Assembly: GCA_017792465.1 (NCBI GenBank)
Contig: CP051234.1
Location: 3,194,501-3,258,500, forward strand
Origin: Filomicrobium sp.
Lineage (GTDB): Bacteria > Pseudomonadota > Alphaproteobacteria > Rhizobiales > Hyphomicrobiaceae
Length of the DNA: 64,000 nt
Reading direction: 5' to 3'
Part shown: piece by piece, positions 1-64,000 of the stretch
How positions within the stretch are numbered: position 1 is the first letter of the stretch
Layout: every line of letters starts with the position of its first letter
Translations under genes and position numbers: made by a program
Notes under the pieces: model-generated
Seen by the model: the letters and a program-made list of their open reading frames with translations, nothing else
Told to the model about the DNA's origin: nothing
The model's database searches: none

Positions 1-169
1 TCATCGCCATTGCCGACCTTTGGGTTTTAGGTTTGCAGGTGCTTCGGATCGTTAGTGCCCGTTGCCGCCCCTTCCCGCCGTCGCGAATATTGATCATTGC
101 CAATGCGGAGCTTGTTCTTGTTCCCTAGAAGGCCTGATTTGAAATCTCGACACGCGGACGGCATGCACC

Positions 170-1240
170 ATGACTTCAGGACCAACGATACCCCCATTCC
201 GGCTTCGGGAGGTGGCTGCGAGAACTCTCATGAGACTTGCGGCGATGACGGTCGTTTGCGCAGTTTCTCTGGCTCCGGCTTCGGCATTTGCTGCTGAAGG
301 CTATCAAGTTCGCCTCAGCGATGTTGAGGATCTAAAGGCCGTCTTTGCGACGGTCCGTAGTAAGGATCTGACGGAAGCGCGTGTGCGCACGCCGGGAACG
401 GTTGTGTCTCTCAAGGTTGATGAAGGCGTCGAGGTGAAAGCGGGAGAAGTCCTCGCAGTTGTCACCGATCCCAAGATCGCCTTGAAGATCAAGGCGCTCG
501 ATGCGCAGATCGTGGCGCTTGAATCGCGGATTGAGACGGCCAAGGCCGATTACGATCGGGCACTACAACTTCAACGCCGGGGCGTCACACCGCAATCGCG
601 TGTCGACCAGCTGAAGACCACGCTTGATGTCGCGACGAATGATCTGGTCGCCACCCGTGCCGAGCGCCAAGTATCAGAGACGCAAACAACAGAAGGTGAA
701 GTCTTGGCTCCGGCGGCGGGCCGTGTGCTCAAGGTTCCGCTGACAGTTGGCAGTGTCGTGATGGCGGGCGAAAGCGTGGCGTCGATTGCGGCGAATGAAT
801 TCCTGCTGCGCATCGAGCTTCCAGAGCGGCATGCGCGTTTCATCAAGGTTGGCGACAAGATCAAGGTCGGCGCCAGAGGATTGGGCTTGGATGCCAAGGC
901 GACGACGGAGGGCCGGATCCTCCAGGTCTATCCCGAACTGCAGTCTGGACGGGTAATTGCGGATGCGGAAGTTCCCGGTTTGAGCGATTACTTCGTTGGC
1001 GAACGCGCGCGGGTCTGGATTTCTGTTGGCAAGCGTCAGGCGATTGTTGTTCCTTCCGACTACATTTTCACCCGTTTCGGCCAGGATTTTGCGCGCGTTG
1101 TCGCGGTAGACGGTAAGCCGATCGACGTTGTGGTGCAGCTTGGCCAGGAGGTTTCGCTCGAAGGACATGGCAGGGCGCGCGAAGTCCTGGCAGGCCTCGT
1201 TGCAGGCGATGAAATTCTACCCGTGAAGAGCGCGCCATGA
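170..1240 (+). CDS. RND efflux periplasmic adaptor subunit (membrane fusion protein)
   Basis: This is the periplasmic adaptor of a tripartite RND pump, linking the inner-membrane permease encoded by the next gene to an outer-membrane channel. A signal peptide ends near the sequence ASAFAAEG. It is followed by a biotinyl-lipoyl-like half (VRTPGTVVSLKVDEGVEV), a coiled-coil hairpin (about residues 105-170) and beta-barrel domains, in the order usual for HlyD/AcrA-type proteins. Its 356 residues are typical. An ATG at 230 would start directly at the signal peptide and is a credible alternative; neither start has a clear Shine-Dalgarno sequence. The stop overlaps the permease start (ATGA at 1237-1240), so the two are translationally coupled. 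The substrate cannot be told from sequence, and no outer-membrane channel gene is adjacent. Confidence 0.9.
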   Translation: MTSGPTIPPFRLREVAARTLMRLAAMTVVCAVSLAPASAFAAEGYQVRLSDVEDLKAVFATVRSKDLTEARVRTPGTVVSLKVDEGVEVKAGEVLAVVTDPKIALKIKALDAQIVALESRIETAKADYDRALQLQRRGVTPQSRVDQLKTTLDVATNDLVATRAERQVSETQTTEGEVLAPAAGRVLKVPLTVGSVVMAGESVASIAANEFLLRIELPERHARFIKVGDKIKVGARGLGLDAKATTEGRILQVYPELQSGRVIADAEVPGLSDYFVGERARVWISVGKRQAIVVPSDYIFTRFGQDFARVVAVDGKPIDVVVQLGQEVSLEGHGRAREVLAGLVAGDEILPVKSAP

Positions 1241-4200
1241 GCGAACAAGACCCCCACACCACCGCCCGGCTTGGCATTTCGGGCTGGCTGACACGCGCGT
1301 TCATCCAGTCACCGCTGACGCCGCTCATGCTGATCGCCGCTATTGCGCTCGGCGTGCTGGCGCTGGTCGCCCTGCCGCGCGAAGAAGAGCCGCAGATTTC
1401 GGTTCCGCTTGTCGATATCCACGTGCAGGTCGACGGGCTCAAGGCGGAAGACGCGGTGCGGCTCGTGACCGAGCCGCTGGAAACGATCGTCAAGTCGATC
1501 AACGGTGTCGAGCACGTCTATTCCAATACGCTTGACGATCAGGTTCTCGTGACGGCTCGGTTTCTGGTCGGGACGTCTTCTGATGAAGCCATCCTGCGGG
1601 TGCATGAAAAGATCCGCGCGAATTTCGATCGCATTCCAATCGGCATCCCTGAGCCGTTGATCGTTGGGCGCGGCATCGATGACGTTGCAATCGTGACGTT
1701 GACGCTGGTGCCAAAGCCGGAAGCGGCTGACCGCTATCCAGACAATGCGCTTTATCATCTGGCCGACAATCTCCAGATCGAGCTCGCCAAGCTTGATGAC
1801 GTTGGACTGTCCTACGTTGTTGGTGGCCGGCCCGACCAAATCCGGGTCGAGCCTGATCCTGAGAAATTATCGCTTTATGGCGTGACGCTGGCTCAGCTCG
1901 TCGGCAAGATCCGTGAAGCAAACCGGTCGTTCCTTGCGGGCCGCGTTTTGGACAAGGGCCAAAGTATTCCGGTTTCCGCCGGTCAGACGCTTAATGGCGT
2001 TCCCGACATTGGACTTCTGCTGATTGGGACGCGCGATGGCCGTCCCGTTTATGTGCGCGACGTTGCAAATGTTGTCGTCGGGGCCAAGCCGGTCGAACAT
2101 CGGGCCTGGCATTTCCATCGCAATGACGACGGCAGCATGACGCGCGTTCCCGCGGTCACGATCGCTCTTGCCAAGCGGGCAGGCGCCAATGCCGTGACGA
2201 TTGCCGAAGAAATTCGTCATCGCGTCAGCGAATTGGCCCAAACCAAGCTGCCGCACGACGTCGAAGTGATTGTCACCCGCGACTACGGCGAGACGGCCAA
2301 CGAAAAGGCCAACGAGCTTCTCTTCCATCTGGGACTGGCGACGATTTCAATCGTGGCTCTGGTCGCGTTGGCGATTGGCTGGCGCGAGGGGCTGGTGGTC
2401 GCCATCGTCATTCCGGTGACGATCCTATTGACGCTCTTTGCTTCCTATATGATGGGCTACACCATCAACCGCGTCAGTCTCTTTGCGCTCATCTTTGCCA
2501 TCGGCATTCTCGTCGACGACGCCATCGTCATCATCGAGAACGTGGCGCGCCACTGGGCGATGGGCGATGGCCGGTCACGCATTCAGGCTGCGATTGATGC
2601 CGTGGCGGAAGTCGGGAACCCGACCATCGTAGCGACGCTGACGGTTGTTGCTGCGCTGTTGCCGATGCTTTTCGTATCCGGCCTGATGGGGCCTTATATG
2701 GCGCCGATCCCGGCGAATGCTTCGGCTGCGATGGTGCTGTCGTTCTTCATCGCGGTGACGGTTACGCCGTGGCTGATGCTGCATTTCGCCGGTCATAAGG
2801 CGGGTGGGCATGGGGAGCATGAGGCGAGTGATGGCGGCATACTGGGTCGCACTTACGCGCGGGTGGCGAAGCCTATTATCGCTTCGCGTGCGCGGGCATG
2901 GGTCTTCCTTGTCGTTGTTGGAATTTTGACGCTTGCGTCGCTCGTCTTGTTCTACACGCGCTCGGTGACGGTCAAGCTTCTGCCCTTCGACAACAAATCG
3001 GAATTGCAGGTGGTGGTCGATCTGCCGCGCGGGGCCGCACTCGAAGAGACCGACCGGGTTTTGCGGCTGGCGGCCGAACGTCTTTCCGGGCTTGAGGAAC
3101 TCGCCTCCATTCAGGCTTATGCGGGTACGGCCGCACCGTTCAACTTCAACGGTCTTGTGCGTCACTACTACCTGCGCGGCGAACCGCAGCAAGGGGATTT
3201 GCAGGTCAACCTGAAACCGAAAGGCGAGCGCAGCCGCACCAGTCATGAGATTGCGCTTGACGTTCGCGAGCGGCTGTCTGCCGTCCCACTTCCTGAAGGC
3301 TCGGTGGTGAAGGTGGTCGAAGTTCCGCCAGGGCCGCCGGTGATCTCGACGCTGCTGGCGGAGATCTATGCACCCGATGCGGAAGCGCGGCGGCGAATTG
3401 CGAGTGAAGTCCGCGGCATCTTCAAGGACGTTGATTTCATCGTCGATGACGATGACAGTTTTGGCCGCGCCGGACCGCGGCTGCGGATGGTTATCGACCA
3501 GGACAATTTGGAGTTCCATAACGTCGAGCAAAGCGACGTCTACGACACGATCAAATCGTTTTTCGGCGGTGTTGCGGTGGGCTATTCGCACCGCGGTGGC
3601 GGGCGGCATCCCGTTGAGATCGACGTGCAGGTTCCACGTTCGGGGTTGGAGATTTCCGAGAGAATGTTGTCGAGCCCGGTGCCGGCGAACGCCTTGCCTG
3701 GCGGACGCTCGATCGTTGAACTCGGGGACGTCGTGAGCCTGTCGCGGGAGACGGCGTCTTTCCCGATTTTCCGGCACAACGGGCGGCCGACCGAAATGGT
3801 GATGGGTGAACTGGCCGGTGCCTATGAAGCGCCGCTTTATGGCATGCTGGCGGTGGCGGAGCGCATCGACAAAAAGGATTGGGGGAGCGATGGCAAGCCT
3901 GAGATCCTGCTGCATGGTCAGCCGGGCGATGACAGTAAGCCCGCGCTGCTTTGGGACGGTGAATGGGAAGTGACGTGGGTGACGTTCCGCGACATGGGGG
4001 CGGCATTCGCGGTGGCGTTGCTGGCGATCTATATTCTTGTCGTCGCGCAGTTCGGGTCATTCACGATCCCCCTTGTTATTTTGACGCCGGTGCCGCTGAC
4101 GCTCATTGGCATTATGATCGGGCACTGGATATTCGGCGCGCCTTTCTCGGCGACTTCGATGATCGGCTTCATCGCGCTGGCGGGGATCATCGTGCGCAAC

Positions 4201-4515
4201 TCGATCCTGCTTGTCGATTTCATCACCGAGCGGCGCAGCGCGGACGTGCCGTTGCGGCAGGTCTTGATCGAAGCCGGTTCGATCCGCTTCAAGCCGATCG
4301 TTCTGACGGCGCTTGCGGCAATGATCGGCGCGGTCGTTATTCTGGCCGATCCGATTTTCCAGGGCTTGGCGATTTCGTTGCTGTTCGGCTTGGCGTCGTC
4401 GACGCTTCTGACGGTGCTTGTCATTCCGGCGATCTATGTCGCGCTGCGGGATGACGGGCGTTCGTTCGGCAACGGTGAAGAGGGTGTCGACGCCTCGACG
4501 GCGAATGGAGCATGA
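1237..4515 (+). CDS. RND efflux transporter permease subunit (AcrB/AcrD/AcrF superfamily)
   Basis: This is the proton-driven inner-membrane permease, 1092 residues, about the size of AcrB homologues. It has the expected first transmembrane helix, a large periplasmic loop, a block of helices that includes the motif GILVDDAIVIIEN with the paired aspartates of the proton relay in helix 4, then a second periplasmic loop and a second helix block (LAGIIVRNSILLVDFI). The twin-Asp motif favours the drug/hydrophobe type over CzcA-type metal pumps. It overlaps the adaptor gene by four bases. The substrate is unknown. Confidence 0.93.
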   Translation: MSEQDPHTTARLGISGWLTRAFIQSPLTPLMLIAAIALGVLALVALPREEEPQISVPLVDIHVQVDGLKAEDAVRLVTEPLETIVKSINGVEHVYSNTLDDQVLVTARFLVGTSSDEAILRVHEKIRANFDRIPIGIPEPLIVGRGIDDVAIVTLTLVPKPEAADRYPDNALYHLADNLQIELAKLDDVGLSYVVGGRPDQIRVEPDPEKLSLYGVTLAQLVGKIREANRSFLAGRVLDKGQSIPVSAGQTLNGVPDIGLLLIGTRDGRPVYVRDVANVVVGAKPVEHRAWHFHRNDDGSMTRVPAVTIALAKRAGANAVTIAEEIRHRVSELAQTKLPHDVEVIVTRDYGETANEKANELLFHLGLATISIVALVALAIGWREGLVVAIVIPVTILLTLFASYMMGYTINRVSLFALIFAIGILVDDAIVIIENVARHWAMGDGRSRIQAAIDAVAEVGNPTIVATLTVVAALLPMLFVSGLMGPYMAPIPANASAAMVLSFFIAVTVTPWLMLHFAGHKAGGHGEHEASDGGILGRTYARVAKPIIASRARAWVFLVVVGILTLASLVLFYTRSVTVKLLPFDNKSELQVVVDLPRGAALEETDRVLRLAAERLSGLEELASIQAYAGTAAPFNFNGLVRHYYLRGEPQQGDLQVNLKPKGERSRTSHEIALDVRERLSAVPLPEGSVVKVVEVPPGPPVISTLLAEIYAPDAEARRRIASEVRGIFKDVDFIVDDDDSFGRAGPRLRMVIDQDNLEFHNVEQSDVYDTIKSFFGGVAVGYSHRGGGRHPVEIDVQVPRSGLEISERMLSSPVPANALPGGRSIVELGDVVSLSRETASFPIFRHNGRPTEMVMGELAGAYEAPLYGMLAVAERIDKKDWGSDGKPEILLHGQPGDDSKPALLWDGEWEVTWVTFRDMGAAFAVALLAIYILVVAQFGSFTIPLVILTPVPLTLIGIMIGHWIFGAPFSATSMIGFIALAGIIVRNSILLVDFITERRSADVPLRQVLIEAGSIRFKPIVLTALAAMIGAVVILADPIFQGLAISLLFGLASSTLLTVLVIPAIYVALRDDGRSFGNGEEGVDASTANGA

Positions 4516-4590
4516 TTATTAAAGGCGTGATATAGCGTTGAGGCTGCCTCATCTTCATCGGGCAGCTTCAACGATGATTGATCCTGCCTG

Positions 4591-5196
4591 ATGCTTTCCG
4601 TTTCGAAATTACGCAGCCGACTTTTTGGGCCAATCGACCTGGAGGTCGAGGGGGGCGAATGCGTTGCTGTCGTTGGTGCTTCGGGGGCCGGCAAGTCACT
4701 TCTGTTGCGCGCAATCGTCGACTTGGACCCCAACGAGGGCGAGGTTGCCTGGAAGACCCGGTCTCGCAGCGAGATGCCGGCGCCAGAGTGGCGGCGTCTT
4801 GTCAGTTATGTGCCTGCGGAGACCGGCTGGTGGGCGGATCAGGTTGCAGCACATTTCAACTCTTCAGAAAAAGCGTTGGCACTCTTTGAAATGGTGGGGC
4901 TTCCGCGCGAGGCGATGGGCTGGGATGTTACCCGCCTCTCCACCGGGGAGCGGCATCGTTTAGGCTTGGTGCGCGCGCTTCTGCAGAAGCCTGAGGTGCT
5001 GTTGTTGGACGAGCCGACCGCTGCTCTCGATGAGGCGGCGACGCGTGACGTTGAAGAATTGGTCAAGCGTGAGCTTCAGTCCGGAACCGCGATCTTATTG
5101 GTGACCCACGATGTTCGTCAGGCCGAGCGGCTGGCTTCTCGAAGGTTGACGATTGCGGATGGCAAGATAGTCGACCAGACAGGAGCGGCCGCATGA
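4591..5196 (+). CDS. ABC transporter ATP-binding protein, FetA/YbbL type
   Basis: This is the ATPase of a two-gene ABC system with the membrane protein that follows. It shows Walker A GASGAGKS (residues 29-36), signature LSTGE (116-120), Walker B LLLDEP (137-142) and an H-loop LVTHD. At 201 residues it is a minimal nucleotide-binding domain. It overlaps the permease gene by ATGA at 5193-5196. FetA/FetB in E. coli has been linked to iron export and oxidative-stress tolerance; assigning that role here rests only on the pairing with a UPF0014 permease. Confidence 0.87.
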   Translation: MLSVSKLRSRLFGPIDLEVEGGECVAVVGASGAGKSLLLRAIVDLDPNEGEVAWKTRSRSEMPAPEWRRLVSYVPAETGWWADQVAAHFNSSEKALALFEMVGLPREAMGWDVTRLSTGERHRLGLVRALLQKPEVLLLDEPTAALDEAATRDVEELVKRELQSGTAILLVTHDVRQAERLASRRLTIADGKIVDQTGAAA

Positions 5197-5996
5197 ATAG
5201 CTACATTGCTCTCGATTACACCGATGTTCTACTGGCATCGGTTTTCCTGTTTTTGAACGGTGCGTTGTCCATCGTTTTGCGCCTCGGCCTGGAGCGGCAG
5301 TTAGCGATCGCGGCGGTGCGGATGGTCGTCCAACTGTTCATGGTTGGACTGCTGCTCAAATTCTTGTTCGAGGCGGCTTCGCCCTGGTTGACGCTTGGTG
5401 TCGCATTGGCGATGGCCGGCTTTGCCGGACGCGAAATCTGGGCGCGGCAGGAGCGGCGGCTTGCCGGTTTCTGGGGGTTCGGGATCGGTGCTGTGACGAT
5501 GCTGGTGGCAGGCGCCATCGTCACCGTCTACGGTCTCGTATTACAGATTCAACCTGACCCGTGGTGGTCGCCCCGCTTTGCGCTGCCGCTCTTTGGCATG
5601 GTGCTTGGCAATACGATGACCGGTGTCAGTCTCGGGCTCGATACGCTGCATACGACGATCAGCCGTGAGCGCCGGGCGATCGAGGCGCAGCTCCTGCTCG
5701 GTCGGACAATCCGCGAAGCGGTCGCGCCGGCGATGCGCGTTGCCTTGCGCAGCGGCTTTACGCCGATCGTCAACGCGATGGCCGCGATTGGTGTGGTGTC
5801 GCTGCCGGGGATGATGACCGGGCAGATTCTATCGGGCCTCGATCCTTCGGAAGCGGTGAAGTATCAGCTTTTGATCATGTTCTTGATCGGCGGTGCGACG
5901 GGGCTTGGCGTGCTGGGGGCCGTGTTTGCCAGCCTTTGGCGCCTCACGGATGAAAGGCACCGTTTACGGTTGGAGCGGCTCGTGACCGCTCCATAG
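5193..5996 (+). CDS. ABC transporter permease, FetB/YbbM (UPF0014) family
   Basis: This is a 267-residue integral membrane protein with about seven predicted hydrophobic segments. It carries the family's conserved stretch around GNTMTGVSLGLD and the downstream region LPGMMTGQILSG, both characteristic of UPF0014/FetB. It is translationally coupled to the ATPase by the ATGA overlap. Its stop lies three bases from the convergent stop of the acetyltransferase-like gene on the other strand. Likely role: the membrane half of a FetAB-type metal exporter (inference from family). Confidence 0.87.
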   Translation: MNSYIALDYTDVLLASVFLFLNGALSIVLRLGLERQLAIAAVRMVVQLFMVGLLLKFLFEAASPWLTLGVALAMAGFAGREIWARQERRLAGFWGFGIGAVTMLVAGAIVTVYGLVLQIQPDPWWSPRFALPLFGMVLGNTMTGVSLGLDTLHTTISRERRAIEAQLLLGRTIREAVAPAMRVALRSGFTPIVNAMAAIGVVSLPGMMTGQILSGLDPSEAVKYQLLIMFLIGGATGLGVLGAVFASLWRLTDERHRLRLERLVTAP

Positions 5997-5999
5997 CCC

Positions 6000-7181
6000 T
6001 TAACGATTGAGCAGTGCCATGACCGGTTTGCGCAACGCTTGCGGGGTCTGGTTCAGCCAATGTTTGACGACGGGGCGGACCTTGCGCTCGACCAGATCCA
6101 GCACCAGAAAGCCTTTAGCGGTCCATGGCCAAATGAGATCGACAACCGGCTCAGTCGTCTTGGTCCAGTTCAGCTTGTAGGACGACGCGGGAACCATCAG
6201 GTCCAGCGCATTGAGGCCCGAGCGGTGACAGAACTCGATGATATGGCGCAGATGAATTCGGCCGACGCTGAATTGCTCGAACCGGGCGTTGCGGCAGGAC
6301 ATGAAGGCGTAATAGCACCCGCCGCGGATGAAGCCCCACTGGAGGGCTGCGACTTCGCCGTCGACTTTGAGGACGAAGGCGATGAGCCCCAGGCTTTCGG
6401 AGTATTCTGAGAGGCCGGTGACGAACGATTTGAAGTGAGAATCGCGGAACGCTTCGGACGAGTATCCTTGGTCCGAGAGCCAGGCATGGCGGTCATCGAA
6501 ACACTGGGCCAGCAATTCAGCGGTTTGCGGTCCCTCAACCACCACGTGCTCGATGTCGCCCTGGCGCGCGAGCCGGTTTTGGTAATTGCGCAGATTCTTT
6601 CGCGTCTTTGAATTGAGCTTTTGCAGGAACTCTTCGAAGGGTTTGTCCGGATCGAGGTGGACCTGCGGGGCTTCTTCGCCATGGTCGATGACGTAGGCCT
6701 TTTGCGAAAGCCAGTCATAAAGCGGTTCGGTGACCTTGACCTTGCGCATAACCAGACCATCGACGGGGAATTGCTTGCGCAGCTCGCCGATCATCTGGTC
6801 GATAAGCGGGGCCGGGTTAACGTCCCAGGAGAACAACGCTTCGGAATATTGGTCGAATGGTGCACCCATGCTTGTAAGGATGTTGAGGCCGCCGTGTTTG
6901 CGGATGGCGAGCGGCCAGAGCGCGACAAGGCGATTGCCGGCAAAAGCCTCAACGACGACGAAGCGGCGGTCATTGGATCCGGCGAAATGATTGGCAACAT
7001 AGAAAGCCCAATCGACGCTGTTGAAGAGGCCCCGGTTGGGGCTCCTTTTTTCCAGCTCACGCCACGCAGCGCTGATGGCCCAAAAATTCTCAGGTCGGTC
7101 AATTGGAGTGATGACGACATGCAGCTGTTCGGAAGACGTTTCCGGCGGCGCATCTTTTTCTAAGGTGATTTCAGCCAGCAT
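6000..7181 (-). CDS. GNAT-fold acetyltransferase-like protein (BioF2-like/CelD type, Acetyltransf_6)
   Basis: This 393-residue cytosolic protein has no signal peptide. The stretch from about residue 170 (LNSKTRKNLRNYQNRLARQG) through GEVAALQWGFIRGGCYYAFMSCRN to the segment around LDLMVPASSYKLNWTKTTEP matches the double-GNAT proteins of the Acetyltransf_6 family. Members acylate sugars or peptides in polysaccharide and cell-envelope pathways, and some resemble FemX. It lies 42 bases downstream of the JmjC-like cupin gene in the same orientation, so the two are probably co-transcribed. The substrate is unknown. Confidence 0.78.
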   Translation of the reverse strand: MLAEITLEKDAPPETSSEQLHVVITPIDRPENFWAISAAWRELEKRSPNRGLFNSVDWAFYVANHFAGSNDRRFVVVEAFAGNRLVALWPLAIRKHGGLNILTSMGAPFDQYSEALFSWDVNPAPLIDQMIGELRKQFPVDGLVMRKVKVTEPLYDWLSQKAYVIDHGEEAPQVHLDPDKPFEEFLQKLNSKTRKNLRNYQNRLARQGDIEHVVVEGPQTAELLAQCFDDRHAWLSDQGYSSEAFRDSHFKSFVTGLSEYSESLGLIAFVLKVDGEVAALQWGFIRGGCYYAFMSCRNARFEQFSVGRIHLRHIIEFCHRSGLNALDLMVPASSYKLNWTKTTEPVVDLIWPWTAKGFLVLDLVERKVRPVVKHWLNQTPQALRKPVMALLNR

Positions 7182-7223
7182 GTTTGACCTATTTTGGGTT
7201 TGGGCGCAGTCGATGCGGGCCAG

Positions 7224-8162
7224 TTATTTGCCAAGTTCGAACGGCGGGATGTCGACGAAGCCAAGCGGCGCATTGGGATCGACGGCGAAGTCAATATTGA
7301 AGCGATGGCGGCGCAGCTTCTGGAGGCCTGCCATCTTGTGAGCGAGGGCCACGGCGAGCTTCGGGTATGCCGTGGCGGACTGAGTCGACTGCGACAGGGT
7401 CTTGGCGCCGGTCCATGAGCGCAGAAGCCCGTTTGCGTAATTGACGCCGTAGGCGTTGCGCAGCGGCGAAGTCCAATGTTCGGTGGTGACCGAGACGTTC
7501 AGGCAGTCGTGGTTGACGACGCGGTGCGGTGCGTTGTGCGGCCAGCTCAGCATGCGGCCGGGTTCCAGATCGACGATTTGCGCGTGATCATCAAACCAGG
7601 GTTCGAACTTCAGGCTGACTTCGTGGGCCTGGCCGAGAATGATCTTTTCGAGGTCGGCTGGTGGAAGGAACGGCGCCTTGTTGGGATAGAGGTAGACCTT
7701 CTTGGTGCCGCGAACCTGCCAAAGCGTCTGGCCGGGGACGTCGCTATGATAGCCGACGCGGACGTTCGGGCTCGAGATCAGGATCGTCATCTTCTGCTTG
7801 AAGGTTTTGGTTCCGGTGCGCTCTTCAAGCTCGCGATAGATCTCTTCCAGCAGCGCGCCATAAGCTGGGTTGTAGTCGGCGGCATCGCGCAGGTTCAACC
7901 AGATGTGGCCGTTGCGAATGGCCTGTAGAACCTGGTCGCCGCTGAGACCATCGATCATGCCTTCGCGGCGCGAGCGTGGATCATGGCTTTCGGGGTCCAT
8001 GGTCGAGACATGGTAGGACTGTCTGGGCGTCCGCTCGATCAGGTCTGCCAGAGCGTCGTCCTGAAATAAGCCACTGTCGGCGAGGCTGTGTCCCAAATTG
8101 ACCGTGTGCTCGCCGAAGAGGTCGTTATGGTACGGTTGCCAGTCTGTGAAGATCTTATGCAT
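7224..8162 (-). CDS. JmjC/cupin-like putative Fe(II)/2-oxoglutarate oxygenase
   Basis: This is a 312-residue protein with a JmjC-type double-stranded beta-helix signature: an HxD pair in VGYHSDVPGQTLWQV (H139, D141) and a distal histidine in WPHNAPHRV (H213). These are the three ligands expected for Fe(II) in cupin-fold 2-oxoglutarate oxygenases. The segment RGTKKVYLYP between them is typical of JmjC-like proteins that bind a peptide or protein substrate. I chose the ATG at 8162; a TTG at 8210 would add 16 residues. It is the first gene of a probable two-gene unit with the acetyltransferase-like gene. Which substrate it hydroxylates is not apparent. Confidence 0.72.
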   Translation of the reverse strand: MHKIFTDWQPYHNDLFGEHTVNLGHSLADSGLFQDDALADLIERTPRQSYHVSTMDPESHDPRSRREGMIDGLSGDQVLQAIRNGHIWLNLRDAADYNPAYGALLEEIYRELEERTGTKTFKQKMTILISSPNVRVGYHSDVPGQTLWQVRGTKKVYLYPNKAPFLPPADLEKIILGQAHEVSLKFEPWFDDHAQIVDLEPGRMLSWPHNAPHRVVNHDCLNVSVTTEHWTSPLRNAYGVNYANGLLRSWTGAKTLSQSTQSATAYPKLAVALAHKMAGLQKLRRHRFNIDFAVDPNAPLGFVDIPPFELGK

Positions 8163-8549
8163 TGGTGGTTGCCTTGCGACGTTGGACAGAATTTCAAACT
8201 GTTTGAGCAAGGCATATGCCAGTGACGTTTAGTGCTGGTTAAGCGGAATTTACGTTTTCGTGATCGCGGCGCGCGGGCTACTGGCGGGCGGCTTATGGGC
8301 GAGCAACACCGCAGAGGGCCGTTTCAATTGCAGGTCGTCGCTCAAAGACCGGCGCCGGGTCGCAATGCAGATCAGTGAGACAATACGATTTGAGCTGAAA
8401 ATTTTCGGGCGATGACCATTTCGATCTTTGCGGCGATCAGGTCTTTAGTTTCGGAACTTCAGGTCCAGTTATGTTGACAATTGTCATCGCTGCTCGGTGC
8501 TGCGCGGATCAATTATGCCTCTCCAACATCTCAAATATGGAGTTTGATC
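8163..8549. other. Intergenic divergent promoter region
   Basis: This gap of nearly 390 bases separates the minus-strand cupin gene from the plus-strand DsrE-like gene. I see no gene in it. It contains a perfect 12-base palindrome near its right end (listed separately). Confidence 0.5.
8475..8486. promoter_or_regulatory. Perfect 12-bp palindrome, candidate operator of the dsrE-like gene
   Basis: The sequence TGACAATTGTCA is its own reverse complement. It overlaps a TTGACA hexamer at 8474-8479 that could serve as a -35 element, about 65 bases upstream of the DsrE-like start. No convincing -10 box was found at the usual distance. The regulator is unknown. Confidence 0.35.
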
Positions 8550-8966
8550 ATGCGCCTTCTTTCCCTTGCGGGGCTCGTTCTTGCGGTTTTCGTAGCAGCT
8601 GTTCCGGCAGCGATTGCCGGCAACGATGACCCGCTGTTCCTCAACTTGACGACCGATGACAGCCATCGGGCGACGATGGCGCTTGGGTTCGTTGCCAAGC
8701 AACAGGAGCGCGAGCATCCCGTCTCGATTCTGGTCAACGACAAGGCCGTCAATATCGTTGCCAAAAGCAATTCGGAGGCGTTCGGCGAACATCAGAAGAC
8801 GATTGCGAAAATTGTGAAGGCGGGCGGAACGGTTCTGGTCTGCCAGATGTGCATGAAGCATTACGGCATCGAAGCCAGCGATCTCATTGATGGCGTCAAG
8901 CTCAGCGACCCCGATCTTGCCGGTGCTGAGTTGTTCAAGGACGATTCACGCACGCTGACTTGGTGA
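8550..8966 (+). CDS. Secreted DsrE/DsrF-like family protein
   Basis: This is a 138-residue exported protein. A clear signal peptide (residues 1-23, ending AAIAG) precedes a DsrE-fold domain. A CxxC pair lies in VCQMCMKHYGI (C98, C101), where DsrE-like proteins carry their sulfur-handling cysteines. I chose the ATG at 8550 because it begins the signal peptide; an upstream in-frame start at 8481 gives an implausible leader. Cytosolic DsrE relatives carry sulfur in persulfide relays, and a periplasmic version close to a flavocytochrome c sulfide dehydrogenase operon suggests a role with reduced sulfur compounds (inference). Confidence 0.8.
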   Translation: MRLLSLAGLVLAVFVAAVPAAIAGNDDPLFLNLTTDDSHRATMALGFVAKQQEREHPVSILVNDKAVNIVAKSNSEAFGEHQKTIAKIVKAGGTVLVCQMCMKHYGIEASDLIDGVKLSDPDLAGAELFKDDSRTLTW

Positions 8967-9084
8967 TGCGCGATTTGTGATTGCTGCCCAGCGGTCGGCT
9001 GTTTGTCTTGCTTTGATTGTAACTCGATCGGAGCAGGGGCAAGCGGGCTGTGATGCTGGGCAGGACTTTTGTTTTTGTGATCGC

Positions 9085-10014
9085 TTAGCGGTCTTTTCCC
9101 TCGGCGCGCAGAATGGCCTCGCGCAGCCATTTGTGGCCTGGATCGCTGTCATAGGATGCGTGCCACAGCATCGAGATCGTCACCTCCGGCAGTTCAAGCG
9201 GAACGGGGCTCAGCGTCAGACCCAGTTCGCGCGCGAAGATCTTGGCCAAACGCGCGTGCATGGTCGTGACGGCGGGAGCGCCGGCGACCAGGAATGGGAC
9301 GCCGACGAAGCGCGGCGTCGTGAGCGTGACCCTGCGTGATAAGCCGATTTTTTCCAGGGCATCGTCGACGACACCGCGCTCGCCTTTTCGAAGGCTGGTC
9401 AAAATGTGCGGCAAACGCGTGTAGTCTTCGAGCGAGATCGGTGGCTTTAGCCCAACTTTCTTGGCGTTGAACATGCAGAGGTAGCTGTCGGTCACCAAAA
9501 GTCGGCGCTTGTGGTGGACTTGTCCGTCGGGGAAAGTGCCGATGCCGATCGCCAGATCGATGGTGTCGGCATCGATTTCGTCAAGGATCTGGCGCTCGTC
9601 GGTGGAATGGAAACGAAAGCGGATACCTGGGGCTTCTTCGCATCCGATGGCCAACAGCTTTGGGCCGATCAGCATCTCGACACTGTCCGGCAGGGCGATG
9701 TGGAAGGTCCGCTCGGTCTTGGCGGGCTCGAATTCATCGGCGCGGGTGACGAGCGCTTCAATATCCGACAACGCGATGCGGACGCGGTCGGCGAGCGCTA
9801 GCGCCCTTGGGGTCGGCTGCATGCCGTCGGGAGATCGTACAAACAACTCATCATCGAAAAGCTGACGGAGCCGCGCCAGGTTGTGGCTCATGGCCGACTG
9901 GCCAAGTCCGACGCGGGCCGCGGCCTTGGTGACGCTGCGCTCGGTTAACAAAGCGTCAAAGGCCACAAGCAGGTTGAGGTCGGTTTTGGCCAAATTGATG
10001 TGATCGATAGCCAT
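9085..10014 (-). CDS. LysR family transcriptional regulator
   Basis: This 309-residue protein has an N-terminal winged helix-turn-helix (LLVAFDALLTERSVTKAAARVGLGQSAMSHNL spans the recognition helix) and a C-terminal effector-binding domain. The pattern resembles NodD/SyrM-type regulators. I chose the ATG at 10014; an upstream in-frame ATG at 10062 would add 16 residues. It is divergent from the small secreted protein gene at 10113 and convergent with the DsrE-like gene. The effector is unknown. Confidence 0.9.
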   Translation of the reverse strand: MAIDHINLAKTDLNLLVAFDALLTERSVTKAAARVGLGQSAMSHNLARLRQLFDDELFVRSPDGMQPTPRALALADRVRIALSDIEALVTRADEFEPAKTERTFHIALPDSVEMLIGPKLLAIGCEEAPGIRFRFHSTDERQILDEIDADTIDLAIGIGTFPDGQVHHKRRLLVTDSYLCMFNAKKVGLKPPISLEDYTRLPHILTSLRKGERGVVDDALEKIGLSRRVTLTTPRFVGVPFLVAGAPAVTTMHARLAKIFARELGLTLSPVPLELPEVTISMLWHASYDSDPGHKWLREAILRAEGKDR

Positions 10015-10020
10015 TATGAA

Positions 10021-10034
10021 TCCAATCTGTTGGA
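10021..10034. promoter_or_regulatory. Inverted repeat, candidate LysR-type operator
   Basis: TCCAA-TCTG-TTGGA is a perfect five-base inverted repeat seven bases upstream of the LysR start, in the divergent region shared with the gene at 10113. LysR regulators commonly bind short dyads (T-N11-A type) in such positions. Confidence 0.35.
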
Positions 10035-10112
10035 CTAATGGCGCGAGACGTATCATTTTCACGCTCAGAAGGAAACACCACAGCGTCGGTTTCCAATAAA
10101 AGCAGGAGCAAA

Positions 10113-10454
10113 ATGATCATGAAGAACTTCAAAATCGCACTCGCCGCTCTGGGTCTCGCAGCTGGTCTCGCAACCTCGGTTCAGGCCGCTGACCTTGCCG
10201 CGTACCGCGGTCAGAAAATCGACCTGGGCAACATCAGCGGCATTGCCTACTACACTGTCGAGAAGGACGGATATCGCGTTGTTGCAACGCTGGCCGACCG
10301 CGACAGCAACTCGGTTCGTTTCGAGGCCGTTCTGGCATCCGGTCAGAGCATCGTTCTGTCGTCGCCGGCAGTTCGTGGCGATGTTCCGGCTCGCATCGAG
10401 ATCAGCCGCAACGATGATAACGTCAAAGTTCAGTCGGTGCCTGTCACGAACTAA
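10113..10454 (+). CDS. Small secreted protein of unknown function
   Basis: This is a 113-residue protein with a signal peptide (residues 1-27, ending SVQAAD). A mostly beta-strand mature part follows, with segments IAYYTVEKDGYRVVATL, VRFEAVLASGQSIVLSS and RIEISR. An AGGAG motif at 10104-10108 precedes two in-frame ATGs at 10113 and 10119, and either may be used. A strong terminator follows. It is divergent from the LysR gene and may be its target. I do not recognise a family. Confidence 0.75.
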   Translation: MIMKNFKIALAALGLAAGLATSVQAADLAAYRGQKIDLGNISGIAYYTVEKDGYRVVATLADRDSNSVRFEAVLASGQSIVLSSPAVRGDVPARIEISRNDDNVKVQSVPVTN

Positions 10455-10490
10455 TCGGGCACAGAAGCGACAGATGTGGTCTGGAAGTCG

Positions 10491-10523
10491 GGGCCGGGGT
10501 CAAAACCCGGCCCTCTTCTTTTT
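10491..10523 (+). terminator. Rho-independent terminator
   Basis: An 8-bp perfect stem GGGCCGGG / CCCGGCCC with a seven-base loop is followed by a T-rich tail (CTCTTCTTTTT). It lies 37 bases after the stop of the small secreted protein gene. Confidence 0.85.
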
Positions 10524-10535
10524 GAAGTGGTGCGA

Positions 10536-10979
10536 TCAAGGCGTCGGGCCGGTCGCCTGACTGAGCGTTTCAAGGTAGGCGATCACGTCCTGGCGTTCGG
10601 CCTGTTCGAGGCCTGCGAACGTCATGTAGGTGCCGGGCATGAATGTGTCGGGCCGGTCGAGAAAATATTCGAGCGCCTCCTTGGTCCAGACGAGGCCACC
10701 GGCGCCTGCAGCTTTCATGCTCTCGGAATATTCGTAACCGGGGATGGAGGCAGCACGCCGTCCGATGACGCCGCCGAGCGGGGGCGCCAGCTTGAGTGGG
10801 GCTGCCGGATCGACGGTATGGCAGACGGCACATTTTCTGAAAACGTGTGCGCCTCTGGTCGCATCCTGGCCCCAAGCATTGAAATTCGCCATCGAACTCA
10901 TTGAGACGCCGAACAACACGACCGTGAATGCGGCAACGCATCTGGATAAGCGTTTCCATTTTTGGGGAAAACGATACAT
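10536..10979 (-). CDS. Class I c-type cytochrome (monoheme, periplasmic)
   Basis: This 147-residue protein has an N-terminal signal/anchor segment (about residues 12-37) and one heme site, CAVCH (50-54). The probable axial methionine is in PGTYMTFAG (M119), as in cytochrome c2/c550-type electron carriers. It is the last gene of the minus-strand operon with the FccB-type flavoprotein (49-base gap). The natural inference is that it accepts electrons from the flavoprotein/diheme cytochrome and passes them to a terminal oxidase or reductase. Confidence 0.9.
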   Translation of the reverse strand: MYRFPQKWKRLSRCVAAFTVVLFGVSMSSMANFNAWGQDATRGAHVFRKCAVCHTVDPAAPLKLAPPLGGVIGRRAASIPGYEYSESMKAAGAGGLVWTKEALEYFLDRPDTFMPGTYMTFAGLEQAERQDVIAYLETLSQATGPTP

Positions 10980-11028
10980 CGAACCGGCCAGTCTTCTTCT
11001 TCAGGGGAGTTGGACAGGAGGCGGCGTG

Positions 11029-12357
11029 TCAGATCTTCTCGACACGTTTGTTGAAGGTTTCAGCGATGATCCCAGCATACCAGCCAAGGCTCTCTTTGTA
11101 CGAATCCGCTCTGGTTTTTGCATCTTCGTCGACATCGGAGACGAAGGTGAAATTCTTCTTCAGTTCACCGTCGACCACCCGGTAACCGGCGCCGACCTTG
11201 ACGCTGGCGTTGGGCGCGATCAGCGACCAGCATGTGTTGCGGTAGCGGGCGGGGTAGCTGGGTTTTCCCGAGAACGTTGTTTCAATGTGGTTGGAGACTG
11301 ATTTTGCCTGGCTGTTGGCGGAGAAGGCTGACTTCGGCATGTCGCCGGCGGTTGAGGAATCTCCGATCACGTAAACGTCGGGAACGAGCTTTGAAGCAAA
11401 GTTCTCCGGGTTCACCGGACACCAGTCGCCGTCTGCGCAACCGGACTGATGGGCGATTGGTGCGGACTTCTGCGGCGGAATGATGTTGGCAACGTCGGCT
11501 TTGATTTTCATGCCGGCGGCGGTTTGGACGGTTTTGGTGCCGCGATCGACGCTGACGACTTGCTGGTTATCGATGTCGTTGGTCAGGTTCACCTCGATCA
11601 TGCCGGGGTAATACGTCTCGAAGGCCTGCATGAAGAGCGCCTGCTTGGCGAAGCCCATCTTGGCATCGACGAGAATGATCTTCGAACGCGGCTTATATTG
11701 TTTGAGGTAGTTCGCGATCATGCAGACGCGCTCGTAAGGGCCTGGCGGACACCGATACGGATTGCCCGGTGGGGCGACGACGACGGTGCCGCCATCGGAC
11801 ATCGCGCGCAGTTGGGAAAAGAGCAATCGCGATTGTTCGCCGCCGCGATAGGCGTGCGGGAAGACGTCGAAATCGCGTTCGGTCAGCCCGTCGATCCCTT
11901 CGAGTTTGAAGTCGATGCCCGGGGATATCACGAGTTTGTCGTAGGGGACGTTCGATCCATCTTCGAGGCGAACGAACTTCTTGTCAGGGTCGATGCCGGC
12001 AGCGCGGGCCTTGACGTGATTGACGCCGATGCTGGTCAGGCCGTCGTAGGAATGGGTGATGGAATCAAGCGTGCGAAGTCCGCCCAGGTAAAGGTTGGAG
12101 AAAAAGCACGTCGTGTAGAGGCTCGATGGTTCGATCAGCGTCACGTCGATTTCGGGGCTGCCGCGGCGCAGGATGTGCGCAAGCGTTCCGCCTCCCGGGC
12201 CGCCGCCGATGATGACGACGCGGCCGTTGGCGCCGCGATTGACAGACGGGGCGTTCACTTGCGCCAGTGCGCCCGGCGCACCAAACGCGGCAAGGCCTGC
12301 ACCTCCCAGGAGACCTGCAAATTGCCGGCGGTTCAGTCTGGCCAAATTCTTTTTCAT
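11029..12357 (-). CDS. fccB: Flavocytochrome c sulfide dehydrogenase, flavoprotein subunit (FccB type)
   Basis: This 442-residue periplasmic FAD enzyme is of the sulfide:cytochrome c oxidoreductase type. It has a twin-arginine signal (NRRQFAG, residues 9-15). An FAD-binding Rossmann motif is seen in VVIIGGGPGGG. A cysteine in TTCFFSNLYLGG (C84) aligns with the covalent-FAD cysteine of FccB. The redox-active pair is represented by cysteines in NPYRCPPGPYERVC and GCADGDWCPVNP; the latter stretch is a hallmark of the FCSD C-terminal domain. It sits between a diheme cytochrome gene and a monoheme cytochrome gene, in the order expected for an electron chain from sulfide or a polysulfide. The exact substrate is inferred from family. 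Confidence 0.88.
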   Translation of the reverse strand: MKKNLARLNRRQFAGLLGGAGLAAFGAPGALAQVNAPSVNRGANGRVVIIGGGPGGGTLAHILRRGSPEIDVTLIEPSSLYTTCFFSNLYLGGLRTLDSITHSYDGLTSIGVNHVKARAAGIDPDKKFVRLEDGSNVPYDKLVISPGIDFKLEGIDGLTERDFDVFPHAYRGGEQSRLLFSQLRAMSDGGTVVVAPPGNPYRCPPGPYERVCMIANYLKQYKPRSKIILVDAKMGFAKQALFMQAFETYYPGMIEVNLTNDIDNQQVVSVDRGTKTVQTAAGMKIKADVANIIPPQKSAPIAHQSGCADGDWCPVNPENFASKLVPDVYVIGDSSTAGDMPKSAFSANSQAKSVSNHIETTFSGKPSYPARYRNTCWSLIAPNASVKVGAGYRVVDGELKKNFTFVSDVDEDAKTRADSYKESLGWYAGIIAETFNKRVEKI

Positions 12358-12382
12358 TTCAGGTTTCCAGGGAGCAGTTGGA

Positions 12383-14275
12383 TTATCGATTTGCAGGCGG
12401 CAGTGCGGCCAGGCGGCGGTCGACTTCCGGACCCGCGCCGAGTGCTTTGGCTTCCAAGTACCATTTGCGTGCCATCAAGGGTTCGGCGACGATGCCGGTC
12501 ATCGGATCCCATTTGAGGACGTTGGGATCGTAAGAGGAGGCAATGAGCAGTGCGGCGCGGGCATCGCCGAATTCGGCAGCGCGTTTGAGCAGCAAGCGCG
12601 CCGAGGAGACGTTGCCGTTGTCGATCATGGATTGGGCGCGTTCGATCCAGCCGGCGATGCGGGCGGTCTGCTCGCGGTCGGCTTTGCGGAGCGTACGTTT
12701 GGCTGGCTTCGGTTTCGGAGCTTGTGGGCTGGGCGCTGCGATCTGCTCAGCGGTTGCGGGTTTAATACGGCTGAGATAGAGCGCCAAAGCGTGCGTGTCG
12801 CTTTCGCTCAAGGAGGCGGCGACTGACTGCATGATCTTGTTGGATCGCTTTTTGCGCCGATAAAGATCGATGGTGTTCTTGAAGCGATCGACTTCAAGTC
12901 CGATCATGACGGGAATGCCGACATCGTTGCCATAAAGGCTGTGGCAGGTCGTGCATTCGCGGACGAGGACTTTCGCCAATTCCAGCTGGGCTTCCTCTGA
13001 ATCCTGCGCCGGGCGCGTTGCAATCGCTGCACCGTCGACTTCGGCACCGCCTGTCGCTTCACCAGGCTTGATGCGGGCGAGGTAAAGCGCAAGAGCGCGG
13101 GTTTCATCATCGGACAACGAATTGGCAATCGATTGCATCACCTTGTTGGAGCGTTTTCCGCGGCGGTAAAGATCCATCGTGTTGATGAAGCGGTCGGCGG
13201 TCAGACCGGCCATGACCGGAATGCCGACGTCCTTGGCGTAAACGTTGTGGCAGGTGGTGCATTCCTTGACCAGGAAACGGCCCATCACGATGAGTTCGTC
13301 GTCGCTGCGCGTTGGCCCGGAAGCTGCTGCATCTGCGGCCGGCGTCTTGTTTGCTGCTGAAGGCTGAGTGCCGTCACCGTCTTTTTGTTTGTCGAGGAAC
13401 GATCGCCAGTCGACGACTCCAGGCTTTTGGGTCGCTCCGGCTTTCGGTTCGGTCTTTGGTTCCAATTGGGCTGTCTGCTCGTTGGGGGACGGCGAAGCCC
13501 CGGCATCGTTGGCGGGCGTCTGTCGGTTGTTTGGGTTCGGGCTAATTAGCTTGCGGTCAGCGAGATCCACTTTGACGTCGAGGCGGGCGCTGACGGCCCC
13601 TCCGGCGCCGACGGCAAAGGCGCGAAAGCCAGCCAGGCCAGTGGCGCCGGGTGTCACCTCGATACGGGCGTCGGCAACCGCGTCACGCTTGATGAGCCAC
13701 ATGCCATTACCTATGCGCAGGCCGTTTTGCACCGACAGCGTTTCTGGCACATTGATGAGCATGATGTGATCGCTCTGGAGGACTTCGGGCGATGTCGGCG
13801 AGAGAGGAAATTCGATCGTTGAATTGTTGTCGGGGTTGCCGGGCCTCGTATTTCCACCGCGATTGCCAGCGGGCTGCGGCTTGGACTTGTCTGCGACTTT
13901 GATGAAATATTCCCGCTCCGTCTGGTCGCCCGTTGAATCGACGTAGATCATCGCGTTGATCTTGACGTTGCCGGTGGCATCCGCCTTGAGCTTCAGCTTG
14001 ACGTTCTTTTGCCGGGCGAGCGGGAACATCCACATGCCGGCACCAATGCGTTCACCGTTTTCGACCTCCATCCATTTGGGGACGTGGAGGAGCATGACGA
14101 CGGACTTCTGACTATCGGGTCCGGTGACGGTGATGTCTGGGAGATCGATCCTGCTATTGGCAGGTCCCGACAGGACGATCGGGTCGTCGGCGCGTGCAGC
14201 ACTGACGGCGAACGATGCAGCAGTCAAGAGGCAGAGGAGCGCTGTTCGTCGTGCGGATGTTCGCGGTGGGGTCAT
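12383..14275 (-). CDS. Composite diheme cytochrome c with duplicated N-terminal module
   Basis: This 630-residue secreted protein is much larger than the usual diheme FccA subunit. A signal peptide (about 1-29) is followed by two copies of an unfamiliar beta-rich module. Copy 1 contains HVPKWMEVENGERIGAGMWM and copy 2 NVPETLSVQNGLRIGNGMWL. A Pro/Asn/Thr-rich linker then leads to two cytochrome c553-like domains, each with CTTCH (339-343 and 441-445) and a near-identical tail (DLYRR.KRSNK.MQS). The C-terminal 110 residues include a Sel1/TPR-like stretch (ARLLLKRAAEFGDARAALLIA). It lies 25 bases upstream of fccB and presumably fills the role of the diheme electron acceptor. I know of no named family for the N-terminal modules. 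Confidence 0.82.
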   Translation of the reverse strand: MTPPRTSARRTALLCLLTAASFAVSAARADDPIVLSGPANSRIDLPDITVTGPDSQKSVVMLLHVPKWMEVENGERIGAGMWMFPLARQKNVKLKLKADATGNVKINAMIYVDSTGDQTEREYFIKVADKSKPQPAGNRGGNTRPGNPDNNSTIEFPLSPTSPEVLQSDHIMLINVPETLSVQNGLRIGNGMWLIKRDAVADARIEVTPGATGLAGFRAFAVGAGGAVSARLDVKVDLADRKLISPNPNNRQTPANDAGASPSPNEQTAQLEPKTEPKAGATQKPGVVDWRSFLDKQKDGDGTQPSAANKTPAADAAASGPTRSDDELIVMGRFLVKECTTCHNVYAKDVGIPVMAGLTADRFINTMDLYRRGKRSNKVMQSIANSLSDDETRALALYLARIKPGEATGGAEVDGAAIATRPAQDSEEAQLELAKVLVRECTTCHSLYGNDVGIPVMIGLEVDRFKNTIDLYRRKKRSNKIMQSVAASLSESDTHALALYLSRIKPATAEQIAAPSPQAPKPKPAKRTLRKADREQTARIAGWIERAQSMIDNGNVSSARLLLKRAAEFGDARAALLIASSYDPNVLKWDPMTGIVAEPLMARKWYLEAKALGAGPEVDRRLAALPPANR

Positions 14276-14339
14276 TGCTTCAACCTGAATTGAGGTTCTC
14301 TGCTTGCCGGGCGTTCGAGGCCCTAGTCTATTCTCTTGA

Positions 14340-15605
14340 CTACCACAACCGGGTGGGGTCGCCAGGAGCAGCGTTCTTTGGGGCGGGCGTTGCGGCTGGG
14401 GCCGGTTGGGCGGCCTGGGCAGGAGCTGCTGGAGGCGGCTGGTCTTTTTGGCGCTGCCATTCGAGGAATTCGTTGAACAAGCGGTCTTGCGCTTCGGGGG
14501 AAAGGTCGGAGGCGGCCGCGTTCTTGTTGCGAATGAATTCGACGAGGCTGTTCTTTTCGGGCTCGGCGGTATTATTGGCGGCCGTCGGCTGGGAAACCTT
14601 CACTCTGGCCAAATGCTGATCGAGCCATTCTTGGGCGGGGCCAAAACGTCTCCAGCCTTTCAACGGGGCGATGAGGTTCAGCTCCTGCCATTTGCGATGC
14701 AAGTGACCCTGGCGGAATTTCGAGACGTTGTCGAAGAACAGGTTGACGAGCTTGGCGACGCGCCGGTAGCGGTCGTTCGTCGGCGCCCAGTTGAAGACGG
14801 TCAGAACGGCAGGTACGGCAATCGTATCGACGGTCCGATCCTCTTTGATCAGGCGGGGATAGTCCTCGGCGGTCAGGATTGTCGGCAGATAGTCATTTTC
14901 GAGTTCGGCCACATAGGGAATGTCGAGGAACCGGACGCCGTCTTCGATGCCCGCGATGTCGAAGATTGGAGAGGGTTTGCCGGCGATGATCAGCGAGGCA
15001 TCGAGTTTACCACTGCGGATCGCAGCCAGCGCTTCGGCTTGGGTCATGTTGACCGGGACAATGTTGATGCCGAGCGCGGAGAATAGCAGGCTTGAGGTGA
15101 GCTGGGTGCCGCTGCCGATGCTGCCGACGTTGACGCGCTTGCCTTCCAGGCCCTTGATATCGGCGATCTTTTCGGATGCGACGAGGTGGAGTTCTTCGTT
15201 GAACAGCTTGGTGACATAGAGAAGTTTGCGGTCGATCGTGGGGCCGAGTTCGCTGTCGCGTTTGAGGTAGCTCAGGACATCGGCCTGGGTGATGCCCATG
15301 TCGATGTTTTTCAGGTGCAGCAAATCGAATACGTTTTGCACCGCGCCTTTGCCGACCATCGGAATGATGCGCATATCCAGGCCGTCATCGAGCACGGTTG
15401 CCATGTCTTCGACGAGGCGCAAATGAATGCTGTGCGATCCGCCGGTGACGATCGTCACCGTGTTTTCGTTCATGCGGGTCCGGTCTGCGGGGAGGGACAG
15501 CTGGACGTCCTTCGCCAGGCCTTGGGCGACGGCAACGTGAGGGTCAAGAAAGAGGATGAAGCTTGCGAGAAACGCAAGCACGCCAAAAACACTAAACCTC
15601 GACAC
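14340..15605 (-). CDS. TAXI family TRAP-type solute-binding protein
   Basis: This 421-residue periplasmic binding protein has a signal peptide (about 1-27, ending AVAQG). The TAXI (TRAP-associated extracytoplasmic immunogenic) hallmarks are IVTGGSHSIHLRLVEDMATVL, KRVNVGSIGSGTQLTSSLL and the aromatic segment near the middle. The last 35 or so residues form a Pro/Ala-rich tail. It is the first gene of the minus-strand operon with the two cytochromes and fccB. No TRAP permease (DctQM-like) gene is present in the window, so it may act as a sensor or delivery protein rather than as part of an importer (inference). Confidence 0.82.
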   Translation of the reverse strand: MSRFSVFGVLAFLASFILFLDPHVAVAQGLAKDVQLSLPADRTRMNENTVTIVTGGSHSIHLRLVEDMATVLDDGLDMRIIPMVGKGAVQNVFDLLHLKNIDMGITQADVLSYLKRDSELGPTIDRKLLYVTKLFNEELHLVASEKIADIKGLEGKRVNVGSIGSGTQLTSSLLFSALGINIVPVNMTQAEALAAIRSGKLDASLIIAGKPSPIFDIAGIEDGVRFLDIPYVAELENDYLPTILTAEDYPRLIKEDRTVDTIAVPAVLTVFNWAPTNDRYRRVAKLVNLFFDNVSKFRQGHLHRKWQELNLIAPLKGWRRFGPAQEWLDQHLARVKVSQPTAANNTAEPEKNSLVEFIRNKNAAASDLSPEAQDRLFNEFLEWQRQKDQPPPAAPAQAAQPAPAATPAPKNAAPGDPTRLW

Positions 15606-16159
15606 ATTGCCCCCTATTGCTGTGCCGTCAGAAACGCGGTGCTACGGCAACTTTTTGCGAACCCTTCATCGCCAGCAAAAACTACAGGTCGGCTGCCGGC
15701 CTGAGACCCAAACCAAATCTCGCCAATCCTGTTTCACGATCGTGTCGTTCGAGCGCCGTTATCGCAAATCTGACCAAACCCGATGACTGGACTTCGATAA
15801 ACCTTTGAGGCTGGGAGGCGGCAGAATTTGGGCGTTTTGGCGTTCGTATGCTGTACGTTAGACCCATGCGCTGAACGCCGGTTTTTGGTGGGTCGGGATC
15901 TTTGGTTTTCGCTCAAGGGTTTGCGGGCGACTTTGGAAGAATTTTCACAAGGCGAGAGCCAGAGGTGATTTTGTTCTGCGTCGGTTCGGCTCTCCCGACC
16001 TACCGACGGCGCGATGATCACGCGTACGTGATTGCCAGATGTGTATTTATGACCGGCCATCGCAGCAGGCCAGAAGACGGTTTGTGCTAGCGTCTTGTAA
16101 AAGAGCTTTCGTGGGAAAGGCTCAAACGAAGGCCTTGGGGCATTACAGGAGGCACTTGC
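15606..16159. other. Long intergenic divergent region without a convincing gene
   Basis: These 554 bases separate the TAXI operon from the second RND operon. Short open frames here lack a ribosome binding site and coding character. A dyad ATCACG-CGTA-CGTGAT at 16017-16032, about 130 bases upstream of the adaptor start, is a possible operator for an efflux regulator. Nothing else stands out. Confidence 0.5.
16017..16032. promoter_or_regulatory. Dyad upstream of RND operon, candidate operator
   Basis: ATCACG and CGTGAT form a perfect six-base inverted repeat with a four-base spacer. It lies upstream of the adaptor/permease genes at 16160-20517. No regulator gene is adjacent, so the assignment is weak. 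Confidence 0.25.
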
Positions 16160-17299
16160 GTGGCTGGCGTCGCTGACGTGAATTCCACTTTGTCGAGAGG
16201 ACGGACCGCGAAACTTTCGCGCCACCTCATCAATTTCTGGCTTGTCGTTTCGGCGGTGTTTGCTGGGGCAGCAACGGGCTGGGCGCAAAGCGGGCCCGTT
16301 CCAGTCTTTCTGACCCAGGCGAAAAAGTCTGAACTTGTCGACCGTGTCGAGGCGCTCGGGACGCTCAGGGCGAACGAGCAAGTCACCGTTACGGCGCAAG
16401 TAACCGAAACCATCACCGAGATCCGCTTCGAAGACGGTCAGGACGTCAAGAAGGGGGATACTCTGGCGTTGATGACGAGTGGTGAAGAGGCGGCCAACCT
16501 GAAAGAAGCGGAAGCTACGGTGCGGGAAGCGCGCTTGCAGCTCGAAAGAGCCCAGCCTCTTGCGAAACGTGGGGTCAGCTCGGAAGCGACCTTGTCAGAG
16601 AGACGGCGTGATTTTGAGACGGCCGAGGCGCGGCTTGAAGCTGTCAAGTCGCGGATCGCCGACCGCCGCATTGAAGCGCCATTTTCCGGCGTCGTCGGTC
16701 TGCGCCGCATCAGTGTCGGTGCGCTGGTCGAGCCTGGAACCGTTATTACAACCATTGACGATGACAGCGTCATGAAGCTCGATTTCACGGTGCCGGCGAC
16801 GTACTTGTCCACGTTGCGGGTCGGCCTTGAGATCGAAGCGACTGCGGAGGCATTTCCGGGCCAGAAGTTCAACGGCAAGGTGACGGGCATCGATAGCCGG
16901 ATCGATCCGGTGACGCGGTCGATTACCGTGCGGGCCGTCATACCTAATGAGACGAGGACCTTGAAGGCTGGCCTCTTGATGACGGTCGAGGTGCTCAAGA
17001 ACAAGCGACTGGCTGTCGTCGTTCCGGAGCAGGCCGTTGTTCGTCGCGGTCGCGAAGCCAGGGTGCTCGTCGTCGATCCGAAGGCCGAGAAGCCTGTCGC
17101 GAAGGCGCAGGTTGTCGAGCTTGGATGGCGCGGCAACGGTATGGTCGAAGTGATCTCCGGCCTGCAGGATGGCGAATTTGTCATCGTTGACGGGATTTTG
17201 CGCGTCAAGCCCGGACAGGCCGTATCAATCTCCGCCGTTGACGAGGGGGATCAACCCTTAAGCGAGCTCTTGAAGCAGAAGTCCTCAAAGGGGACGTGA
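16160..17299 (+). CDS. RND efflux periplasmic adaptor subunit (second system)
   Basis: This 379-residue membrane-fusion protein has an N-terminal hydrophobic signal (HLINFWLVVSAVFAGAATGWAQ). The lipoyl half-motifs (TVTAQVTETITEIRFEDGQDVKKGD and IEAPFSGVVGLRRISVG), coiled-coil hairpin and barrel domains are typical. The GTG start at 16160 is supported by a perfect AGGAGG at 16147-16152 with a seven-base spacing. The MexA/AcrA-like permease gene follows after 68 bases. No outer-membrane channel gene is adjacent. Confidence 0.92.
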   Translation: MAGVADVNSTLSRGRTAKLSRHLINFWLVVSAVFAGAATGWAQSGPVPVFLTQAKKSELVDRVEALGTLRANEQVTVTAQVTETITEIRFEDGQDVKKGDTLALMTSGEEAANLKEAEATVREARLQLERAQPLAKRGVSSEATLSERRRDFETAEARLEAVKSRIADRRIEAPFSGVVGLRRISVGALVEPGTVITTIDDDSVMKLDFTVPATYLSTLRVGLEIEATAEAFPGQKFNGKVTGIDSRIDPVTRSITVRAVIPNETRTLKAGLLMTVEVLKNKRLAVVVPEQAVVRRGREARVLVVDPKAEKPVAKAQVVELGWRGNGMVEVISGLQDGEFVIVDGILRVKPGQAVSISAVDEGDQPLSELLKQKSSKGT

Positions 17300-17367
17300 G
17301 GGCCGGCGTTGCTGCCGCCCACACCCCCGACATTTGATCTCCAACTGCGTGCCAGGATCCACCTTCC

Positions 17368-20300
17368 ATGTTTCTATCGGATCTTTCCGTCAAACGTCCG
17401 GTCTTTGCAGCAGTTGCGTCCTTGCTGCTGATCGCCTTCGGCATCGTCTCTTACGACAAGCTGCCGCTGCGCCAATACCCTGACATCGATCCGCCGGTGG
17501 TTAGCATCGAAACGCTTTATCCGGGGGCGTCGGCGAATATCGTCGAAACCCGTGTGACGGAGCTCATCGAAGAGCGGATTTCCGGCGTTGAAGGGATCTC
17601 GTTTATCGAATCCAAGAGCGAGGACGGGCAGTCGACGGTTACCGTCGAGTTCAAGGTCGGACGTGACGTCGATGCGGCGGCCAACGATATCCGCGACCGT
17701 GTTTCCGGCATTCTCGACGATCTGCCTGACGAAGCCGATCCGCCGGAAATTCAGAAGGTCGATGCCGACCAGGACGTGATCATGTGGCTCAATCTGGCGA
17801 GCGACGAGATGTCGGTTCCGGAATTGACCGATTACGCCAAGAGATATCTGGTTGACCGTTTCTCGGTGCTGGATGGCGTGGCCCGGGTCAGAATAGGTGG
17901 ACAGCAGATCTACGCCATGCGGATCTGGCTTGACCGCAAGGCGATGGCGGCGCGCGGCCTGACAGCTAACGATGTCGAAAACGCGCTGCGCTCTGAAAAC
18001 GTTGAGTTGCCGGCGGGTTCGATTGAATCGCGCAATCAGCTTTTTACTGTTCGTATTGAGCGGTCGTTCACATCGGCTGACAAGTTTGCCTCGATGGTTC
18101 TGCGGCGCGGAGATGACGGTTATCTCATCCGTCTTGGCGATATCGCCAAGGTTGAGAAGGGGACCGAAGAAGACCGCAGCTTCTTCCGCGGCAACCTGGT
18201 GCCGATGGTCGGCATCGGGATCATCAAGCAGTCGACGGCCAACACCATCGCGGTGGCGCGGGCGGCGAAGGAAGAAGCCGCTAAAATCAACAAGGCCGGT
18301 CTGCCGAGCGGCATGGCGATCCGGCAGAGCTACGACACTTCGGTTTTTGTCGAGGGGGCGATCAACGAAGTCTACAAGACGCTGTTTATCGCGATTGTGC
18401 TCGTCATTCTCGTCATCCTCGTGTTCCTTGGCAGTCTTAGGGCCACGCTCGTCCCGACGGTTACGGTGCCTGTTTCCGTCGTTGCGACCTTCACCGTGCT
18501 CTATATCCTGGGCTTCTCCATCAACCTCCTGACGCTTCTGGCGCTGGTGTTGGCGATCGGTCTGGTCGTTGATGATGCCATCGTCGTTCTAGAAAATATT
18601 GTTCGCCGTATCCGGGAACTGGGCGAGACGCCGCTGGTCGCCGCCTTCAACGGGACCCGGCAGGTCGCCTTTGCGGTCGTTGCAACGACAGTCGTTTTGA
18701 TTTCCGTCTTCGTGCCGATCGCGTTTCTCGAAGGGGACATTGGGCGTCTGTTTGCCGAATTCGCCCTGACGATGGCGGCGGCTGTCGGTTTTTCGAGTTT
18801 TGTGGCGCTTTCGCTGTCGCCGATGATCGCGAGCCAGATCCTAAAAAAGGGCGAACGGGCGAGTTTTGCCGAGCGGACGGTCGATTACGTTTTCAGCGGC
18901 GTCCGCAAGGCCTATTCGGTGACACTGCGGGGCGCGCTCGCCGCCCGCTATTTTGTTGTCTTGATATTCATGGGGTTGTGCTTCGGCTCTTTCATGTTGT
19001 TCGAGCAGCTTCCTGCCGAGTACGCGCCGAAGGAAGACCGGGGTGCCTTCTTCGTCATCGTCAACGGACCCGAGGGCGCGACCTACGCCTACATGAAGGA
19101 GTACATGGACGAGATCGAGCGGCGCTTGATGCCCTATTCGGAGTCGGGAGAGTTCGAGCGGCTGTTGGTGCGGGCGCCGCGGACCTTTTCCAATTACGAG
19201 ACCTTCAATTCCGGCATCGTGATTGCCGTGCTGAATGATTGGTCGAAGCGCCGATCCGCTTGGACGATGATGGCAGAGATCCGCAAGACCCTGTCCGACT
19301 TGCCGGGTGTCAGGGCGTTTCCCGTCATGCGACAGGGCTTCGGCGGGCGCATCCAGAAGCCGTTTCGCATGACGATCGGCGGAGGCACCTGGGAGCAGCT
19401 GGCCGAATGGCGCGATACGCTTGTCTCGGCGATTGAAGAGGACAATCCCGGACTCGTCGGGCTTGATTGGGACTACAAGGAGACCCAGCCGCAGCTGCGC
19501 GTCGAGATCAACTACAATCGAGCGGCCGAACTTGGCGTGACGGTTTCGAACATCGGCCGGACGCTGCAGACCATGCTTGGGTCTCGGCGGGTGACGACGT
19601 TCACCGATGATGGCGAGGAGTATGATGTCATCCTCGAAGGGCAGCGCGATAATCAGCGCACGCCGGCCAGCCTGCAAAACATCTATGTGCGCTCGGAGCG
19701 GTCGAATGCCCTCATTCCGTTGTCGAATTTTGTCAGCGTCCGCGAAGAGGCCGGCTCGACCGCGCTTAACCGCTATAACCGCATCCGCGCCATTACGCTG
19801 GAAGCCAACCTCGCCGACAACCTAGCGCTGGGCAAGGCGCTCGCGCATGTCGAGAAGCTGGCGCAGGAAAAGCTGCCGCCGTCGGTGATCATCGACTACA
19901 AGGGGCAGTCGCTCGACTACAAGAATGCCGGGCAGTCGCTGATGTTTGTTTTTCTGCTTGGTGTCGCGGTTGTCTTTCTGGTCCTTGCAGCCCAGTTCGA
20001 GAGCTGGGTGCACCCGCTTGTCATCATGCTTACCGTGCCGCTGGCGGTTGGCGGGGCTTTGCTGGGACTTTGGCTGACCGGGGCGACGCTCAACATTTAC
20101 AGCCAGATCGGGCTCATCATGCTGGTCGGACTGGCAGCCAAGAACGGTATTCTGATCGTCGAATTCGCTAATCAGCTGCGCGATGAGGGCAAGGGATTTG
20201 ACGATGCTTTGCTGGAAGCTTCGGTGCTGCGATTGCGGCCGATCATCATGACGGGCATCACGACGGCTGCTGGCAGCATCCCGCTCATCTGGTCGTTCGG

Positions 20301-20517
20301 AGCCGGTGCCGAGACGCGGTTTGTGATCGGGGTCGTCGTTCTGTTCGGCGTGCTGGCGGCGACGTTCATGACGCTCTACCTCATTCCCGTCGCCTATTCG
20401 CTGTTGGCGCGGGGCACAGGTTCGCCCGGCGATATCGCGCGGCAGCTCGATCGGGAGGCGAAGCTCTCAAACGCCGGTCTCGGACACGGTCAGCCTGGAG
20501 CGGCACCTGCGGAATAA
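17368..20517 (+). CDS. RND efflux transporter permease subunit (HAE1/AcrB type)
   Basis: This 1049-residue inner-membrane pump has the standard N-terminus (SDLSVKRPVFAAVASLLLI). The helix-4 proton-relay motif AIGLVVDDAIVVLENI has adjacent aspartates, and the second-half motif GLAAKNGILIVEFANQLRDEG is typical of AcrB/MexB. The length matches the family. It forms an operon with the adaptor at 16160. The likely role is export of toxic hydrophobic compounds; the specific substrate is unknown. Confidence 0.94.
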   Translation: MFLSDLSVKRPVFAAVASLLLIAFGIVSYDKLPLRQYPDIDPPVVSIETLYPGASANIVETRVTELIEERISGVEGISFIESKSEDGQSTVTVEFKVGRDVDAAANDIRDRVSGILDDLPDEADPPEIQKVDADQDVIMWLNLASDEMSVPELTDYAKRYLVDRFSVLDGVARVRIGGQQIYAMRIWLDRKAMAARGLTANDVENALRSENVELPAGSIESRNQLFTVRIERSFTSADKFASMVLRRGDDGYLIRLGDIAKVEKGTEEDRSFFRGNLVPMVGIGIIKQSTANTIAVARAAKEEAAKINKAGLPSGMAIRQSYDTSVFVEGAINEVYKTLFIAIVLVILVILVFLGSLRATLVPTVTVPVSVVATFTVLYILGFSINLLTLLALVLAIGLVVDDAIVVLENIVRRIRELGETPLVAAFNGTRQVAFAVVATTVVLISVFVPIAFLEGDIGRLFAEFALTMAAAVGFSSFVALSLSPMIASQILKKGERASFAERTVDYVFSGVRKAYSVTLRGALAARYFVVLIFMGLCFGSFMLFEQLPAEYAPKEDRGAFFVIVNGPEGATYAYMKEYMDEIERRLMPYSESGEFERLLVRAPRTFSNYETFNSGIVIAVLNDWSKRRSAWTMMAEIRKTLSDLPGVRAFPVMRQGFGGRIQKPFRMTIGGGTWEQLAEWRDTLVSAIEEDNPGLVGLDWDYKETQPQLRVEINYNRAAELGVTVSNIGRTLQTMLGSRRVTTFTDDGEEYDVILEGQRDNQRTPASLQNIYVRSERSNALIPLSNFVSVREEAGSTALNRYNRIRAITLEANLADNLALGKALAHVEKLAQEKLPPSVIIDYKGQSLDYKNAGQSLMFVFLLGVAVVFLVLAAQFESWVHPLVIMLTVPLAVGGALLGLWLTGATLNIYSQIGLIMLVGLAAKNGILIVEFANQLRDEGKGFDDALLEASVLRLRPIIMTGITTAAGSIPLIWSFGAGAETRFVIGVVVLFGVLAATFMTLYLIPVAYSLLARGTGSPGDIARQLDREAKLSNAGLGHGQPGAAPAE

Positions 20518-20592
20518 GGTTTGAGTTGTCAGGCGGAGCGCCGCTTTTCTAAGGGCGCTTCAGCACGCGTTCCGCATCCGCGTTGCTTCGCG

Positions 20593-20629
20593 CAAAAAGA
20601 ATGGGACGCAGCTCGCTCACTGCGTCCCA
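20593..20629 (-). terminator. Rho-independent terminator of glnII
   Basis: A perfect 10-bp stem (TGGGACGCAG / CTGCGTCCCA, arms 20602-20611 and 20620-20629) has an eight-base loop. Read on the minus strand it is followed by ATTCTTTTTG. It lies just downstream of the glutamine synthetase stop. Confidence 0.8.
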
Positions 20630-20682
20630 CTTGAGCACGTCCCCACCGGAAGTGGGCAGACGTCCCTCAACAGTTAGCTGCT

Positions 20683-22011
20683 TCAGGCGACGGCTGAGGC
20701 GCTGGAGCTGCCTTCCTTCGGAACCGACGCAATCGTCTTCAGGATCTGCGAAGCGATGGCGTATGGGTCGCCCTGGGAGTTTGGACGGCGATCTTCCAGG
20801 TAGCCCTTGTAGCCGTTGTTGACGAAGCCGTGCGGAACACGAACCGAGGCGCCACGGTCAGCAATGCCGTAGCTGAACTTGTCGATGGCCTGGGTTTCGT
20901 GCAGACCCGTCAGGCGCATGTGGTTGTCGGGACCGTAGACGGCGATGTGATCAGAGCAGTTGGCTTCGAAGGCCGCCATCATCTTCTCGAAGTATTCCTT
21001 GCCGCCGACTTCACGCATGTAGGTCGTCGAGAAGTTTGCGTGCATGCCCGAACCGTTCCAGTCGGTCGCGCCGAGCGGTTTACAGTGGTACTCGATGTCG
21101 ACGCCGTATTTCTCGGTAATTCTCTGCAGGAGGTAGCGCGCCATCCACATTTCGTCAGCGGCCCTCTTGGAACCTTTGCCGAAGACCTGGAATTCCCACT
21201 GACCCTTGGCGACCTCGGCGTTGATGCCTTCGTGGTTGATGCCAGCTGCGAGGCAGGCGTCGAGATGCTCTTCGACGATCTGACGCGCAATGTCGCCGAC
21301 GGCGGAGAAGCCTACACCCGTATAGTACTTGCCCTGCGGTTCCGGGTAACCGGCAGCCGGGAAGCCAAGCGGGCGGCCATCCTTGTAGAAGAAGTATTCC
21401 TGCTCGAAACCGAACCAGGCGCCATCATCGTCGAGAATGGTTGCGCGCTTGTTGGACGGGTGCGGAGTGACGCCATCTGGCATCATCACTTCGCAAAGAA
21501 CGAGAACGCCATTGGTGCGCTGGCTATCGGGAAATACGCGAATCGGCTTCAATACACAGTCAGAGCTTGAACCTTCGGCTTGCTGCGTGGAGCTGCCATC
21601 AAAACCCCAAAGCGGAAGTTCTTCGAGCGTTGGAAAATTTTCGTAAGCTTTAATTTGCGTTTTGCCACGAAGATTTGGAACGGGTGAATAACCATCCAAC
21701 CAAATATATTCGAGTTTGTATTTCGTCATCGATGCTTGCTCCATGGGTTTCGATGGAATTTCTGTGACGGACGTTTTTGTTTCTGAAAGTGAGGAACTGT
21801 CGTTTGCCATTGGTGTTTCCACTTCAGAAGAGGGCGGGGAAGTTTCGGAAATAGCCTCGGGTTTTGGGATTGAAGCTTCAGCGCTTAAGGGCGTTGGTGT
21901 GGTCGTGACCGGCGTCGGACCGGCTTCGGGAGAGGCGGTTTTCTTAGGAGTTGCCGGAGGATCGGAAGCCTGTGGAGGTGGACGTAACCAGTTGCCTAGC
22001 TTCCTGAACAT
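20683..22011 (-). CDS. glnII: Glutamine synthetase type II (GSII) with N-terminal extension
   Basis: This enzyme makes glutamine from glutamate, ammonia and ATP in the cytosol. From the internal methionine at 21729 (MTKYKLEYIWLDG) the protein is a standard 348-residue eukaryotic-type GSII, with LWGFDGSSTQQAEG, the catalytic core HEGINAEVAKGQWEFQ and NGSGMHANFS. The frame stays open upstream for 94 residues rich in Pro, Ser and Thr, beginning MFRKLGNWLRPPP. That upstream ATG at 22011 has a GAGGAG Shine-Dalgarno eight bases before it. The internal ATG has a weaker GGAG. Both starts may be used; I list the longer form. The gene is divergent from the GstI-like gene, as in rhizobia. Confidence 0.9.
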   Translation of the reverse strand: MFRKLGNWLRPPPQASDPPATPKKTASPEAGPTPVTTTPTPLSAEASIPKPEAISETSPPSSEVETPMANDSSSLSETKTSVTEIPSKPMEQASMTKYKLEYIWLDGYSPVPNLRGKTQIKAYENFPTLEELPLWGFDGSSTQQAEGSSSDCVLKPIRVFPDSQRTNGVLVLCEVMMPDGVTPHPSNKRATILDDDGAWFGFEQEYFFYKDGRPLGFPAAGYPEPQGKYYTGVGFSAVGDIARQIVEEHLDACLAAGINHEGINAEVAKGQWEFQVFGKGSKRAADEMWMARYLLQRITEKYGVDIEYHCKPLGATDWNGSGMHANFSTTYMREVGGKEYFEKMMAAFEANCSDHIAVYGPDNHMRLTGLHETQAIDKFSYGIADRGASVRVPHGFVNNGYKGYLEDRRPNSQGDPYAIASQILKTIASVPKEGSSSASAVA

Positions 22012-22049
22012 GCACGCGTCTCCTCAACGCTTGAGTGTCATCAATCATT

Positions 22050-22072
22050 TGCATTTGATAGCAAATTATGCA
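22050..22072. promoter_or_regulatory. Dyad in the glnII-gstI divergent promoter region
   Basis: TGCAT and ATGCA form a five-base dyad with a 13-base spacer, inside a 194-base AT-rich region between the divergent glnII and gstI-like starts. In rhizobia both genes are NtrC/sigma-54 controlled, but I could not find a convincing sigma-54 promoter (GG-N10-GC) or a canonical NtrC site here. Confidence 0.25.
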
Positions 22073-22205
22073 GGTGGATAAAAAGTCCAAATATTGAGCA
22101 TTAAACGACCTATTTTTAATCGGCTTGAAAGGTGTTAGACTCGTACCAAATAGAAAGGAAACATCCGTGTTTCGGGGCATTTAAATCAATTAAGGAGTGG
22201 CTCCA

Positions 22206-22394
22206 ATGAATCAGCAGACTCAAAAAACGGCTAAAATTTACTCACTCTCTGCCTATCGAAAGGGCCGTACAGCTGCGGCTCACTTGTCTCGTTTGGAGGC
22301 AGAGGCGCTAACGTATCCATCGGTCGAGTATGGAAGCGGCTGGTATCACGATGACGCCATCGCGAATAAAAGAGGCCGTGGCGGTCGCCACTGA
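22206..22394 (+). CDS. gstI: DUF2735 small protein, homologue of the glutamine synthetase translational inhibitor GstI
   Basis: This is a 62-residue basic protein. It starts at the ATG at 22206 with AAGGAG eight bases upstream. The N-terminal KIYSLSAYRKGR and the C-terminal GSGWYHDDAI (residues 43-52) match the DUF2735 pattern. In Rhizobium leguminosarum the equivalent gene, divergent from glnII, encodes GstI, which represses glnII translation. Here it is also divergent from glnII, 194 bases away. The function is inferred from family and position. Confidence 0.8.
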   Translation: MNQQTQKTAKIYSLSAYRKGRTAAAHLSRLEAEALTYPSVEYGSGWYHDDAIANKRGRGGRH

Positions 22395-22466
22395 AGCGTT
22401 ATGAACATCTGCGCCAGCCCCAACCGCGCAATACAAGTGCGGTTGGGCTGACGGGCGATGAACAGA

Positions 22467-23447
22467 TCAAGGGCCGAAGATGGACCATTTCATCTTTTTG
22501 GCCAGACGTTCCAACGCGATGCGGCCGAGGTGGGAGTTCCCCGCCTCGTCAAGGCCCGGAGACCAAACGCAGATCGATGCGTCGCCGGGAACGATCGCCA
22601 GGATGCCGCCGCCGACACCGCTCTTTCCTGGCAGACCAACGCGGTAAGCGAATTCTCCTGAACCATCATAGTGACCGCACGTCAGCATGACGGCGTTGAT
22701 CCGTCGTGAGCCTTCTGGTTTGACGACTTGAAAATTGGACGCCGGGTTGCGGCCGCTGTTGGAGAGGAAACGGCCGGCCATTGCCATCTGGCGGCAGGTC
22801 ATGGCGATGGCGCACTGGTGGAAGTAGACACCGAGGACGTGCTCGACGGGGTTTTCCAGGTTCCCGAACGCCTTCATGTAATTGGCCAGTGCACTATTTC
22901 TGAATCGGGTGCGCTGCTCGGACGCCGCGACGGAATGATCGATATAGATCGATGGATCGTCGGCGAGGAACTGCATGAAGCGCAAGATCTCGCCTAAGGC
23001 TTCTTTGGGCTGGTGACCCGACAAGATCGTGTCGGTCACGACGATGGCTCCGGCGTTGATGAAGGGGTTGCGGGGGACGCCGTGCTCGGATTCCAGCTGG
23101 ACAATCGAATTGAAAGGGCTGCCTGATGGTTCGCGGCCGACCGAACGCCACAGTTTGTCCCCGACCTTGCCGAGCGCCAAAGTCAGAGTGAAGACCTTCG
23201 AAATGCTCTGGATCGAGAATGCTTCGTCGGCATCGCCGGCGGCGATGACGTTGCCGTGGTTGTCAGCAATTGCGATGCCGAACGCATCCGCATTGGCCTT
23301 TGCCAATTCCGGGATGTAGCTGGCGACCGTGCCGCGATCTTTGCGCGCGCGCATCTCTTCGGCGATTTCATTGACGGCTTGCTGGAGTTCTTCGTGGTTG
23401 AGCATTAGGCGTGGAGGCTCCGTCGCGTTAGGGATGGCGGCCGTCAT
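22467..23447 (-). CDS. glsA: Glutaminase A (serine-dependent beta-lactamase fold)
   Basis: This enzyme hydrolyses glutamine to glutamate and ammonia. The 326-residue protein carries the serine-protease-like SISK motif (81-84) in [13 protein letters not shown]. Family-typical segments are [15 protein letters not shown] and [18 protein letters not shown] start at the internal methionine (residue 15, LMLNHEELQ) is also possible. It lies close to glnII and the GstI-like gene, so synthesis and breakdown of glutamine are encoded side by side. Confidence 0.93.
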
Positions 23448-23689
23448 GTTATGGCGCCGAGTGGAGAAGCGCGATGGCGCGCTTGCTATTGAAATGGACC
23501 GTTTGGCGGCAAACTAGTTGAGCGCTCGATATCTTAAAGGCGGCAAATGGCTTCGGTGCAGTATCGTTCTTGATCGGTCTGGTCGCGCGTGGCCGGCCGT
23601 AAGGGGCCGGGGACCGTTTCATCAGCCGCCGAGCGAAGGAGCAAGGGGCAAGGTGCCTTCCGGTTCTATTCGTTCAGCACGGGCTGTTT

Positions 23690-24439
23690 TTACAGTATGG
23701 CCCGTCCACACAGATGCAGTCCGAGGGCGAGCAGTCCGATCAGGAATATGCGCCGGAAGAGCGCATCGTTGATCCTGCTGCGAAGCCAGCTGCCGATAAC
23801 GATGCCGAGCAATGCGCTTGCAACGGCGATGGCAACTAGCGGTGCTGCCGATAATGAGAATGCGCCGGTGATCGCCAAGTTTGCCGTCAGGGACAGGTTG
23901 GCGACCATGAAGAGCAGTCCAAGGCCCTGCACCAATTCGTCGCGTTCGAGATTGGCTGCTTGCAGGTAGGGAACGCTTGGGACGGCGCAGATGCCGGTGC
24001 TGGCGGTCAGTGCTCCGGATATAGCGCCAACGAGCGGGCCGAGCCAGATTTCCCAATCGGTTGGGACGGATAGCGTGCGCCCGGCGAGACCGAACGCGGC
24101 ATAGAGTGCCAGGACTAGACCCAGTCCGGCTGACAGCAAGTCCTTATTTGCGCTTTCCAGCCAGCCGGTGCCAAGCAGCGTCAGAAGCGCCATGGCCAGG
24201 AGCATCGGCCAGAAGCGATGGACGAGTTTCGGCAGGTGTTTGCCAAAAAACGTTTGCCCGATATTGGTTGCAAGCGCTGGAAGCACGATCAACGCTGCGG
24301 CCTGGACTGGGCTCATGAGAAGCACCAGCAGCCCCATCGCGATCGGGGGAAGGCCGAGGCCCAGTCCGCCTTTGACGGTTCCAGCAAAAATAAAGACAAG
24401 TGCGGCAAATGCCGCGACCGACCAGTCGGGAACACCCAT
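23690..24439 (-). CDS. TSUP family membrane protein (TauE/SafE type)
   Basis: This is a 249-residue inner-membrane protein with about eight hydrophobic segments and the internal duplication of the TSUP family. The first repeat holds FAGTVKGGLGLGLPPIAMG, and the second holds SGALTASTGICAVPSVPYL. Members export sulfite, sulfoacetate or related organosulfur anions. The role is inferred from family only. Confidence 0.85.
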   Translation of the reverse strand: MGVPDWSVAAFAALVFIFAGTVKGGLGLGLPPIAMGLLVLLMSPVQAAALIVLPALATNIGQTFFGKHLPKLVHRFWPMLLAMALLTLLGTGWLESANKDLLSAGLGLVLALYAAFGLAGRTLSVPTDWEIWLGPLVGAISGALTASTGICAVPSVPYLQAANLERDELVQGLGLLFMVANLSLTANLAITGAFSLSAAPLVAIAVASALLGIVIGSWLRSRINDALFRRIFLIGLLALGLHLCGRAIL

Positions 24440-24565
24440 AGCTTTTTTTGTCCGATTATTGGGGTCGAGACGACCAATCGTGCAGTCGCGCTTTCAATAC
24501 AGCCAATACAGCACGGGACCGGGTTTGAGAAAGCGTAAGTCTGAAATAGTGCCGGCGACGACCGT

Positions 24566-25108
24566 CTACTTGATGAGCGGCAGGAGTTCCTTGAATGCCG
24601 GTGTGCCCGCCTGCCCCAGCCATTCAAAAACCACCATTTCGGTCGTGACGATGCCGGCGCCGATGGCCTGCAGGCGATCGAGGCAGGCTTTTTCGCTTTC
24701 AAGCGTGCGCGAGGAGGTGGCATCCGTCACGACGAAGACTTCGAAGCCCTCATCCATTAGTTTGACGGCCGTCTGCATGACGCAGATATGGGCCTCCATG
24801 CCGGTGATGATTGCCTGCTTACGGTTCAGTGCGCGAAAAGCCTTGGCGAATTCGTCATCCTCCATGCAGGCGAAGTGCACCTTTTCGTAGACGGGCAGGT
24901 CGTCCGCGGCCGTCTTGATGTCGGGGACGGTGCGTCCGAGGCCCTTGGGGTATTGCTCGGTGAGCATCACGGGGATCGATAGACGCGTTGCGGTCTTGAT
25001 CAGCAGCCTGGTGTTCTTGATGGTTCTTGCCGGCGCCTGCATTGCCGGTACGAGGCGTTCCTGCATGTCGATGACGATGAGGCAGGACTGGTCTGGCTTG
25101 ATGAGCAT
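24566..25108 (-). CDS. Isochorismatase-like cysteine hydrolase (YcaC type)
   Basis: This 180-residue single-domain hydrolase has the family triad Asp-Lys-Cys: D14 in LIVIDMQERL, K76 in VYEKVHFAC and C109 in GMEAHICVMQTA. It resembles YcaC-type proteins of uncertain substrate more than nicotinamidase. It is an isolated gene in the same orientation as its neighbours. Confidence 0.88.
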   Translation of the reverse strand: MLIKPDQSCLIVIDMQERLVPAMQAPARTIKNTRLLIKTATRLSIPVMLTEQYPKGLGRTVPDIKTAADDLPVYEKVHFACMEDDEFAKAFRALNRKQAIITGMEAHICVMQTAVKLMDEGFEVFVVTDATSSRTLESEKACLDRLQAIGAGIVTTEMVVFEWLGQAGTPAFKELLPLIK

Positions 25109-25302
25109 GGCGCGGTTCCATTTCAGGTGGACTGACTGCGAAGCAGAGGGCCAGCTTTTGGCGGCGTGCTGCTTCGTGTTTTGGCATATGGCATACCAAA
25201 TCGGCCGCGGTGGCGCATCAGGAAATCAGTATTGGATTGCCGAGAGCGGTCCAAGCGGGGGACCGGGGGGCGGCATTTGATTGCGTCGGGTAGCGCGCAT
25301 GC

Positions 25303-25620
25303 TCAATCGAACAGATTGAGCTGGCCGGGTGCATTGTTCGAGCGCGGGATCACGCGGTGGTTGCCGAAGTCGATCCTGTCGATCAATTCGGGGTAGCGGG
25401 CTTCGAAGACCTTACGCGCCCGTTCGCGACTTTCCGGGAAACGACGCCCCTCCCAGATCTCGTAGAGCCGGCGCGGATCGCAATCGTAGCGACGCAGGAT
25501 TTCGATGCGGCGGACGCGTAACCAGCGAGCGATCCAGATGTCGACCGCATCGGTTTCGGTGATGACCCCGTGCGGTTTCGTTGGGGGCGGATCGGTGGGC
25601 AACAGCAATGTCGATGTCAT
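25303..25620 (-). CDS. Conserved small protein of unknown function
   Basis: This is a 105-residue soluble protein rich in Arg and Asp/Glu. The central segment RRIEILRRYDCDPRRLYEIWEGRRFPESRERA could form helices that bind nucleic acid, though no named domain is recognisable. Codon use matches the neighbours. I do not recognise a function. Confidence 0.65.
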   Translation of the reverse strand: MTSTLLLPTDPPPTKPHGVITETDAVDIWIARWLRVRRIEILRRYDCDPRRLYEIWEGRRFPESRERARKVFEARYPELIDRIDFGNHRVIPRSNNAPGQLNLFD

Positions 25621-25862
25621 GAGCGATACGGGGTACTAAAGCGAACTTCTGGTGGCGCCGTGCGACGAAGTAGTTGGGTGGTCTCCCGACGCATTTGCGG
25701 TTATGAGTACGTTACGAGAACATCATAGCCATTCCGTGGCCGATGAGAAAATAATCTGGATGCCTTCCTGGAGCTTCCGTCAGTCGTCCCCGCTCGTCAC
25801 CAAATAAGTGGCGCGGCAACTGCTGATGGTGGCTTTATGCAGCAATTGAAAGCGAACGCGAC

Positions 25863-26591
25863 GTGATCCTATTTCCTGCCATTGACCTCAAAGACGGCCA
25901 ATGTGTCCGCCTCAAGCTTGGCGAAATGGATGATGCAACTGTCTTCAACGACGATCCGGCGGCACAGGCAAAGTCGTTTGAAGATCAGGGCTTTAAGTAT
26001 CTTCACGTGGTGGATCTGAACGGTGCGTTTGCCGGGCGTCCGGTCAATGGCGAAGCGGTCGAGGCCATTTTGGGCGCGCTTACTATTCCGACCCAGCTGG
26101 GTGGCGGCATCCGGGATCTTGCGACAATCGAGATGTGGCTCGGCAAAGGGATTGCCCGCGTCATTTTGGGGACGATCGCCGTGCGCGATCCGGAGCTTGT
26201 TAGGGAAGCCTGCCGGTTGTTTCCTGGGCGGATCGCGGTGGGGATCGACGCCAAAGGTGGCAAAGTGGCTGTCGAAGGCTGGGCGGAAACCAGCGAACTT
26301 TCGGCTGAAGATCTGGCCTCGCGTTTCGAAGATGCAGGCGTTTCCGCCATCATTTATACCGACATCGAACGCGATGGCGTGCTGAAGGGGCTTAATCTGC
26401 CGGCCACTGCTGCCCTCGCCAATTCGACCTCTATTCCCGTGATTGCTTCAGGTGGGTTGGCGTCGATCGATGACGTCAAAGCGCTTTTGACGCCGGAATA
26501 CCGAATTCTCGAAGGCGCTATTTCCGGGCGGGCGCTTTATGACGGCCGGATCGATCCAAAACAGGCTCTGGCGCTTCTCAATTCCATTTAG
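25863..26591 (+). CDS. hisA: HisA, ProFAR isomerase (histidine biosynthesis)
   Basis: This enzyme converts ProFAR to PRFAR in histidine biosynthesis. The 242-residue (beta-alpha)8 barrel has the catalytic aspartates in [10 protein letters not shown] and YTDIERDG, and the phosphate-binding QLGGGIRD and VIASGGL motifs. It starts with GTG at 25863. It is separated from hisB-hisH (31-32.8 kb) by about 5 kb, and hisF is not in the window, unlike the usual hisB-hisH-hisA-hisF order of relatives. Confidence 0.95.
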
Positions 26592-26678
26592 TAAAGTCCA
26601 AACTTCGACATCCTCCGATAATGACTGCGCAATTCCTCTTGCGGCTTAGACCTATGGCCATTTCGCTGACCTTTTGTG

Positions 26679-27854
26679 ATGCAGGACTTCTACACGCTTC
26701 AGTACCCAATCCTGCTTGAGCAGATCTATGGCGCGGCAGCCGATCCCGCGCTGTGGCCGGACTTCGTACAGTCACTTTCCGATGCCTTCGGCGGATCGCC
26801 GTGTGCGCTGCATTTTCAAGACGATAAAGGTCGAAGCGACCCGCTCGTTCTGGGGGCGGGCGTTGAATTGTCTGGGCTGAGAGATTTCGAGCAGCATTTT
26901 TCGGCGATCAATCCCTATCCCAAGCTGGCCTTGCAGCAGTTCGAAGCCGGAACAGCTTTATGCGCGCTGCAATGTGCCGACAGCCGGGAGATGGAGCCGA
27001 CCGAATTTTACAACGATTGGATGCGCCCTAATCATTGGGCGCTCGGCCATATCGGCGCAGTTCTGTTTAATTCCAACAGCCGTACAGGCGTTCTGAGCGT
27101 TTCGCCAACATCTGTGCGCGCGCTCGATAACGTCGACCGGGACGTCAAAGCGCTCGGCCTCCTTATCCCTCACGTTTCGCGGGCGATCGAACTCAATCAA
27201 TTGCTCGTCAATGCGAATTTTGGCGGGAGCAGCTTCGATACGGTTCTCGATTGTCTCGATGCGGCTGCAATCGTCTTGTCGGCGAACGGGACTGTTCAGC
27301 GGTTTAACGCGGCGGCGGCGCAGCTGTTTGATGATCGGCACACAATCGCGCTTGATGGGCGGGGTGTACCCTACTGCATCGATAAAGACTCCAACGACCG
27401 GCTGCGAAAGGCGATATTTGCGACTTCAGGGATCAATTCCAACCGTGCTTCGGAATTGTTTCGCGTCGATCGCAGCAGCGGGCACAAGGTGCACGTTGGC
27501 TGCGTCTTGCGACTTCAGCCGAGCTGGGCGGATACGAATTCGGTGCGTCTTCGGGTGCTTTCGAGCATCAGCGATGGGCCGTCTCAGCTGATCGTGCTGA
27601 AAGAGATGGAGCACAAGCAGAAAATCCATCCCGAAAATCTGCGCAGACTTTTCGGCCTGTCACAGGCGGAGGCGCGCGTTGTTGCGGCGCTGGCGTCTGG
27701 GCAGACGCTGGCAGATTACGCCAAGGAAAACGCCGTCTCGCGCAATACGCTCAAATCGCAGATGTCGAGCACGTTCCAGAAAATGCACATCGGTTCGCAG
27801 ACGGAAATGCTTGCTATGCTCGCCAGTTTGCGCGGCATTCCAGGTTCGGAATAA
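26679..27854 (+). CDS. LuxR-type HTH transcriptional regulator
   Basis: This 391-residue protein has a C-terminal LuxR/GerE-type helix-turn-helix (LFGLSQAEARVVAALASGQ...YAKENAVSRNTLKSQMSSTFQKM). A large N-terminal region with PAS-like character (AAIVLSANGTVQRFNAAAAQLF) precedes it. I chose the ATG at 26679; a GTG lies directly before it at 26676. It follows hisA by 87 bases but is unlikely to be functionally tied to it. The signal is unknown. Confidence 0.85.
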   Translation: MQDFYTLQYPILLEQIYGAAADPALWPDFVQSLSDAFGGSPCALHFQDDKGRSDPLVLGAGVELSGLRDFEQHFSAINPYPKLALQQFEAGTALCALQCADSREMEPTEFYNDWMRPNHWALGHIGAVLFNSNSRTGVLSVSPTSVRALDNVDRDVKALGLLIPHVSRAIELNQLLVNANFGGSSFDTVLDCLDAAAIVLSANGTVQRFNAAAAQLFDDRHTIALDGRGVPYCIDKDSNDRLRKAIFATSGINSNRASELFRVDRSSGHKVHVGCVLRLQPSWADTNSVRLRVLSSISDGPSQLIVLKEMEHKQKIHPENLRRLFGLSQAEARVVAALASGQTLADYAKENAVSRNTLKSQMSSTFQKMHIGSQTEMLAMLASLRGIPGSE

Positions 27855-28112
27855 CGATGGCCTTTGGCTAACTTTTTAAGCGCGAAGTTCGGTGGGTCGC
27901 TGGACTCTGCGGCCTCACGCAACGGTGCGCGCCACTGAAATCATTCGGTAAATGCCACGACATTTCCATAGTTCGCCTCAACGAGAACAAAAATCGAACC
28001 TAGGCTTTACGGGTAGAGCGATTCATGCCATGTTCTAGGTATGTTCCACACCGAAGTTGGCCAAATGTTCCGCGTTCCAAAGGCCTTGATCCAAGCAGAC
28101 GAGAGCCCCACC

Positions 28113-28478
28113 ATGCGCACCTACCTGATCTCCTACGACCTTGCTAACCCGAACGCCAAAAAGCGCGCCCTTGCAGACGTCATCATGTCGACCGGTGATC
28201 GCTGGGCGCGGCCTCTGGAGCAGACTTGGTACGTTGAAAGCACCGAGACTGCGGAAGAAATCGAAGCGAAGATGTCCTGGATGCTCGGCGACGAAGACGG
28301 GCTGATCGTTCAGGCTATCGGCAACGGCAGCGTGTTGACGAATACGTCGCTGCGCTGGTTCCGCAAGCGTGACGGGTTGGCGAACTCTGGCGCCGTTGTG
28401 GAAGCTCTGCCGCAGGCGGCAGCCGATGCTGCCAACGTTGTGAGCTTCCCGGCCGGTGACGAAGCTCTCGCGGCCTAA
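28113..28478 (+). CDS. Orphan Cas2-like/SinR family protein
   Basis: This is a 121-residue protein whose first 87 residues fit the Cas2/VapD ferredoxin-like fold. The first strand, MRTYLISYDL, ends in an aspartate (D9) at the position of the Cas2 metal ligand. It is followed by a helix, a second strand (EQTWYVEST), a helix and a GNGSVLTN strand. An Ala-rich tail of about 35 residues follows. I chose the ATG at 28113 (GAGAG eight bases upstream) over an earlier in-frame ATG at 28041. No other cas gene or CRISPR repeat is in the window, so an adaptation role is unlikely; a stand-alone nuclease or RNA-related role is possible. Confidence 0.72.
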   Translation: MRTYLISYDLANPNAKKRALADVIMSTGDRWARPLEQTWYVESTETAEEIEAKMSWMLGDEDGLIVQAIGNGSVLTNTSLRWFRKRDGLANSGAVVEALPQAAADAANVVSFPAGDEALAA

Positions 28479-28500
28479 GTTCAGAGTTGAAGGTTGATTG

Positions 28501-28553
28501 GTCCGCCGCCGGTTTGTTGGGTCGAAGCGGCGGACACCCAACAAGCAATTTTT
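28501..28553 (+). repeat. Two interlocking perfect 9-bp inverted repeats followed by a T-run
   Basis: GTCCGCCGC (28501-28509) pairs with GCGGCGGAC (28527-28535). TTGTTGGGT (28514-28522) pairs with ACCCAACAA (28536-28544). The arms alternate, so the two stems exclude each other or form only a partial pseudoknot. A T5 run at 28549-28553 makes the second stem terminator-like. Confidence 0.6.
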
Positions 28554-28731
28554 ATGGATCGCGTTCGCCAGCTCTTTTTGAAGCGGACGCGATCTTAGAG
28601 TTTTGAGTCGTTGGACGCTGTCGGGGTGCAGGTCACAGCGTCTGCATGACGAGCGAAGGCAGCCTCTCTATTTCAGCGTGATCGCTGCCGGCAACCAATC
28701 CAAAAATTTTTTAAAGATGCGGACGGCAACA

Positions 28732-28762
28732 GCAGGGGAGCTGCGGCGACATGCTCCCCTGC
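28732..28762 (-). repeat. Perfect 10-bp inverted repeat downstream of hslU
   Basis: GCAGGGGAGC and GCTCCCCTGC form a perfect stem with an 11-base loop, about 85 bases after the hslU stop on the minus strand. There is no T-run directly beside it, so it is a weak terminator candidate. Confidence 0.45.
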
Positions 28763-28847
28763 GGCTGAAGGCTTGTCAGTGAAATGCGACCCGTGCGTTC
28801 GGGCTTAGAGCGTGTTGTGGCTCGTTTGGAGCGAGCTATACGTCGAT

Positions 28848-30170
28848 TTACAGGATGAACCGCGAAAGATCGGCGTCTTTGGAAAGTTCCCCGACGCGCT
28901 CGTTGATATAGGCGGCATCGATGGTGACGGTTTCGCCGTTGCGGTCGGAGGCCTCGAATGAGATTTCGTCAAGCACGCGTTCCATTACCGTCTGCAGCCG
29001 TCGGGCGCCGATGTTCTCAACGGATTCATTGACCGAAACAGCAGTGTCGGCGAGCGCGTCGATTCCGTCATCGGTAAATTCCAAGGTCAAACCTTCGGTC
29101 GCCATCAGCGCGATGTACTGCTTGATGAGGCTCGCTTCAGTTTCGGTCAGGATGCGGCGGAAGTCTTCGCGCGTCAGGGCCTGTAATTCGACGCGGATCG
29201 GCAGGCGTCCCTGCAACTCCGGCAAAAGATCTGATGGCTTGGCGACGTGGAAGGCGCCCGACGCAATAAACAGGATGTGGTCGGTTTTGACGGGGCCATG
29301 TTTGGTCGCGACCGTCGTGCCTTCGATCAGCGGTAACAGATCGCGCTGCACGCCTTCGCGGCTGACGTCACCGCTTGCGCGTCCGGCGCCATCGGAGCGC
29401 GAGCAGATCTTGTCGATTTCATCCAGGAAGACGATGCCATTGTTTTCGACTGCGGCGATGGCTTCGAGGGTGATCTCCTCCTGGTCGATGAGGCGGTCGC
29501 TTTCCTCGTTGATCAGGATTTCGTGGCTTTGCTCGACGGTCATGCGGCGTTTTTTGGTGCGGCCGCCCAGGGCCTTGCCGAGCATATCGTTGAGGTTGAT
29601 GGCCCCGAACGAGCCGCCGGGCTGGCCTGGGATTTCGAACATCGGGATGCCGCCCATGTTATCGGCGACTTCGAGTTCGACATCTTTGTCATCGAGTTCT
29701 CCGGCGCGGAGTTTCTTGCGGAAACTTTCGCGGGTGGCCGGTGACGCAGTTGCTCCCACCAGGGCGTCGAGAACACGTTCTTCAGCGGCCCTCTCGGCCA
29801 TGGTGCGGACGTTCTTTCGTTTGGCGTCGCGCACGATGGAGATGCCGACCTCGAGAAGATCGCGGACGATGCTTTCGACATCGCGGCCAACGTAACCGAC
29901 TTCGGTGAACTTGGTCGCTTCGACCTTCAGGAACGGCGCGCCGGCGAGTTTGGCCAGGCGTCGAGAAATCTCGGTTTTGCCGACGCCGGTCGGGCCGATC
30001 ATCAGGATGTTCTTGGGCAGAACTTCTTCCTTCAGATCGCCTTCGAGCTGCTGGCGGCGCCATCTGTTGCGCAAGGCGATCGCGACGGAGCGTTTGGCGT
30101 CATTCTGGCCGATGATGAAGCGGTCCAGTTCGGAAACGATTTCGCGGGGCGAGAAATTGGTCATCGGCAT
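28848..30170 (-). CDS. hslU: HslU, ATPase subunit of the HslVU protease
   Basis: This AAA+ unfoldase forms hexamers that feed substrates to HslV in the cytosol. The 440-residue protein has Walker A GPTGVGKT, Walker B in [11 protein letters not shown] and the C-terminal tail [11 protein letters not shown] that docks into HslV. Start choice is between two in-frame ATGs at 30170 and 30164. It follows hslV by 72 bases on the same strand. Confidence 0.97.
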
Positions 30171-30242
30171 AGTTTCATCTTGTGTGGGGCGGCAAAGGAA
30201 AGCTGGCGCGCTAGGGCGCAGAAATCACGGTCGTTCGAGCTG

Positions 30243-30821
30243 TCAGGCCGGGCTCTCTAGGCTTTCCACGACGAATGAGCTGTTGGTGTAGACGCAGATT
30301 TCAGAGGCGATTTCCATCGCCTTGCGGGCGATCTCTTCGGCTTCCAGCGGCTGATCAAGAAGGGCGCGTGCGGCAGCCAGAGCGTAATTTCCGCCTGAGC
30401 CGATACCCATGACGTGCTTTTCAGGCTCAAGTACGTCGCCGGTGCCGGTCAGGACCAGCGTGACGTTCTGATCGGCGACGATCATCATGGCTTCGAGGCG
30501 GCGCAAATAGCGGTCGGTGCGCCAGTCCTTGGCGAGTTCGACGGCGGCGCGCATCAGCTGGCCGGGGTATTTGTCGAGCTTGGCCTCCAGCCGTTCAAAC
30601 AGAGTGAAGGCATCGGCTGTTGCGCCGGCGAAACCGGCGATAACGTCGCCGCGGCCAAGGCGCCGGACCTTTTTCGCGTTCGACTTGATGACCGTCTGGC
30701 CGAGGCTCACCTGACCGTCGCCGGCTATGACGACGTGGCCGTTCTTGCGGACTGTCAGGATCGTGGTGGCATGCCAGCTTTGCGGGCCGGAGGATGCCTG
30801 TGCTTCATGGTTCATGTTCAT
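30243..30821 (-). CDS. hslV: HslV, peptidase subunit of the HslVU protease
   Basis: This N-terminal-threonine peptidase forms a double-hexamer ring. The 192-residue protein has the catalytic Thr in WHATTIL after a short propeptide, then [15 protein letters not shown] and the Gly-rich [17 protein letters not shown]. It is the first gene of hslV-hslU and divergent from hisB, the common arrangement in Hyphomicrobiales. A heat-shock-like promoter sequence lies just upstream. Confidence 0.97.
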
Positions 30822-30829
30822 CGCTGCTC

Positions 30830-30859
30830 GATAAGGGGGCTTGCTGCTTGCGTGTCAAG
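30830..30859 (-). promoter_or_regulatory. Candidate sigma-32 (RpoH) promoter of hslVU
   Basis: Read on the minus strand, CTTG is followed after 18 bases by CCCTTATC, close to the alphaproteobacterial heat-shock promoter pattern. The -10 part ends only about nine bases before the hslV start codon, so a transcript from it would be nearly leaderless. That weakens the call. Confidence 0.35.
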
Positions 30860-31067
30860 TCTCAGGAGAGGCGCTGCCGCTTGGGTGAGACGCCGGTATC
30901 AGGCCATTTGCCGATCCATTTCATGCTTCTACACATCATGCTTCCGCTGGCCCCTTTGGCTTACACCTGATAAATGCTCACGTTAACCGGCTGGAAACTC
31001 TGGCGCGTCAGCCTTTTTGCCGACGACGAAGAAGAAACTCAGCCAACTAGTTTTTGAGGATGGGCCC

Positions 31068-31670
31068 GTGAGCGCACCGGGAAATCGCACAGCCAAGCTG
31101 GAACGCAAGACCAAGGAGACCGAAATCTCCGTGGAGGTCGACCTCGACGGGACGGGTGCTTATGACATCTCGACCGGCGTCGGCTTCCTCGATCACATGC
31201 TTGAGCAGTTGGCGCGGCACTCGCTCATCGACATTCGCCTGAAAGCCAAGGGTGATCTGCACATCGATTCCCACCACACCGCGGAAGACTGCGGGATTGC
31301 GCTGGGGCAGGCCTTCAAGCAGGCAATCGGCGACAAAAAAGGGATCACGCGATATGCCGACGTGCATCTGCCGATGGATGAATGCCTCACAAGGGTCGCG
31401 ATTGACGTCTCCGGCCGGCCGTTCCTGGTCTGGAAGGTCGAGTTTCCGCGCGAAAAGGTAGGCGAATTCGATACCGAATTGTTCCAGGAATGGTTCCAGG
31501 CGTTCGTCCAGAACTCTGGAATTACCTGCCATGTTGCCAATATCTATGGCGACAATAGCCATCATATTGCCGAGACTTGCTACAAGGGTTTGGCCCGTGC
31601 CTTGCGACAGGCGATCGAGTTAGATCCTCGGCAAAAAGGCCGTGTGCCTTCGACAAAAGGAACCTTGTAG
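31068..31670 (+). CDS. hisB: HisB, imidazoleglycerol-phosphate dehydratase
   Basis: This enzyme dehydrates imidazole glycerol phosphate in histidine biosynthesis. The 200-residue monofunctional protein shows the metal-binding motifs [30 protein letters not shown] and [21 protein letters not shown] chose the GTG at 31068 because GAGGA at 31056-31060 lies seven bases upstream; a TTG at 31017 would add 17 residues. It heads the operon hisB-DUF2628-hisH. Confidence 0.95.
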
Positions 31671-31674
31671 CGAT

Positions 31675-32121
31675 ATGCTGTTTACTCTCAGCCGAATTGG
31701 AGCCTCGAACCGCGTGGTTGCCTACACTGTTCATGAACCGCCAGTCCCCAAGCAAAGCCCGCAAGATCAGGCCGAGGCGCTTGTCTTTGTGCGCGACGGG
31801 TTCAACTGGTTTGCGTTCTTCCTGGCACCCATTTGGATGTTGGTTAACCGGCTTTGGGTGGCACTCATTGCCTATCTCGTTATCGCAGCAGGTCTTTTTG
31901 GGACGCTGGCAGCCATCGGGATTGCACCAGAGTGGGTCGGTCTTGCTTCCATTGCCCTTAACCTGCTGGTCGCGCTTGAGGCCGATTCAATTCAGCGCTG
32001 GACGCTTGAATTGCGCGGCTGGCAGATGATCGGCTCGGTCAGCGGGGCCAATATGCGCGAATGCGAGCGGCGCTTCTTCGAAGGCTGGGTGCGCCGCCAG
32101 CCGGTAGCTGGGGTCGAATAG
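31675..32121 (+). CDS. DUF2628 membrane protein
   Basis: This 148-residue protein begins five bases after the hisB stop. It carries the DUF2628 hallmark VAYTVHEPP and [22 protein letters not shown], then three hydrophobic segments. Family members often begin at the VAYTVHEPP stretch, which here would mean the GTG at 31714. It commonly lies between hisB and hisH in alphaproteobacteria. Function unknown. Confidence 0.83.
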
Positions 32122-32128
32122 GGCTTCG

Positions 32129-32782
32129 ATGCAGACGGCGGTTATTATCGATTACGGTTCGGGCAATCTCCATTCCGCCGGCAAGGCGCTGGAGCGGGCT
32201 GCGCGCGAGAGTGAAGCCAACGCGCGGGTTCTGATAACGTCGGACCCGACGGCGGTCGCGGCTGCCGATCGCGTGATCCTGCCGGGTGTCGGGGCATTCG
32301 CGGACTGCCGCGCCGGGCTGGAGGCTGTGCCGGGTCTGCTGCCGGCGCTTGTCGACGTCGTGATGGAAAAGCAGCGGCCCTATCTTGGTATTTGTGTCGG
32401 CATGCAGCTGATGGCTTCACGCGGCCTGGAATTTGGCGTGACGGAAGGCTTTGGCTGGATCCCGGGCGAGGTCCGCGCGATTGAGCCTGACAACCCCGGG
32501 CTCAAGATCCCGCACATGGGCTGGAATACGCTGACGCAGCTGCGCGACCACCCGCTGCTTGAGGGGATCAAGACGGGCCCCGACGGGCTGCACGCCTATT
32601 TCGTGCACTCCTATCACCTGGTGCCGGAGAGCCGCGAGCATGTCGTGGCCGAGGCCGACTATGGCGGGGCGATCACGGCGATGGTGGCGCGCGACCATAT
32701 CGCCGGGACGCAGTTCCACCCTGAAAAGAGCCAGACTCTGGGTCTGAAGTTGTTGGCGAACTTCCTATGTTGGAAGCCTTGA
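32129..32782 (+). CDS. hisH: HisH, glutamine amidotransferase subunit of imidazole glycerol phosphate synthase
   Basis: This protein supplies ammonia from glutamine to HisF. The 217-residue class I amidotransferase has the nucleophile in [11 protein letters not shown] and the catalytic His-x-Glu in GTQFHPEKS. It starts at ATG 32129, seven bases after the DUF2628 stop. Its partner HisF is not in the window. Confidence 0.96.
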
Positions 32783-32846
32783 TTCTCGCTCACGGCTGAT
32801 CCGAGCTTTGCTCGGGCCTCCGCGGGGGCGGCGTTTGCGCCGGGCC

Positions 32847-32901
32847 GCGGCCTTGATAGCGTTTCCAAAAATAGGAAACGCTATCCTGTGCAATAGGGTG
32901 C
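32847..32901 (+). repeat. Hairpin repeat family 1, copy a
   Basis: The unit begins GCGGCCTTGATAGCG. It holds a perfect 12-bp inverted repeat (GATAGCGTTTCC at 32855-32866 with GGAAACGCTATC at 32874-32885). A related copy lies at 33008-33061. Confidence 0.75.
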
Positions 32902-32935
32902 TCCTAGAGAAACACTTTCGGGTCTTCTTGTTTGC

Positions 32936-32960
32936 TCAACATTCGGCAGGCCGATGTTGA
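32936..32960 (+). repeat. Hairpin repeat family 2, copy at 32.9 kb
   Basis: TCAACAT and TGTTGA-type arms enclose a TCGG/CCGA stem extension, preceded by TTTGC. It resembles the units at 49.4 kb and 60.8 kb. Confidence 0.55.
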
Positions 32961-33007
32961 AGCTCGTTCCTCGTCAGGGTGAGCAGGTTGGACCTTCTAG
33001 TCTGATT

Positions 33008-33061
33008 GCGGCCTTGATCGCGATTTCAGGAGTTCTGAAAACGCTATCCCGTGCACTGGGT
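33008..33061 (+). repeat. Hairpin repeat family 1, copy b
   Basis: This is a second copy of the unit at 32847, with GCGGCCTTGATCGCG at the left and ACGCTATCCCGTGCA at the right. The inner stem is changed on both sides (TTTCAG with CTGAAA), so the hairpin is kept although the sequence differs. Confidence 0.7.
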
Positions 33062-33095
33062 CGCCCACACGTCATGACGCGCGCTTCAGCTGGGC

Positions 33096-34700
33096 TCATT
33101 CAACGCCGATGAGGCGATCGACGGGGGCGAAGTCGTCGGTGAGGACGATTGGCTGGGCGGTGGCGGCGCGCAGTTTTTGCACGCCGGCATCTGAGAAACG
33201 GTGCCACGACGAGGTCGGGTCGACTTTTGAAAAGATATCGGCTTTGGCCGTGGCAGTCTGGGCCGCCAGCAGCACGAAGGTCTGGCGTTCTCCCTGGCCG
33301 TAAGGTCGCCAGATTTCGACGACCGAAAAGGCCTTCTGCAATGTGTCGTAAATCGATAAGGCCAGGCGCGGTTTGGCGCCGTTATCGACGACGTTCATAA
33401 GGTAAGCTCCGCCCTTTTTCAGGCGGCTGGCGACGAGCTCAAAGAACTCCTGTGTTACGAGATGCTGCGGGATAGCGATGTCATGAAACGCGTCGCCGAC
33501 GATGACGTCGAAGCTCGCCTCGGGCTCTTTGGCCAACGCGCTGCGGGCGTCCTGGTTGATGATCTTGAGGCGCGGACTTTTCGGTAGCCAGAAGCTTTTG
33601 TGCGCGATCCGCGTGACGTCAGGGTCGACCTCAGCGACGGTCAATTGCGAATCGGCATGGGTGGTGAGCCAGGCTCTCGGCAGCGTGTAAGCGCCGCCGC
33701 CGATGAAGAAAGCCGAGAATGGCGCGGCTTGGTGTTCGTTCGTCCTGGAGTGGTCGATCTTACGGATGCTGACGAGAGCGTCTTGGGCTTCGACATAAGG
33801 CGTCAGGAAGGTGGCAGGGCGGTCCTTGAGGTTGGTGCCGTGCCCGAGGTTATCGAGCACCATAGTCCGAGCCGGGATGCCGACGTCGCGGGTGATGTCG
33901 ATGACGCGGATGCAGTAGTAGGCGCTTTCCTTGGTGCAGTTCTCGACGAACGCCTGCACGCTGCGGCCCCAGAGGAACAGTCCGGCGGCCAGTATTGCTG
34001 CAACGACAACCGGGGTCAGGCTGCCACTTGAAGTGAACGCCTTGCCTTCGCGCCAACGGTGCTCGGCAAAGAGCGCCGCGGCCATGGCGAAGTAGAGCAC
34101 CGCGACCGTCAGGATGGTGCGGATGGAGCCGAAATAGGAAATGAAGACGTATCCGGCTGCCAGCGTGCCTGCGATGCTGCCCATCGCGCCGATTGCGTAG
34201 AACGCGCCCAAGAGTTGACCCATGCGGCCCGGGGCTTCGTCGATGGCGAGTTTGGTCAAGGCGGGGGATGGGATGCCGACGAAAAAGCTCGGCAGGAAGA
34301 ACAGAAGCGTCGTCAGGATCAGGATTGTTGGCACTGTTGGCAGGCCGAGGAACAAGACCGGCCCGGATAGTGTGCGCAGGAGGATGAGGCTCAACAGGGC
34401 GCTCAGTCCGGCCAGAAGCAGGCTCAAGGCGATGCCGCGTCGGGCGTAACCGCCTTCTTTGCCGGCAAGCCAGCCGCCGACCCAGTGACCGGCCGAAAAG
34501 CCCGCCAATACAACCGCGATCACCGCCGTCCAGGTGTAAAGCGACATGCCGAGATACGGCGCGATCATGCGCCCCGCGACGATTTCGATGACGAGACCGC
34601 AGGCCGCTGACAAGCCAGTGATGGCAAGGTACAAGGCGATCGATAGGTTTCGGCCGTTTGGGAGGTTGGCTTCCGGCGAAGCGTCGCTTTGGGCTGTCAT
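33096..34700 (-). CDS. Membrane-bound spermidine synthase-like protein (fused MFS/spermidine synthase)
   Basis: This is a 534-residue protein. The first 270 or so residues form a multi-helix membrane domain (LAITGLSAACGLVIEIVAGRMIAPYLG). The C-terminal part is a SpeE-like SAM-binding fold (FFIGGGAYTLPRAWL, LTVAEVDPDV, FDVIVGDAFHDIAIP). The DAFHD stretch resembles the aminopropyltransferase catalytic loop, but the substrate of these fused proteins is generally unproven. It is a single gene, divergent from rlmN. Confidence 0.86.
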   Translation of the reverse strand: MTAQSDASPEANLPNGRNLSIALYLAITGLSAACGLVIEIVAGRMIAPYLGMSLYTWTAVIAVVLAGFSAGHWVGGWLAGKEGGYARRGIALSLLLAGLSALLSLILLRTLSGPVLFLGLPTVPTILILTTLLFFLPSFFVGIPSPALTKLAIDEAPGRMGQLLGAFYAIGAMGSIAGTLAAGYVFISYFGSIRTILTVAVLYFAMAAALFAEHRWREGKAFTSSGSLTPVVVAAILAAGLFLWGRSVQAFVENCTKESAYYCIRVIDITRDVGIPARTMVLDNLGHGTNLKDRPATFLTPYVEAQDALVSIRKIDHSRTNEHQAAPFSAFFIGGGAYTLPRAWLTTHADSQLTVAEVDPDVTRIAHKSFWLPKSPRLKIINQDARSALAKEPEASFDVIVGDAFHDIAIPQHLVTQEFFELVASRLKKGGAYLMNVVDNGAKPRLALSIYDTLQKAFSVVEIWRPYGQGERQTFVLLAAQTATAKADIFSKVDPTSSWHRFSDAGVQKLRAATAQPIVLTDDFAPVDRLIGVE

Positions 34701-34995
34701 GTTGGTGGTGTCGGCCTCCCGGTTGCCGGTCGTTTTTGATTGTCGTTGCCGGCCTTAGCATAGGGCGGCGATGTCCGAAACGGGAAGTCTGCGGCTTGAA
34801 AGCGGTGCTGTCCCAATGTCAGGACTGCGGCATTCAGGTCATGAACGGGGTTAACGCGCCCGGTTTATCTGGCGAAAGCGCCGAAGTTCGCTATTTATAA
34901 GCGTTGCGCCTGAGATGGCCGCGTTGCGTCGGCGCTATTCGGTGAATTGCCGCGTGTTTGGTGCGCGCCAATGTTTTTGAAACGAAGAGAGAGCG

Positions 34996-36213
34996 ATGGT
35001 CCTGGTCCTGAACACTGAGACTGGAGAAGGTAAGATCGAGGGTGAGGCGCAGCCTCTGCCGACGCTTGCAGGCGCGAGCAAGGCCGATCTCCAGCAGCTG
35101 CTGACGGGGCTTGGCGTTCCGGAGCGGCAGCTGCGCATGCGTGTGAGCCAGCTTTGGGGCTGGATCTATGCGCGTGGCGTCACGTCCTTCGACGACATGA
35201 CCGATATTTCGAAGGGCTTGCGCGCGCAGATGCAGGACGCGGTGACGCTCGCGCGCCCCGAAATCGTGTCAGAACAGATCTCGCAGGACGGGACGCGCAA
35301 ATGGCTTTTGCGGCTGCCCAAGCGCGAGCATGAGGCGCGGGCTCCCGAGGTTGAGACCGTCTACATCCCGGAATCTGATCGCGGCACGCTATGTATTTCC
35401 AGTCAGGTCGGCTGCACGCTGACATGTACCTTCTGCCATACCGGGACGCAGAAGCTCGTTCGCAATCTGACGCATGCGGAAATCGTCGGGCAGATCATGC
35501 TGGCGCGTGACCGTCTGGGAGACTGGCCGGGGGCCGAAGTGCAAGGCAGCAGCGCGATGCTGCCTGAGGCCGACCGCAAGATCACCAATATCGTCCTGAT
35601 GGGGATGGGCGAGCCGCTTTATAATTTCGAGAATGTGCGCACGGCAATGGCGATCGCGTCCGATCCGGGCGGGCTCTCGCATTCCAAGCGGCGCATCACG
35701 CTGTCGACATCGGGTGTTGTGCCGGAGATCGGGCGCTGGGGTGCGGAAGCGGGCACGATGCTTGCCATCTCGCTGCATGCGGTGACCGATGAATTGCGCG
35801 ATGTGCTGGTGCCGATCAACCGGAAATATCCGATCAAGGCTTTGCTGGATGCTTGCCGCAACTATCCGGGGCTGTCGAATGCGCGGCGGATTACGTTCGA
35901 ATACGTGATGCTCAAGGACGTCAACGACAGCCTTGATGATGCCCGCGCGCTGGTGCGGCTGTTGTCGGGCATCCCGGCCAAGATCAACCTGATCCCGTTC
36001 AACGCCTGGCCGGGTGCCGAATATGAATGCTCGGACTGGGAGCAGATCGAAAGGTTCGCCGAAATCGTCAACAAGGCCGGGTATGCGAGCCCGGTCAGGA
36101 CGCCGCGCGGGCGGGATATTCTGGCGGCTTGCGGGCAGCTCAAGTCGGCGAGCATGAAGCTTCGGGCGTCCGAGCGCGCGCCGCAGGGCGAAGCTTTGCA
36201 CACGGGGGACTAA
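34996..36213 (+). CDS. rlmN: RlmN, dual-specificity 23S rRNA/tRNA adenine C2-methyltransferase
   Basis: This radical-SAM enzyme methylates A2503 of 23S rRNA and A37 of some tRNAs. The 405-residue protein has the CxxxCxxC cluster motif at C140-C144-C147 (CTLTCTFC), the GMGEPLYNF motif and the conserved catalytic cysteines (TLCISSQ and ILAACGQL). A small membrane protein gene begins six bases after its stop. Confidence 0.96.
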
Positions 36214-36218
36214 GGGCT

Positions 36219-36632
36219 GTGTTCTGGAAGACGGTGGGGCGGCTGATCCTGGTGCCGCTGGCGTTCTTGTTGGCGATGGCGACGGCAGGGTTCGTCCTGG
36301 TGACGCTTGGGCTGGAGCGGATGACGCAGACGATCCATGCCGACAGCGATGCGGCCGGGCATTTCGATCTGGTGTTTTCCTTTATCGAGCAAGGTTCCGC
36401 GATCGTCACGGCCTTCACCATCATTCCGGCGATCGTGTTTGTCATCATCGGCGAAGTCGCGCGCATCCGATCGGCGCTCTACTATATCGTCGGCGGCGGT
36501 GTTTCGATGGCCGTTACGCCGTTACTGGCGCAGGGTGTCGAAGGTGGGCCTGCGGTTCTTTGGCAGGTGTTTGCCGCTGCAGGCTTTGCTGGCGGGTTCG
36601 TCTACTGGCTGCTGGCGGGGCGCACGGCCTAG
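36219..36632 (+). CDS. Small integral membrane protein of unknown function
   Basis: This is a 137-residue protein with four hydrophobic segments ending FVYWLLAGR. It starts with GTG at 36219, directly after rlmN, and is likely co-transcribed with it. It resembles the next protein in size, topology and the C-terminal YWL(L/I)AG motif, suggesting a tandem duplication. No named domain is recognised. Confidence 0.75.
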   Translation: MFWKTVGRLILVPLAFLLAMATAGFVLVTLGLERMTQTIHADSDAAGHFDLVFSFIEQGSAIVTAFTIIPAIVFVIIGEVARIRSALYYIVGGGVSMAVTPLLAQGVEGGPAVLWQVFAAAGFAGGFVYWLLAGRTA

Positions 36633-36767
36633 GCCATTACTCGGGCTCGTTATCGGAGGCCTTCAGTTTCGGTTGTTTCGTGCACGTTTGCTGAGAGGCC
36701 ATGGAAGCGTGTAGGCTTGAACCCAGGCTGCTCGCATGGAGCTGCCGGGGGAAATCTTAGGTTCGGC

Positions 36768-37364
36768 ATGATCGCGACTTTCGTTCGCATAATTCTTGGC
36801 TTCCTGGTTGCCTGTCTTGTGGCGGCGATTACGCAGGTTCTTTTCGTGATTACGCCGGCTGACCTCTATTCGCTTGGCGGTGAAGCGCGGATCGAGCGCA
36901 TCGGCTTTGCCTGGCTGGTGGCGCTATCGGCGGCGACGCAGGCTGCGATTTTTGCCGCACCATTTGCGCTGGTGGCAATCGGGATTGGCCTGATGGCGGG
37001 CCTGCGCGGGTGGGCCTATTACGTCTTTGTCGGGTTGGCGATCGCTCTGGCTGGCTTTGTCGTCCTTTATGCCGGCGAAAATAGCGGGCAGCCGACAATC
37101 GCCAACAGCTATGCCGTGGCGGCGTTCGCGTTTTCGGGCATCATCGCGGGGTACGTTTATTGGCTCATCGCCGGATATAAGGCTGGCGGCAACTACCAGC
37201 CGGAACAAACAACGCCGCTCGATCCCGACGACGATGGCGTATCGCGGGACCATTTGCGGGTGAAAGATTCGACGCTGGCTGAGGATATCCCCTCCAAGCG
37301 CGCGAGACATTCTTCTGCGGCAGAGGCCGTTGGAGTGGTGCCGGGAAACGGAAAGCTGCATTAA
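36768..37364 (+). CDS. Small integral membrane protein, paralogue-like to its neighbour
   Basis: This is a 198-residue protein with four hydrophobic segments (IATFVRIILGFLVACLVAAI first) ending GYVYWLIAGY. A hydrophilic C-terminal tail of about 50 residues follows. I chose the ATG at 36768, which starts at the first membrane segment; an in-frame upstream start gives an unlikely leader. Function unknown. Confidence 0.75.
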   Translation: MIATFVRIILGFLVACLVAAITQVLFVITPADLYSLGGEARIERIGFAWLVALSAATQAAIFAAPFALVAIGIGLMAGLRGWAYYVFVGLAIALAGFVVLYAGENSGQPTIANSYAVAAFAFSGIIAGYVYWLIAGYKAGGNYQPEQTTPLDPDDDGVSRDHLRVKDSTLAEDIPSKRARHSSAAEAVGVVPGNGKLH

Positions 37365-37588
37365 AATTCCGGCGGTGGGTCGGAGCGTGCTCTCGGCCTT
37401 TGGACTAATTTTTGTGTTGCGGCGCGCAAACTTCTTGTTGCAATGCAAAATCTCAACTATTGTGACTTAAAGTGCATGCTGAAGCGGCCGTTTGTGGTCG
37501 GAAATTAAGCACCCGCGCCTTCGCTTCCCTTATGGGGTCGGATTGCGGTCGGGGCTGCGTTTTTGCCTTTTGGGCGAGGTTTTTCAAA

Positions 37589-38224
37589 ATGTTCGATCCT
37601 CACACGCAGGATAGGTTCAACAAGAGTTGTACCGAAGCGGTGGTCAATTACCTCAACGCGAGCGGGGCTGCCTATCAGGCGGTGGCCGGGCAAATGCTGC
37701 GAATGTGGGGACAGTCGGTCGATACGTTCATCGATCAGGCGCAAAAAGCCAGCGGTGCCGGACAGACCGAATCTTGGAGCAGCGGTCAGGCGAATAGAGG
37801 GGTAGTGCCTAGCGTCATGCCCTGGGCGGCTCTACCCAGTTCGATGGTGCCGGGCAACCAGTTTGCAGCACTCAATCCTTTCGGTGTGCCTTACGGAATG
37901 TTTGCTCCGATGGCGCCCTGGATGGACATGATGAAACCGTTTCAGGCCAACGCCTGGCCGATGGCTGTCGGCATGATCTCGTTTGGCGTTCCGGAACAGG
38001 TGGCGTGGCCGACGGCGCGCGGTCATGCAGCCGCGCTCGATGCCTATAACGTTGCCGCAAACTCGGTCGAAAAGGCGTTTTCTGAATATGGCAAGGAGCG
38101 GGCGCCGGCGCGGGTTCAGCGCATCGAGAAAAGCGAGCCCAATCCGTTCACTCTGGCCTTCGCGATCATGCCCTTTGATCCGAACATGCTGATGCGCTTC
38201 TTCGACCAGCGTTCGAACGGCTAA
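37589..38224 (+). CDS. Met/Trp/Pro-rich protein of unknown function
   Basis: This 211-residue soluble protein begins MFDPHTQDRFNKSCTEAVVN, with GAGG about ten bases upstream. Its N-terminal helical part is followed by an unusual middle section rich in Met, Pro, Trp and Phe (for example PFGVPYGMFAPMAPWMDMM). A C-terminal part holds AYNVAANSVEKAFSEY. The helix pattern recalls phasins weakly; no domain is recognised. A terminator follows. Confidence 0.7.
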   Translation: MFDPHTQDRFNKSCTEAVVNYLNASGAAYQAVAGQMLRMWGQSVDTFIDQAQKASGAGQTESWSSGQANRGVVPSVMPWAALPSSMVPGNQFAALNPFGVPYGMFAPMAPWMDMMKPFQANAWPMAVGMISFGVPEQVAWPTARGHAAALDAYNVAANSVEKAFSEYGKERAPARVQRIEKSEPNPFTLAFAIMPFDPNMLMRFFDQRSNG

Positions 38225-38249
38225 ACTTCAAACTGATCATTCAAGAAAG

Positions 38250-38289
38250 AAGGCGGAAGCCCGGGATTTCGGGTCTCCGCCTTGTTTTT
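38250..38289 (+). terminator. Rho-independent terminator
   Basis: An imperfect long stem starting AAGGCGGA and ending TCCGCCTT, with an inner CCCGG/CGGG pairing, is followed by GTTTTT. It lies 25 bases after the stop of the gene at 37589. Confidence 0.8.
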
Positions 38290-38320
38290 CGTTAATGGCG
38301 ACCGCGCTAATCGACTGCGG

Positions 38321-38734
38321 TTATTTCTTCTTACCTGGCTTCTTACGGCAATAGGCTTTGCGATCCTTGCCGTTGACCTTGGATGCCTTCACCCAAACAC
38401 AGCCTTTAGCCCCGCACGCCGACTTCGACAGGCCTTTGCAGGGACTGGCTGCCTTTGCTGACTTGGGTTTAGGCTTTTTTGGCTTGGCGGCTTTCTTGGG
38501 TTTCGCAGGCTTTTTTGCCGCCTTCTTCGCCTCCGATTTCTTCTTCTTGCTGGCGGCTTTTGCGGTCTTCTTCTTGGCGTCCTTCGCCGTTGTGGCGGCG
38601 GCATCCTTGGCGAAGGCCGGATTTGTCAGGCCGCCCAAGGGGGCAAGAGCAAGCAGAAAGATCGCGAGACATATCGCGGCAGACTTGCGGATCAAGGTCG
38701 TACTCCTTTGCGTCGTGGTCGTAGCGTTCAGCAT
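38321..38734 (-). CDS. Secreted Lys/Ala-rich protein with C-terminal Cys motif
   Basis: This is a 137-residue protein. A signal peptide (about 1-41, SAAICLAIFLLALAPLGG then NPAFAK) precedes some 60 residues of Lys/Ala/Pro-rich, histone-H1-like low-complexity sequence. A small cysteine domain follows (SPCKGL..SACGAKGCVWV..YCRKKP). I chose the ATG at 38734 since it begins the signal peptide. It is divergent from argG. Such a polycationic exported protein could bind envelope polymers or DNA; the function is unknown. Confidence 0.72.
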   Translation of the reverse strand: MLNATTTTQRSTTLIRKSAAICLAIFLLALAPLGGLTNPAFAKDAAATTAKDAKKKTAKAASKKKKSEAKKAAKKPAKPKKAAKPKKPKPKSAKAASPCKGLSKSACGAKGCVWVKASKVNGKDRKAYCRKKPGKKK

Positions 38735-38936
38735 GAAAGACCCAAGATTCGCGGCTTCACAAGTGCTGTTTGTTTCGTAAGCGCGGATAACATTTGTTTG
38801 CGGATTGAGCTTAATCGCCGCTTGGGCCGGACGCGTGCTTGCGGCAGGCGGCGGTTTGCCTATAGTGCGCGGCCAATTGCCTGCGCTCAGCGGCAACACT
38901 CTTAATTCATCAGTTCGGGAGCCCAGAAGTCAGCCC

Positions 38937-40181
38937 ATGCCAGCAGCGAATGAGCAATCTCTCAAAGGCAAAGTCAAAAAGGTCGTCCTCGCCTATTCGG
39001 GCGGGCTTGATACGTCGATCATCCTGAAGTGGCTGCAGGAGGAATACGGTGCGGAAGTCGTGACCTTCACGGCTGACCTGGGTCAGGGCGAAGAGCTTGA
39101 GCCGGCGCGCAAGAAGGCCGAACTCCTGGGCATCAAGGACGAGAACATCTTCATCGAGGATCTACGCGAAGAGTTCGTTGCCGACTACGTCTATCCGATG
39201 ATGCGCGCCAATGCGCTTTATGAGGGCGTCTATCTTCTGGGAACCTCGATTGCCCGGCCGCTGATTTCCAAGCGCCAGATCGAGATTGCGCGCCAGACCG
39301 GGGCGGATGCGGTTTGTCACGGTGCGACCGGCAAGGGCAACGACCAGGTGCGTTTCGAGCTTGGCTATTACGCGCTGGAGCCGTCGATCAAGATCATCGC
39401 GCCGTGGCGTGAATGGGAATTCAAGAGCCGCGAAGATCTGATCGCGTTCGCCGAGAAGCATCAGATCCCGGTGCCGAAGGATAAGCGCGGGGAAGCTCCG
39501 TTCTCGGTCGATGCCAACCTGTTGCACTCGTCATCCGAAGGCAAGGTTCTCGAAGACCCCAATGGCGAGCCGCCGCCTTATGTCTACATGCGTACCGTCG
39601 CGCCGGAGGATGCTCCCGATTCTGCGACCGTCATTACGATTGGCTTCGAAAAAGGCGATGCGGTTTCGATCAACGGCGAGAAGCTTTCGCCGGCAACGCT
39701 GTTGGCACGGTTGAACGATCTGGGCCGCGATAACGGCATCGGCCGCGTCGACCTCGTCGAGAACCGGTTTGTCGGCATGAAGTCGCGCGGGGTCTACGAG
39801 ACGCCGGGCGGGACGATCCTGCTGGCGGCACATCGGGCGATGGAAAGTCTGACGCTCGACCGCGGCGCGGCGCATCTGAAAGACGAATTGATGCCGCGGT
39901 ATGCCGAGCTCATCTATAACGGTTTCTGGTTCGCGCCAGAGCGCGAGATGCTGCAGGCGGCGATCGACAAGAGTCAGGAGCACGTTGAGGGTGAGGTTCG
40001 CCTCAAGCTCTATAAGGGCAATGTTATCGTCATCGGCCGAGCGAGCGAGAAGTCGCTTTATTCCGATCAGCTCGTCACCTTCGAAGATGACCAGGGCGCG
40101 TACGACCAGAAGGATGCAGAAGGCTTCATTCGTTTGCAGGCCTTGCGTCTTCGCACACTTGGCATGCGCGACCGGAGCTAA
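38937..40181 (+). CDS. argG: ArgG, argininosuccinate synthase
   Basis: This enzyme joins citrulline and aspartate with ATP in arginine biosynthesis. The 414-residue protein has the N-type ATP pyrophosphatase P-loop AYSGGLDTS and the family stretch [15 protein letters not shown] chose the ATG at 38937; the in-frame extension upstream overlaps the divergent gene's promoter. A terminator follows. Confidence 0.96.
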
Positions 40182-40206
40182 TTCGCGATCCATCAGAGTT
40201 CGGATG

Positions 40207-40241
40207 AAGCGGGTGCAGCTTGAGGCTGGGCCCGCTTTTTT
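40207..40241 (+). terminator. Rho-independent terminator of argG
   Basis: An AAGCGGG / CCCGCTT stem with an inner CAGC/GCTG pairing ends in a run of six T. It starts 25 bases after the argG stop. Confidence 0.85.
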
Positions 40242-40399
40242 GCTGCGCTCCCCTTCATCCGCGAGAATGCCGGGAGGGCATAAAAGTTGGCTGTTGAGGT
40301 GCGGAGCTGACGGTTTCGTCTGGATGACAAATAGGCGTGTTTTGATCATTCGTCGCCGTCCGGTTAGACAAGGACGCCGTTTCCAGGAGCACCCAAACC

Positions 40400-42376
40400 A
40401 TGGCCAACCCGGCTCAGTCGGATCTTTCGTGTGCGGACTTGTTTGAAGAGGCCGAGAACGAGCCCGCCAACAGAAGCGCCAATGCAACATTTGGGGATGT
40501 ACTTGCGGAGCGTCTGTCGCGGCGCGATCTGGTGAAGGGGATTTTAGCAACGACGGCGGTTGCGGCTGCTGTTTCTCCGAGCGCTCTTCTCACCGCATGC
40601 TCTGAAGCGCCGCTGACGACTCCGCAGTTCAACTTTACCGAAGTCGTCGCCGGTGAAAGCGACCGGCATTACGTGGCGGAAGGATATTCAGCGGATGTGC
40701 TGATCCGATGGGGCGACAAGGTTTTGGTCGATGCGCCCGAGTTCGACGTCAATAACCTGACGGCTGCGGCGCAGGCCCAGCAGTTTGGCTACAACAATGA
40801 CTTCCTCGGTTTCCTGCCATTGGCCGGGCGCGCGGATCATGGATTGCTCGTCATCAACCATGAGTACACGAGCGAGGAATTGATGTTTCCCGGCATCGAT
40901 CCATCGGACAAGAAATCGAAGCGATTTGCGGAAATGTCGCCGGAGCGCGTCGCCGTCGAGATGATGGCGCATGGGGGTTCGGTGATCGAAGTGAAACGCG
41001 AGGGTGATACCTGGTCGGTGGTGGAAGATTCTCCTTACGCGCGCCGGATCACGGCTGAGACGGAAATCGAATTCACCGGTCCTGCGGCCGGGCACGAGAA
41101 GATGCGCACCAGTGCCGATCCGGATGGGCGCAAGGTGCGCGGTATGATCAACAACTGCTCGGGCGCTGTGACGCCGTGGGGGACGTGGTTGTCGTGCGAA
41201 GAAAACTTCAACGGCTATTTCTCGAACAAGAACGCAGCCCGGAAGTCTGCCGATGCGGCATCGCTGCAGCGCTACGGAGCGCCGGCGGAATGGTATGCTT
41301 GGGCCAGGTTTCACGACCGCTTCGATATCGGCAAGGAGCCCAATGAGATTCACCGCTTCGGCTGGGTTGTCGAGATCGATCCGCTGGATCCGAATTCGAC
41401 GCCCAAGAAACGCACCGCTCTCGGGCGGTACAAGCACGAAGGTGCCGGGAATATCGTCAACCGCGACGGTCGGTTTGTGATCTATCAGGGCGACGACCAG
41501 CGCTTCGAATACATCTACCGGTTTGTCACCAAAGGCAAAGTCGATGAAGCGCGCAGGGAAGGCAACAAGGATCTCCTCGATGAGGGTACGCTCTATGTGG
41601 CGCGCTTTAATCCCGACGGCAGCGGGGTCTGGTTGCCGCTCGTCTTCGGCGAAGGGCCGTTGACGCCAGCAAGCGGGTTTAGCGATCAAGGTGACGTTTT
41701 GATCAATACTCGCTTTGCCGCCGACCTTGTTGGGGCAACCAAGATGGACCGGCCGGAGGACATCAAGGCCAACCCGGTGAACGGCAAGGTCTATTGCATG
41801 CTCACGAACAATACCAAGCGCCAGCCGGTTGCGACCGATGCCGCCAACCCGCGGCCTTTCAACAAGTTCGGGCACATTGTGGAAATCACACCAGATGGTG
41901 GCGACCACGCGGCTCCGACGTTTCGCTGGGAAATCCTGGTGCAATGCGGCGACCCGAAGCTTGCCGAGGTCGGGGCAACGTTCAACCCGGCGACCAGCGC
42001 GAACGGCTGGTTTGCCAATCCGGACAATTGCGTTGTCGATGCGGAAGGGCGCTTATGGGTTGCAACGGATGGCAACTCGGGCAAAAAAACCGGGCGCGCT
42101 GATGGCCTTTGGGGGCTTGAAACAGAGGGCAAGGCGCGCGGAACGGGGCGGTTATTCTTTAGGTGCCCAATCGGTGCGGAGATGTGCGGTCCGTGCGTGA
42201 CGCCCGATACGCAGACGTTCTTCGTTGCGGTTCAGCACCCCGGTGCGGGCGAAAAGGGCGTCGTCTCGACGTTCAAGCGGCCGCGGACGCGTTGGCCGGA
42301 CTTCAAATGGGATATGCCGCCGCGGCCGTCGGTCGTTGCGATTACGAAAAAGGGCGGTGGGAAAATAGGGGTGTGA
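40400..42376 (+). CDS. PhoX family phosphatase (DUF839), Tat-exported
   Basis: This is a 658-residue protein of the PhoX alkaline-phosphatase-like family. It has a twin-arginine motif SRRDLVKG (40-47) followed by a hydrophobic stretch and a possible lipobox LTAC (C67). Typical PhoX segments are LLVINHEYTSEELMFPG, NCSGAVTPWGTWLSCEENFNGYF and GDDQRFEYIYRFV. PhoX enzymes are Fe/Ca-dependent phosphomonoesterases or release factors for phosphate under starvation. The stop overlaps the next gene's start by one base. Confidence 0.9.
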   Translation: MANPAQSDLSCADLFEEAENEPANRSANATFGDVLAERLSRRDLVKGILATTAVAAAVSPSALLTACSEAPLTTPQFNFTEVVAGESDRHYVAEGYSADVLIRWGDKVLVDAPEFDVNNLTAAAQAQQFGYNNDFLGFLPLAGRADHGLLVINHEYTSEELMFPGIDPSDKKSKRFAEMSPERVAVEMMAHGGSVIEVKREGDTWSVVEDSPYARRITAETEIEFTGPAAGHEKMRTSADPDGRKVRGMINNCSGAVTPWGTWLSCEENFNGYFSNKNAARKSADAASLQRYGAPAEWYAWARFHDRFDIGKEPNEIHRFGWVVEIDPLDPNSTPKKRTALGRYKHEGAGNIVNRDGRFVIYQGDDQRFEYIYRFVTKGKVDEARREGNKDLLDEGTLYVARFNPDGSGVWLPLVFGEGPLTPASGFSDQGDVLINTRFAADLVGATKMDRPEDIKANPVNGKVYCMLTNNTKRQPVATDAANPRPFNKFGHIVEITPDGGDHAAPTFRWEILVQCGDPKLAEVGATFNPATSANGWFANPDNCVVDAEGRLWVATDGNSGKKTGRADGLWGLETEGKARGTGRLFFRCPIGAEMCGPCVTPDTQTFFVAVQHPGAGEKGVVSTFKRPRTRWPDFKWDMPPRPSVVAITKKGGGKIGV

Positions 42377-43491
42377 TGCAGGAGAAGGCCGATCTTCGCA
42401 CTGCAGATGTTGATGATGATTTGGACCGCGGCGAGGATCGTCTTTGGCGGGGCCATGCGCGTGCAGTGATCGCAACGTTCTGCGGCGGCGTCGTGCTTCT
42501 CGTGTTGTTCGTCGCGCTGCTCAATCCGTTCGGCAATCTGCCGACGGGATTGTTCGGCCGGCATGTCGTCATGGACATCAACCAGCGCTTTCAGTATCCC
42601 GCGCTTATCCGTGAGAAGAATTTCGATTCCTTTGTGCTGGGTACATCGACGTCGCGGTTATTGGATCCGGATCAGCTGGCGGCAAAGTTCGGCGGCCGCT
42701 TTATCAATCTTGCGATCAACAGTGGGCGGGCCTGGGAGCAGGCCGAACTCGGCAAGCTGGCGGTTCGCAACGTGCCTCATCCGCGCAATGTGCTGATCGG
42801 ACTCGACTATGTCTGGTGTGCGATGGATGCCGATGTCGATCGCATTACCGAGCGCGGGTTTCCTGAATGGATGTTCGATGACGATCCCTATAACGATGTT
42901 CCATTCATGCTGAACTTCCGCACAGTCGAGATCGCGGCGCGGAAGCTTTTTTATCATTTGGGGTTTATCGGGCCGCGGGTGCCATCGAACGGGTATGAAG
43001 TGTTCGTGCCGCCGGAAGCCGACTATGACGCCAAGAAAGCGGCGCGAAAGATTTGGCGTGGCCGCCGGCGTAACGCCAAGCGGGCTCCCTATTTGGCCAA
43101 CGAAGCCGAACGCAAGGCGTGGCGTTTCCCCGCACTCAGCTGGCTTGATACGTTCCTTGGCTCTTTGCCGCCTGAAACCAACAAGATGCTGATGTGGATG
43201 CCGGTGCATATCGCCGGGCGGCCTCCGGTCGGCACGGTTCAGCTGGCGCGGGAAGAGGAATGCAAGCTGCGGGTGGCGGCGATGGCGGCGCGCCACAAGG
43301 CGCACGATGTCGATTTCCGCATCACCTCGGCGATCACCAAGAACGACAAAAATTACTGGGATCGGCTGCATTACAGGGTTCCGATTGCCACGCAGATCGT
43401 CGATGAACTGGCGCAGGCTGTCAAAACCGGGGTTGATTCACCAAAAAAGCTGTGGGTCTATAGTGCAGGACCAGCCGCTGGTAAGCTTTGA
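42376..43491 (+). CDS. Membrane-anchored SGNH/AlgJ-like protein coupled to phoX
   Basis: This is a 371-residue protein. A hydrophilic N-terminal tail of about 35 residues is followed by one membrane helix (AVIATFCGGVVLLVLFVALL) and an extracytoplasmic domain. The segments SFVLGTSTSRLLDP, RFINLAINSG and a late DRLHY fit a degenerate SGNH/GDSL-like hydrolase or AlgJ-type fold, with S/T in place of the usual GDS. Its ATG at 42376 overlaps the phoX stop (TGATG). It has no recognised family name; the role is unknown. Confidence 0.7.
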   Translation: MQEKADLRTADVDDDLDRGEDRLWRGHARAVIATFCGGVVLLVLFVALLNPFGNLPTGLFGRHVVMDINQRFQYPALIREKNFDSFVLGTSTSRLLDPDQLAAKFGGRFINLAINSGRAWEQAELGKLAVRNVPHPRNVLIGLDYVWCAMDADVDRITERGFPEWMFDDDPYNDVPFMLNFRTVEIAARKLFYHLGFIGPRVPSNGYEVFVPPEADYDAKKAARKIWRGRRRNAKRAPYLANEAERKAWRFPALSWLDTFLGSLPPETNKMLMWMPVHIAGRPPVGTVQLAREEECKLRVAAMAARHKAHDVDFRITSAITKNDKNYWDRLHYRVPIATQIVDELAQAVKTGVDSPKKLWVYSAGPAAGKL

Positions 43492-43658
43492 CGAACCGGG
43501 CGGGCGTTGTAGTGTGCGCCGCACGATGTCGGCTGAGCGCGACGAACGGTGTCTTGCATGTCGGCTCGTCCCGCGACATTGAATAAGCTCTGTTTTTTGC
43601 CGGACTGGATGAACGAAACCGCTGCAATCAATCGCTGCGGCAGGGAGATCAGATACGA

Positions 43659-44687
43659 ATGCTCGATAACCATCTGAGCGACGACAACGCGGAACACGCC
43701 GGCAATGCCGGTTCCGCCAACGAGAACCGTCACAATTGGACGCGAGCTGAGGCGCGGGCCATCTACGACCTGCCGTTTAACGATCTCCTGTTTCGTGCGC
43801 AGATCGTGCACCGGGAGCACTTCGATCCCAACGTCGTGCAAAAGAGCCAACTTCTGTCGATCAAGACCGGCGGGTGCGCGGAAGATTGCTCATATTGCAG
43901 CCAGTCGGCGCGCTACAAGACCGGCCTCAAAGCATCGAAGCTGATGGCTGTCGAAGAGGTCATGAAGGGCGCGCGCGCGGCCAAGGAAAAAGGCGCGACG
44001 CGGTATTGCATGGGGGCCGCCTGGCGCAGTCCAAAGCAGCGCGACATGGATGTCGTTCTGGCCATGGTGAGCGGGGTGAAAAGCCTCGGGCTTGAGACCT
44101 GCATGACGCTCGGCATGCTCAGCGACGAAGAGGTTGGCCAACTTCGAGACGCGGGCCTCGATTATTACAACCACAACATCGATACCTCTGAGCGCTACTA
44201 TCCGGAGGTCATCACGACGCGCACTTTCGCCGACCGTCTTGAGACGCTGGAGCGCGTCAGGAATTCGGGCATGAAAGTTTGCTCGGGCGGCATTCTTGGT
44301 ATGGGCGAGACCGAAGACGACCGGCTCGACATGCTGGTGACGCTTGCGAATTTGGATGAACATCCTGAAAGCGTGCCGATCAACATGCTGATGCCGATGG
44401 ATGGCACGCCCATGGAAGGGATCGATAAGATCGACGGCATCGCTTTTGTCCGGGCGATTGCGGTGGCGCGGATCATGATGCCCAAGTCGCATGTGCGATT
44501 GTCGGCCGGCCGCAGCGAGATGAGCGACGAACTGCAAGCGCTTTGCTTCTTTGCCGGTGCCAACTCGATCTTCTGCGGCGAACAGCTTTTGACCGCCGAT
44601 AACCCGGGCGAAGATGCCGACGACGCGCTCTTTGCCAAGCTCGGCCTGAAGGGCGAGGCGGTTGGAGAGTCGGGAAACACTGCTTGA
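43659..44687 (+). CDS. bioB: BioB, biotin synthase
   Basis: This radical-SAM enzyme inserts sulfur into dethiobiotin in the final step of biotin biosynthesis. The 342-residue protein has the cluster motif C73-C77-C80 ([12 protein letters not shown]), then [15 protein letters not shown] and the [16 protein letters not shown] motif. It heads a tightly overlapping operon. I saw no BioR-type palindrome (TTATCTATAA) in the 170 bases upstream. Confidence 0.97.
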
Positions 44688-45904
44688 GTGGCGATGGCGA
44701 AAAACATGAGTCCCTTCACCGCGAGCATGTGCAGTCATTGACGGCCTTGGAGCGGCGCAACCGGTTGCGCAAATTGGCTCCGCGGCAGGGCTATGACTTT
44801 TCCTCCAACGACTATCTGGGGTTTGCGGCTTGCGAGGATTTGCGCAAGGCGATCGTCGCGGCTGTCGATCGCGGTGTGCCGATTGGGTCGGGTGGCTCGC
44901 GGCTTTTGCGCGGGAACGATCCTGAACACGAGGCGCTGGAAGCCGAGGCGGCGGAATTCTTCGGTGCGGAAGCGGTGTTGTTTTTCGCCAGCGGATTTGC
45001 GGCCAATACGGCGGTATTCGCGACACTGCCGCAGCGCGGCGATCTCATCGTTCACGACAGTCTGATCCATGCCAGCGCCCACGATGGGATGCGGCTTTCG
45101 CGTGCGCCGTCAGTGGCGGCACGGCATAACGATCCGCAGGCCTTTGAGGATGCAATTGCCGGTTGGCGTGCCGAGGGCGGGACGGGCCGGCCGTGGATCG
45201 CGGTCGAAAGTCTCTACAGCATGGACGGTGACGCCGCGCCGCTTGATGAGCTGATCGCGATTGCCGAAGCGCACGATGGCATGTTGTTGATCGACGAAGC
45301 GCACGCGACCGGCGTCCTGGGTCCGGGTGGACGCGGGCTGGGTGCGCATCTTGAGGGACGGCCCGAGGTTCTGACGCTGCACACGTGCGGAAAGGCGCTG
45401 GGCGCGATGGGCGGTCTGGTCTGCGGGCCGCGGGTGCTCGTCGAATTTCTCATCAATCGCTGCCGGCCTTTCATCTATTCGACGGCGCCGTCGCCTTTGA
45501 TGGCTTCAGCCGTTCGTGCCGCGCTTGACCTTGTCAAATCCGATTCCGACGACGGGCCCGACAGCGACCGTTGGCGTCATCGCAAACTTGTCGAGACGGC
45601 CGGCGAGCTCTTGGGACAGCATTGCGGCATCGTGGCTCCAGGCACGCACATCATTCCTGTCGTCGTCGGCAAGGACGAACTCGCCGTCCGGCTCGCCAAG
45701 GCGATGCAGTTGCGCGGCTTCGATGTGCGCGCGATCCGGCCGCCGACGGTGCCCGAAGGCGGTGCGCGGCTTAGGGTTCCGATCACGATGAATGTCGATC
45801 AAGCCATCGTCGCGGAGTTCGCCAGCGCGCTGGCCGAAGAACTCGATCAGGATGACTTCCGCGACGTTCGCCGCGGTGAGGCCTCTGAGAGTGAGGCCGG
45901 CTGA
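44684..45904 (+). CDS. bioF: BioF, 8-amino-7-oxononanoate synthase
   Basis: This PLP enzyme condenses pimeloyl-ACP/CoA with alanine. The 406-residue protein shows [11 protein letters not shown], the [11 protein letters not shown] loop, [13 protein letters not shown] and the PLP lysine in THCGKALG-type sequence ([12 protein letters not shown]). The start is uncertain. A TTG at 44684 overlaps the bioB stop (TTGA); a GTG at 44729 is possible. The stop overlaps bioD by one base. Confidence 0.94.
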
Positions 45905-46533
45905 TGGGTGTTCGCAGGTTCGTTGTTGCCGGGACGGATACGGGCGTCGGCAAGACGGTGTTCGCCGCGGCGCTCGCTGAGGCATTGGACGCCGATTATT
46001 GGAAGCCGGTTCAGTCAGGGCTTGAAGAGGCGACCGACCTTCAAACGGTTGAGCAATTGACGGGTCTTGGGCGCGACCGGCTTCTGCCAGAGGCTTACCG
46101 ATTGACGCAACCGATGTCACCGCATCTGGCTGCCAAACGAGACGGCGTTGCGATCGACTTGGAGCGGCTCATTCCACCGGAGACGCAGCGGTCGCTCGTT
46201 ATTGAGCTGGCGGGTGGTCTGCTGGTGCCGCTGACCGATGAGCATCTGCAAGTCGACGTCGTCGCGCGTTGGGACGCGCCAGTTGTTCTAGTCGCCCGCA
46301 CGTCGCTGGGTACGATCAACCACAGTCTTCTTTCGGTGGAAGCGTTGCGGTCGCGCGGCATTCCCATTCAAGGGATCGCCTTTGTCGGCGAACCTGATGA
46401 TGAGGTGGAAGCAACGATTTGCAGCATTGGTGAGGTGCGCAGGCTCGGCCGGTTACCAATTCTGCAGCAGCTCTCCAAGCAAGCTTTGGCGGACGCATTC
46501 GCACAGAATTTTGAAATCGAGGATTTCCAGTGA
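45904..46533 (+). CDS. bioD: BioD, dethiobiotin synthetase
   Basis: This ATP-dependent enzyme forms the ureido ring of dethiobiotin. The 209-residue protein has the P-loop GTDTGVGKT and the DAPA/CO2-binding YWKPVQSG. It starts by a one-base overlap with bioF and ends in a GTGA overlap with bioA. Length and motifs are normal for the family. Confidence 0.95.
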
Positions 46534-47804
46534 CCGACCGGTCCCCAGTTTGGCACCCGTTCACACAGCATTATTCGGCGCCTGATGAGATCAACGTCGT
46601 GGCGGCCTCCGGTGCGCTTCTTAAGCGTGCCGATGGCAGCACTCTCATCGATGCGATTTCGTCCTGGTGGGTTGTCACGCACGGGCATTGCCATCCGCGC
46701 ATCGTTGAAGCAGTTCAGCGCCAGGCCGAAAACCTCGATCAGGTGATCTTTGCCGGCTTCACGCATCCATCGGCAGAGACGCTGGCGCAAGAACTCGTTG
46801 CGCTGGCGCCAGCGGGGCTCAGCAAAGTCTTTTATTCGGACTCTGGATCGACCGCGGTCGAAGTTGCGCTCAAGATGGCGCTTGGGTTCTGGCATAATCA
46901 GGGGATCAAGCGGACGCGGGTCGTGGCGCTTGAGCATGCCTATCACGGCGACACGATCGGAACGATGTCTGCTGGTGAGCGCGGCGTGTTCAATGCGGCC
47001 TACGCGCCGCTGCTGTTCGACGTTGAGCGGCTGCCTTTTCCAGCGCCCGGGCGTACTGGCGAAGTGCTCGATAGACTTGACAAGATGTGCCGTAGCGGAG
47101 ACGTCGCGGCTCTCATCGTAGAGCCGCTCGTGCTTGGTGCCGGCGGCATGCTGATGTGGGATCCGCTTACGCTCCATGAGATGCGGCGCATCACCGAACA
47201 GCATGACGTTCTGCTGATTGCCGACGAAGTGATGACGGGCTGGGGGCGGACTGGAACGCTGTTCGCCTCAGAGCAAGCCGAGATCACGCCCGATATCCTT
47301 TGTCTTGCCAAGGGGCTGACGGGGGGGCATTTGCCTTTGGCAGCGACGCTCTGCTCGCAAGCGATCTTTGATGCCCACTACTCGCCGGACCGGGCAAAGA
47401 CATTCTTTCATTCTTCATCCTATACCGCCAATCCGATCTGCTGTGCGGCGGCGGTCGAGAACATCAACATCTGGAAGGATGAGCCGGTTCGCGAACGCAT
47501 CGCGAAGCTCTGCGAGATGCAGGAATTGGCGGTCGGCCGGCTTTCTGCCACTGGCTTGTTCAGGAACGTTCGGCGCTGCGGAACGATCGCGGCCGTCGAC
47601 ATCGATGTTGCGGACGCTGGATATCTGGCGGGAATCGGGCCTCTTCTGCAGCGTTCGTTCCTGGAGCACGGCGTGTTGCTTCGTCCGCTTGGAAACACTG
47701 TTTATGTGATGCCGCCCTACTGCATCACGCGCGAAGAGCTCGATGTCGTCTACGACGTTCTTGAAGACAGCGTCGCTCAGGTCCTGCAGGAGGCCGGCCT
47801 ATGA
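46530..47804 (+). CDS. bioA: BioA, adenosylmethionine-8-amino-7-oxononanoate aminotransferase
   Basis: This PLP aminotransferase makes 7,8-diaminopelargonate. The 424-residue protein has [40 protein letters not shown] and the PLP lysine in [10 protein letters not shown]. The GTG start at 46530 overlaps the bioD stop, and its stop overlaps the next gene by ATGA. Confidence 0.96.
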
Positions 47805-48796
47805 CAGGTGCTGGTCGCGGCGGCGTCGAAATTGTCGGGCTTGGACATTATGCGCCGGCGCGTGTCGTCGCGAATGCGGAGATCGAAGACAGGCTCGGCC
47901 TGGAAGCCGGCTGGATCAAGCGGCGCACTGGCATTCGCGAACGGCGCTGGGCGGCGCCGGATGAGAAGCTTTCCGACATGGCCGTTGCAGCCGGCAGGCT
48001 GGCGCTTGAAGCTGCCGGTGTCGCGGCAGGCGACGTCCAGCTTGTACTATTGGCAACGTCGACTCCCGATCATTTGTTGCCTCCTTCTGCGCCACTTGTT
48101 GCCCATCGATTGGGATTGGCAAGTGCGGGGGGCATTGATGTCACCGGGGCTTGCGCGGGATTTCTTTACGCAATGACGCTTGGCGATGCCTTCGTGAGAG
48201 CGCACGGGAAACACGTTTTGATCATTGCCGCCAATATCTTGTCGCGGCGGATCAATTCGGCAGAGAAGGCAAGTTCCGTGCTGTTTGCCGATGCGGCCGG
48301 CGCCATGGTGCTCGCGCCTAGTCCGCGGGACGGATGTGGTGTTCTGGGTGCGGATCTGAGGAGCGATGGCACCGGGTACGACCTCATTCAGATTGCAGCT
48401 GGAGGCAGCGCTCAGCCGTTCGAGCCCGGAATGGCACCGGAATTGCTGCAGATGACGATACGCGACGGCAAGGCGGTTTTCGTGCAGGCGGTGACGATGA
48501 TGTCGCAGGCGTCGCAAGCGGCACTTGAGCGTGCTGGTATCTCTGCGAGAGATGTCGATCACTTCATTCCGCATCAAGCGAATGCCCGAATAATCGACGT
48601 CGTGCGTAGGGATTTAAAGCTGCCGGGGGAGGCGCTGTGCACGTCACTGGAAACATTTGGCAACAGTTCGGCAGCAACAATTCCGTTCACTATGTCAAAT
48701 TTGTCTCGAACTCGAGTCTTCCAGGCTGGCGATCGCGTGTTACTGTGTGCAGCGGGAGCCGGCATGAATGGCGGTGCCATCGTCGTCGGACTTTAA
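47801..48796 (+). CDS. bioZ: BioZ, FabH-like beta-ketoacyl-ACP synthase III of biotin synthesis
   Basis: This 331-residue KAS III homologue is the last enzyme gene of the bio operon. The catalytic triad is C118 (TGACAGF), H258 (PHQANARI) and N288 (TFGNSSAA). In Mesorhizobium, Brucella and Agrobacterium the bio-linked FabH paralogue, BioZ, starts pimelate synthesis by condensing a glutaryl thioester with malonyl-ACP, bypassing BioC/BioH. Position and ATGA overlap with bioA support the same role here rather than that of the housekeeping FabH. Confidence 0.9.
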
Positions 48797-48872
48797 CGAC
48801 GTCTCTTGTTTGGAAGCCTGATCGGAGAGGGGTTTCTTACATCAGAGGCGAAGGCAAGGAGTGGCAAGTCGG

Positions 48873-49292
48873 ATGAGCATGGATCAGGACGCCGGGCTGG
48901 CGGAAGTGCTGGCTGTCAACGAACTCTTTTACGATATTTTCCGTTCCGGCGACTTCGCAGCAATGGATGCGCTGTGGTCGCGACGTGAGGACGTATCGGT
49001 CTACCACCCTGACTGGCCGGGGATTACGGGTCGGGAAGACGTGATGGCATCGTGGTACAGGCTGATGGTTGCCAACGCACCGCCAGGCGTTTTCGTGCGG
49101 AACCCCATGGTGATCCGTGAAGGTCGGGTTGCAGTTGTTTTCTGTTTTGAAGATATCGACCAGCAGACCATGACCGCGAGCAATGTCTTCGTGCAGGAAG
49201 ACGGCATCTGGAAAATCACAAGCCATCATGCCCGGCCGTTGCCGGTGCTTGGGCAAAGTTCTGAAGATGACAGCGCCGATGACGCTGGTTGA
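48873..49292 (+). CDS. NTF2/SnoaL-like fold protein
   Basis: This 139-residue protein has the cone-shaped NTF2-like pattern (VNELFYDIFRSGDFAAMDALWS...VYHPDWPGITGREDVMASW...DGIWKITSHHARPLP). I chose the ATG at 48873 with AAGGAG at 48856-48861; GTG at 48861 and ATG at 48879 are alternatives. It lies 76 bases after bioZ and may be read through from the bio operon. The reaction, if any, is unknown. A strong terminator follows. Confidence 0.82.
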   Translation: MSMDQDAGLAEVLAVNELFYDIFRSGDFAAMDALWSRREDVSVYHPDWPGITGREDVMASWYRLMVANAPPGVFVRNPMVIREGRVAVVFCFEDIDQQTMTASNVFVQEDGIWKITSHHARPLPVLGQSSEDDSADDAG

Positions 49293-49325
49293 AGCTCAGG
49301 CTGAACAACAAACAGAACTCTAAAT

Positions 49326-49351
49326 AAAGGGGCCTTTCGGGGCCCTTTTTT
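49326..49351 (+). terminator. Rho-independent terminator
   Basis: AAAGGGGCC pairs with GGCCCTTTT around a TTTCGG loop and runs into six T. It probably ends the bio operon together with the NTF2-like gene. Confidence 0.88.
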
Positions 49352-49406
49352 CTTGTCGTTGGTATCTGTCTTTTTTGATCCAGACGTCTTTGGTGCACGC
49401 TTTTTT

Positions 49407-49575
49407 GCTCAACACGGCGCAAGCTTGTGTTGACGTCCTAAAGTCATGTGAAGCTGGCCACTTTTTGGGTCCACACTTCCTTGCTCAACACAGCGCAAGC
49501 GCGTGTTGACGAATTAAAGTCGTGTGGAGTTGGGATACTTTTTGAGTCCACACTTCCTAAAGTCGTGTGGAGCGG
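49407..49575 (+). repeat. Tandem hairpin repeat (about 76 bp, 2.3 copies), family 2
   Basis: The unit starts TTTTGCTCAACAC.GCGCAAGC..GTGTTGAC. It continues through AAAGTC.TGTG.AG...ACTTTTTG.GTCCACACTTCCT. Units start at 49407 and 49483, and a partial third at 49558. Two inverted repeats are built in: CAACAC with GTGTTG, and TCCACAC with GTGTGGA. Related pieces occur at 32.9 kb and 60.8-61.1 kb. Confidence 0.75.
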
Positions 49576-49631
49576 CTGAACTTTCCTTGGGGCGCGTGGA
49601 GCCCAGACGTTTGAAATCTCCATTGACGGTC

Positions 49632-51161
49632 TCAGGCGGCCTGAAGTTTTCGTAGAGTTTCGCCGCGGTAGGACAGCGCTTCGGCGATATGCATCCGGGT
49701 GACCTGATCGGTATCGTCGAGGTCTGCCAGGGTGCGCGCCACGCGTAAAGTTCGGTGGAAGCCGCGGGCGGAGAGCTTCAGGCTTTCTGCCGCCTGGCGC
49801 AGCAGGGTTTGTCCGGCTTCATCCGGCATGGCGGTTTCTTCGAGCAATTGCCCGGAGCATTCGGCATTTGTGCGCGTGCCGGGGCTCCCCAATGCAGCAT
49901 AGCGTTGCTGCTGGCGAAGCCTTGCCCGTTCGACCCGGGCTCGGACTTCGGCGCTGCCTTCCTTGGCGGGCGGAAGGACGAGATCGGCAGCTGAGACGGC
50001 GGGAACTTCAACCTGCAGGTCGATGCGGTCCATCAGCGGACCTGAGATGCGCGACTGGTATTCATCGGCGCAGCGGGGCCCGCGTTTGCAGGTCTGGCCG
50101 GTTGTGCCACCGCCGCAGCGACAAGGGTTCATGGCGGCAATCAGCTGGACACGCGCCGGGTAGGCGATGCGGTGATTGGCCCGCGCGATGACGATCTCTC
50201 CGGTTTCCAATGGCTGGCGGAGGCTGTCGAGCACCTGGGGCGAGAATTCGGGTAATTCGTCGAGGAACAGGACACCTAGGTGGGCGAGGCTTGCTTCGCC
50301 CGGGCGCGGCCGCGAGCCGCCGCCGACGAGTGCCGCCATGCTGGCGGAGTGGTGCGGTTGGCGGAACGGGCGTTCGGTTGCGAGTTTGCCACCCATCAGT
50401 TCCCCGGCGAGCGAATGCACCATCGAGACTTCGAGCATTTCTTCGGGAATGAGCGGCGGCAGAATTGAGGGCAGGCGCGCGGCGAGCATCGACTTTCCAG
50501 ATCCGGGCGGGCCGATCATCAGCATATTGTGGCCACCGGCGGCGGCGATTTCGAGAACGCGTTTCGCGCTTTCCTGACCTTTGATGTCTTTGAGATCCGG
50601 CATCGGCCGGTCCGAGTTGGCAACGCTTGGCTTGGGCCGCGAGAGGACCTGGAAACCCTTGAAGTGATTGACCAGGCTCAACAGATGTTCGGGAGCCAGG
50701 ATGTTCATGTCTTCGGACGCCCAGGCGGCTTCAGGTCCGCAGGCGGCGGGGCAGATCAGGCCTTTGCCAAGCGCATTTGCTCCGATTGCTGCGGGCAGAG
50801 CGCCGGGGACTTCGCGGATCGAACCGTCGAGCGCCAGTTCGCCGATGGCGGCATATTCTGCGATGGCTTCGGGAGAGATTGCGCCCATGGCGGCCATCAA
50901 GGCGAGGACGATCGCGAGGTCGTAATGGCTTCCTTCTTTGGGGAGGTCTGCGGGGGCGAGATTGACGGTCAGATGCTTATAGGGAAGGCCAAGGCCGACG
51001 GCGTGCAGGGCATTGCGGACCCGTTCGCGGCTTTCGGCGACAGCTTTGTCGGGCAAGCCGACGATCATGAAGGCCTGCTGGCCTGGAGTAATGCGCACTT
51101 GCACTTCAACGGCGCGCGCTTCTACGCCGACAAACGCCAACGTTGATATTTGCGCATACAT
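49632..51161 (-). CDS. comM: YifB/ComM family AAA ATPase (Mg-chelatase-like)
   Basis: This 509-residue protein has an N-terminal ChlI-like domain, an AAA core with Walker A GPPGSGKS and Walker B LGVLFLDELPEF, a Cys cluster (NPCRCGGG...CKRGPRC) and a C-terminal helical domain. ComM in gamma-proteobacteria is a hexameric helicase that aids branch migration during natural transformation. The same role here is by family. Confidence 0.93.
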   Translation of the reverse strand: MYAQISTLAFVGVEARAVEVQVRITPGQQAFMIVGLPDKAVAESRERVRNALHAVGLGLPYKHLTVNLAPADLPKEGSHYDLAIVLALMAAMGAISPEAIAEYAAIGELALDGSIREVPGALPAAIGANALGKGLICPAACGPEAAWASEDMNILAPEHLLSLVNHFKGFQVLSRPKPSVANSDRPMPDLKDIKGQESAKRVLEIAAAGGHNMLMIGPPGSGKSMLAARLPSILPPLIPEEMLEVSMVHSLAGELMGGKLATERPFRQPHHSASMAALVGGGSRPRPGEASLAHLGVLFLDELPEFSPQVLDSLRQPLETGEIVIARANHRIAYPARVQLIAAMNPCRCGGGTTGQTCKRGPRCADEYQSRISGPLMDRIDLQVEVPAVSAADLVLPPAKEGSAEVRARVERARLRQQQRYAALGSPGTRTNAECSGQLLEETAMPDEAGQTLLRQAAESLKLSARGFHRTLRVARTLADLDDTDQVTRMHIAEALSYRGETLRKLQAA

Positions 51162-51367
51162 CCCTGCCCCCCAATGGCGAAATGGGTTCGCCGCACGTTG
51201 ATCTGCAGAACCGGATCAAATGGCTGGCGCTGCGGTCTGGCTTGCCGTCAGCATAGACCTCATTCCTCGCCCCATCAAGAACAAATTAGGAACATTTGTT
51301 GGGTTGGGTTTGAATTGGCGCCAGCGCAAGTGGTCAATCTCAGTTGCCGAGGGATGAGATCGATTTT

Positions 51368-51772
51368 TCAAAGCGCGTTGGGGAGGTGGCGCGGCAGGCG
51401 GCGAGGAAGAAGGAAAATCAGGTCAAAGCCCTGCTCGTAGGATTGATAGCGCGGGTGTTTTGCGATCCACAGGCTGGCGGCGCGGCGAATGCGCTGACGC
51501 TGTTTTGTCGTCACCGAGGCTTCGGCGAGTTCGAGGCTGGCGCGGCGTTTCACTTCGACGAACGCGAGGCGCTTGCCGCGCACGGCGATGATGTCGATTT
51601 CGCCTGATGGGGTGCGCACGCGCGAACCCAAGATCCAGTAGCCTTTCAAGGTCAGCCAGACGGCAGCCAATCGTTCGGCGCTGATGCCGGCGGCGTATCG
51701 CCGGCGGCGGACGCTTGTTTGGTTGTGTGCGCCGTCGCGTCTGTTGGCGCTACTGTCGTCAGCGCTAGTCAT
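51368..51772 (-). CDS. YraN family protein (UPF0102, nuclease-like fold)
   Basis: This is a 134-residue protein of the restriction-endonuclease-like UPF0102 family. The motif GEIDIIAVRGKRLAFVEVKRR carries the E/D...EVK residues of that fold. It overlaps rsmI by eight bases and follows it in the same operon, as in many proteobacteria. Its activity is unproven. Confidence 0.92.
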   Translation of the reverse strand: MTSADDSSANRRDGAHNQTSVRRRRYAAGISAERLAAVWLTLKGYWILGSRVRTPSGEIDIIAVRGKRLAFVEVKRRASLELAEASVTTKQRQRIRRAASLWIAKHPRYQSYEQGFDLIFLLPRRLPRHLPNAL

Positions 51773-52688
51773 TTGTCTTGCTGTCCTGGCGAAGCTTTAA
51801 TCCCAGGTCGTAGACGCGTTTACGTGGAACTTTGAGGTCGTCGGAAACGGCTTTGGCGGCATCGCGCAGGGACAGCGACTGCATTGCATCTGTGAGAGCC
51901 TGCGTAATGGCGTCATCATCGATGGTTTGCGGCGGGGGCGGAGCGATGACGATGACGACTTCGCCCTTGATGCTGTCGCGGCCGGAAAAGTCTTCGTAGA
52001 GGCTTTTAAGCGTGCCGCGGGCCAGTTCCTCGTTCAGCTTGGTGAGTTCGCGGGCGACGGCGGCGGGGCGGTCGCCCAGGCCCTGCGCCAAGGCCTGCAA
52101 GGTTTCAGGCAGGCGCGAAGGGGCTTCGAACAGGATCAGCGTTGCGGGCATGGCTGCCAGTTCGGCGATGCGCGTCTGACGGGCCGACGATTTGTTGGGC
52201 AGGAAGCCTGCAAACATAAAGGTGTCGGTGGGCAGGCCCGACGTTACCAGCCCGCACAACGGGGCGGAGGCGCCGGGCATGCAGTCGACGGCAAAGCCTT
52301 CCGCGGCGCAATCGCGGACGAGTTTATAGCCAGGGTCGGAGACAAGCGGCATGCCCGCATCCGAGATGAGAGCGATGCTTTGCTGCTTGCCAAGTGCTTC
52401 GAGGATGGCGGGGCGTTCGTGGGAAGCGTTGTGTTCGTGGTAGGGTTTGAGCTTGGCGTGGATGCCGAAATGGCTCAGAAGCTTGCCGCTATGGCGGGTG
52501 TCTTCAGCGTAGACGACGTCGGCGGTTGCCAATATCGCCAGGGCGCGCAGGGTTATGTCGCCGAGGTTGCCGATCGGGGTGGCGACGAGATGCAAGCCGG
52601 GCGTATGTGCCCGCCGCAAAAGGTGGCTCAGTTCGGTCGATACGCGGTCGGTTAGGCGTGTATTCGGACTGTCGCTTGTGTCGGGCAC
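51765..52688 (-). CDS. rsmI: RsmI, 16S rRNA (cytidine1402-2'-O)-methyltransferase
   Basis: This SAM-dependent enzyme methylates the ribose of C1402 in 16S rRNA. The 307-residue protein has LHLVATPIGNLGDITLRAL, YAEDTRHSGKLL and SDAGMPLVSDPG, all hallmarks of the family. It is divergent from the LpoA-like lipoprotein gene, an arrangement also seen around rsmI in gamma-proteobacteria. Confidence 0.96.
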   Translation of the reverse strand: MPDTSDSPNTRLTDRVSTELSHLLRRAHTPGLHLVATPIGNLGDITLRALAILATADVVYAEDTRHSGKLLSHFGIHAKLKPYHEHNASHERPAILEALGKQQSIALISDAGMPLVSDPGYKLVRDCAAEGFAVDCMPGASAPLCGLVTSGLPTDTFMFAGFLPNKSSARQTRIAELAAMPATLILFEAPSRLPETLQALAQGLGDRPAAVARELTKLNEELARGTLKSLYEDFSGRDSIKGEVVIVIAPPPPQTIDDDAITQALTDAMQSLSLRDAAKAVSDDLKVPRKRVYDLGLKLRQDSKTND

Positions 52689-53037
52689 CAGGCAGGTCTC
52701 TTTCGGTCTTATTTGTCCGTGCTGTCGCCGGGATTTTTTCCGGTCTTGGCTGGTTGGCTTTCCTCTGCATGCGGAATAGGCCGCCGAGGTCTTGATTTTA
52801 ACTAGACCCTATACATTAGCTGACTGTCGCAAACTTTTTTTGGATAGTGCACAAGCCGCCGCAAGAAGCCCAAATTTCTGGTTAGCGTCGCCTGAAGCGG
52901 GTTTCCCTTTGCCGATAATTGCATCTAACCGCAGGCTGATGAGAACTTCCAATGGGTTCTTGCCAGTTTTCCGGTTCGCAATCGCCGGTGGGCGCGGTAG
53001 AGGGTAACCGGGGTTAGGTGACGGGGAGCGGGAAGAC
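52689..53037. other. Divergent promoter region, no gene
   Basis: These 349 bases separate rsmI from the LpoA-like gene. A 71-codon open frame here has no Shine-Dalgarno and no family resemblance. TATACAT near 52811 could be a -10 element, but no clear -35 goes with it. Confidence 0.5.
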
Positions 53038-54396
53038 TTGGGTACGCGCATCATAATCAGGGTACTTGCAGTGCTGCTGGCGATTACAGGCCTGCTGGCA
53101 GTTGCGGGGTGCGCGGCCAATTTGGACAACGCGTCGTTGGCTGCACCCAACGCCGCGAACGGTCTGCCATCGGACGGAGTGAAGAAGAAACGGCATCAAC
53201 CGGTGACGGTCGCGATGCTGTTGCCGCTCAGAGGTTTCGGGCAGGCGGCGTTGATCGGCAAAGGGCTGAAGCAGGCCGGCGAACTGGCGCTTTTTGAATC
53301 CGACAATCCGAGCGTGCAGCTGATCGTCAAGCATGATGACGGCACGCCGCAAGGTGCCGAAGCAGCCACAAAGGAAGCGATCAGCGAAGGAGCGGAAATT
53401 ATCGTCGGGCCGCTGTTTGGAGCTTCGGTTCCTGCCGTTACGCGTGTGGCGCAAGCTTCGCAAGTGCCGGTCCTGACGTTCTCTAACGACCGCGCGGTTG
53501 CGGGCAATGGCGCTTACCTGATGAGCTACCTGCCGCAAGCGGAAGTGTCGCGGATCGTTTCTTTTGCGCTGGCTCGGGGCAAGCGGCGCTTTGCGGCGCT
53601 GGTGCCGACCGGGGCTTACGGCGATACGGTCGAGATGGCCTTCAAGGCCGCAATCGCGCAGGGCGGTGGGCAGGTCATGGCGCTCGAACGCTATGAGGCG
53701 AGCGCCAACGCGATGCTGGAGCCGGCCAAGCGGGTGTTCGACATCGTCAAAGAATCTGCGTCGATGGGGGCTCCCGTCGACGTTCTATTCCTACCGGGCA
53801 ACCGCGAGACGTTGCCGGTGCTTGGACCGCAGGTCGCTTATGCGAATATCGATACGAGGACGACGCAACTCATCGGTCTTGGCGGGTGGGACTATCCCAA
53901 CATCGGACGCGACGAGGTTTTTGTCGGCGGCTGGTATCCTGGACCCGACCCGCGCGGCTGGCAGGCTTTTGCCGAGCGGTTTGCAAAGACGTTCGGACAA
54001 GCGCCGCCGCGGGTGGCGAGCCATGCTTACGATGCGGTCAAGCTGGCGATCACGTTATCCGACCGACCCAAGGGGCAACGCTTCAGCCAGGCGAACCTGA
54101 CGTCGCCTTCGGGCTTCGATGGCGTTGATGGTCGCTTCGTTTTGTTGCCCGATGGATTGTCGAAGCGTGCGCTCGCGGTGCTGCAAGTGCAGAAATTCGG
54201 CGCGACAGTGATTGATGGGCCAGTCGAGACAGGAATTGCGCCGGTGCCGTTCGGTGGAACGTCGGTGTTGAGTTCGTCTTCGGCGCTTGCCGGACAGCTC
54301 GCGGTTGGGAGCCCAGGCCAAGCGGGGATGCCGTCGAGCCGCCCAGCACCGGCGTCGTCGGTTGAAATGGATATTGACGGCGCTTCCCGGCTTTAA
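53038..54396 (+). CDS. Penicillin-binding protein activator-like lipoprotein (LpoA-like, Peripla_BP_6 fold)
   Basis: This is a 452-residue lipoprotein. A TTG start at 53038 has a GGGGAGCGGGAAG-type Shine-Dalgarno region. A lipobox AVAGC gives C25 as the acylated residue. The mature part is a periplasmic binding protein type I fold (VAMLLPLRGFGQAALIGKGLKQAGELALFE). In gamma-proteobacteria LpoA, encoded next to rsmI and yraN, activates PBP1a; the shared neighbourhood supports a related role. Confidence 0.88.
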   Translation: MGTRIIIRVLAVLLAITGLLAVAGCAANLDNASLAAPNAANGLPSDGVKKKRHQPVTVAMLLPLRGFGQAALIGKGLKQAGELALFESDNPSVQLIVKHDDGTPQGAEAATKEAISEGAEIIVGPLFGASVPAVTRVAQASQVPVLTFSNDRAVAGNGAYLMSYLPQAEVSRIVSFALARGKRRFAALVPTGAYGDTVEMAFKAAIAQGGGQVMALERYEASANAMLEPAKRVFDIVKESASMGAPVDVLFLPGNRETLPVLGPQVAYANIDTRTTQLIGLGGWDYPNIGRDEVFVGGWYPGPDPRGWQAFAERFAKTFGQAPPRVASHAYDAVKLAITLSDRPKGQRFSQANLTSPSGFDGVDGRFVLLPDGLSKRALAVLQVQKFGATVIDGPVETGIAPVPFGGTSVLSSSSALAGQLAVGSPGQAGMPSSRPAPASSVEMDIDGASRL

Positions 54397-56126
54397 TTCA
54401 TCGGGCTGAAACCGTCGACCTGTCCGCCGACAAGTGCACCCGGTTCGGTTGCTGCGACTGTGGTGCCGGTAGCCGGTTCGGCATCGAACGATAATCCGAA
54501 ATCGGCACGCATATGCAACATCGCACGCTCTGCGAGAGCGGTGATCGTCAACAGTGGATTGACGCCGAGGGATCGCGGCATGATCGCGCCATCGATGACG
54601 TAGAGGCCGTTGTGGACGGCGGTGCCATCGCTTCCTGCGGAACGGTCGAAGACTTGTCCCTTGTGATTGACGACGCCCGACTTGCAGTCGGAGCCCATGC
54701 CGCAGCCGCCGAGCGGGTGGGCCGTTGCGGGCTGGTTGCCCATGACGGTTCCGGCAAGCGGGTTTTGCACGTAGCTGCCGCCGAGCTGTCCGGCGATTTT
54801 CGACAGCGCTTCGCCGAGGCGTTGGTAGACGGGTTCGTCCGCTGCGCCAGGCCAGTTCAACGCCAGCCGGCCGTCCTGCAAACTGAACTCGCCGGATGCT
54901 GTGTCATGTGAGACGGCGAAGAACGTCTGCAAGCGCGAGAAGGGTCCTTTGTAGACGCCGCTGATCAGGCTTTGCACGGCGCCGAGCAGGCGGCCGTTGG
55001 GCAGGAACATAACGGGCAGAACAGGCGCGATTGGCGAAGGCAACGCGCCATCCTGGACGGCATATTCGAGTTCGAGATTTTCGGCATCGCGATATTCGAG
55101 CTGACCGGTGACGGCGCTGCCGACTTCAAAGCCGTCGATCTTCGGAGGGTGGCCGATGCCGATAGCGTTGACGGTCTGATCGCCGCCGTAACCAAACGCG
55201 ATGATGTCGCCGTTGGCGGAAAAGCGTTTGCCGAGGCGGTCGGAAACGGCAAGGCCAGCTTCGGCGGAACGCAAAAGGATTTCGGTCGAACCGAGCGTCC
55301 CGGCTGCGAGAACAACCATGTCGGCTTCGATAGTGATCGGCTCGCGTTTTGTTTTGTCTTTGGCGGCTTTCGCCGTGTTCGGGAAAGCTTCGATCCGCCA
55401 GCTTCCGTCGGCAGTCTTGATGACGCGGTTGACGCTGACTTCGGTGAAGAGTTCTGCACCGTGACGCGCGGCATCGGGAAGGTAGGACAAGGCAACGGTG
55501 TTCTTGGCGCCGACATTGCAGCCCGAGCAGCAATCGCCGCAGGAGGTGCAGGCGATCTGGCGCACGCCGGCCGGGTTGGTCGCATCGTCAAAGCTCACGG
55601 CAACGGGTGTGTCGCGCATGGTGCAGCCGGCGGCCTCGGCGGCGCTGGCGACGGCCTGATATTTCGTCATCTCCTTGGCGCGCGGATGCGTCGATGGCCG
55701 GATCCATTTTTCGGCGTTGGCGAAGCCTTTATCGAGCAGTCCATCCTGGCGAATTTGTCCAGGCCAGACTTCATCGGCGAAGACGCGCGCATCGGGACGA
55801 AGTGCGACGCCGGCGTTGATCAGCGATCCGCCGCCCAGGCCGCAGCCGACGAGGACGTGCATATCTGCGCCGAGGCGCAAGTCGAACAAGGCGGTCGGTG
55901 AGCCTGACGATGAGCCCTTGTTGGTGACGCGCATTTCGTTGCGCAGTTCGGGAAAGCGCGAGGGGAATTCTCCGGTCAGGATTTCGCGCCCCCGCTCCAG
56001 GACGGCGACCTTCTTGCCGGAGCGGGCGAGACGAGACGCAGAGACGCCGCCGCCATAACCTGATCCGACGACAACGACATCATAGCGTTGACGAAGATTT
56101 TCCAGCGGTCGCGCAAGTCGGCTCAT
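54393..56126 (-). CDS. GMC family FAD-dependent oxidoreductase (cholesterol oxidase-like)
   Basis: This 577-residue protein has the dinucleotide-binding GSGYGGG (21-27) and the GMC C-terminal pattern HPLGGCGMG...GLYVIDGAIMPRSLGVNPLLTI. A cysteine cluster CTSCGDCCSGC (C193, C196, C199, C200, C203) is typical of the cholesterol-oxidase-like branch and resembles an iron-sulfur site. No signal peptide is seen. The substrate, probably an alcohol or sterol-like compound, is not known. Confidence 0.86.
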   Translation of the reverse strand: MSRLARPLENLRQRYDVVVVGSGYGGGVSASRLARSGKKVAVLERGREILTGEFPSRFPELRNEMRVTNKGSSSGSPTALFDLRLGADMHVLVGCGLGGGSLINAGVALRPDARVFADEVWPGQIRQDGLLDKGFANAEKWIRPSTHPRAKEMTKYQAVASAAEAAGCTMRDTPVAVSFDDATNPAGVRQIACTSCGDCCSGCNVGAKNTVALSYLPDAARHGAELFTEVSVNRVIKTADGSWRIEAFPNTAKAAKDKTKREPITIEADMVVLAAGTLGSTEILLRSAEAGLAVSDRLGKRFSANGDIIAFGYGGDQTVNAIGIGHPPKIDGFEVGSAVTGQLEYRDAENLELEYAVQDGALPSPIAPVLPVMFLPNGRLLGAVQSLISGVYKGPFSRLQTFFAVSHDTASGEFSLQDGRLALNWPGAADEPVYQRLGEALSKIAGQLGGSYVQNPLAGTVMGNQPATAHPLGGCGMGSDCKSGVVNHKGQVFDRSAGSDGTAVHNGLYVIDGAIMPRSLGVNPLLTITALAERAMLHMRADFGLSFDAEPATGTTVAATEPGALVGGQVDGFSPMN

Positions 56127-56361
56127 TTTGGCTCCTGAAAGTCATTCCGATATCGGAAACGAATGGGCTGTCATACCGGCAATGGGGGTGAGCGTCACGG
56201 GCAATGCGACAATCAATTCGTCCATCTCCAGTGAAAGTTATACTTTCGCCGCATTCGTCCGGTAGCTGACCGCCCCCTTGGACACGCCATGGGTCCGGGC
56301 TCGTTGAGACCCGGCTGGCGCGCCTCGCTTTGCGGTGAGTGTGTTCCGCTGGTTCAAGGTC

Positions 56362-56437
56362 GAGGCTATAGCTCAGTGGTTGAGCATCTGGGCCATTGCC
56401 CGGAAGGACGAGGGTTCGATTCCCTTTAGCTTCTCCA
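56362..56437 (+). ncRNA. tRNA-like RNA 1 (cloverleaf with 8-nt anticodon loop)
   Basis: These 76 bases fold as a full cloverleaf. The acceptor is GAGGCTA with TAGCTTC (one G-U), followed by T and an encoded CCA. The D stem is GCTC/GAGC. The anticodon stem is TCTGG/CCGGA, and the T arm GAGGG-TTCGATT-CCCTT. The anticodon loop (GCCATTGC) has eight bases and no U at position 33, so no isotype can be assigned. It is either a degenerate tRNA or a tRNA mimic. It abuts the second tRNA-like element. Confidence 0.55.
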
Positions 56438-56519
56438 CGCTCGGTGGTCGAGCACTGGACTCTTAATCCAGCTAGCTGAAAAGCTTTCGCAGGTTCGAAT
56501 CCTGCATTTGCGTCTGCCA
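56438..56519 (+). ncRNA. tRNA-like RNA 2 (tRNA-Lys(CTT)-like without an acceptor stem, long variable arm)
   Basis: This element has a D arm GCTC/GAGC and an anticodon arm CTGGA-CTCTTAA-TCCAG with a canonical loop and anticodon CTT (Lys). The T arm GCAGG-TTCGAAT-CCTGC is perfect and nearly identical to bacterial tRNA-Lys. A 17-base variable region forms its own AGCT/AGCT stem, unlike any normal tRNA-Lys. The bases after the T arm (ATTTGCG) do not pair with the bases upstream of the D arm, which already belong to tRNA-like RNA 1. It is not expected to be a functional lysine acceptor. Confidence 0.5.
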
Positions 56520-56526
56520 AAACGCA

Positions 56527-56580
56527 TCTGGTTTGGGACCAGACTCCTTGACTAACGGGAAGCCGGGCGCCCGGTCCGGC
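56527..56580 (+). ncRNA. Further hairpins downstream of the tRNA-like pair
   Basis: TCTGGT-TTGGG-ACCAGA (56527-56543) is a perfect six-base hairpin. CCGGGCGCCCGG (56563-56574) is a perfect 12-base palindrome within an AGCCGG/CCGGCT stem. They may be the 3' part of one longer structured RNA that begins at about 56362. Confidence 0.4.
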
Positions 56581-56588
56581 TGGTTGCG

Positions 56589-56843
56589 GTGACTGCATTC
56601 GTCTTCGGGCGAAGGTGGAAGCCGTGGCAGCAGCACGGCTGCCGCTATGTGCTGTCGCGGATACCGCTGCAGGACTTCGGCTGGAGCTTCGTGCCCCGGT
56701 TTCTTTGCGTGTCCTTCGGGAGGCGTGAGGGGCCGCAGCGCGCGGCGAAGGTCGACGACTTGCAGCTTAAGCGACAGCCCGCGGTTGGCGGTGTGGATTT
56801 GGGCGTCCGGCGACCTATATGCGTTCGGGTCGTGGGTAATTAG
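56589..56843 (+). CDS. Possible small Trp/Arg-rich protein between the RNA and slipin
   Basis: This is an 84-codon open frame starting with GTG at 56589, with GC-rich third positions and a Trp/Arg-rich product (MTAFVFGRRWKPWQQHG). There is no clear Shine-Dalgarno. It resembles nothing I know. An overlapping frame in phase with slipin is also open here, so coding is uncertain. Confidence 0.25.
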   Translation: MTAFVFGRRWKPWQQHGCRYVLSRIPLQDFGWSFVPRFLCVSFGRREGPQRAAKVDDLQLKRQPAVGGVDLGVRRPICVRVVGN

Positions 56844-56931
56844 AGAAATGAGTTTGGTTCAGACTGCATCAGGCAACTGGAAAGCTGCGCCAATTTCAAA
56901 GGTCAAAAGAATTTGTAAATGGAATAAAGAG

Positions 56932-58080
56932 ATGTTCGGCATCGGTTTTTTCAAAGTTGACGTCAAGGACGGCGAACGCGCTTTCCTTTTCCGCAACGGC
57001 CGTTTCGAGAAGCTGCTTGGTCCGGGTCGTTTCCGGACGTTCGATCTTGCGGGAGAATATTCCGCTGAAGTCATCAACGTGACGCGTGCCGAGATTCCGG
57101 CAGAGCGCGCGCTGATGTTCGAGAAAACGCATCCGCAGTTGGCCGAAAAGAACTTTGAAATCGTGCGGACCTCTTCGGGAGAAGTGGCGGTGGTTTCGTT
57201 TGACGGTGAGCCGATCCGTTTGGTTCGCCCGAACGCGACGCGCGCTTACTGGAAGACTCTGACGCAGGTTGATGTCGAGCGGATCGACGCGGCTGCAACA
57301 GCGCGTGTGCCCGATCGTGTGCTCGACCGGCTGGTGGACTTCCAGACCAACTTGTTCCGCGTCCACTTGGTTGAGGAATACGAAGTCGGCCTGTTGTTCA
57401 TCAACGGTGCGTTTATCGAGACCTTGAAGCCGGGCCGGTATGCGTACTGGGACGTCGGTCGCAAGGTCGAGGTGCGCAAGGTCGATCTGCGTCCGACGCC
57501 GCTTGAAGTCACGGCGCAGGAGATCTTGACCAAGGACCGTGTCGGTATCCGTGTGACGCTGACGGCGTTCTACCGGATCGTCGATCCGCACAAGGCGGTG
57601 CTTGCTTCCGGTGATGTCGCCAACACGCTTTACCGGATGGTGCAGTTTGCCATCCGTGAGGCCGTTGCGACGCGGACGCTCGATGACATCCTTGCGGCTC
57701 GCGATACGATCGACAGCGAGGTTCGTGCGTTCGTCGCGAAGCGGGCGGAAGAGCTCGGTGTCGAGATCGGAGAGATCGGTGTCAAGGACGTCATCCTTCC
57801 GGGTGACGTTCGCGAGTTGTTGAACAAGGTTGTTGAAGCCGAGCGGGTGGCGAAAGCCAACCTCATCCGTCGCCAGGAAGAAACGGCTGCAACGCGGTCG
57901 CTTCTCAACACGGCGCGGTTGATGGAAGACAACCCGCTTCTGTTGCGGCTCAAGGAGCTTGAAGCGCTCGAAAAGCTCGTCGAGAAGGTCGGTAAGATCG
58001 ATCTTCACACGGGCGATGCGGGTGGTTTCGACGCCATGCTGCAGCGGCTCTACAAGTTGAGCGGTAACAAGACCGCTTGA
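56932..58080 (+). CDS. Slipin family SPFH (band 7/stomatin-like) protein
   Basis: This 382-residue protein has no clear membrane helix at the N-terminus. The SPFH core includes LINVTRAEIP-like lead-in (EVINVTRAEIPAERALMFEK), VDLRPTPLEVTAQEILTKDRVGIRVTLTAFYRI and LDDILAARDTIDSEVRAFVAKRAEELGVEIGEIGVKDVILPGDV. A coiled-coil tail (EAERVAKANLIRRQEETAATRSLLNTARLMEDNPLLLRLKELEALEKL) follows. I chose the ATG at 56932. It lies about 400 bases downstream of the tRNA-like pair. Slipins of this type recur near RNA-repair genes; no RtcB is in this window. Confidence 0.88.
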   Translation: MFGIGFFKVDVKDGERAFLFRNGRFEKLLGPGRFRTFDLAGEYSAEVINVTRAEIPAERALMFEKTHPQLAEKNFEIVRTSSGEVAVVSFDGEPIRLVRPNATRAYWKTLTQVDVERIDAAATARVPDRVLDRLVDFQTNLFRVHLVEEYEVGLLFINGAFIETLKPGRYAYWDVGRKVEVRKVDLRPTPLEVTAQEILTKDRVGIRVTLTAFYRIVDPHKAVLASGDVANTLYRMVQFAIREAVATRTLDDILAARDTIDSEVRAFVAKRAEELGVEIGEIGVKDVILPGDVRELLNKVVEAERVAKANLIRRQEETAATRSLLNTARLMEDNPLLLRLKELEALEKLVEKVGKIDLHTGDAGGFDAMLQRLYKLSGNKTA

Positions 58081-58082
58081 GA

Positions 58083-58110
58083 ATGAGGGGGCTTTTTGCC
58101 CCCTCATTTG
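58083..58110 (+). terminator. Terminator-like hairpin after the slipin gene
   Basis: ATGAGGGGGC and GCCCCCTCAT form a perfect 10-bp stem with a TTTTT loop. It begins three bases after the slipin stop and is followed by only three T. Confidence 0.65.
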
Positions 58111-58272
58111 CGTTCGTTAGGCATGTTGCCCGTTTGCTCTTTCGTCGATTCACTCAGGTGTGAATGCTGGCTTCTGATTTGAGGTTGTGGCTTCCGCCTC
58201 CAACTCCCAAATTAGATGAAGCGGTTAGAAGGGCGTATCAGCGCCTTCGGGCGAATTAGGAGAGACATAGCG

Positions 58273-58596
58273 ATGAAACGCGAAATCTTGATGAGTGTTT
58301 GCGCCCTGGCCTTGACGCTGCCGGGCGCTGCCTTTTTGGTTTCACCGGCGCAAGCCAAGATCCGTTGCGACGGCGCCTATCAGATTGTCGATGGCAACCG
58401 GATTGCGACGCCCTATTGCGGAGATAACTATCTCGCCTACGTCGCGCGCACTTATGGGAGCAAGGTCTCGGCGCGCCAGATTCGAAACAGTCCCTCCAAG
58501 AAGCAGGAGATCTGCCAATGGATCGGACACGATACCCGCGTTCAGGATATTTGCTCTGGCTGGCGCGATAATGACAGTGGCTATGGCCGCAACTGA
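58273..58596 (+). CDS. Small secreted cysteine-containing protein of unknown function
   Basis: This 107-residue protein has a signal peptide (about 1-30, ending PAQAK). The mature part has paired cysteines (IRCDGAYQIV, TPYCGDNYLA, QEICQWIG, QDICSGW). The ATG at 58273 has AGGAGAG eight bases upstream, which decides the start over an earlier in-frame ATG at 58216. No family is recognised; similar short secreted proteins are common in Hyphomicrobiales. Confidence 0.78.
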   Translation: MKREILMSVCALALTLPGAAFLVSPAQAKIRCDGAYQIVDGNRIATPYCGDNYLAYVARTYGSKVSARQIRNSPSKKQEICQWIGHDTRVQDICSGWRDNDSGYGRN

Positions 58597-58636
58597 TGCG
58601 TTTTCAAACGCTGGTCTTTTGAGTTAATAAGTTTTG

Positions 58637-58665
58637 AGAGGCCGGAGGATATTCCGGCCTCTTCT
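58637..58665 (+). terminator. Rho-independent terminator
   Basis: AGAGGCCGGA and TCCGGCCTCT form a perfect 10-bp stem with a six-base loop, followed by TCTTC. It lies between the small secreted gene and the convergent folD. Confidence 0.75.
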
Positions 58666-58676
58666 TCATTATTGCT

Positions 58677-59561
58677 TCAGGCTGTGATTTCGAGCCCGCG
58701 CTGCATCTGAGCGGCCTGCAGCGTATTTTTCAAAAGGCAGGCAATCGTCATCGGGCCGACGCCGCCGGGGACCGGCGTAATCGCACCTGCAACTTCAGCA
58801 GCTGCTGCGTAATCGACGTCGCCTTTCAGCTTTGCTTTGCCGCCGGGAACTTCGACGCGGTTGATGCCGACGTCGATGACGATGGCGCCTGGCTTGATCC
58901 AGTCGCCCTTGACGAATTCGGCAATACCGACGGCGGCGATGACGAGGTCAGCGCCTTTGACGACGGATGCGATGTCCTTGGTGCGGCTGTGTGCGACGGT
59001 CACCGTGCAATTCTCGCGCAGCAGCAGGGCTGCCATCGGTTTGCCAACAATATTCGAGCGGCCGATGATGACGGCGTTCATGCCGGTCAGATTTTCCTGC
59101 ACGGATTTGGCAAGGATGACCGAGCCAGTCGGTGTGCACGGAGCAAGGGCTGGTTCGCCGACCCACAGACGCCCGACGTTGGTCGGGTGAAAGCCGTCGA
59201 CGTCCTTATCGGGGTTGATAGTGTTCAACACCTTTTCGGAATTGATGTGCTTGGGCAGCGGCAACTGAACGAGAATACCGTTGATTGAATCGTCGTTATT
59301 GAGGTTTTCGACGAGCGCGAGGAGGTCGGCTTCGGAGGTTTCGGCCGGCAGCTTGTGCTCGATCGAGTTCATGCCGACTTCTTTGGTCTGCTGGCCCTTA
59401 TTGCGCACGTAGACCTGGCTTGCGGGGTCTTCGCCAACCAGCACAACGGCGAGGCCTGGGGTAAACCCGTGGGCGCTCTTTAATGCTTCGACCTTTTTCG
59501 CGATATCCGCGCGGACCTGTGCTGCTACGGCTTTCCCGTCGATAACTCGTGCGCTCGACAT
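58677..59561 (-). CDS. folD: FolD, methylenetetrahydrofolate dehydrogenase/cyclohydrolase
   Basis: This bifunctional enzyme interconverts methylene-, methenyl- and formyl-tetrahydrofolate. The 294-residue protein has [13 protein letters not shown] with the catalytic lysine, [24 protein letters not shown] and [14 protein letters not shown] chose the ATG at 59561, preceded by an AAGGAGGAAGG Shine-Dalgarno region; the frame runs on upstream without family resemblance. It lies 68 bases downstream of yggU and is probably in one operon with yggT and yggU. Confidence 0.95.
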
Positions 59562-59629
59562 GCTCGGGCCTTCCTCCTTAGTTTTTGCTGGCTGTTGCTG
59601 TTTCGATTTGCGTCCAAATAATCCAAAAA

Positions 59630-59962
59630 TCACGTGCCCGCCCCGTTTCCTCTTATTTTTTGAAGGGTATCTACTAAAGTAGCGGCTTCCGCAAAGATAT
59701 GCAGCAACTTGACGCGTGATTTTGCGCCCGAGCGCACGCTGACGCTCGATTTGGGGAGCCCGAGCCAATTGGCGATCAGCTTTTCGACCGCGGCGTTGGC
59801 GGCTCCGTCTTCGGGAACGGCGCGGACTTTAACCTGAACGGCAGGGCCGTCGGCGGTTTCACAAAGTCCCAGGATCTGGTCTTTGGAGGATTTCGGAGTG
59901 ACGCGGACGCGCAGGGATAGACCGTCTTTTTGGGCTATCCAGGGGTCTGCAGCCTGCGTCAA
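59630..59962 (-). CDS. DUF167/YggU family protein
   Basis: This is a 110-residue protein with the family pattern [16 protein letters not shown]...[36 protein letters not shown]. Its start overlaps the yggT stop (59959-59962), matching the common yggT-yggU pairing. Function unknown. Confidence 0.92.
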
Positions 59963-60273
59963 ATTCCAAGCATCCGGATTTGTGGTATCAGCACCTCGGC
60001 GATCACGCGGATCAAGAACCAGCAGGCAAGCAAGAGGACGATCGGCGAGATGTCGATCGCGCCCAGGTCGGGCATGTAGCGCCTGATGGTGCGTAATGCG
60101 GGCTCTGTCAGCGCGTTAATCGCCTGATAGATCGAACGGACAGTCGGGTTATATGGGTTGACGACGCCGAACGCGATCAGCCAGCTAAAAATGACGCTTG
60201 CCAGAACGATGAACGTGTAAATCTGTATGACCTGGATCGCCAGTTCCAGAATGATGACCAGCAGATTGCCCAT
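59959..60273 (-). CDS. YggT family membrane protein
   Basis: This is a 104-residue protein with two hydrophobic segments (LLVIILELAIQVIQIYTFIVLASVIFSWL and the C-terminal VLLLACWFLIRVIAEVL). The family NPYNPTVRSIYQAINALTEPALRTIRRYMP stretch lies between them. The ATG at 60273 gives the normal length. It is coupled to yggU. YggT proteins have been linked to osmotic tolerance and cell division; the role here is by family only. Confidence 0.92.
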   Translation of the reverse strand: MGNLLVIILELAIQVIQIYTFIVLASVIFSWLIAFGVVNPYNPTVRSIYQAINALTEPALRTIRRYMPDLGAIDISPIVLLLACWFLIRVIAEVLIPQIRMLGI

Positions 60274-60570
60274 TTCGCCCCGCCTTGGTGGTTGAAAGAT
60301 TTGTCGACGTGTAGCCTTGCGCCGCCGCTTCGGCAAGTGCTGGGGGCCGCCAGCCGGGGAGAACAGTAGGATTTTGGACTGTTGGTCGGGGGCGGTGCTG
60401 GTTCCTCAGGGCGAGGCCGAACGGCTCGGATGGGCTGAAAGTGATTTCTCAACCTGGGTGCCCCTGCCTGATGACCGTCTGACAATGGCCAGATCTTTTA
60501 CCAGTTGCTGAGATTTGTTCGCCGCTTTTGGGGCCGCAATTCGTGGTATGAAGCCGAGCCTTCGTAAAAA

Positions 60571-60646
60571 GGGGCCGTAGCTCAGATGGGAGAGCGCCGC
60601 AATCGCACTGCGGAGGTCAGGGGTTCGATTCCCCTCGGCTCCACCA
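60571..60646 (+). tRNA. tRNA-Ala (anticodon CGC)
   Basis: A 76-base cloverleaf with the CCA end encoded. The acceptor is GGGGCCG/CGGCTCC, the D arm GCTC/GAGC, the anticodon arm CCGCA-ATCGCAC-TGCGG with anticodon CGC, and the T arm AGGGG-TTCGATT-CCCCT. All stems are complete, in contrast to the tRNA-like pair at 56.4 kb. Confidence 0.97.
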
Positions 60647-60795
60647 TTTTTGTTTGCGCGCTTTGGATGCCCACGCCTTCGGCGCATCCGCGCGCCTGAC
60701 AATTCTCCGCGGCATTGCGATGGCCCTTCGGTTGCCCACTTGGCAACCGGGCCGTGACGATCCTCCGCTACCTTTTTTTATTGCGCCTTCGTTCG

Positions 60796-60874
60796 TCAAC
60801 ACTGCGCAAGCTTGTGTTGAGCATGGATGCCCACCGCTCAGATTGTCTGGCGCACACTGCCTAAAGTTGTGTGC
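60796..60874 (+). repeat. Hairpin repeat family 2, copy at 60.8 kb
   Basis: TCAACACTGCGCAAGCTTG then GTGTTGA at the left, and GCACACTGCCTAAAGTT then GTGTGC (60852-60874) at the right, correspond to the two hairpins of the tandem unit at 49.4 kb in the same order. Confidence 0.7.
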
Positions 60875-61055
60875 GGCTGGTCGCGGCATCCGGCGCATGA
60901 CAATTCTCCGCAAGCATGTTCGCTGGCCCAAAGGGCACGGGAGCAAGGCGACCCGGCGCCAGTGCGCCGCCTGTCGGAGCGGCCCGCGCGGTTAGCGCGG
61001 AACTGCCGCGTGAGACATACAATTTTGGCCCTTCGGTTGCCCGGGCGCTTTGTGG

Positions 61056-61080
61056 TCCACACTTCCTGAAGTCTTGTGGA
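61056..61080 (+). repeat. Hairpin repeat family 2, partial copy
   Basis: TCCACACTTCCTGAAGTC followed by TTGTGGA matches the second hairpin of the 49.4-kb unit. Confidence 0.7.
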
Positions 61081-61121
61081 GCTGTGCAACCGGGCTCCGA
61101 CTATCATTTGCACTGGCCAGA

Positions 61122-61610
61122 TCACGTCTTGGTGGCGTCGTAGAGGAACAGGCCGTAGCTGGCGACGAGGATGACGGCGGCCCATTGGATGGACGTGAAG
61201 AACAAGCCGGCCTGACGGGTGAATTTGTCGTTTTCATCTTCGCCCGGAAACAGCATGTGTCCGGCGTAGATGAGCGTCATGAATGGCCAGACGATCATTC
61301 CGCCGAGAAAGCCAATCACAATCGACCAGAAGACTTCGATGGCCGTCTCGTCCTTTTCCTTTTCGTTGTCGACAAACGCGCGCGACATGGCGCCGCCGAA
61401 GATCGCCGAAAGGGTCAGGTAGTCCTTCAGGAACGGTGTCAATTCGATGCCGATGAAACTGAATAAGTAGTCCCAGACCGGCCGGCAGACGGACTGATAG
61501 GCCTCGACGAGGAACATCACGTCCTCATGCAAGGTCACCAGGCTTTTCAACATTCCGATTAGCCCGATCGCGCCGAGCAGCGCGAACGGTTGGCGCAGAA
61601 GAGCAGACAC
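61122..61610 (-). CDS. Integral membrane protein of unknown function
   Basis: This 162-residue protein has about four hydrophobic segments (ALLGAIGLIGMLKSLV, LTLSAIFGGAM, FWSIVIGFLGGMIVWPFMTLIYAGHMLF, SIQWAAVILVASYGLFLY). A charged loop EKEKDETA lies in the middle. No domain is recognised. It is a single gene. Confidence 0.72.
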   Translation of the reverse strand: MSALLRQPFALLGAIGLIGMLKSLVTLHEDVMFLVEAYQSVCRPVWDYLFSFIGIELTPFLKDYLTLSAIFGGAMSRAFVDNEKEKDETAIEVFWSIVIGFLGGMIVWPFMTLIYAGHMLFPGEDENDKFTRQAGLFFTSIQWAAVILVASYGLFLYDATKT

Positions 61611-61696
61611 AGCGTCTCCCCCAATTCGTATCTCCTCCTTATAGGAGATACAGAATTAGCGGCACAGAGTCATGGTCGGCGGCGGGAGATCGACGA

Positions 61697-62962
61697 TCAG
61701 GTTGCGTGGCTCAGCTTGACGGGCGCCTGCTGCCTGTCGTTGGCGTGCGATTTTGCAAAGCTCTTCGCATGTATTCGGGCCGGTCTCTGACTTGGTCGCT
61801 TTGTCGTCGCGTCGGCTATAAATTCTTGCAGATCGTTGCCGGTGGAAAGGAATCGGTTCCGGCCTGCTTGCTTTGCGGCGTACATGCGCTGATCGGCGGT
61901 TCGCACCAGGCTCAGCCAGTCATTGGCTGGATCAGCCGTGCGTTCGGAGATGCCGATGCTGGCCGTTTGCGGGAGGTTGTCGGGCCGAAGTCCGATGCCG
62001 CGAGCCGCAATCGCTCGAACGGCTCTCTCAGCGCCGGCGCGGTCGGTTTCCGGCAGGATGATAACGAATTCCTCTCCGCCCCACCGGACGATCAGGTCTT
62101 GCTTTCTAAGGCACTCGCGCAGTGAGCGAACGACCTTCTTTAAGACGTCGTCGCCGACATTGTGGCCCCACGTGTCGTTGACGGATTTGAAGTGATCGAG
62201 ATCAAGAAACAGCGCGCTCAATGGGCGATTGTTTCTTTTGGCCATCGCGAACGAGGCATTGAGAATTTCACCGCCAGCGCGCCTGTTTAGAGCCCCAGTC
62301 AAAGCGTCATGGGCCGAACGGTCGATCAGTTTCAGTAGGAAATGTAACTGGCTCATCGCTGATGCGCAGCCAATCGTCAGCATCAAGGAAAGACGAAGGA
62401 GTGTCGCTGTTACGGAGAAATGTGCCTCGTGTTCCGCCCACAAGCTCGCGGAAACTGTCATCGTTCCCAAAATCGGAAGTGCGAGCCCGATACATTCCAA
62501 AGCGGTTAGCGGAAAGAAGCTCAGCCCGGCTGCGATGAGGAAAGGAGCATAAAGATAGGTGCTGGTTGTGAAGTGCGAGTGCGCAGCGTCAAACCACCAA
62601 AGCGCAATGTTGGACGCGAGGCAGAACATGATGGCAATGCCGATAAGACTTCCAACCGCAGCGTATGCGTTGGCATGCGTCACATCGAAATGACGACGCG
62701 CCAGGACAGCAAACCCAAGGGCAGTTGCGAGCCGGATCGGGACGAGGAAGGTCGATAGAGGCCAAGCGACGGTCAGTGCATCGACGATAATCCACGTCAC
62801 AGTCAGCACGTAAAACAGGAAGCTAACAGCTTGCGCGCGCCGAATGATGAGCGCGTAGCGTTCATGAGAGGCTTCTGGCGGATGAGCCGATGCATCCAAC
62901 AGAAGATGACCGTCGTCACTCCTGAAGGACCTATCCAGAATTGCGGATAGTATCGCACGCAT
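61697..62962 (-). CDS. Membrane diguanylate cyclase (GGDEF domain)
   Basis: This enzyme makes cyclic di-GMP from two GTP. The 421-residue protein has about six N-terminal membrane helices (residues 40-215), then a GGDEF domain. It shows DALTGALNRR (219-228), the active-site GGEEF (295-299) and an RxxD inhibitory site at 286-289 (RKQD) five residues before it. The domain looks catalytically intact and feedback-inhibited. The membrane part may sense a signal; no partner gene is adjacent. Confidence 0.92.
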   Translation of the reverse strand: MRAILSAILDRSFRSDDGHLLLDASAHPPEASHERYALIIRRAQAVSFLFYVLTVTWIIVDALTVAWPLSTFLVPIRLATALGFAVLARRHFDVTHANAYAAVGSLIGIAIMFCLASNIALWWFDAAHSHFTTSTYLYAPFLIAAGLSFFPLTALECIGLALPILGTMTVSASLWAEHEAHFSVTATLLRLSLMLTIGCASAMSQLHFLLKLIDRSAHDALTGALNRRAGGEILNASFAMAKRNNRPLSALFLDLDHFKSVNDTWGHNVGDDVLKKVVRSLRECLRKQDLIVRWGGEEFVIILPETDRAGAERAVRAIAARGIGLRPDNLPQTASIGISERTADPANDWLSLVRTADQRMYAAKQAGRNRFLSTGNDLQEFIADATTKRPSQRPARIHAKSFAKSHANDRQQAPVKLSHAT

Positions 62963-63143
62963 CTCGTAACCTCGTAGCTATTTTTACGACCAATTAAGGT
63001 GAACAGTGAGGTTAGTCGGCTGCGGTGAAATGGTTCTTAAGTGTTCACACGTCAGATCATTGAATTAAGCGGGATAGTAAATTTCGGCTTACCGCGTGTT
63101 TCGAAAATTCACATTGCGCGTTGTTATTGTTCAGGCCAGCACA

Positions 63144-63728
63144 TTAGCCAGCTGATGTGACGGCTGGGACGAGGCTTGGCGGCAGCGGCAATGTCAAAGC
63201 CGCTTCGCGTCCTTTTGCAGACATTTTGCGCGCGGTCTTCTGGACGATCTGAAACAGTTCGTCTTCGGTGCGGGTGGCTGCAAAGGGTCCGAAATACCAG
63301 CGCATGAAGACGAGGCAGGCGATATCTTCGAGCGTCTGGGCGTCGGTGTCCTTCTTGATGGCTTTCTTCGATAAGAGCAGGGCGACGCGCTCGCGCTCGG
63401 CCTCGTCGTAGCCGGCCTGCTGCATCAACGCGCTGGTGCGCTCGCCATGGAAGACCGCGGCGTCTCGGCGCCATTGCAAATATCCGGGCTTTCCCTTGGG
63501 GTAATCGGTGCGCTTGCGTTTCCAGCGTTCGATGTGTTGCGCGCGTACGGCAATTTGCAAAAGTTCTGGCGCGTCGGGTGCGAATTCGCTCAAGACTTCG
63601 GACATGCGCTGGCCATACAACAGTGCAGCGGGCGCTGTCGTATCCCCGAATGTTTCGATAGTTGGATCGGCGCTATTGGCTGCGTCGATCTTGTCGAGGA
63701 CCGTCTGGAGGCGGGCGTTGTCGGTCAT
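63144..63728 (-). CDS. DUF4202 family protein
   Basis: This is a 194-residue soluble, mainly helical protein. RAQHIERWKRKRTDYPKGKPGYLQWR and the preceding LLYGQRMSEVLSEF are characteristic of DUF4202. Family members often lie near sulfite/nitrite reductase genes; the window ends too soon to see that here. Function unknown. Confidence 0.87.
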   Translation of the reverse strand: MTDNARLQTVLDKIDAANSADPTIETFGDTTAPAALLYGQRMSEVLSEFAPDAPELLQIAVRAQHIERWKRKRTDYPKGKPGYLQWRRDAAVFHGERTSALMQQAGYDEAERERVALLLSKKAIKKDTDAQTLEDIACLVFMRWYFGPFAATRTEDELFQIVQKTARKMSAKGREAALTLPLPPSLVPAVTSAG

Positions 63729-63922
63729 TGGGAAAAAAACTCCTCGGCTGCGCTGTCGACGGAACGCAAGGGACTTGGGGTCCCTAGAGAGCCTGTAGTG
63801 ACAAGCGGTGTGCTCTATATTGCTCGCGCGCGTGGCGTTGCTGGATCCATCGATCCATCATCATACGCCTCTCTTCGTCTCACTTAGCAAATGTTAAATC
63901 GGCAGGCAGGTTGTTTGTCTAA

Positions 63923-64000
63923 TCAGGCCTTGATCGCGCTGCCGGTCTGCGAGACGGGCGGAACCTCGTATTCCCCGCATTCAGCAAGCTGGCAGGTCAT
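63923..64000 (-). CDS. 3' end of a minus-strand gene cut by the window edge (putative)
   Basis: An open frame enters from the right edge and ends with TGA at 63923-63925. The visible 25 residues are MTCQLAECGEYEVPPVSQTG then SAIKA. It could be the C-terminus of a longer protein. No function can be given. Confidence 0.35.
   Translation of the reverse strand: MTCQLAECGEYEVPPVSQTGSAIKA

Follow-up and report, generated by a model that had tools for sequence, protein, structure and literature searches.

A four-gene unit on the chromosome of Filomicrobium sp. suggests that a redox enzyme cooperates with a ligand-binding protein of a kind normally used for transport. Solute-binding proteins serve transporters and receptors. 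The window, the 64,000-nucleotide stretch of DNA analysed here, covers 3.19–3.26 Mb of a 4.47 Mb single-contig genome, and within it four minus-strand open reading frames (10536–15605) encode, in order, a TAXI protein, a composite protein, an FccB-type flavoprotein and a monohaem cytochrome c. Both FCSD and TAXI proteins are already known, as is a TAXI protein that functions with no TRAP permease (TAXI-GltS; PMC12344293), while no paper joining FCSD with TAXI, or TAXI TRAP with Sel1, was found in the open-access literature.

Layout and conservation of the operon

The four genes are as follows.

14340–15605, minus strand: TAXI-type periplasmic binding protein, 421 aa, with a GTG start and a C-terminal extension (TIGR02122, PF16868)
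12383–14275, minus strand: composite protein, 630 aa, with a signal-like segment, two Ig-like domains, two FccA-type haem c domains and a Sel1-like tail
11029–12357, minus strand: FCSD-type flavoprotein FccB, 442 aa, with a twin-arginine signal (PF21706, PF09242)
10536–10979, minus strand: secreted monohaem cytochrome c, 147 aa, with CAVCH at 10818–10832 (PF00034)

A previous, sequence-only reading of this DNA had described four genes in one orientation with short gaps, and all four lie where it placed them, on the minus strand, separated by 64, 25 and 49 bases. Its TAXI, FccB-type and cytochrome identities agree with Pfam and NCBIfam matches: the TAXI protein scores 89.1 bits against TIGR02122 (cut-off 84.35) and 64.4 bits against PF16868, FccB scores 148.9 bits against FCSD_central (PF21706) and 56.2 bits against FCSD-flav_bind (PF09242), and the monohaem cytochrome c scores 40.5 bits against PF00034 (Cytochrom_C), with a similarity to cytochrome c-550 CycA that falls below cut-off. 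Signal-like hydrophobic N-terminal segments are present in the TAXI protein, the composite and the monohaem cytochrome c, the RR motif of the FccB signal is conserved in the alignment, and all four products are predicted to be periplasmic. Neither a separate FccA gene nor a Sox gene was found within the operon. A foreign origin was rejected on composition, the GC content of the operon (0.594) being close to that of the window (0.592).

Searches with TAXI and FccB covered 99 relatives, and the best matches to the two proteins fall on the same contigs. The complete order of TAXI, composite, FccB and cytochrome c occurs in the genome studied here and in genomes G057, G854 and G027; G004, whose contig stops after FccB, and G852 (JABFRJ010000136.1), whose contig starts inside the composite, are consistent with it. 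Genome G026 carries TAXI, composite and FccB on two contigs that share an identical overlap of 203 residues. No cytochrome c was found downstream of FccB in G026, and the monohaem cytochrome c gene is therefore non-essential to the unit; it follows FccB in G057, G854, G027 and G852. The TAXI gene adjoins the composite and FccB genes in all six genomes with enough contig, which answers the neighbourhood check proposed earlier, namely whether TAXI is conserved with the cytochromes, and the claim of a distinct FCSD-type system that includes the TAXI gene is borne out by a gene order kept across seven genomes. Because this order is kept and all four genes show purifying selection (omega between G057 and G854 of 0.013 for FccB, 0.055 for TAXI, 0.069 for the composite and 0.111 for cytochrome c), the arrangement is more than chance.

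A profile of the haem-Sel1 part recovered the full-length haem-Sel1 fusion in seven of 103 genomes and five of 25 genera of the family. Outside the family, no such fusion was found among 397 genomes sampled from the order, 385 from the class and 398 from the phylum, with scoring limited to the top few candidates in each genome. An FccB search of public genome contigs returned three loci, and the kin loci in the public collection belong to MAGs of Hyphomicrobiaceae/Hyphomicrobiales and of one other alphaproteobacterium. Plasmid-borne copies were rejected, the best plasmid matches spanning ~30% of the composite, in its haem part alone. The operon FccBs form one clade (support 100/100) nested among the other FccB proteins of the family, and the operon TAXI proteins (98/93) and the haem domains of all composites (100/99) likewise each form one clade, a pattern that fits one origin with patchy inheritance thereafter. 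The flanking genes vary between operon copies.

A secreted DsrE-like gene (161 aa, 8481–8966) and a LysR gene (9085–10062), which the sequence-only reading had noted next to the operon, are real, but in other genomes the operon has no homologue of either gene next to it, and they are not part of the system. A 138-aa open reading frame at 10038–10454 was set aside as not conserved with the operon. An RND efflux pair (16160–20517) was also rejected as a conserved neighbour, since its orthologues occur in four same-genus genomes without adjoining operon genes; one of the four, G004, bears the operon, yet its RND orthologues stand apart from the operon genes. Separately, two distantly related RND pump genes (1237–4515 and 17368–20517, ~24% identity) flank the operon in the window, and a related adaptor gene lies upstream of each pump gene. 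Across the operon genomes, no sulfur gene conserved beside the operon was found. A link to methanethiol oxidase (SBP56/PF05694) is not claimed: the homologues in some operon genomes mix close and distant relatives, none is reported for G854 and G852, and the copy in the genome studied here is divergent (145 bits).

The composite protein and its haem-less relatives

The domains of the composite, all on the minus strand, are as follows.

13940–14158, minus strand: Ig-like domain 1, ~residues 40–112 (haem-less partner profile; modelled beta strands)
13544–13813, minus strand: Ig-like domain 2, ~residues 155–244 (second match of the partner profile; model)
13064–13300, minus strand: haem c domain 1, with CTTCH at 13247–13261, residues 339–343 (Cytochrome_CBB3, 31.4 bits)
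12755–12985, minus strand: haem c domain 2, with CTTCH at 12941–12955, residues 441–445 (sequence matches, haem-domain tree)
12398–12691, minus strand: Sel1-like alpha-hairpin tail, ~residues 529–626 (partner profile, domain E 7e-21)

This protein had been read as a 630-residue diheme cytochrome. The two CxxCH motifs are there, but the protein as a whole is a version of the usual TAXI partner that has acquired haem. In the family and order, most TAXI paralogues adjoin a secreted, haem-less protein that combines an Ig-like part with a Sel1-like tail. A Sel1-like partner stands at no fewer than 30 of the 41 non-operon TAXI loci with enough flank, a lower bound, most loci having ~1.5 kb of flank only, and on the strength of this count the pairing of TAXI with its partner is ancestral. 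A profile built from haem-less TAXI partners only matches each composite in collinear pieces that flank the haem part; in G026, for example, the profile matches residues 76–252 and 348–473, with a CxxCH motif at 263. Because the profile matches both sides of the haem, the composite is a TAXI partner into which one or more FccA-type haem domains were inserted between the Ig-like and Sel1-like parts. Most composites have one Ig-like and one haem domain, and those of the genus studied here (its own genome and G004) have two of each.

Both haem domains of the composite contain an axial-type Met, and their best matches in structure and in sequence include FccA. Among solved structures, haem domain 1 is most closely related to the monohaem FccA of Thioalkalivibrio paradoxus (5n1t_B; Foldseek TMt 0.70). 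Foldseek matches of the Sel1-like tail are Sel1/TPR structures, and paralogues match Pfam Sel1 below its cut-off. The AlphaFold model of the composite, made from a five-sequence alignment (pLDDT 58.0, pTM 0.28), was used for local domain matches only, and a poor TAXI model from a five-sequence alignment (pLDDT 44.9) was left unused.

The nearest relatives of the operon TAXI and composite genes are thus the TAXI and Ig/Sel1 pairs of Hyphomicrobiales. The operon shares their arrangement, a TAXI gene followed by a secreted Ig-like/Sel1-like gene, whereas the pairs have no haem and no flavoprotein and the operon has both. Permease-free pairs of this type recur (L075, L076, L077, L079 and L083, as well as L078 and L080–L082), with one or two near thrS in several genomes, and they adjoin thrS, secA and other unrelated genes without a permease or redox enzyme. 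No description of the function of these pairs was found in the literature searched. The genome studied here also encodes a 710-aa Ig-like/Sel1-like relative with an internal hydrophobic segment (L138:6703–8832; C1:1626702–1628831), which adjoins dynamin-like GTPase and radical SAM/TRAM genes and has no TAXI gene next door.

The TAXI protein and the flavoprotein

Two sites distinguish the operon TAXI protein, and three cysteines identify the flavoprotein.

14343–14351, minus strand: C-terminal Arg-Leu-Trp (RLW) tail of the TAXI protein (alignment)
15423–15425, minus strand: His61 of the TAXI protein, at the site of VcGluP Tyr45 (correspondence via the 1us4 alignment)
12106–12108, minus strand: FccB Cys84, equivalent to A. 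vinosum Cys42, covalent FAD (alignments)
11749–11751, minus strand: FccB Cys203, equivalent to A. vinosum Cys161, active-site disulfide (alignments)
11419–11421, minus strand: FccB Cys313, equivalent to A. vinosum Cys337, active-site disulfide (alignments)

The operon TAXI sequence matches solved TAXI proteins. The absence of a TRAP permease from the operon, remarked on earlier, is confirmed: both TAXI-type fused permeases of the genome are distant, at 0.71 and 2.40 Mb, and each is paired with its own TAXI gene, so the operon TAXI is an orphan without a permease. With the TAXI-type TRAP binding proteins VcGluP and TtGluBP it has in common the TAXI domain and the GSGT pocket loop; it differs from them in having no adjoining fused TRAP permease, in its RLW-ended extension and in a His or Phe in place of Tyr45. 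Tyr45 of VcGluP dominates glutamate binding (PMC11574862). At this site the operon TAXI proteins have His in five of six genomes and Phe in the sixth, and Tyr is the commonest residue among non-operon TAXI proteins (26 of 44 rows). The GSGT loop (residues 164–167) and Gln/His107 are retained. All six operon TAXI copies with an intact C-terminal end finish in RLW, against none of 44 others, and a proline/alanine-rich linker precedes the tail. From these features we infer a retuned ligand pocket and a docking tail, and substrate capture by the protein is possible. The TAXI-GltS system of Bordetella, with glutamate as ligand, sets a precedent for TAXI function independent of a TRAP permease (PMC12344293), although there the partner is a transporter and that of the operon TAXI is a redox protein. 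Elsewhere the genome encodes an unrelated TAXI-like protein that is up to 447 aa long (L144:6475–7815; C1:268474–269814); the hydrophobic segments at its two ends probably span the membrane, and several relatives have frames of similar length.

The loss of the glutamate-binding tyrosine would also suit another account, in which an ordinary sulfide dehydrogenase is placed or stabilised in the envelope by the TAXI, Ig-like and Sel1-like parts and no TAXI ligand is important. The occurrence of TAXI and Ig/Sel1 pairs near unrelated genes, with neither permease nor redox enzyme, is in keeping with such a general envelope role. However, the operon TAXI keeps its GSGT loop and Gln/His107 and is under purifying selection, which is more than a dead pocket needs, and we consider a pure scaffold unlikely.

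FccB is close to the solved FCSDs (5n1t_A, E 2.4e-109; 1fcd_A, E 1.7e-96). The cysteines of the family, reported in the earlier reading, are present: C84, C203 and C313 align with those of solved FCSDs and are invariant in the alignment. In A. vinosum FccB, Cys42 holds FAD covalently and Cys161 and Cys337 are the redox disulfide (PMC3504083). Like FccAB (A. vinosum, 1FCD; T. paradoxus, 5n1t, with a monohaem FccA), the operon has a full-length FccB with a Tat-type signal, the same covalent-FAD and disulfide cysteines, and an FccA-type haem domain. Unlike FccAB, which has a dedicated small FccA beside FccB, it carries its haem inside the TAXI-partner protein, and it differs further by the added TAXI gene and the extra cytochrome c. 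Although it lacks a free-standing FccA, the operon probably works like an FCSD.

The nearest relatives of the operon FccB are the SoxYZ-linked FccAB loci L086 and L087, from the same family, and L084. L086 and L087 have a free-standing monohaem FccA of 110–116 aa beside FccB, with SoxY adjoining and no TAXI gene. L084 (C1:2556625–2562130), in the genome studied here, is a second FccB-type gene, ~40% identical, beside a SoxA/TsdA-type cytochrome and SoxY. The operon does not share the SoxYZ linkage of SoxEF: the genome has seven SoxY-like genes, all located elsewhere, and the nearest SoxY gene lies ~30 kb outside the start of the window.

Genomes G027 and G057 keep, in addition to the TAXI-type FccB, an FccB of the classical kind with a monohaem FccA encoded separately close by, and the substrate of the operon FccB may therefore have diverged. 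The stem of the operon FccB clade is also long (0.32 changes per column). Both observations would agree with a flavoprotein whose substrate is something other than sulfide, such as an organic thiol or persulfide, with sulfide left to the SoxYZ-linked FccAB paralogue; with the catalytic cysteines and FCSD domains all unchanged, we regard this as quite improbable.

A candidate mechanism

In the mechanism we propose, FccB would oxidise reduced sulfur species at its disulfide and FAD, the substrate most likely being sulfide or a low-molecular thiol or persulfide. Electrons would leave FccB one at a time for a haem domain of the composite, which would occupy the position of FccA, and would then pass from the composite haem(s) through the monohaem cytochrome c of the operon to a terminal oxidase. 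The Ig-like and Sel1-like parts of the composite would retain their ancestral contact with TAXI, and the TAXI protein would therefore be docked to the enzyme instead of to a permease. The changed pocket of the docked TAXI protein would bind a small ligand, and so deliver a sulfur substrate, accept a product or gate the complex.

These parts do not carry equal weight. The FCSD-type electron route is the part we hold with most confidence, closely followed by a sulfur compound as the substrate, which is likely to judge from sequence. Physical binding of TAXI to the composite is somewhat favoured, and ligand delivery or gating by TAXI falls a little short of an even chance. The mechanism as a whole, a periplasmic variant of sulfide dehydrogenase in which the haem subunit also docks a TAXI protein with a retuned pocket and no permease, we judge evenly balanced. 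It is doubtful, though conceivable, that a transport-type binding protein has become a subunit of a respiratory flavocytochrome in the periplasm, where it delivers substrate or acts as a gate; on this equally tentative reading, the sulfur compound would be handed to the active site of an enzyme, not to a membrane transporter, and the haem subunit would have evolved inside the TAXI partner.

That the TAXI protein is instead a periplasmic sensor, reporting a sulfur compound to a signalling partner with the redox genes as regulated output, is very unlikely. Solute-binding proteins can, besides other roles, stimulate transmembrane receptors (PMC9602780), and a LysR gene is close to the operon, but that gene is not conserved, the operon copies of other genomes showed no conserved regulator or sensor kinase next to them, and the fusion of haem to the TAXI partner itself points to physical integration with the enzyme over signalling.

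If the proposed mechanism is true, the fold of a binding protein would be put to another use, through genetic and structural association with an enzyme of the sulfide-dehydrogenase type, and cells could oxidise a scavenged compound in the periplasm with no need to import it. The composite would show how a respiratory subunit is captured into another protein through domain insertion. For the TAXI and Ig/Sel1 pair, which is widespread in Hyphomicrobiales, the association with an enzyme whose activity can be read out makes the module testable.

What the first reader, a model, noticed from the sequence alone, without database searches (positions are those of the whole stretch)
56362..58080. Two tandem tRNA-like RNAs upstream of a slipin gene: candidate RNA-repair or RNA-sensing locus
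Two cloverleaf-like elements lie head to tail with no gap (56362-56437 and 56438-56519), more hairpins follow, and a slipin (SPFH) gene starts at 56932. Neither element fits a normal tRNA: one has an eight-base anticodon loop, the other lacks a pairing acceptor and has a class-II-like variable arm. Normal tRNA-Ala at 60.6 kb shows that genuine tRNAs are intact in this genome. As I recall, slipin genes and tRNA-mimicking RNAs (for example YrlA-type Y RNAs) both recur around RtcB/Ro RNA-repair operons, so a decoy or sensor of tRNA damage tied to slipin is plausible. No RtcB is present here, so that link is inference.
Basis: partly seen in the sequence, partly recalled or inferred. Interest (0 to 1): 0.8.

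Follow-up and report, generated by a model that had tools for sequence, protein, structure and literature searches.

The report
tRNA-mimic RNA beside slipin repair gene
Next to a gene for a ring-forming protein (slipin), this bacterium carries a large folded RNA containing two imitation tRNAs; the same pair sits beside slipin, and often beside RNA-repair genes, in many bacteria, and the imitation's anticodon is among the fastest-changing parts of the locus, as if it were bait for enzymes that cut tRNAs.

Summary
The two elements (56362-56437, 56438-56511) are the middle of a conserved RNA of about 540 nt (about 56288-56828): a 5' domain, two tRNA-like domains and a 3' domain closed by a long-range helix. 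RNAalifold on 19 relatives gives 117 pairs, 66 with compensatory changes. Of 75 slipin loci from other genomes with enough upstream sequence, 73 carry the T-arm hallmark there (0.003 expected). Searching with the RNA alone also leads back to slipin.

The elements do not decode. Element 1 has a covarying 7-bp acceptor but an anticodon loop of 3-9 nt. Element 2 keeps a 7-nt loop but at most a stub of acceptor and no CCA. In two genera its anticodon holds the two fastest-changing columns of the RNA, faster than nearly all synonymous sites nearby.

The RNA-repair link holds: relatives place it with rtcR, rtcB, rtcA and rlaP, and this genome has RtcB elsewhere. It has no Ro (TROVE) gene, and the RNA is not YrlA. 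Most likely function, inferred: bait or decoy for anticodon nucleases, held with slipin. No prior description was found, but a key 2016 review was not readable.

The parts
56288..56361 (+). 5' domain of the RNA: hairpin 56295-56314, stem with inner hairpin 56317-56345 (GGCGCGC...GTGTTCC), linker to element 1
   Evidence: RNAalifold helices with compensatory changes; coordinates
56362..56437 (+). tRNA-like element 1: 7-bp acceptor, D-arm, anticodon arm with 8-nt loop, T-arm, TCCA end
   Evidence: ARAGORN, Rfam tRNA 50.9 bits; acceptor covariation across relatives 291/329 pairs vs shuffle maximum 187
56438..56511 (+). tRNA-like element 2: D-arm 56439-56453, anticodon arm 56455-56471 (loop CTCTTAA), variable arm 56472-56488, T-arm 56489-56505; no pairing acceptor, no CCA
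   Evidence: Rfam tRNA 33.6 bits; D-, anticodon- and T-stem covariation
56462..56464 (+). element-2 'anticodon' CTT; the homologous triplet is hypervariable in relatives
56509..56542 (+). hairpins between element 2 and the 3' domain (56509-56526 and 56528-56542)
56556..56828 (+). 3' domain closed by long-range helix 56556-56571 / 56802-56817; contains the invariant GGATACCG motif (about 56659-56666)
   Evidence: consensus structure with compensatory changes; conservation; coordinates
56932..58080 (+). slipin (382 aa), no transmembrane segment; three SPFH1-like beta domains, SPFH domain, long helix
   Evidence: Pfam Band_7, alignment A1, AlphaFold2 models, fold searches, hydropathy

Best explanation
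Shown by sequence: this is a conserved structured RNA of about 540 nt encoded directly upstream of, and in the same direction as, a soluble slipin. It carries two tRNA-like domains that cannot decode. The family belongs with bacterial RNA repair (RtcB, RtcA, RtcR, RlaP). Inferred: it is made together with slipin when tRNAs are being cut. Element 1 displays a tRNA body. Element 2 displays a normally shaped anticodon loop whose triplet changes quickly from species to species. The RNA serves as expendable bait that draws off or reports anticodon nucleases (for example toxins, phage-exclusion nucleases or competitors' bacteriocins), and the slipin oligomer holds this RNA and perhaps the repair enzymes.
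For: Association: a slipin orthologue lies directly downstream in 12 of 13 loci found by the RNA; T-arms in 73 of 75 loci found by slipin. Model R1, trained only on the window's relatives, recovers the RNA beside slipin in gamma- and betaproteobacteria and a Verrucomicrobia assembly. In an RNA-only search of 387 genomes of the class, hits of 141, 119, 99.5 and 86.7 bits have slipin alongside; the other high hits are ordinary tRNA tandems. Structure: 117 consensus pairs, 66 with double changes; 0 of 500 shuffles reach any covariation measure for the 5' half. Non-decoding: element-1 loops of 3-9 nt, element-2 outer acceptor paired at chance level, CCA after 43 of 66 versus 2 of 66. Bait-like evolution: element-2 positions 34 and 35 rank 1 and 2 of 285 columns in one genus, positions 36 and 34 rank 1 and 2 of 272 in another; the triplet exceeds random sets of synonymous sites (P 0.0014 and 0.0046), while the stem, U33 and A37 are mostly kept. 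RNA repair: rtcR, rtcB, rtcA, rlaP neighbours; RtcB enrichment p = 4e-5. RtcR is activated by tRNA 5' halves cut in the anticodon loop (PMC7790460). Slipin, rtcB and a 26-tRNA operon share one regulon in Anabaena (PMC10272220).
Against: No expression, binding or cleavage data. The slipin partner role is inferred from linkage only. This genome lacks RtcR, so induction by cut tRNA is not established here, and no consensus promoter was found. Fast change at the triplet could be relaxed constraint plus mutation bias; synonymous sites in GC-rich genomes are an imperfect neutral yardstick and the two tests are modest in size. Ten of 22 slipin genomes in the order sample have no detectable RtcB. In the window's own genus element 2 has lost even the inner acceptor pairs.
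Confidence: 0.45

Rival explanations
1. Scaffold RNA: the tRNA-like domains dock the RNA onto slipin, RtcB or tRNA-binding enzymes to form a repair particle, as Y RNAs do for Ro; the anticodon triplet is simply unconstrained.
For: The whole RNA, including 5' and 3' domains, is conserved and structured. tRNA elbow parts (D and T arms) are the most conserved parts. The T-arm plus D-arm order at the junction resembles YrlA, and related loci have a YrlA-like junction.
Against: No Ro (TROVE) gene in this genome. The triplet changes faster than most synonymous sites, which mere lack of constraint does not readily give, while loop length, U33 and A37 are kept.
Confidence: 0.25
2. Sensor leader: the RNA is the 5' leader of slipin mRNA; cutting of element 2 by an anticodon nuclease changes folding or processing and switches slipin on.
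For: Constant position and orientation upstream of slipin. In Burkholderia a sigma-54-type site lies just before the RNA 5' domain.
Against: The closed 3' domain ends about 105 nt before the start codon, with no visible sequestering of the start region. In gammaproteobacteria the RNA lies between rtcA and slipin rather than at an operon start.
Confidence: 0.2
3. Spare working tRNAs, as in the Anabaena trn operon, that replace cut tRNAs in translation.
For: Some relatives have whole arrays of ordinary tRNAs beside slipin (L106, L115, L129, L134, L135). Element 1 usually has a full acceptor and CCA.
Against: Element-1 loops have 3-9 nt; element 2 has no outer acceptor and no CCA. Triplets not expected in working bacterial tRNAs (for example ATT and AGG, with A34) occur.
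Confidence: 0.05
4. Decayed tRNA genes lying next to slipin by chance.
For: The two elements score lower than nearly all other tRNAs of the genome.
Against: Conserved association, covariation and recovery by RNA alone.
Confidence: 0.01

Closest known systems
YrlA / bacterial Y RNA of the rsr-yrlBA-rtcBA RNA-repair operon (Rfam RF02553)
   Same: tRNA-mimicking non-coding RNA encoded with RtcB/RtcA/RtcR; T-arm then D-arm order matches the junction of the tandem pair
   Different: About 540 nt instead of 114; two tRNA-like domains; partner gene slipin rather than Ro/Rsr; hypervariable anticodon; below the YrlA gathering score (26.9-38.9 of 69 in three relatives; no hit in the window)
Anabaena trn operon with the TrcR regulon (slipin, rtcB, rsgA)
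   Same: tRNA genes, slipin and RtcB co-regulated under translational stress (PMC10272220)
   Different: Ordinary tRNAs on a megaplasmid, slipin at another place in the genome; no tRNA-like pair described there
Eukaryotic vault (major vault protein plus vault RNA)
   Same: Beta-domain repeats, then SPFH-like domain, then long helix; associated small RNA (Foldseek E 5e-10)
   Different: N-terminal repeats fit SPFH1 of erlin/prohibitin better (Z 5.9) than MVP repeats (Z 3.6); stomatin and HflK/C score higher overall; RNA unrelated
Ornate large RNAs (GOLLD, ROOL, OLE)
   Same: Large structured bacterial RNA, some near tRNAs (own knowledge)
   Different: No Rfam match other than tRNA in the window at E up to 5, apart from two sub-threshold hits that overlap element 1

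Membership tests
YrlA / Y RNA | Reaches the Rfam RF02553 gathering score | tested here: not met
   No hit in the window at E up to 5; best relative 38.9 of 69 bits
YrlA / Y RNA | Ro/Rsr (TROVE) gene present | tested here: not met
   No PF05731 match in this genome; 3 of 22 slipin genomes have one
YrlA / Y RNA | Binds a Ro protein | not testable with these tools
   Needs biochemistry
Functional tRNA | 7-nt anticodon loop with a fixed anticodon at an orthologous locus | tested here: not met
   Element 1 loop 3-9 nt; element 2 triplet changes between close relatives
Functional tRNA | Paired acceptor and CCA end | tested here: not met
   Met for element 1, not for element 2
RNA-repair operon component | Linked to rtcB/rtcA/rtcR/rlaP | tested here: met
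   In relatives and by co-occurrence in the order; not adjacent in the window
Slipin / SPFH protein | Band_7 (SPFH) domain | tested here: met
   109.5 bits, cut-off 23.6
Slipin / SPFH protein | N-terminal membrane segment typical of stomatins | tested here: not met
   Highest 19-residue hydropathy 1.1 in the window protein, at most 1.7 in 19 relatives
Major vault protein | Tandem MVP beta repeats | tested here: inconclusive
   N-terminal model best Z 5.9 to SPFH1 domains, MVP R1-R7 Z 3.6

The most novel reading that the evidence does not exclude
A new class of RNA-protein system: a soluble slipin cage that holds a large RNA whose tandem tRNA mimics carry a rapidly rotating anticodon, diversified by selection to bait anticodon nucleases; a distant functional parallel to the vault with its RNA and to Ro with Y RNA, and a possible source of YrlA, which would be the permuted junction of such a tandem.
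Probability: 0.25. Interest if true: 0.95.

Novelty: new variant of a known kind. Interest (0 to 1): 0.85.

Why it matters
Cutting of tRNA anticodons is a central weapon in conflicts among bacteria, phages and plasmids, and the cell's countermeasures are only partly known. An RNA that keeps a tRNA shape, discards decoding, and changes its anticodon faster than nearly everything around it would be direct evidence of an arms race with anticodon nucleases. It also gives slipins, which are widespread and poorly understood, a specific RNA partner to test, and it offers a plausible origin for the circularly permuted tRNA mimic in YrlA.

Tried and rejected
Chance decay of tRNA genes: rejected by conservation and covariation. 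Membership in YrlA: tested and not met. Ro-based mechanism for this genome: no TROVE gene. RtcR/sigma-54 control in this genome: no RtcR, no sigma-54 site at 0-3 mismatches upstream (also 0 of 75 of the main set, although 3 of 3 enterobacterial or Burkholderia loci have one). Sigma-70 promoter in the window: none by consensus. PADLOC defence families: no hit. Phage-borne copies of slipin: none. Vault membership: inconclusive. The R1 model cannot be used alone below about 90 bits, since ordinary tRNA tandems score 60-104. Burroughs and Aravind 2016, the most likely place for an earlier mention, is not held.

Full report
Observation. The two tandem elements are real and abut exactly. Element 1 (56362-56437) is a well-formed tRNA body with TCCA end but an 8-nt anticodon loop; element 2 (56438-56511) has D-, anticodon- and T-arms, a long variable arm and no pairing acceptor. 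Of 46 tRNA hits in this genome they rank 44th and 46th. The tRNA-Ala at 60571-60646 is ordinary. Slipin begins at 56932, in agreement with its relatives.

It is part of a larger RNA. A DNA search in 59 genomes found the pair, with conserved sequence on both sides, in the same genus and family and in another family. Aligning 19 relatives shows conservation from about 56288 to 56828. RNAalifold predicts 117 pairs, 66 with at least one sequence changed on both sides and still paired. For the 5' domain plus both elements, 98.2% of cells pair, 25 pairs show double changes against 9.8 in shuffles, and 0 of 500 shuffles reach any measure; sliding the partners destroys it. The 3' domain is closed by a helix between 56556-56571 and 56802-56817 and holds an invariant GGATACCG.

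It belongs to slipin. In 12 of 13 loci found by RNA, an orthologue of the window slipin (44-80% identity) lies directly downstream, even where the upstream gene differs; the thirteenth contig ends first. Searching the order with slipin found it in 22 of 199 genomes, in 14 genera, most with tRNA-like elements 400-600 nt upstream. A scan of 84,980 species genomes gave at least 588 relatives; the best 80 include Bradyrhizobium, Rhodoplanes, Mesorhizobium, gamma- and betaproteobacteria and a Verrucomicrobia assembly (ARAGORN). Of 75 with at least 800 nt upstream, 73 have a strict T-arm there, against 0.003 expected from the same loci. The converse test also holds: a covariance model built from the window's relatives and run over 387 genomes of the class ranks highest, after the window itself, loci of 141, 119 and 99.5 bits that have slipin, with one ordinary tRNA-Lys/tRNA-Asn tandem at 104 bits among them; a further locus of 86.7 bits also has slipin. 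Below about 90 bits the model mostly finds ordinary tRNA tandems, so it must be read together with slipin.

The elements do not decode. In 66 tandem pairs, element 1 pairs 291 of 329 acceptor positions over distinct sequences (shuffle maximum 187) with many pair types, while its anticodon loop runs from 3 to 9 nt. Element 2 pairs only the three inner acceptor positions (96-100%), the outer three being near chance level; 59 of 66 loops have 7 nt, with U33 in 51 and A37 in 51 of those 59. CCA follows element 1 in 43 and element 2 in 2. In the window's genus element 2 lacks even the inner acceptor pairs.

The anticodon is hypervariable. In 75 sequences of one genus (Mesorhizobium-like) the parsed element-2 loops show 10 different triplets, in 55 of another (Bradyrhizobium-like) 14. 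Genus names rest on identity with the named loci L142 and L076. By parsimony on trees built without the loop, positions 34 and 35 are the fastest two of 285 columns in the first genus (25 and 21 changes, mean 2.1), and positions 36 and 34 the fastest two of 272 in the second (15 and 14, mean 2.3). Against four-fold degenerate sites of the neighbouring slipin gene, in about 30 taxa each, the triplet's total is reached by random triples of such sites with probability 0.0014 and 0.0046. This is suggestive of diversifying selection; codon bias, recombination and sample size limit it. The locus is also patchy: about 71 of 119 and 37 of 118 genomes of these genera have it.

The RNA-repair link. In several gammaproteobacteria the order is rtcR (divergent), rtcB, rtcA, RNA, slipin. 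Among 87 neighbour proteins scanned, 10 match RtcB, 7 RtcR, 5 RtcA and 2 RlaP. In a Citrobacter record rtcR lies divergent, followed by a sigma-54-type site, an RNA reduced to a T-arm remnant, slipin and RlaP; an E. coli record has a similar arrangement without rtcR. The window's genome has RtcB 0.63 Mb away; RtcB occurs in 12 of 22 slipin genomes and 24 of 177 others, p = 4e-5, without correction for relatedness. It has neither RtcR nor TROVE. RtcR responds to tRNA 5' halves cut in the anticodon loop (PMC7790460), and slipin, rtcB and a 26-tRNA operon share the TrcR regulon in Anabaena (PMC10272220). RlaP is predicted to restore nucleotides lost from cut RNA ends (PMC7824862).

The protein. 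The AlphaFold2 model (mean pLDDT 79.7) has three small beta domains, an SPFH domain and a long helix, with no membrane segment. Best solved matches are stomatin, HflK/C and prohibitin; major vault protein also matches (Foldseek E 5e-10), but the N-terminal repeats alone fit SPFH1 domains better than vault repeats, so a vault relationship is open.

Relation to YrlA. The YrlA model is a permuted tRNA (T-arm, hairpin, D-arm). That order exists at the junction of the tandem, and in L054 (and its sister L052) element 1 has lost its D-arm and its 3' strand pairs with element 2's 5' strand, giving a sub-threshold YrlA match. YrlA could therefore have arisen from such a tandem. This is inference.

Mechanism. 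Shown: conserved structured RNA, tRNA mimicry without decoding, hypervariable triplet, linkage to slipin and RNA repair. Inferred: expression, binding to slipin, and action as bait or decoy for anticodon nucleases. Scaffold and sensor-leader models remain open. No earlier description was found in the held literature, but Burroughs and Aravind 2016 could not be read.

Noticed in passing
L115 428-4043; L106 7992-11703; L129 3863-5215; L134 4071-4875; L135 3838-4678: Arrays of 4 to 32 further tRNA genes lie beside the tRNA-like elements and slipin in several lineages, like the Anabaena trn operon; in L115 RtcB lies just downstream of slipin.
   Followed up: partly
L052 and L054, about 2990-3223 (minus strand): Element 1 lacks a D-arm and its 3' acceptor strand pairs with element 2, giving a YrlA-like permuted junction (38.9 bits for L054, below the threshold).
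   Followed up: partly
L295, L296, L297 (upstream of slipin): Sigma-54-type sites (one mismatch) lie upstream of slipin in E. coli, Citrobacter and Burkholderia records; in Citrobacter the RNA is reduced to a T-arm remnant and slipin is followed by RlaP.
   Followed up: yes
window 56932-58080: The slipin model (beta repeats, SPFH, long helix) resembles the layout of major vault protein; the N-terminal repeats alone do not settle it.
   Followed up: partly
L055, L125: Two slipin loci have no recognisable T-arm pair upstream (L055 has little upstream sequence); possibly lost or very divergent RNA.
   Followed up: no
L255 8995-11857: Two GTPase-like open reading frames lie next to the stand-alone RtcB gene in the window's genome.
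   Followed up: no
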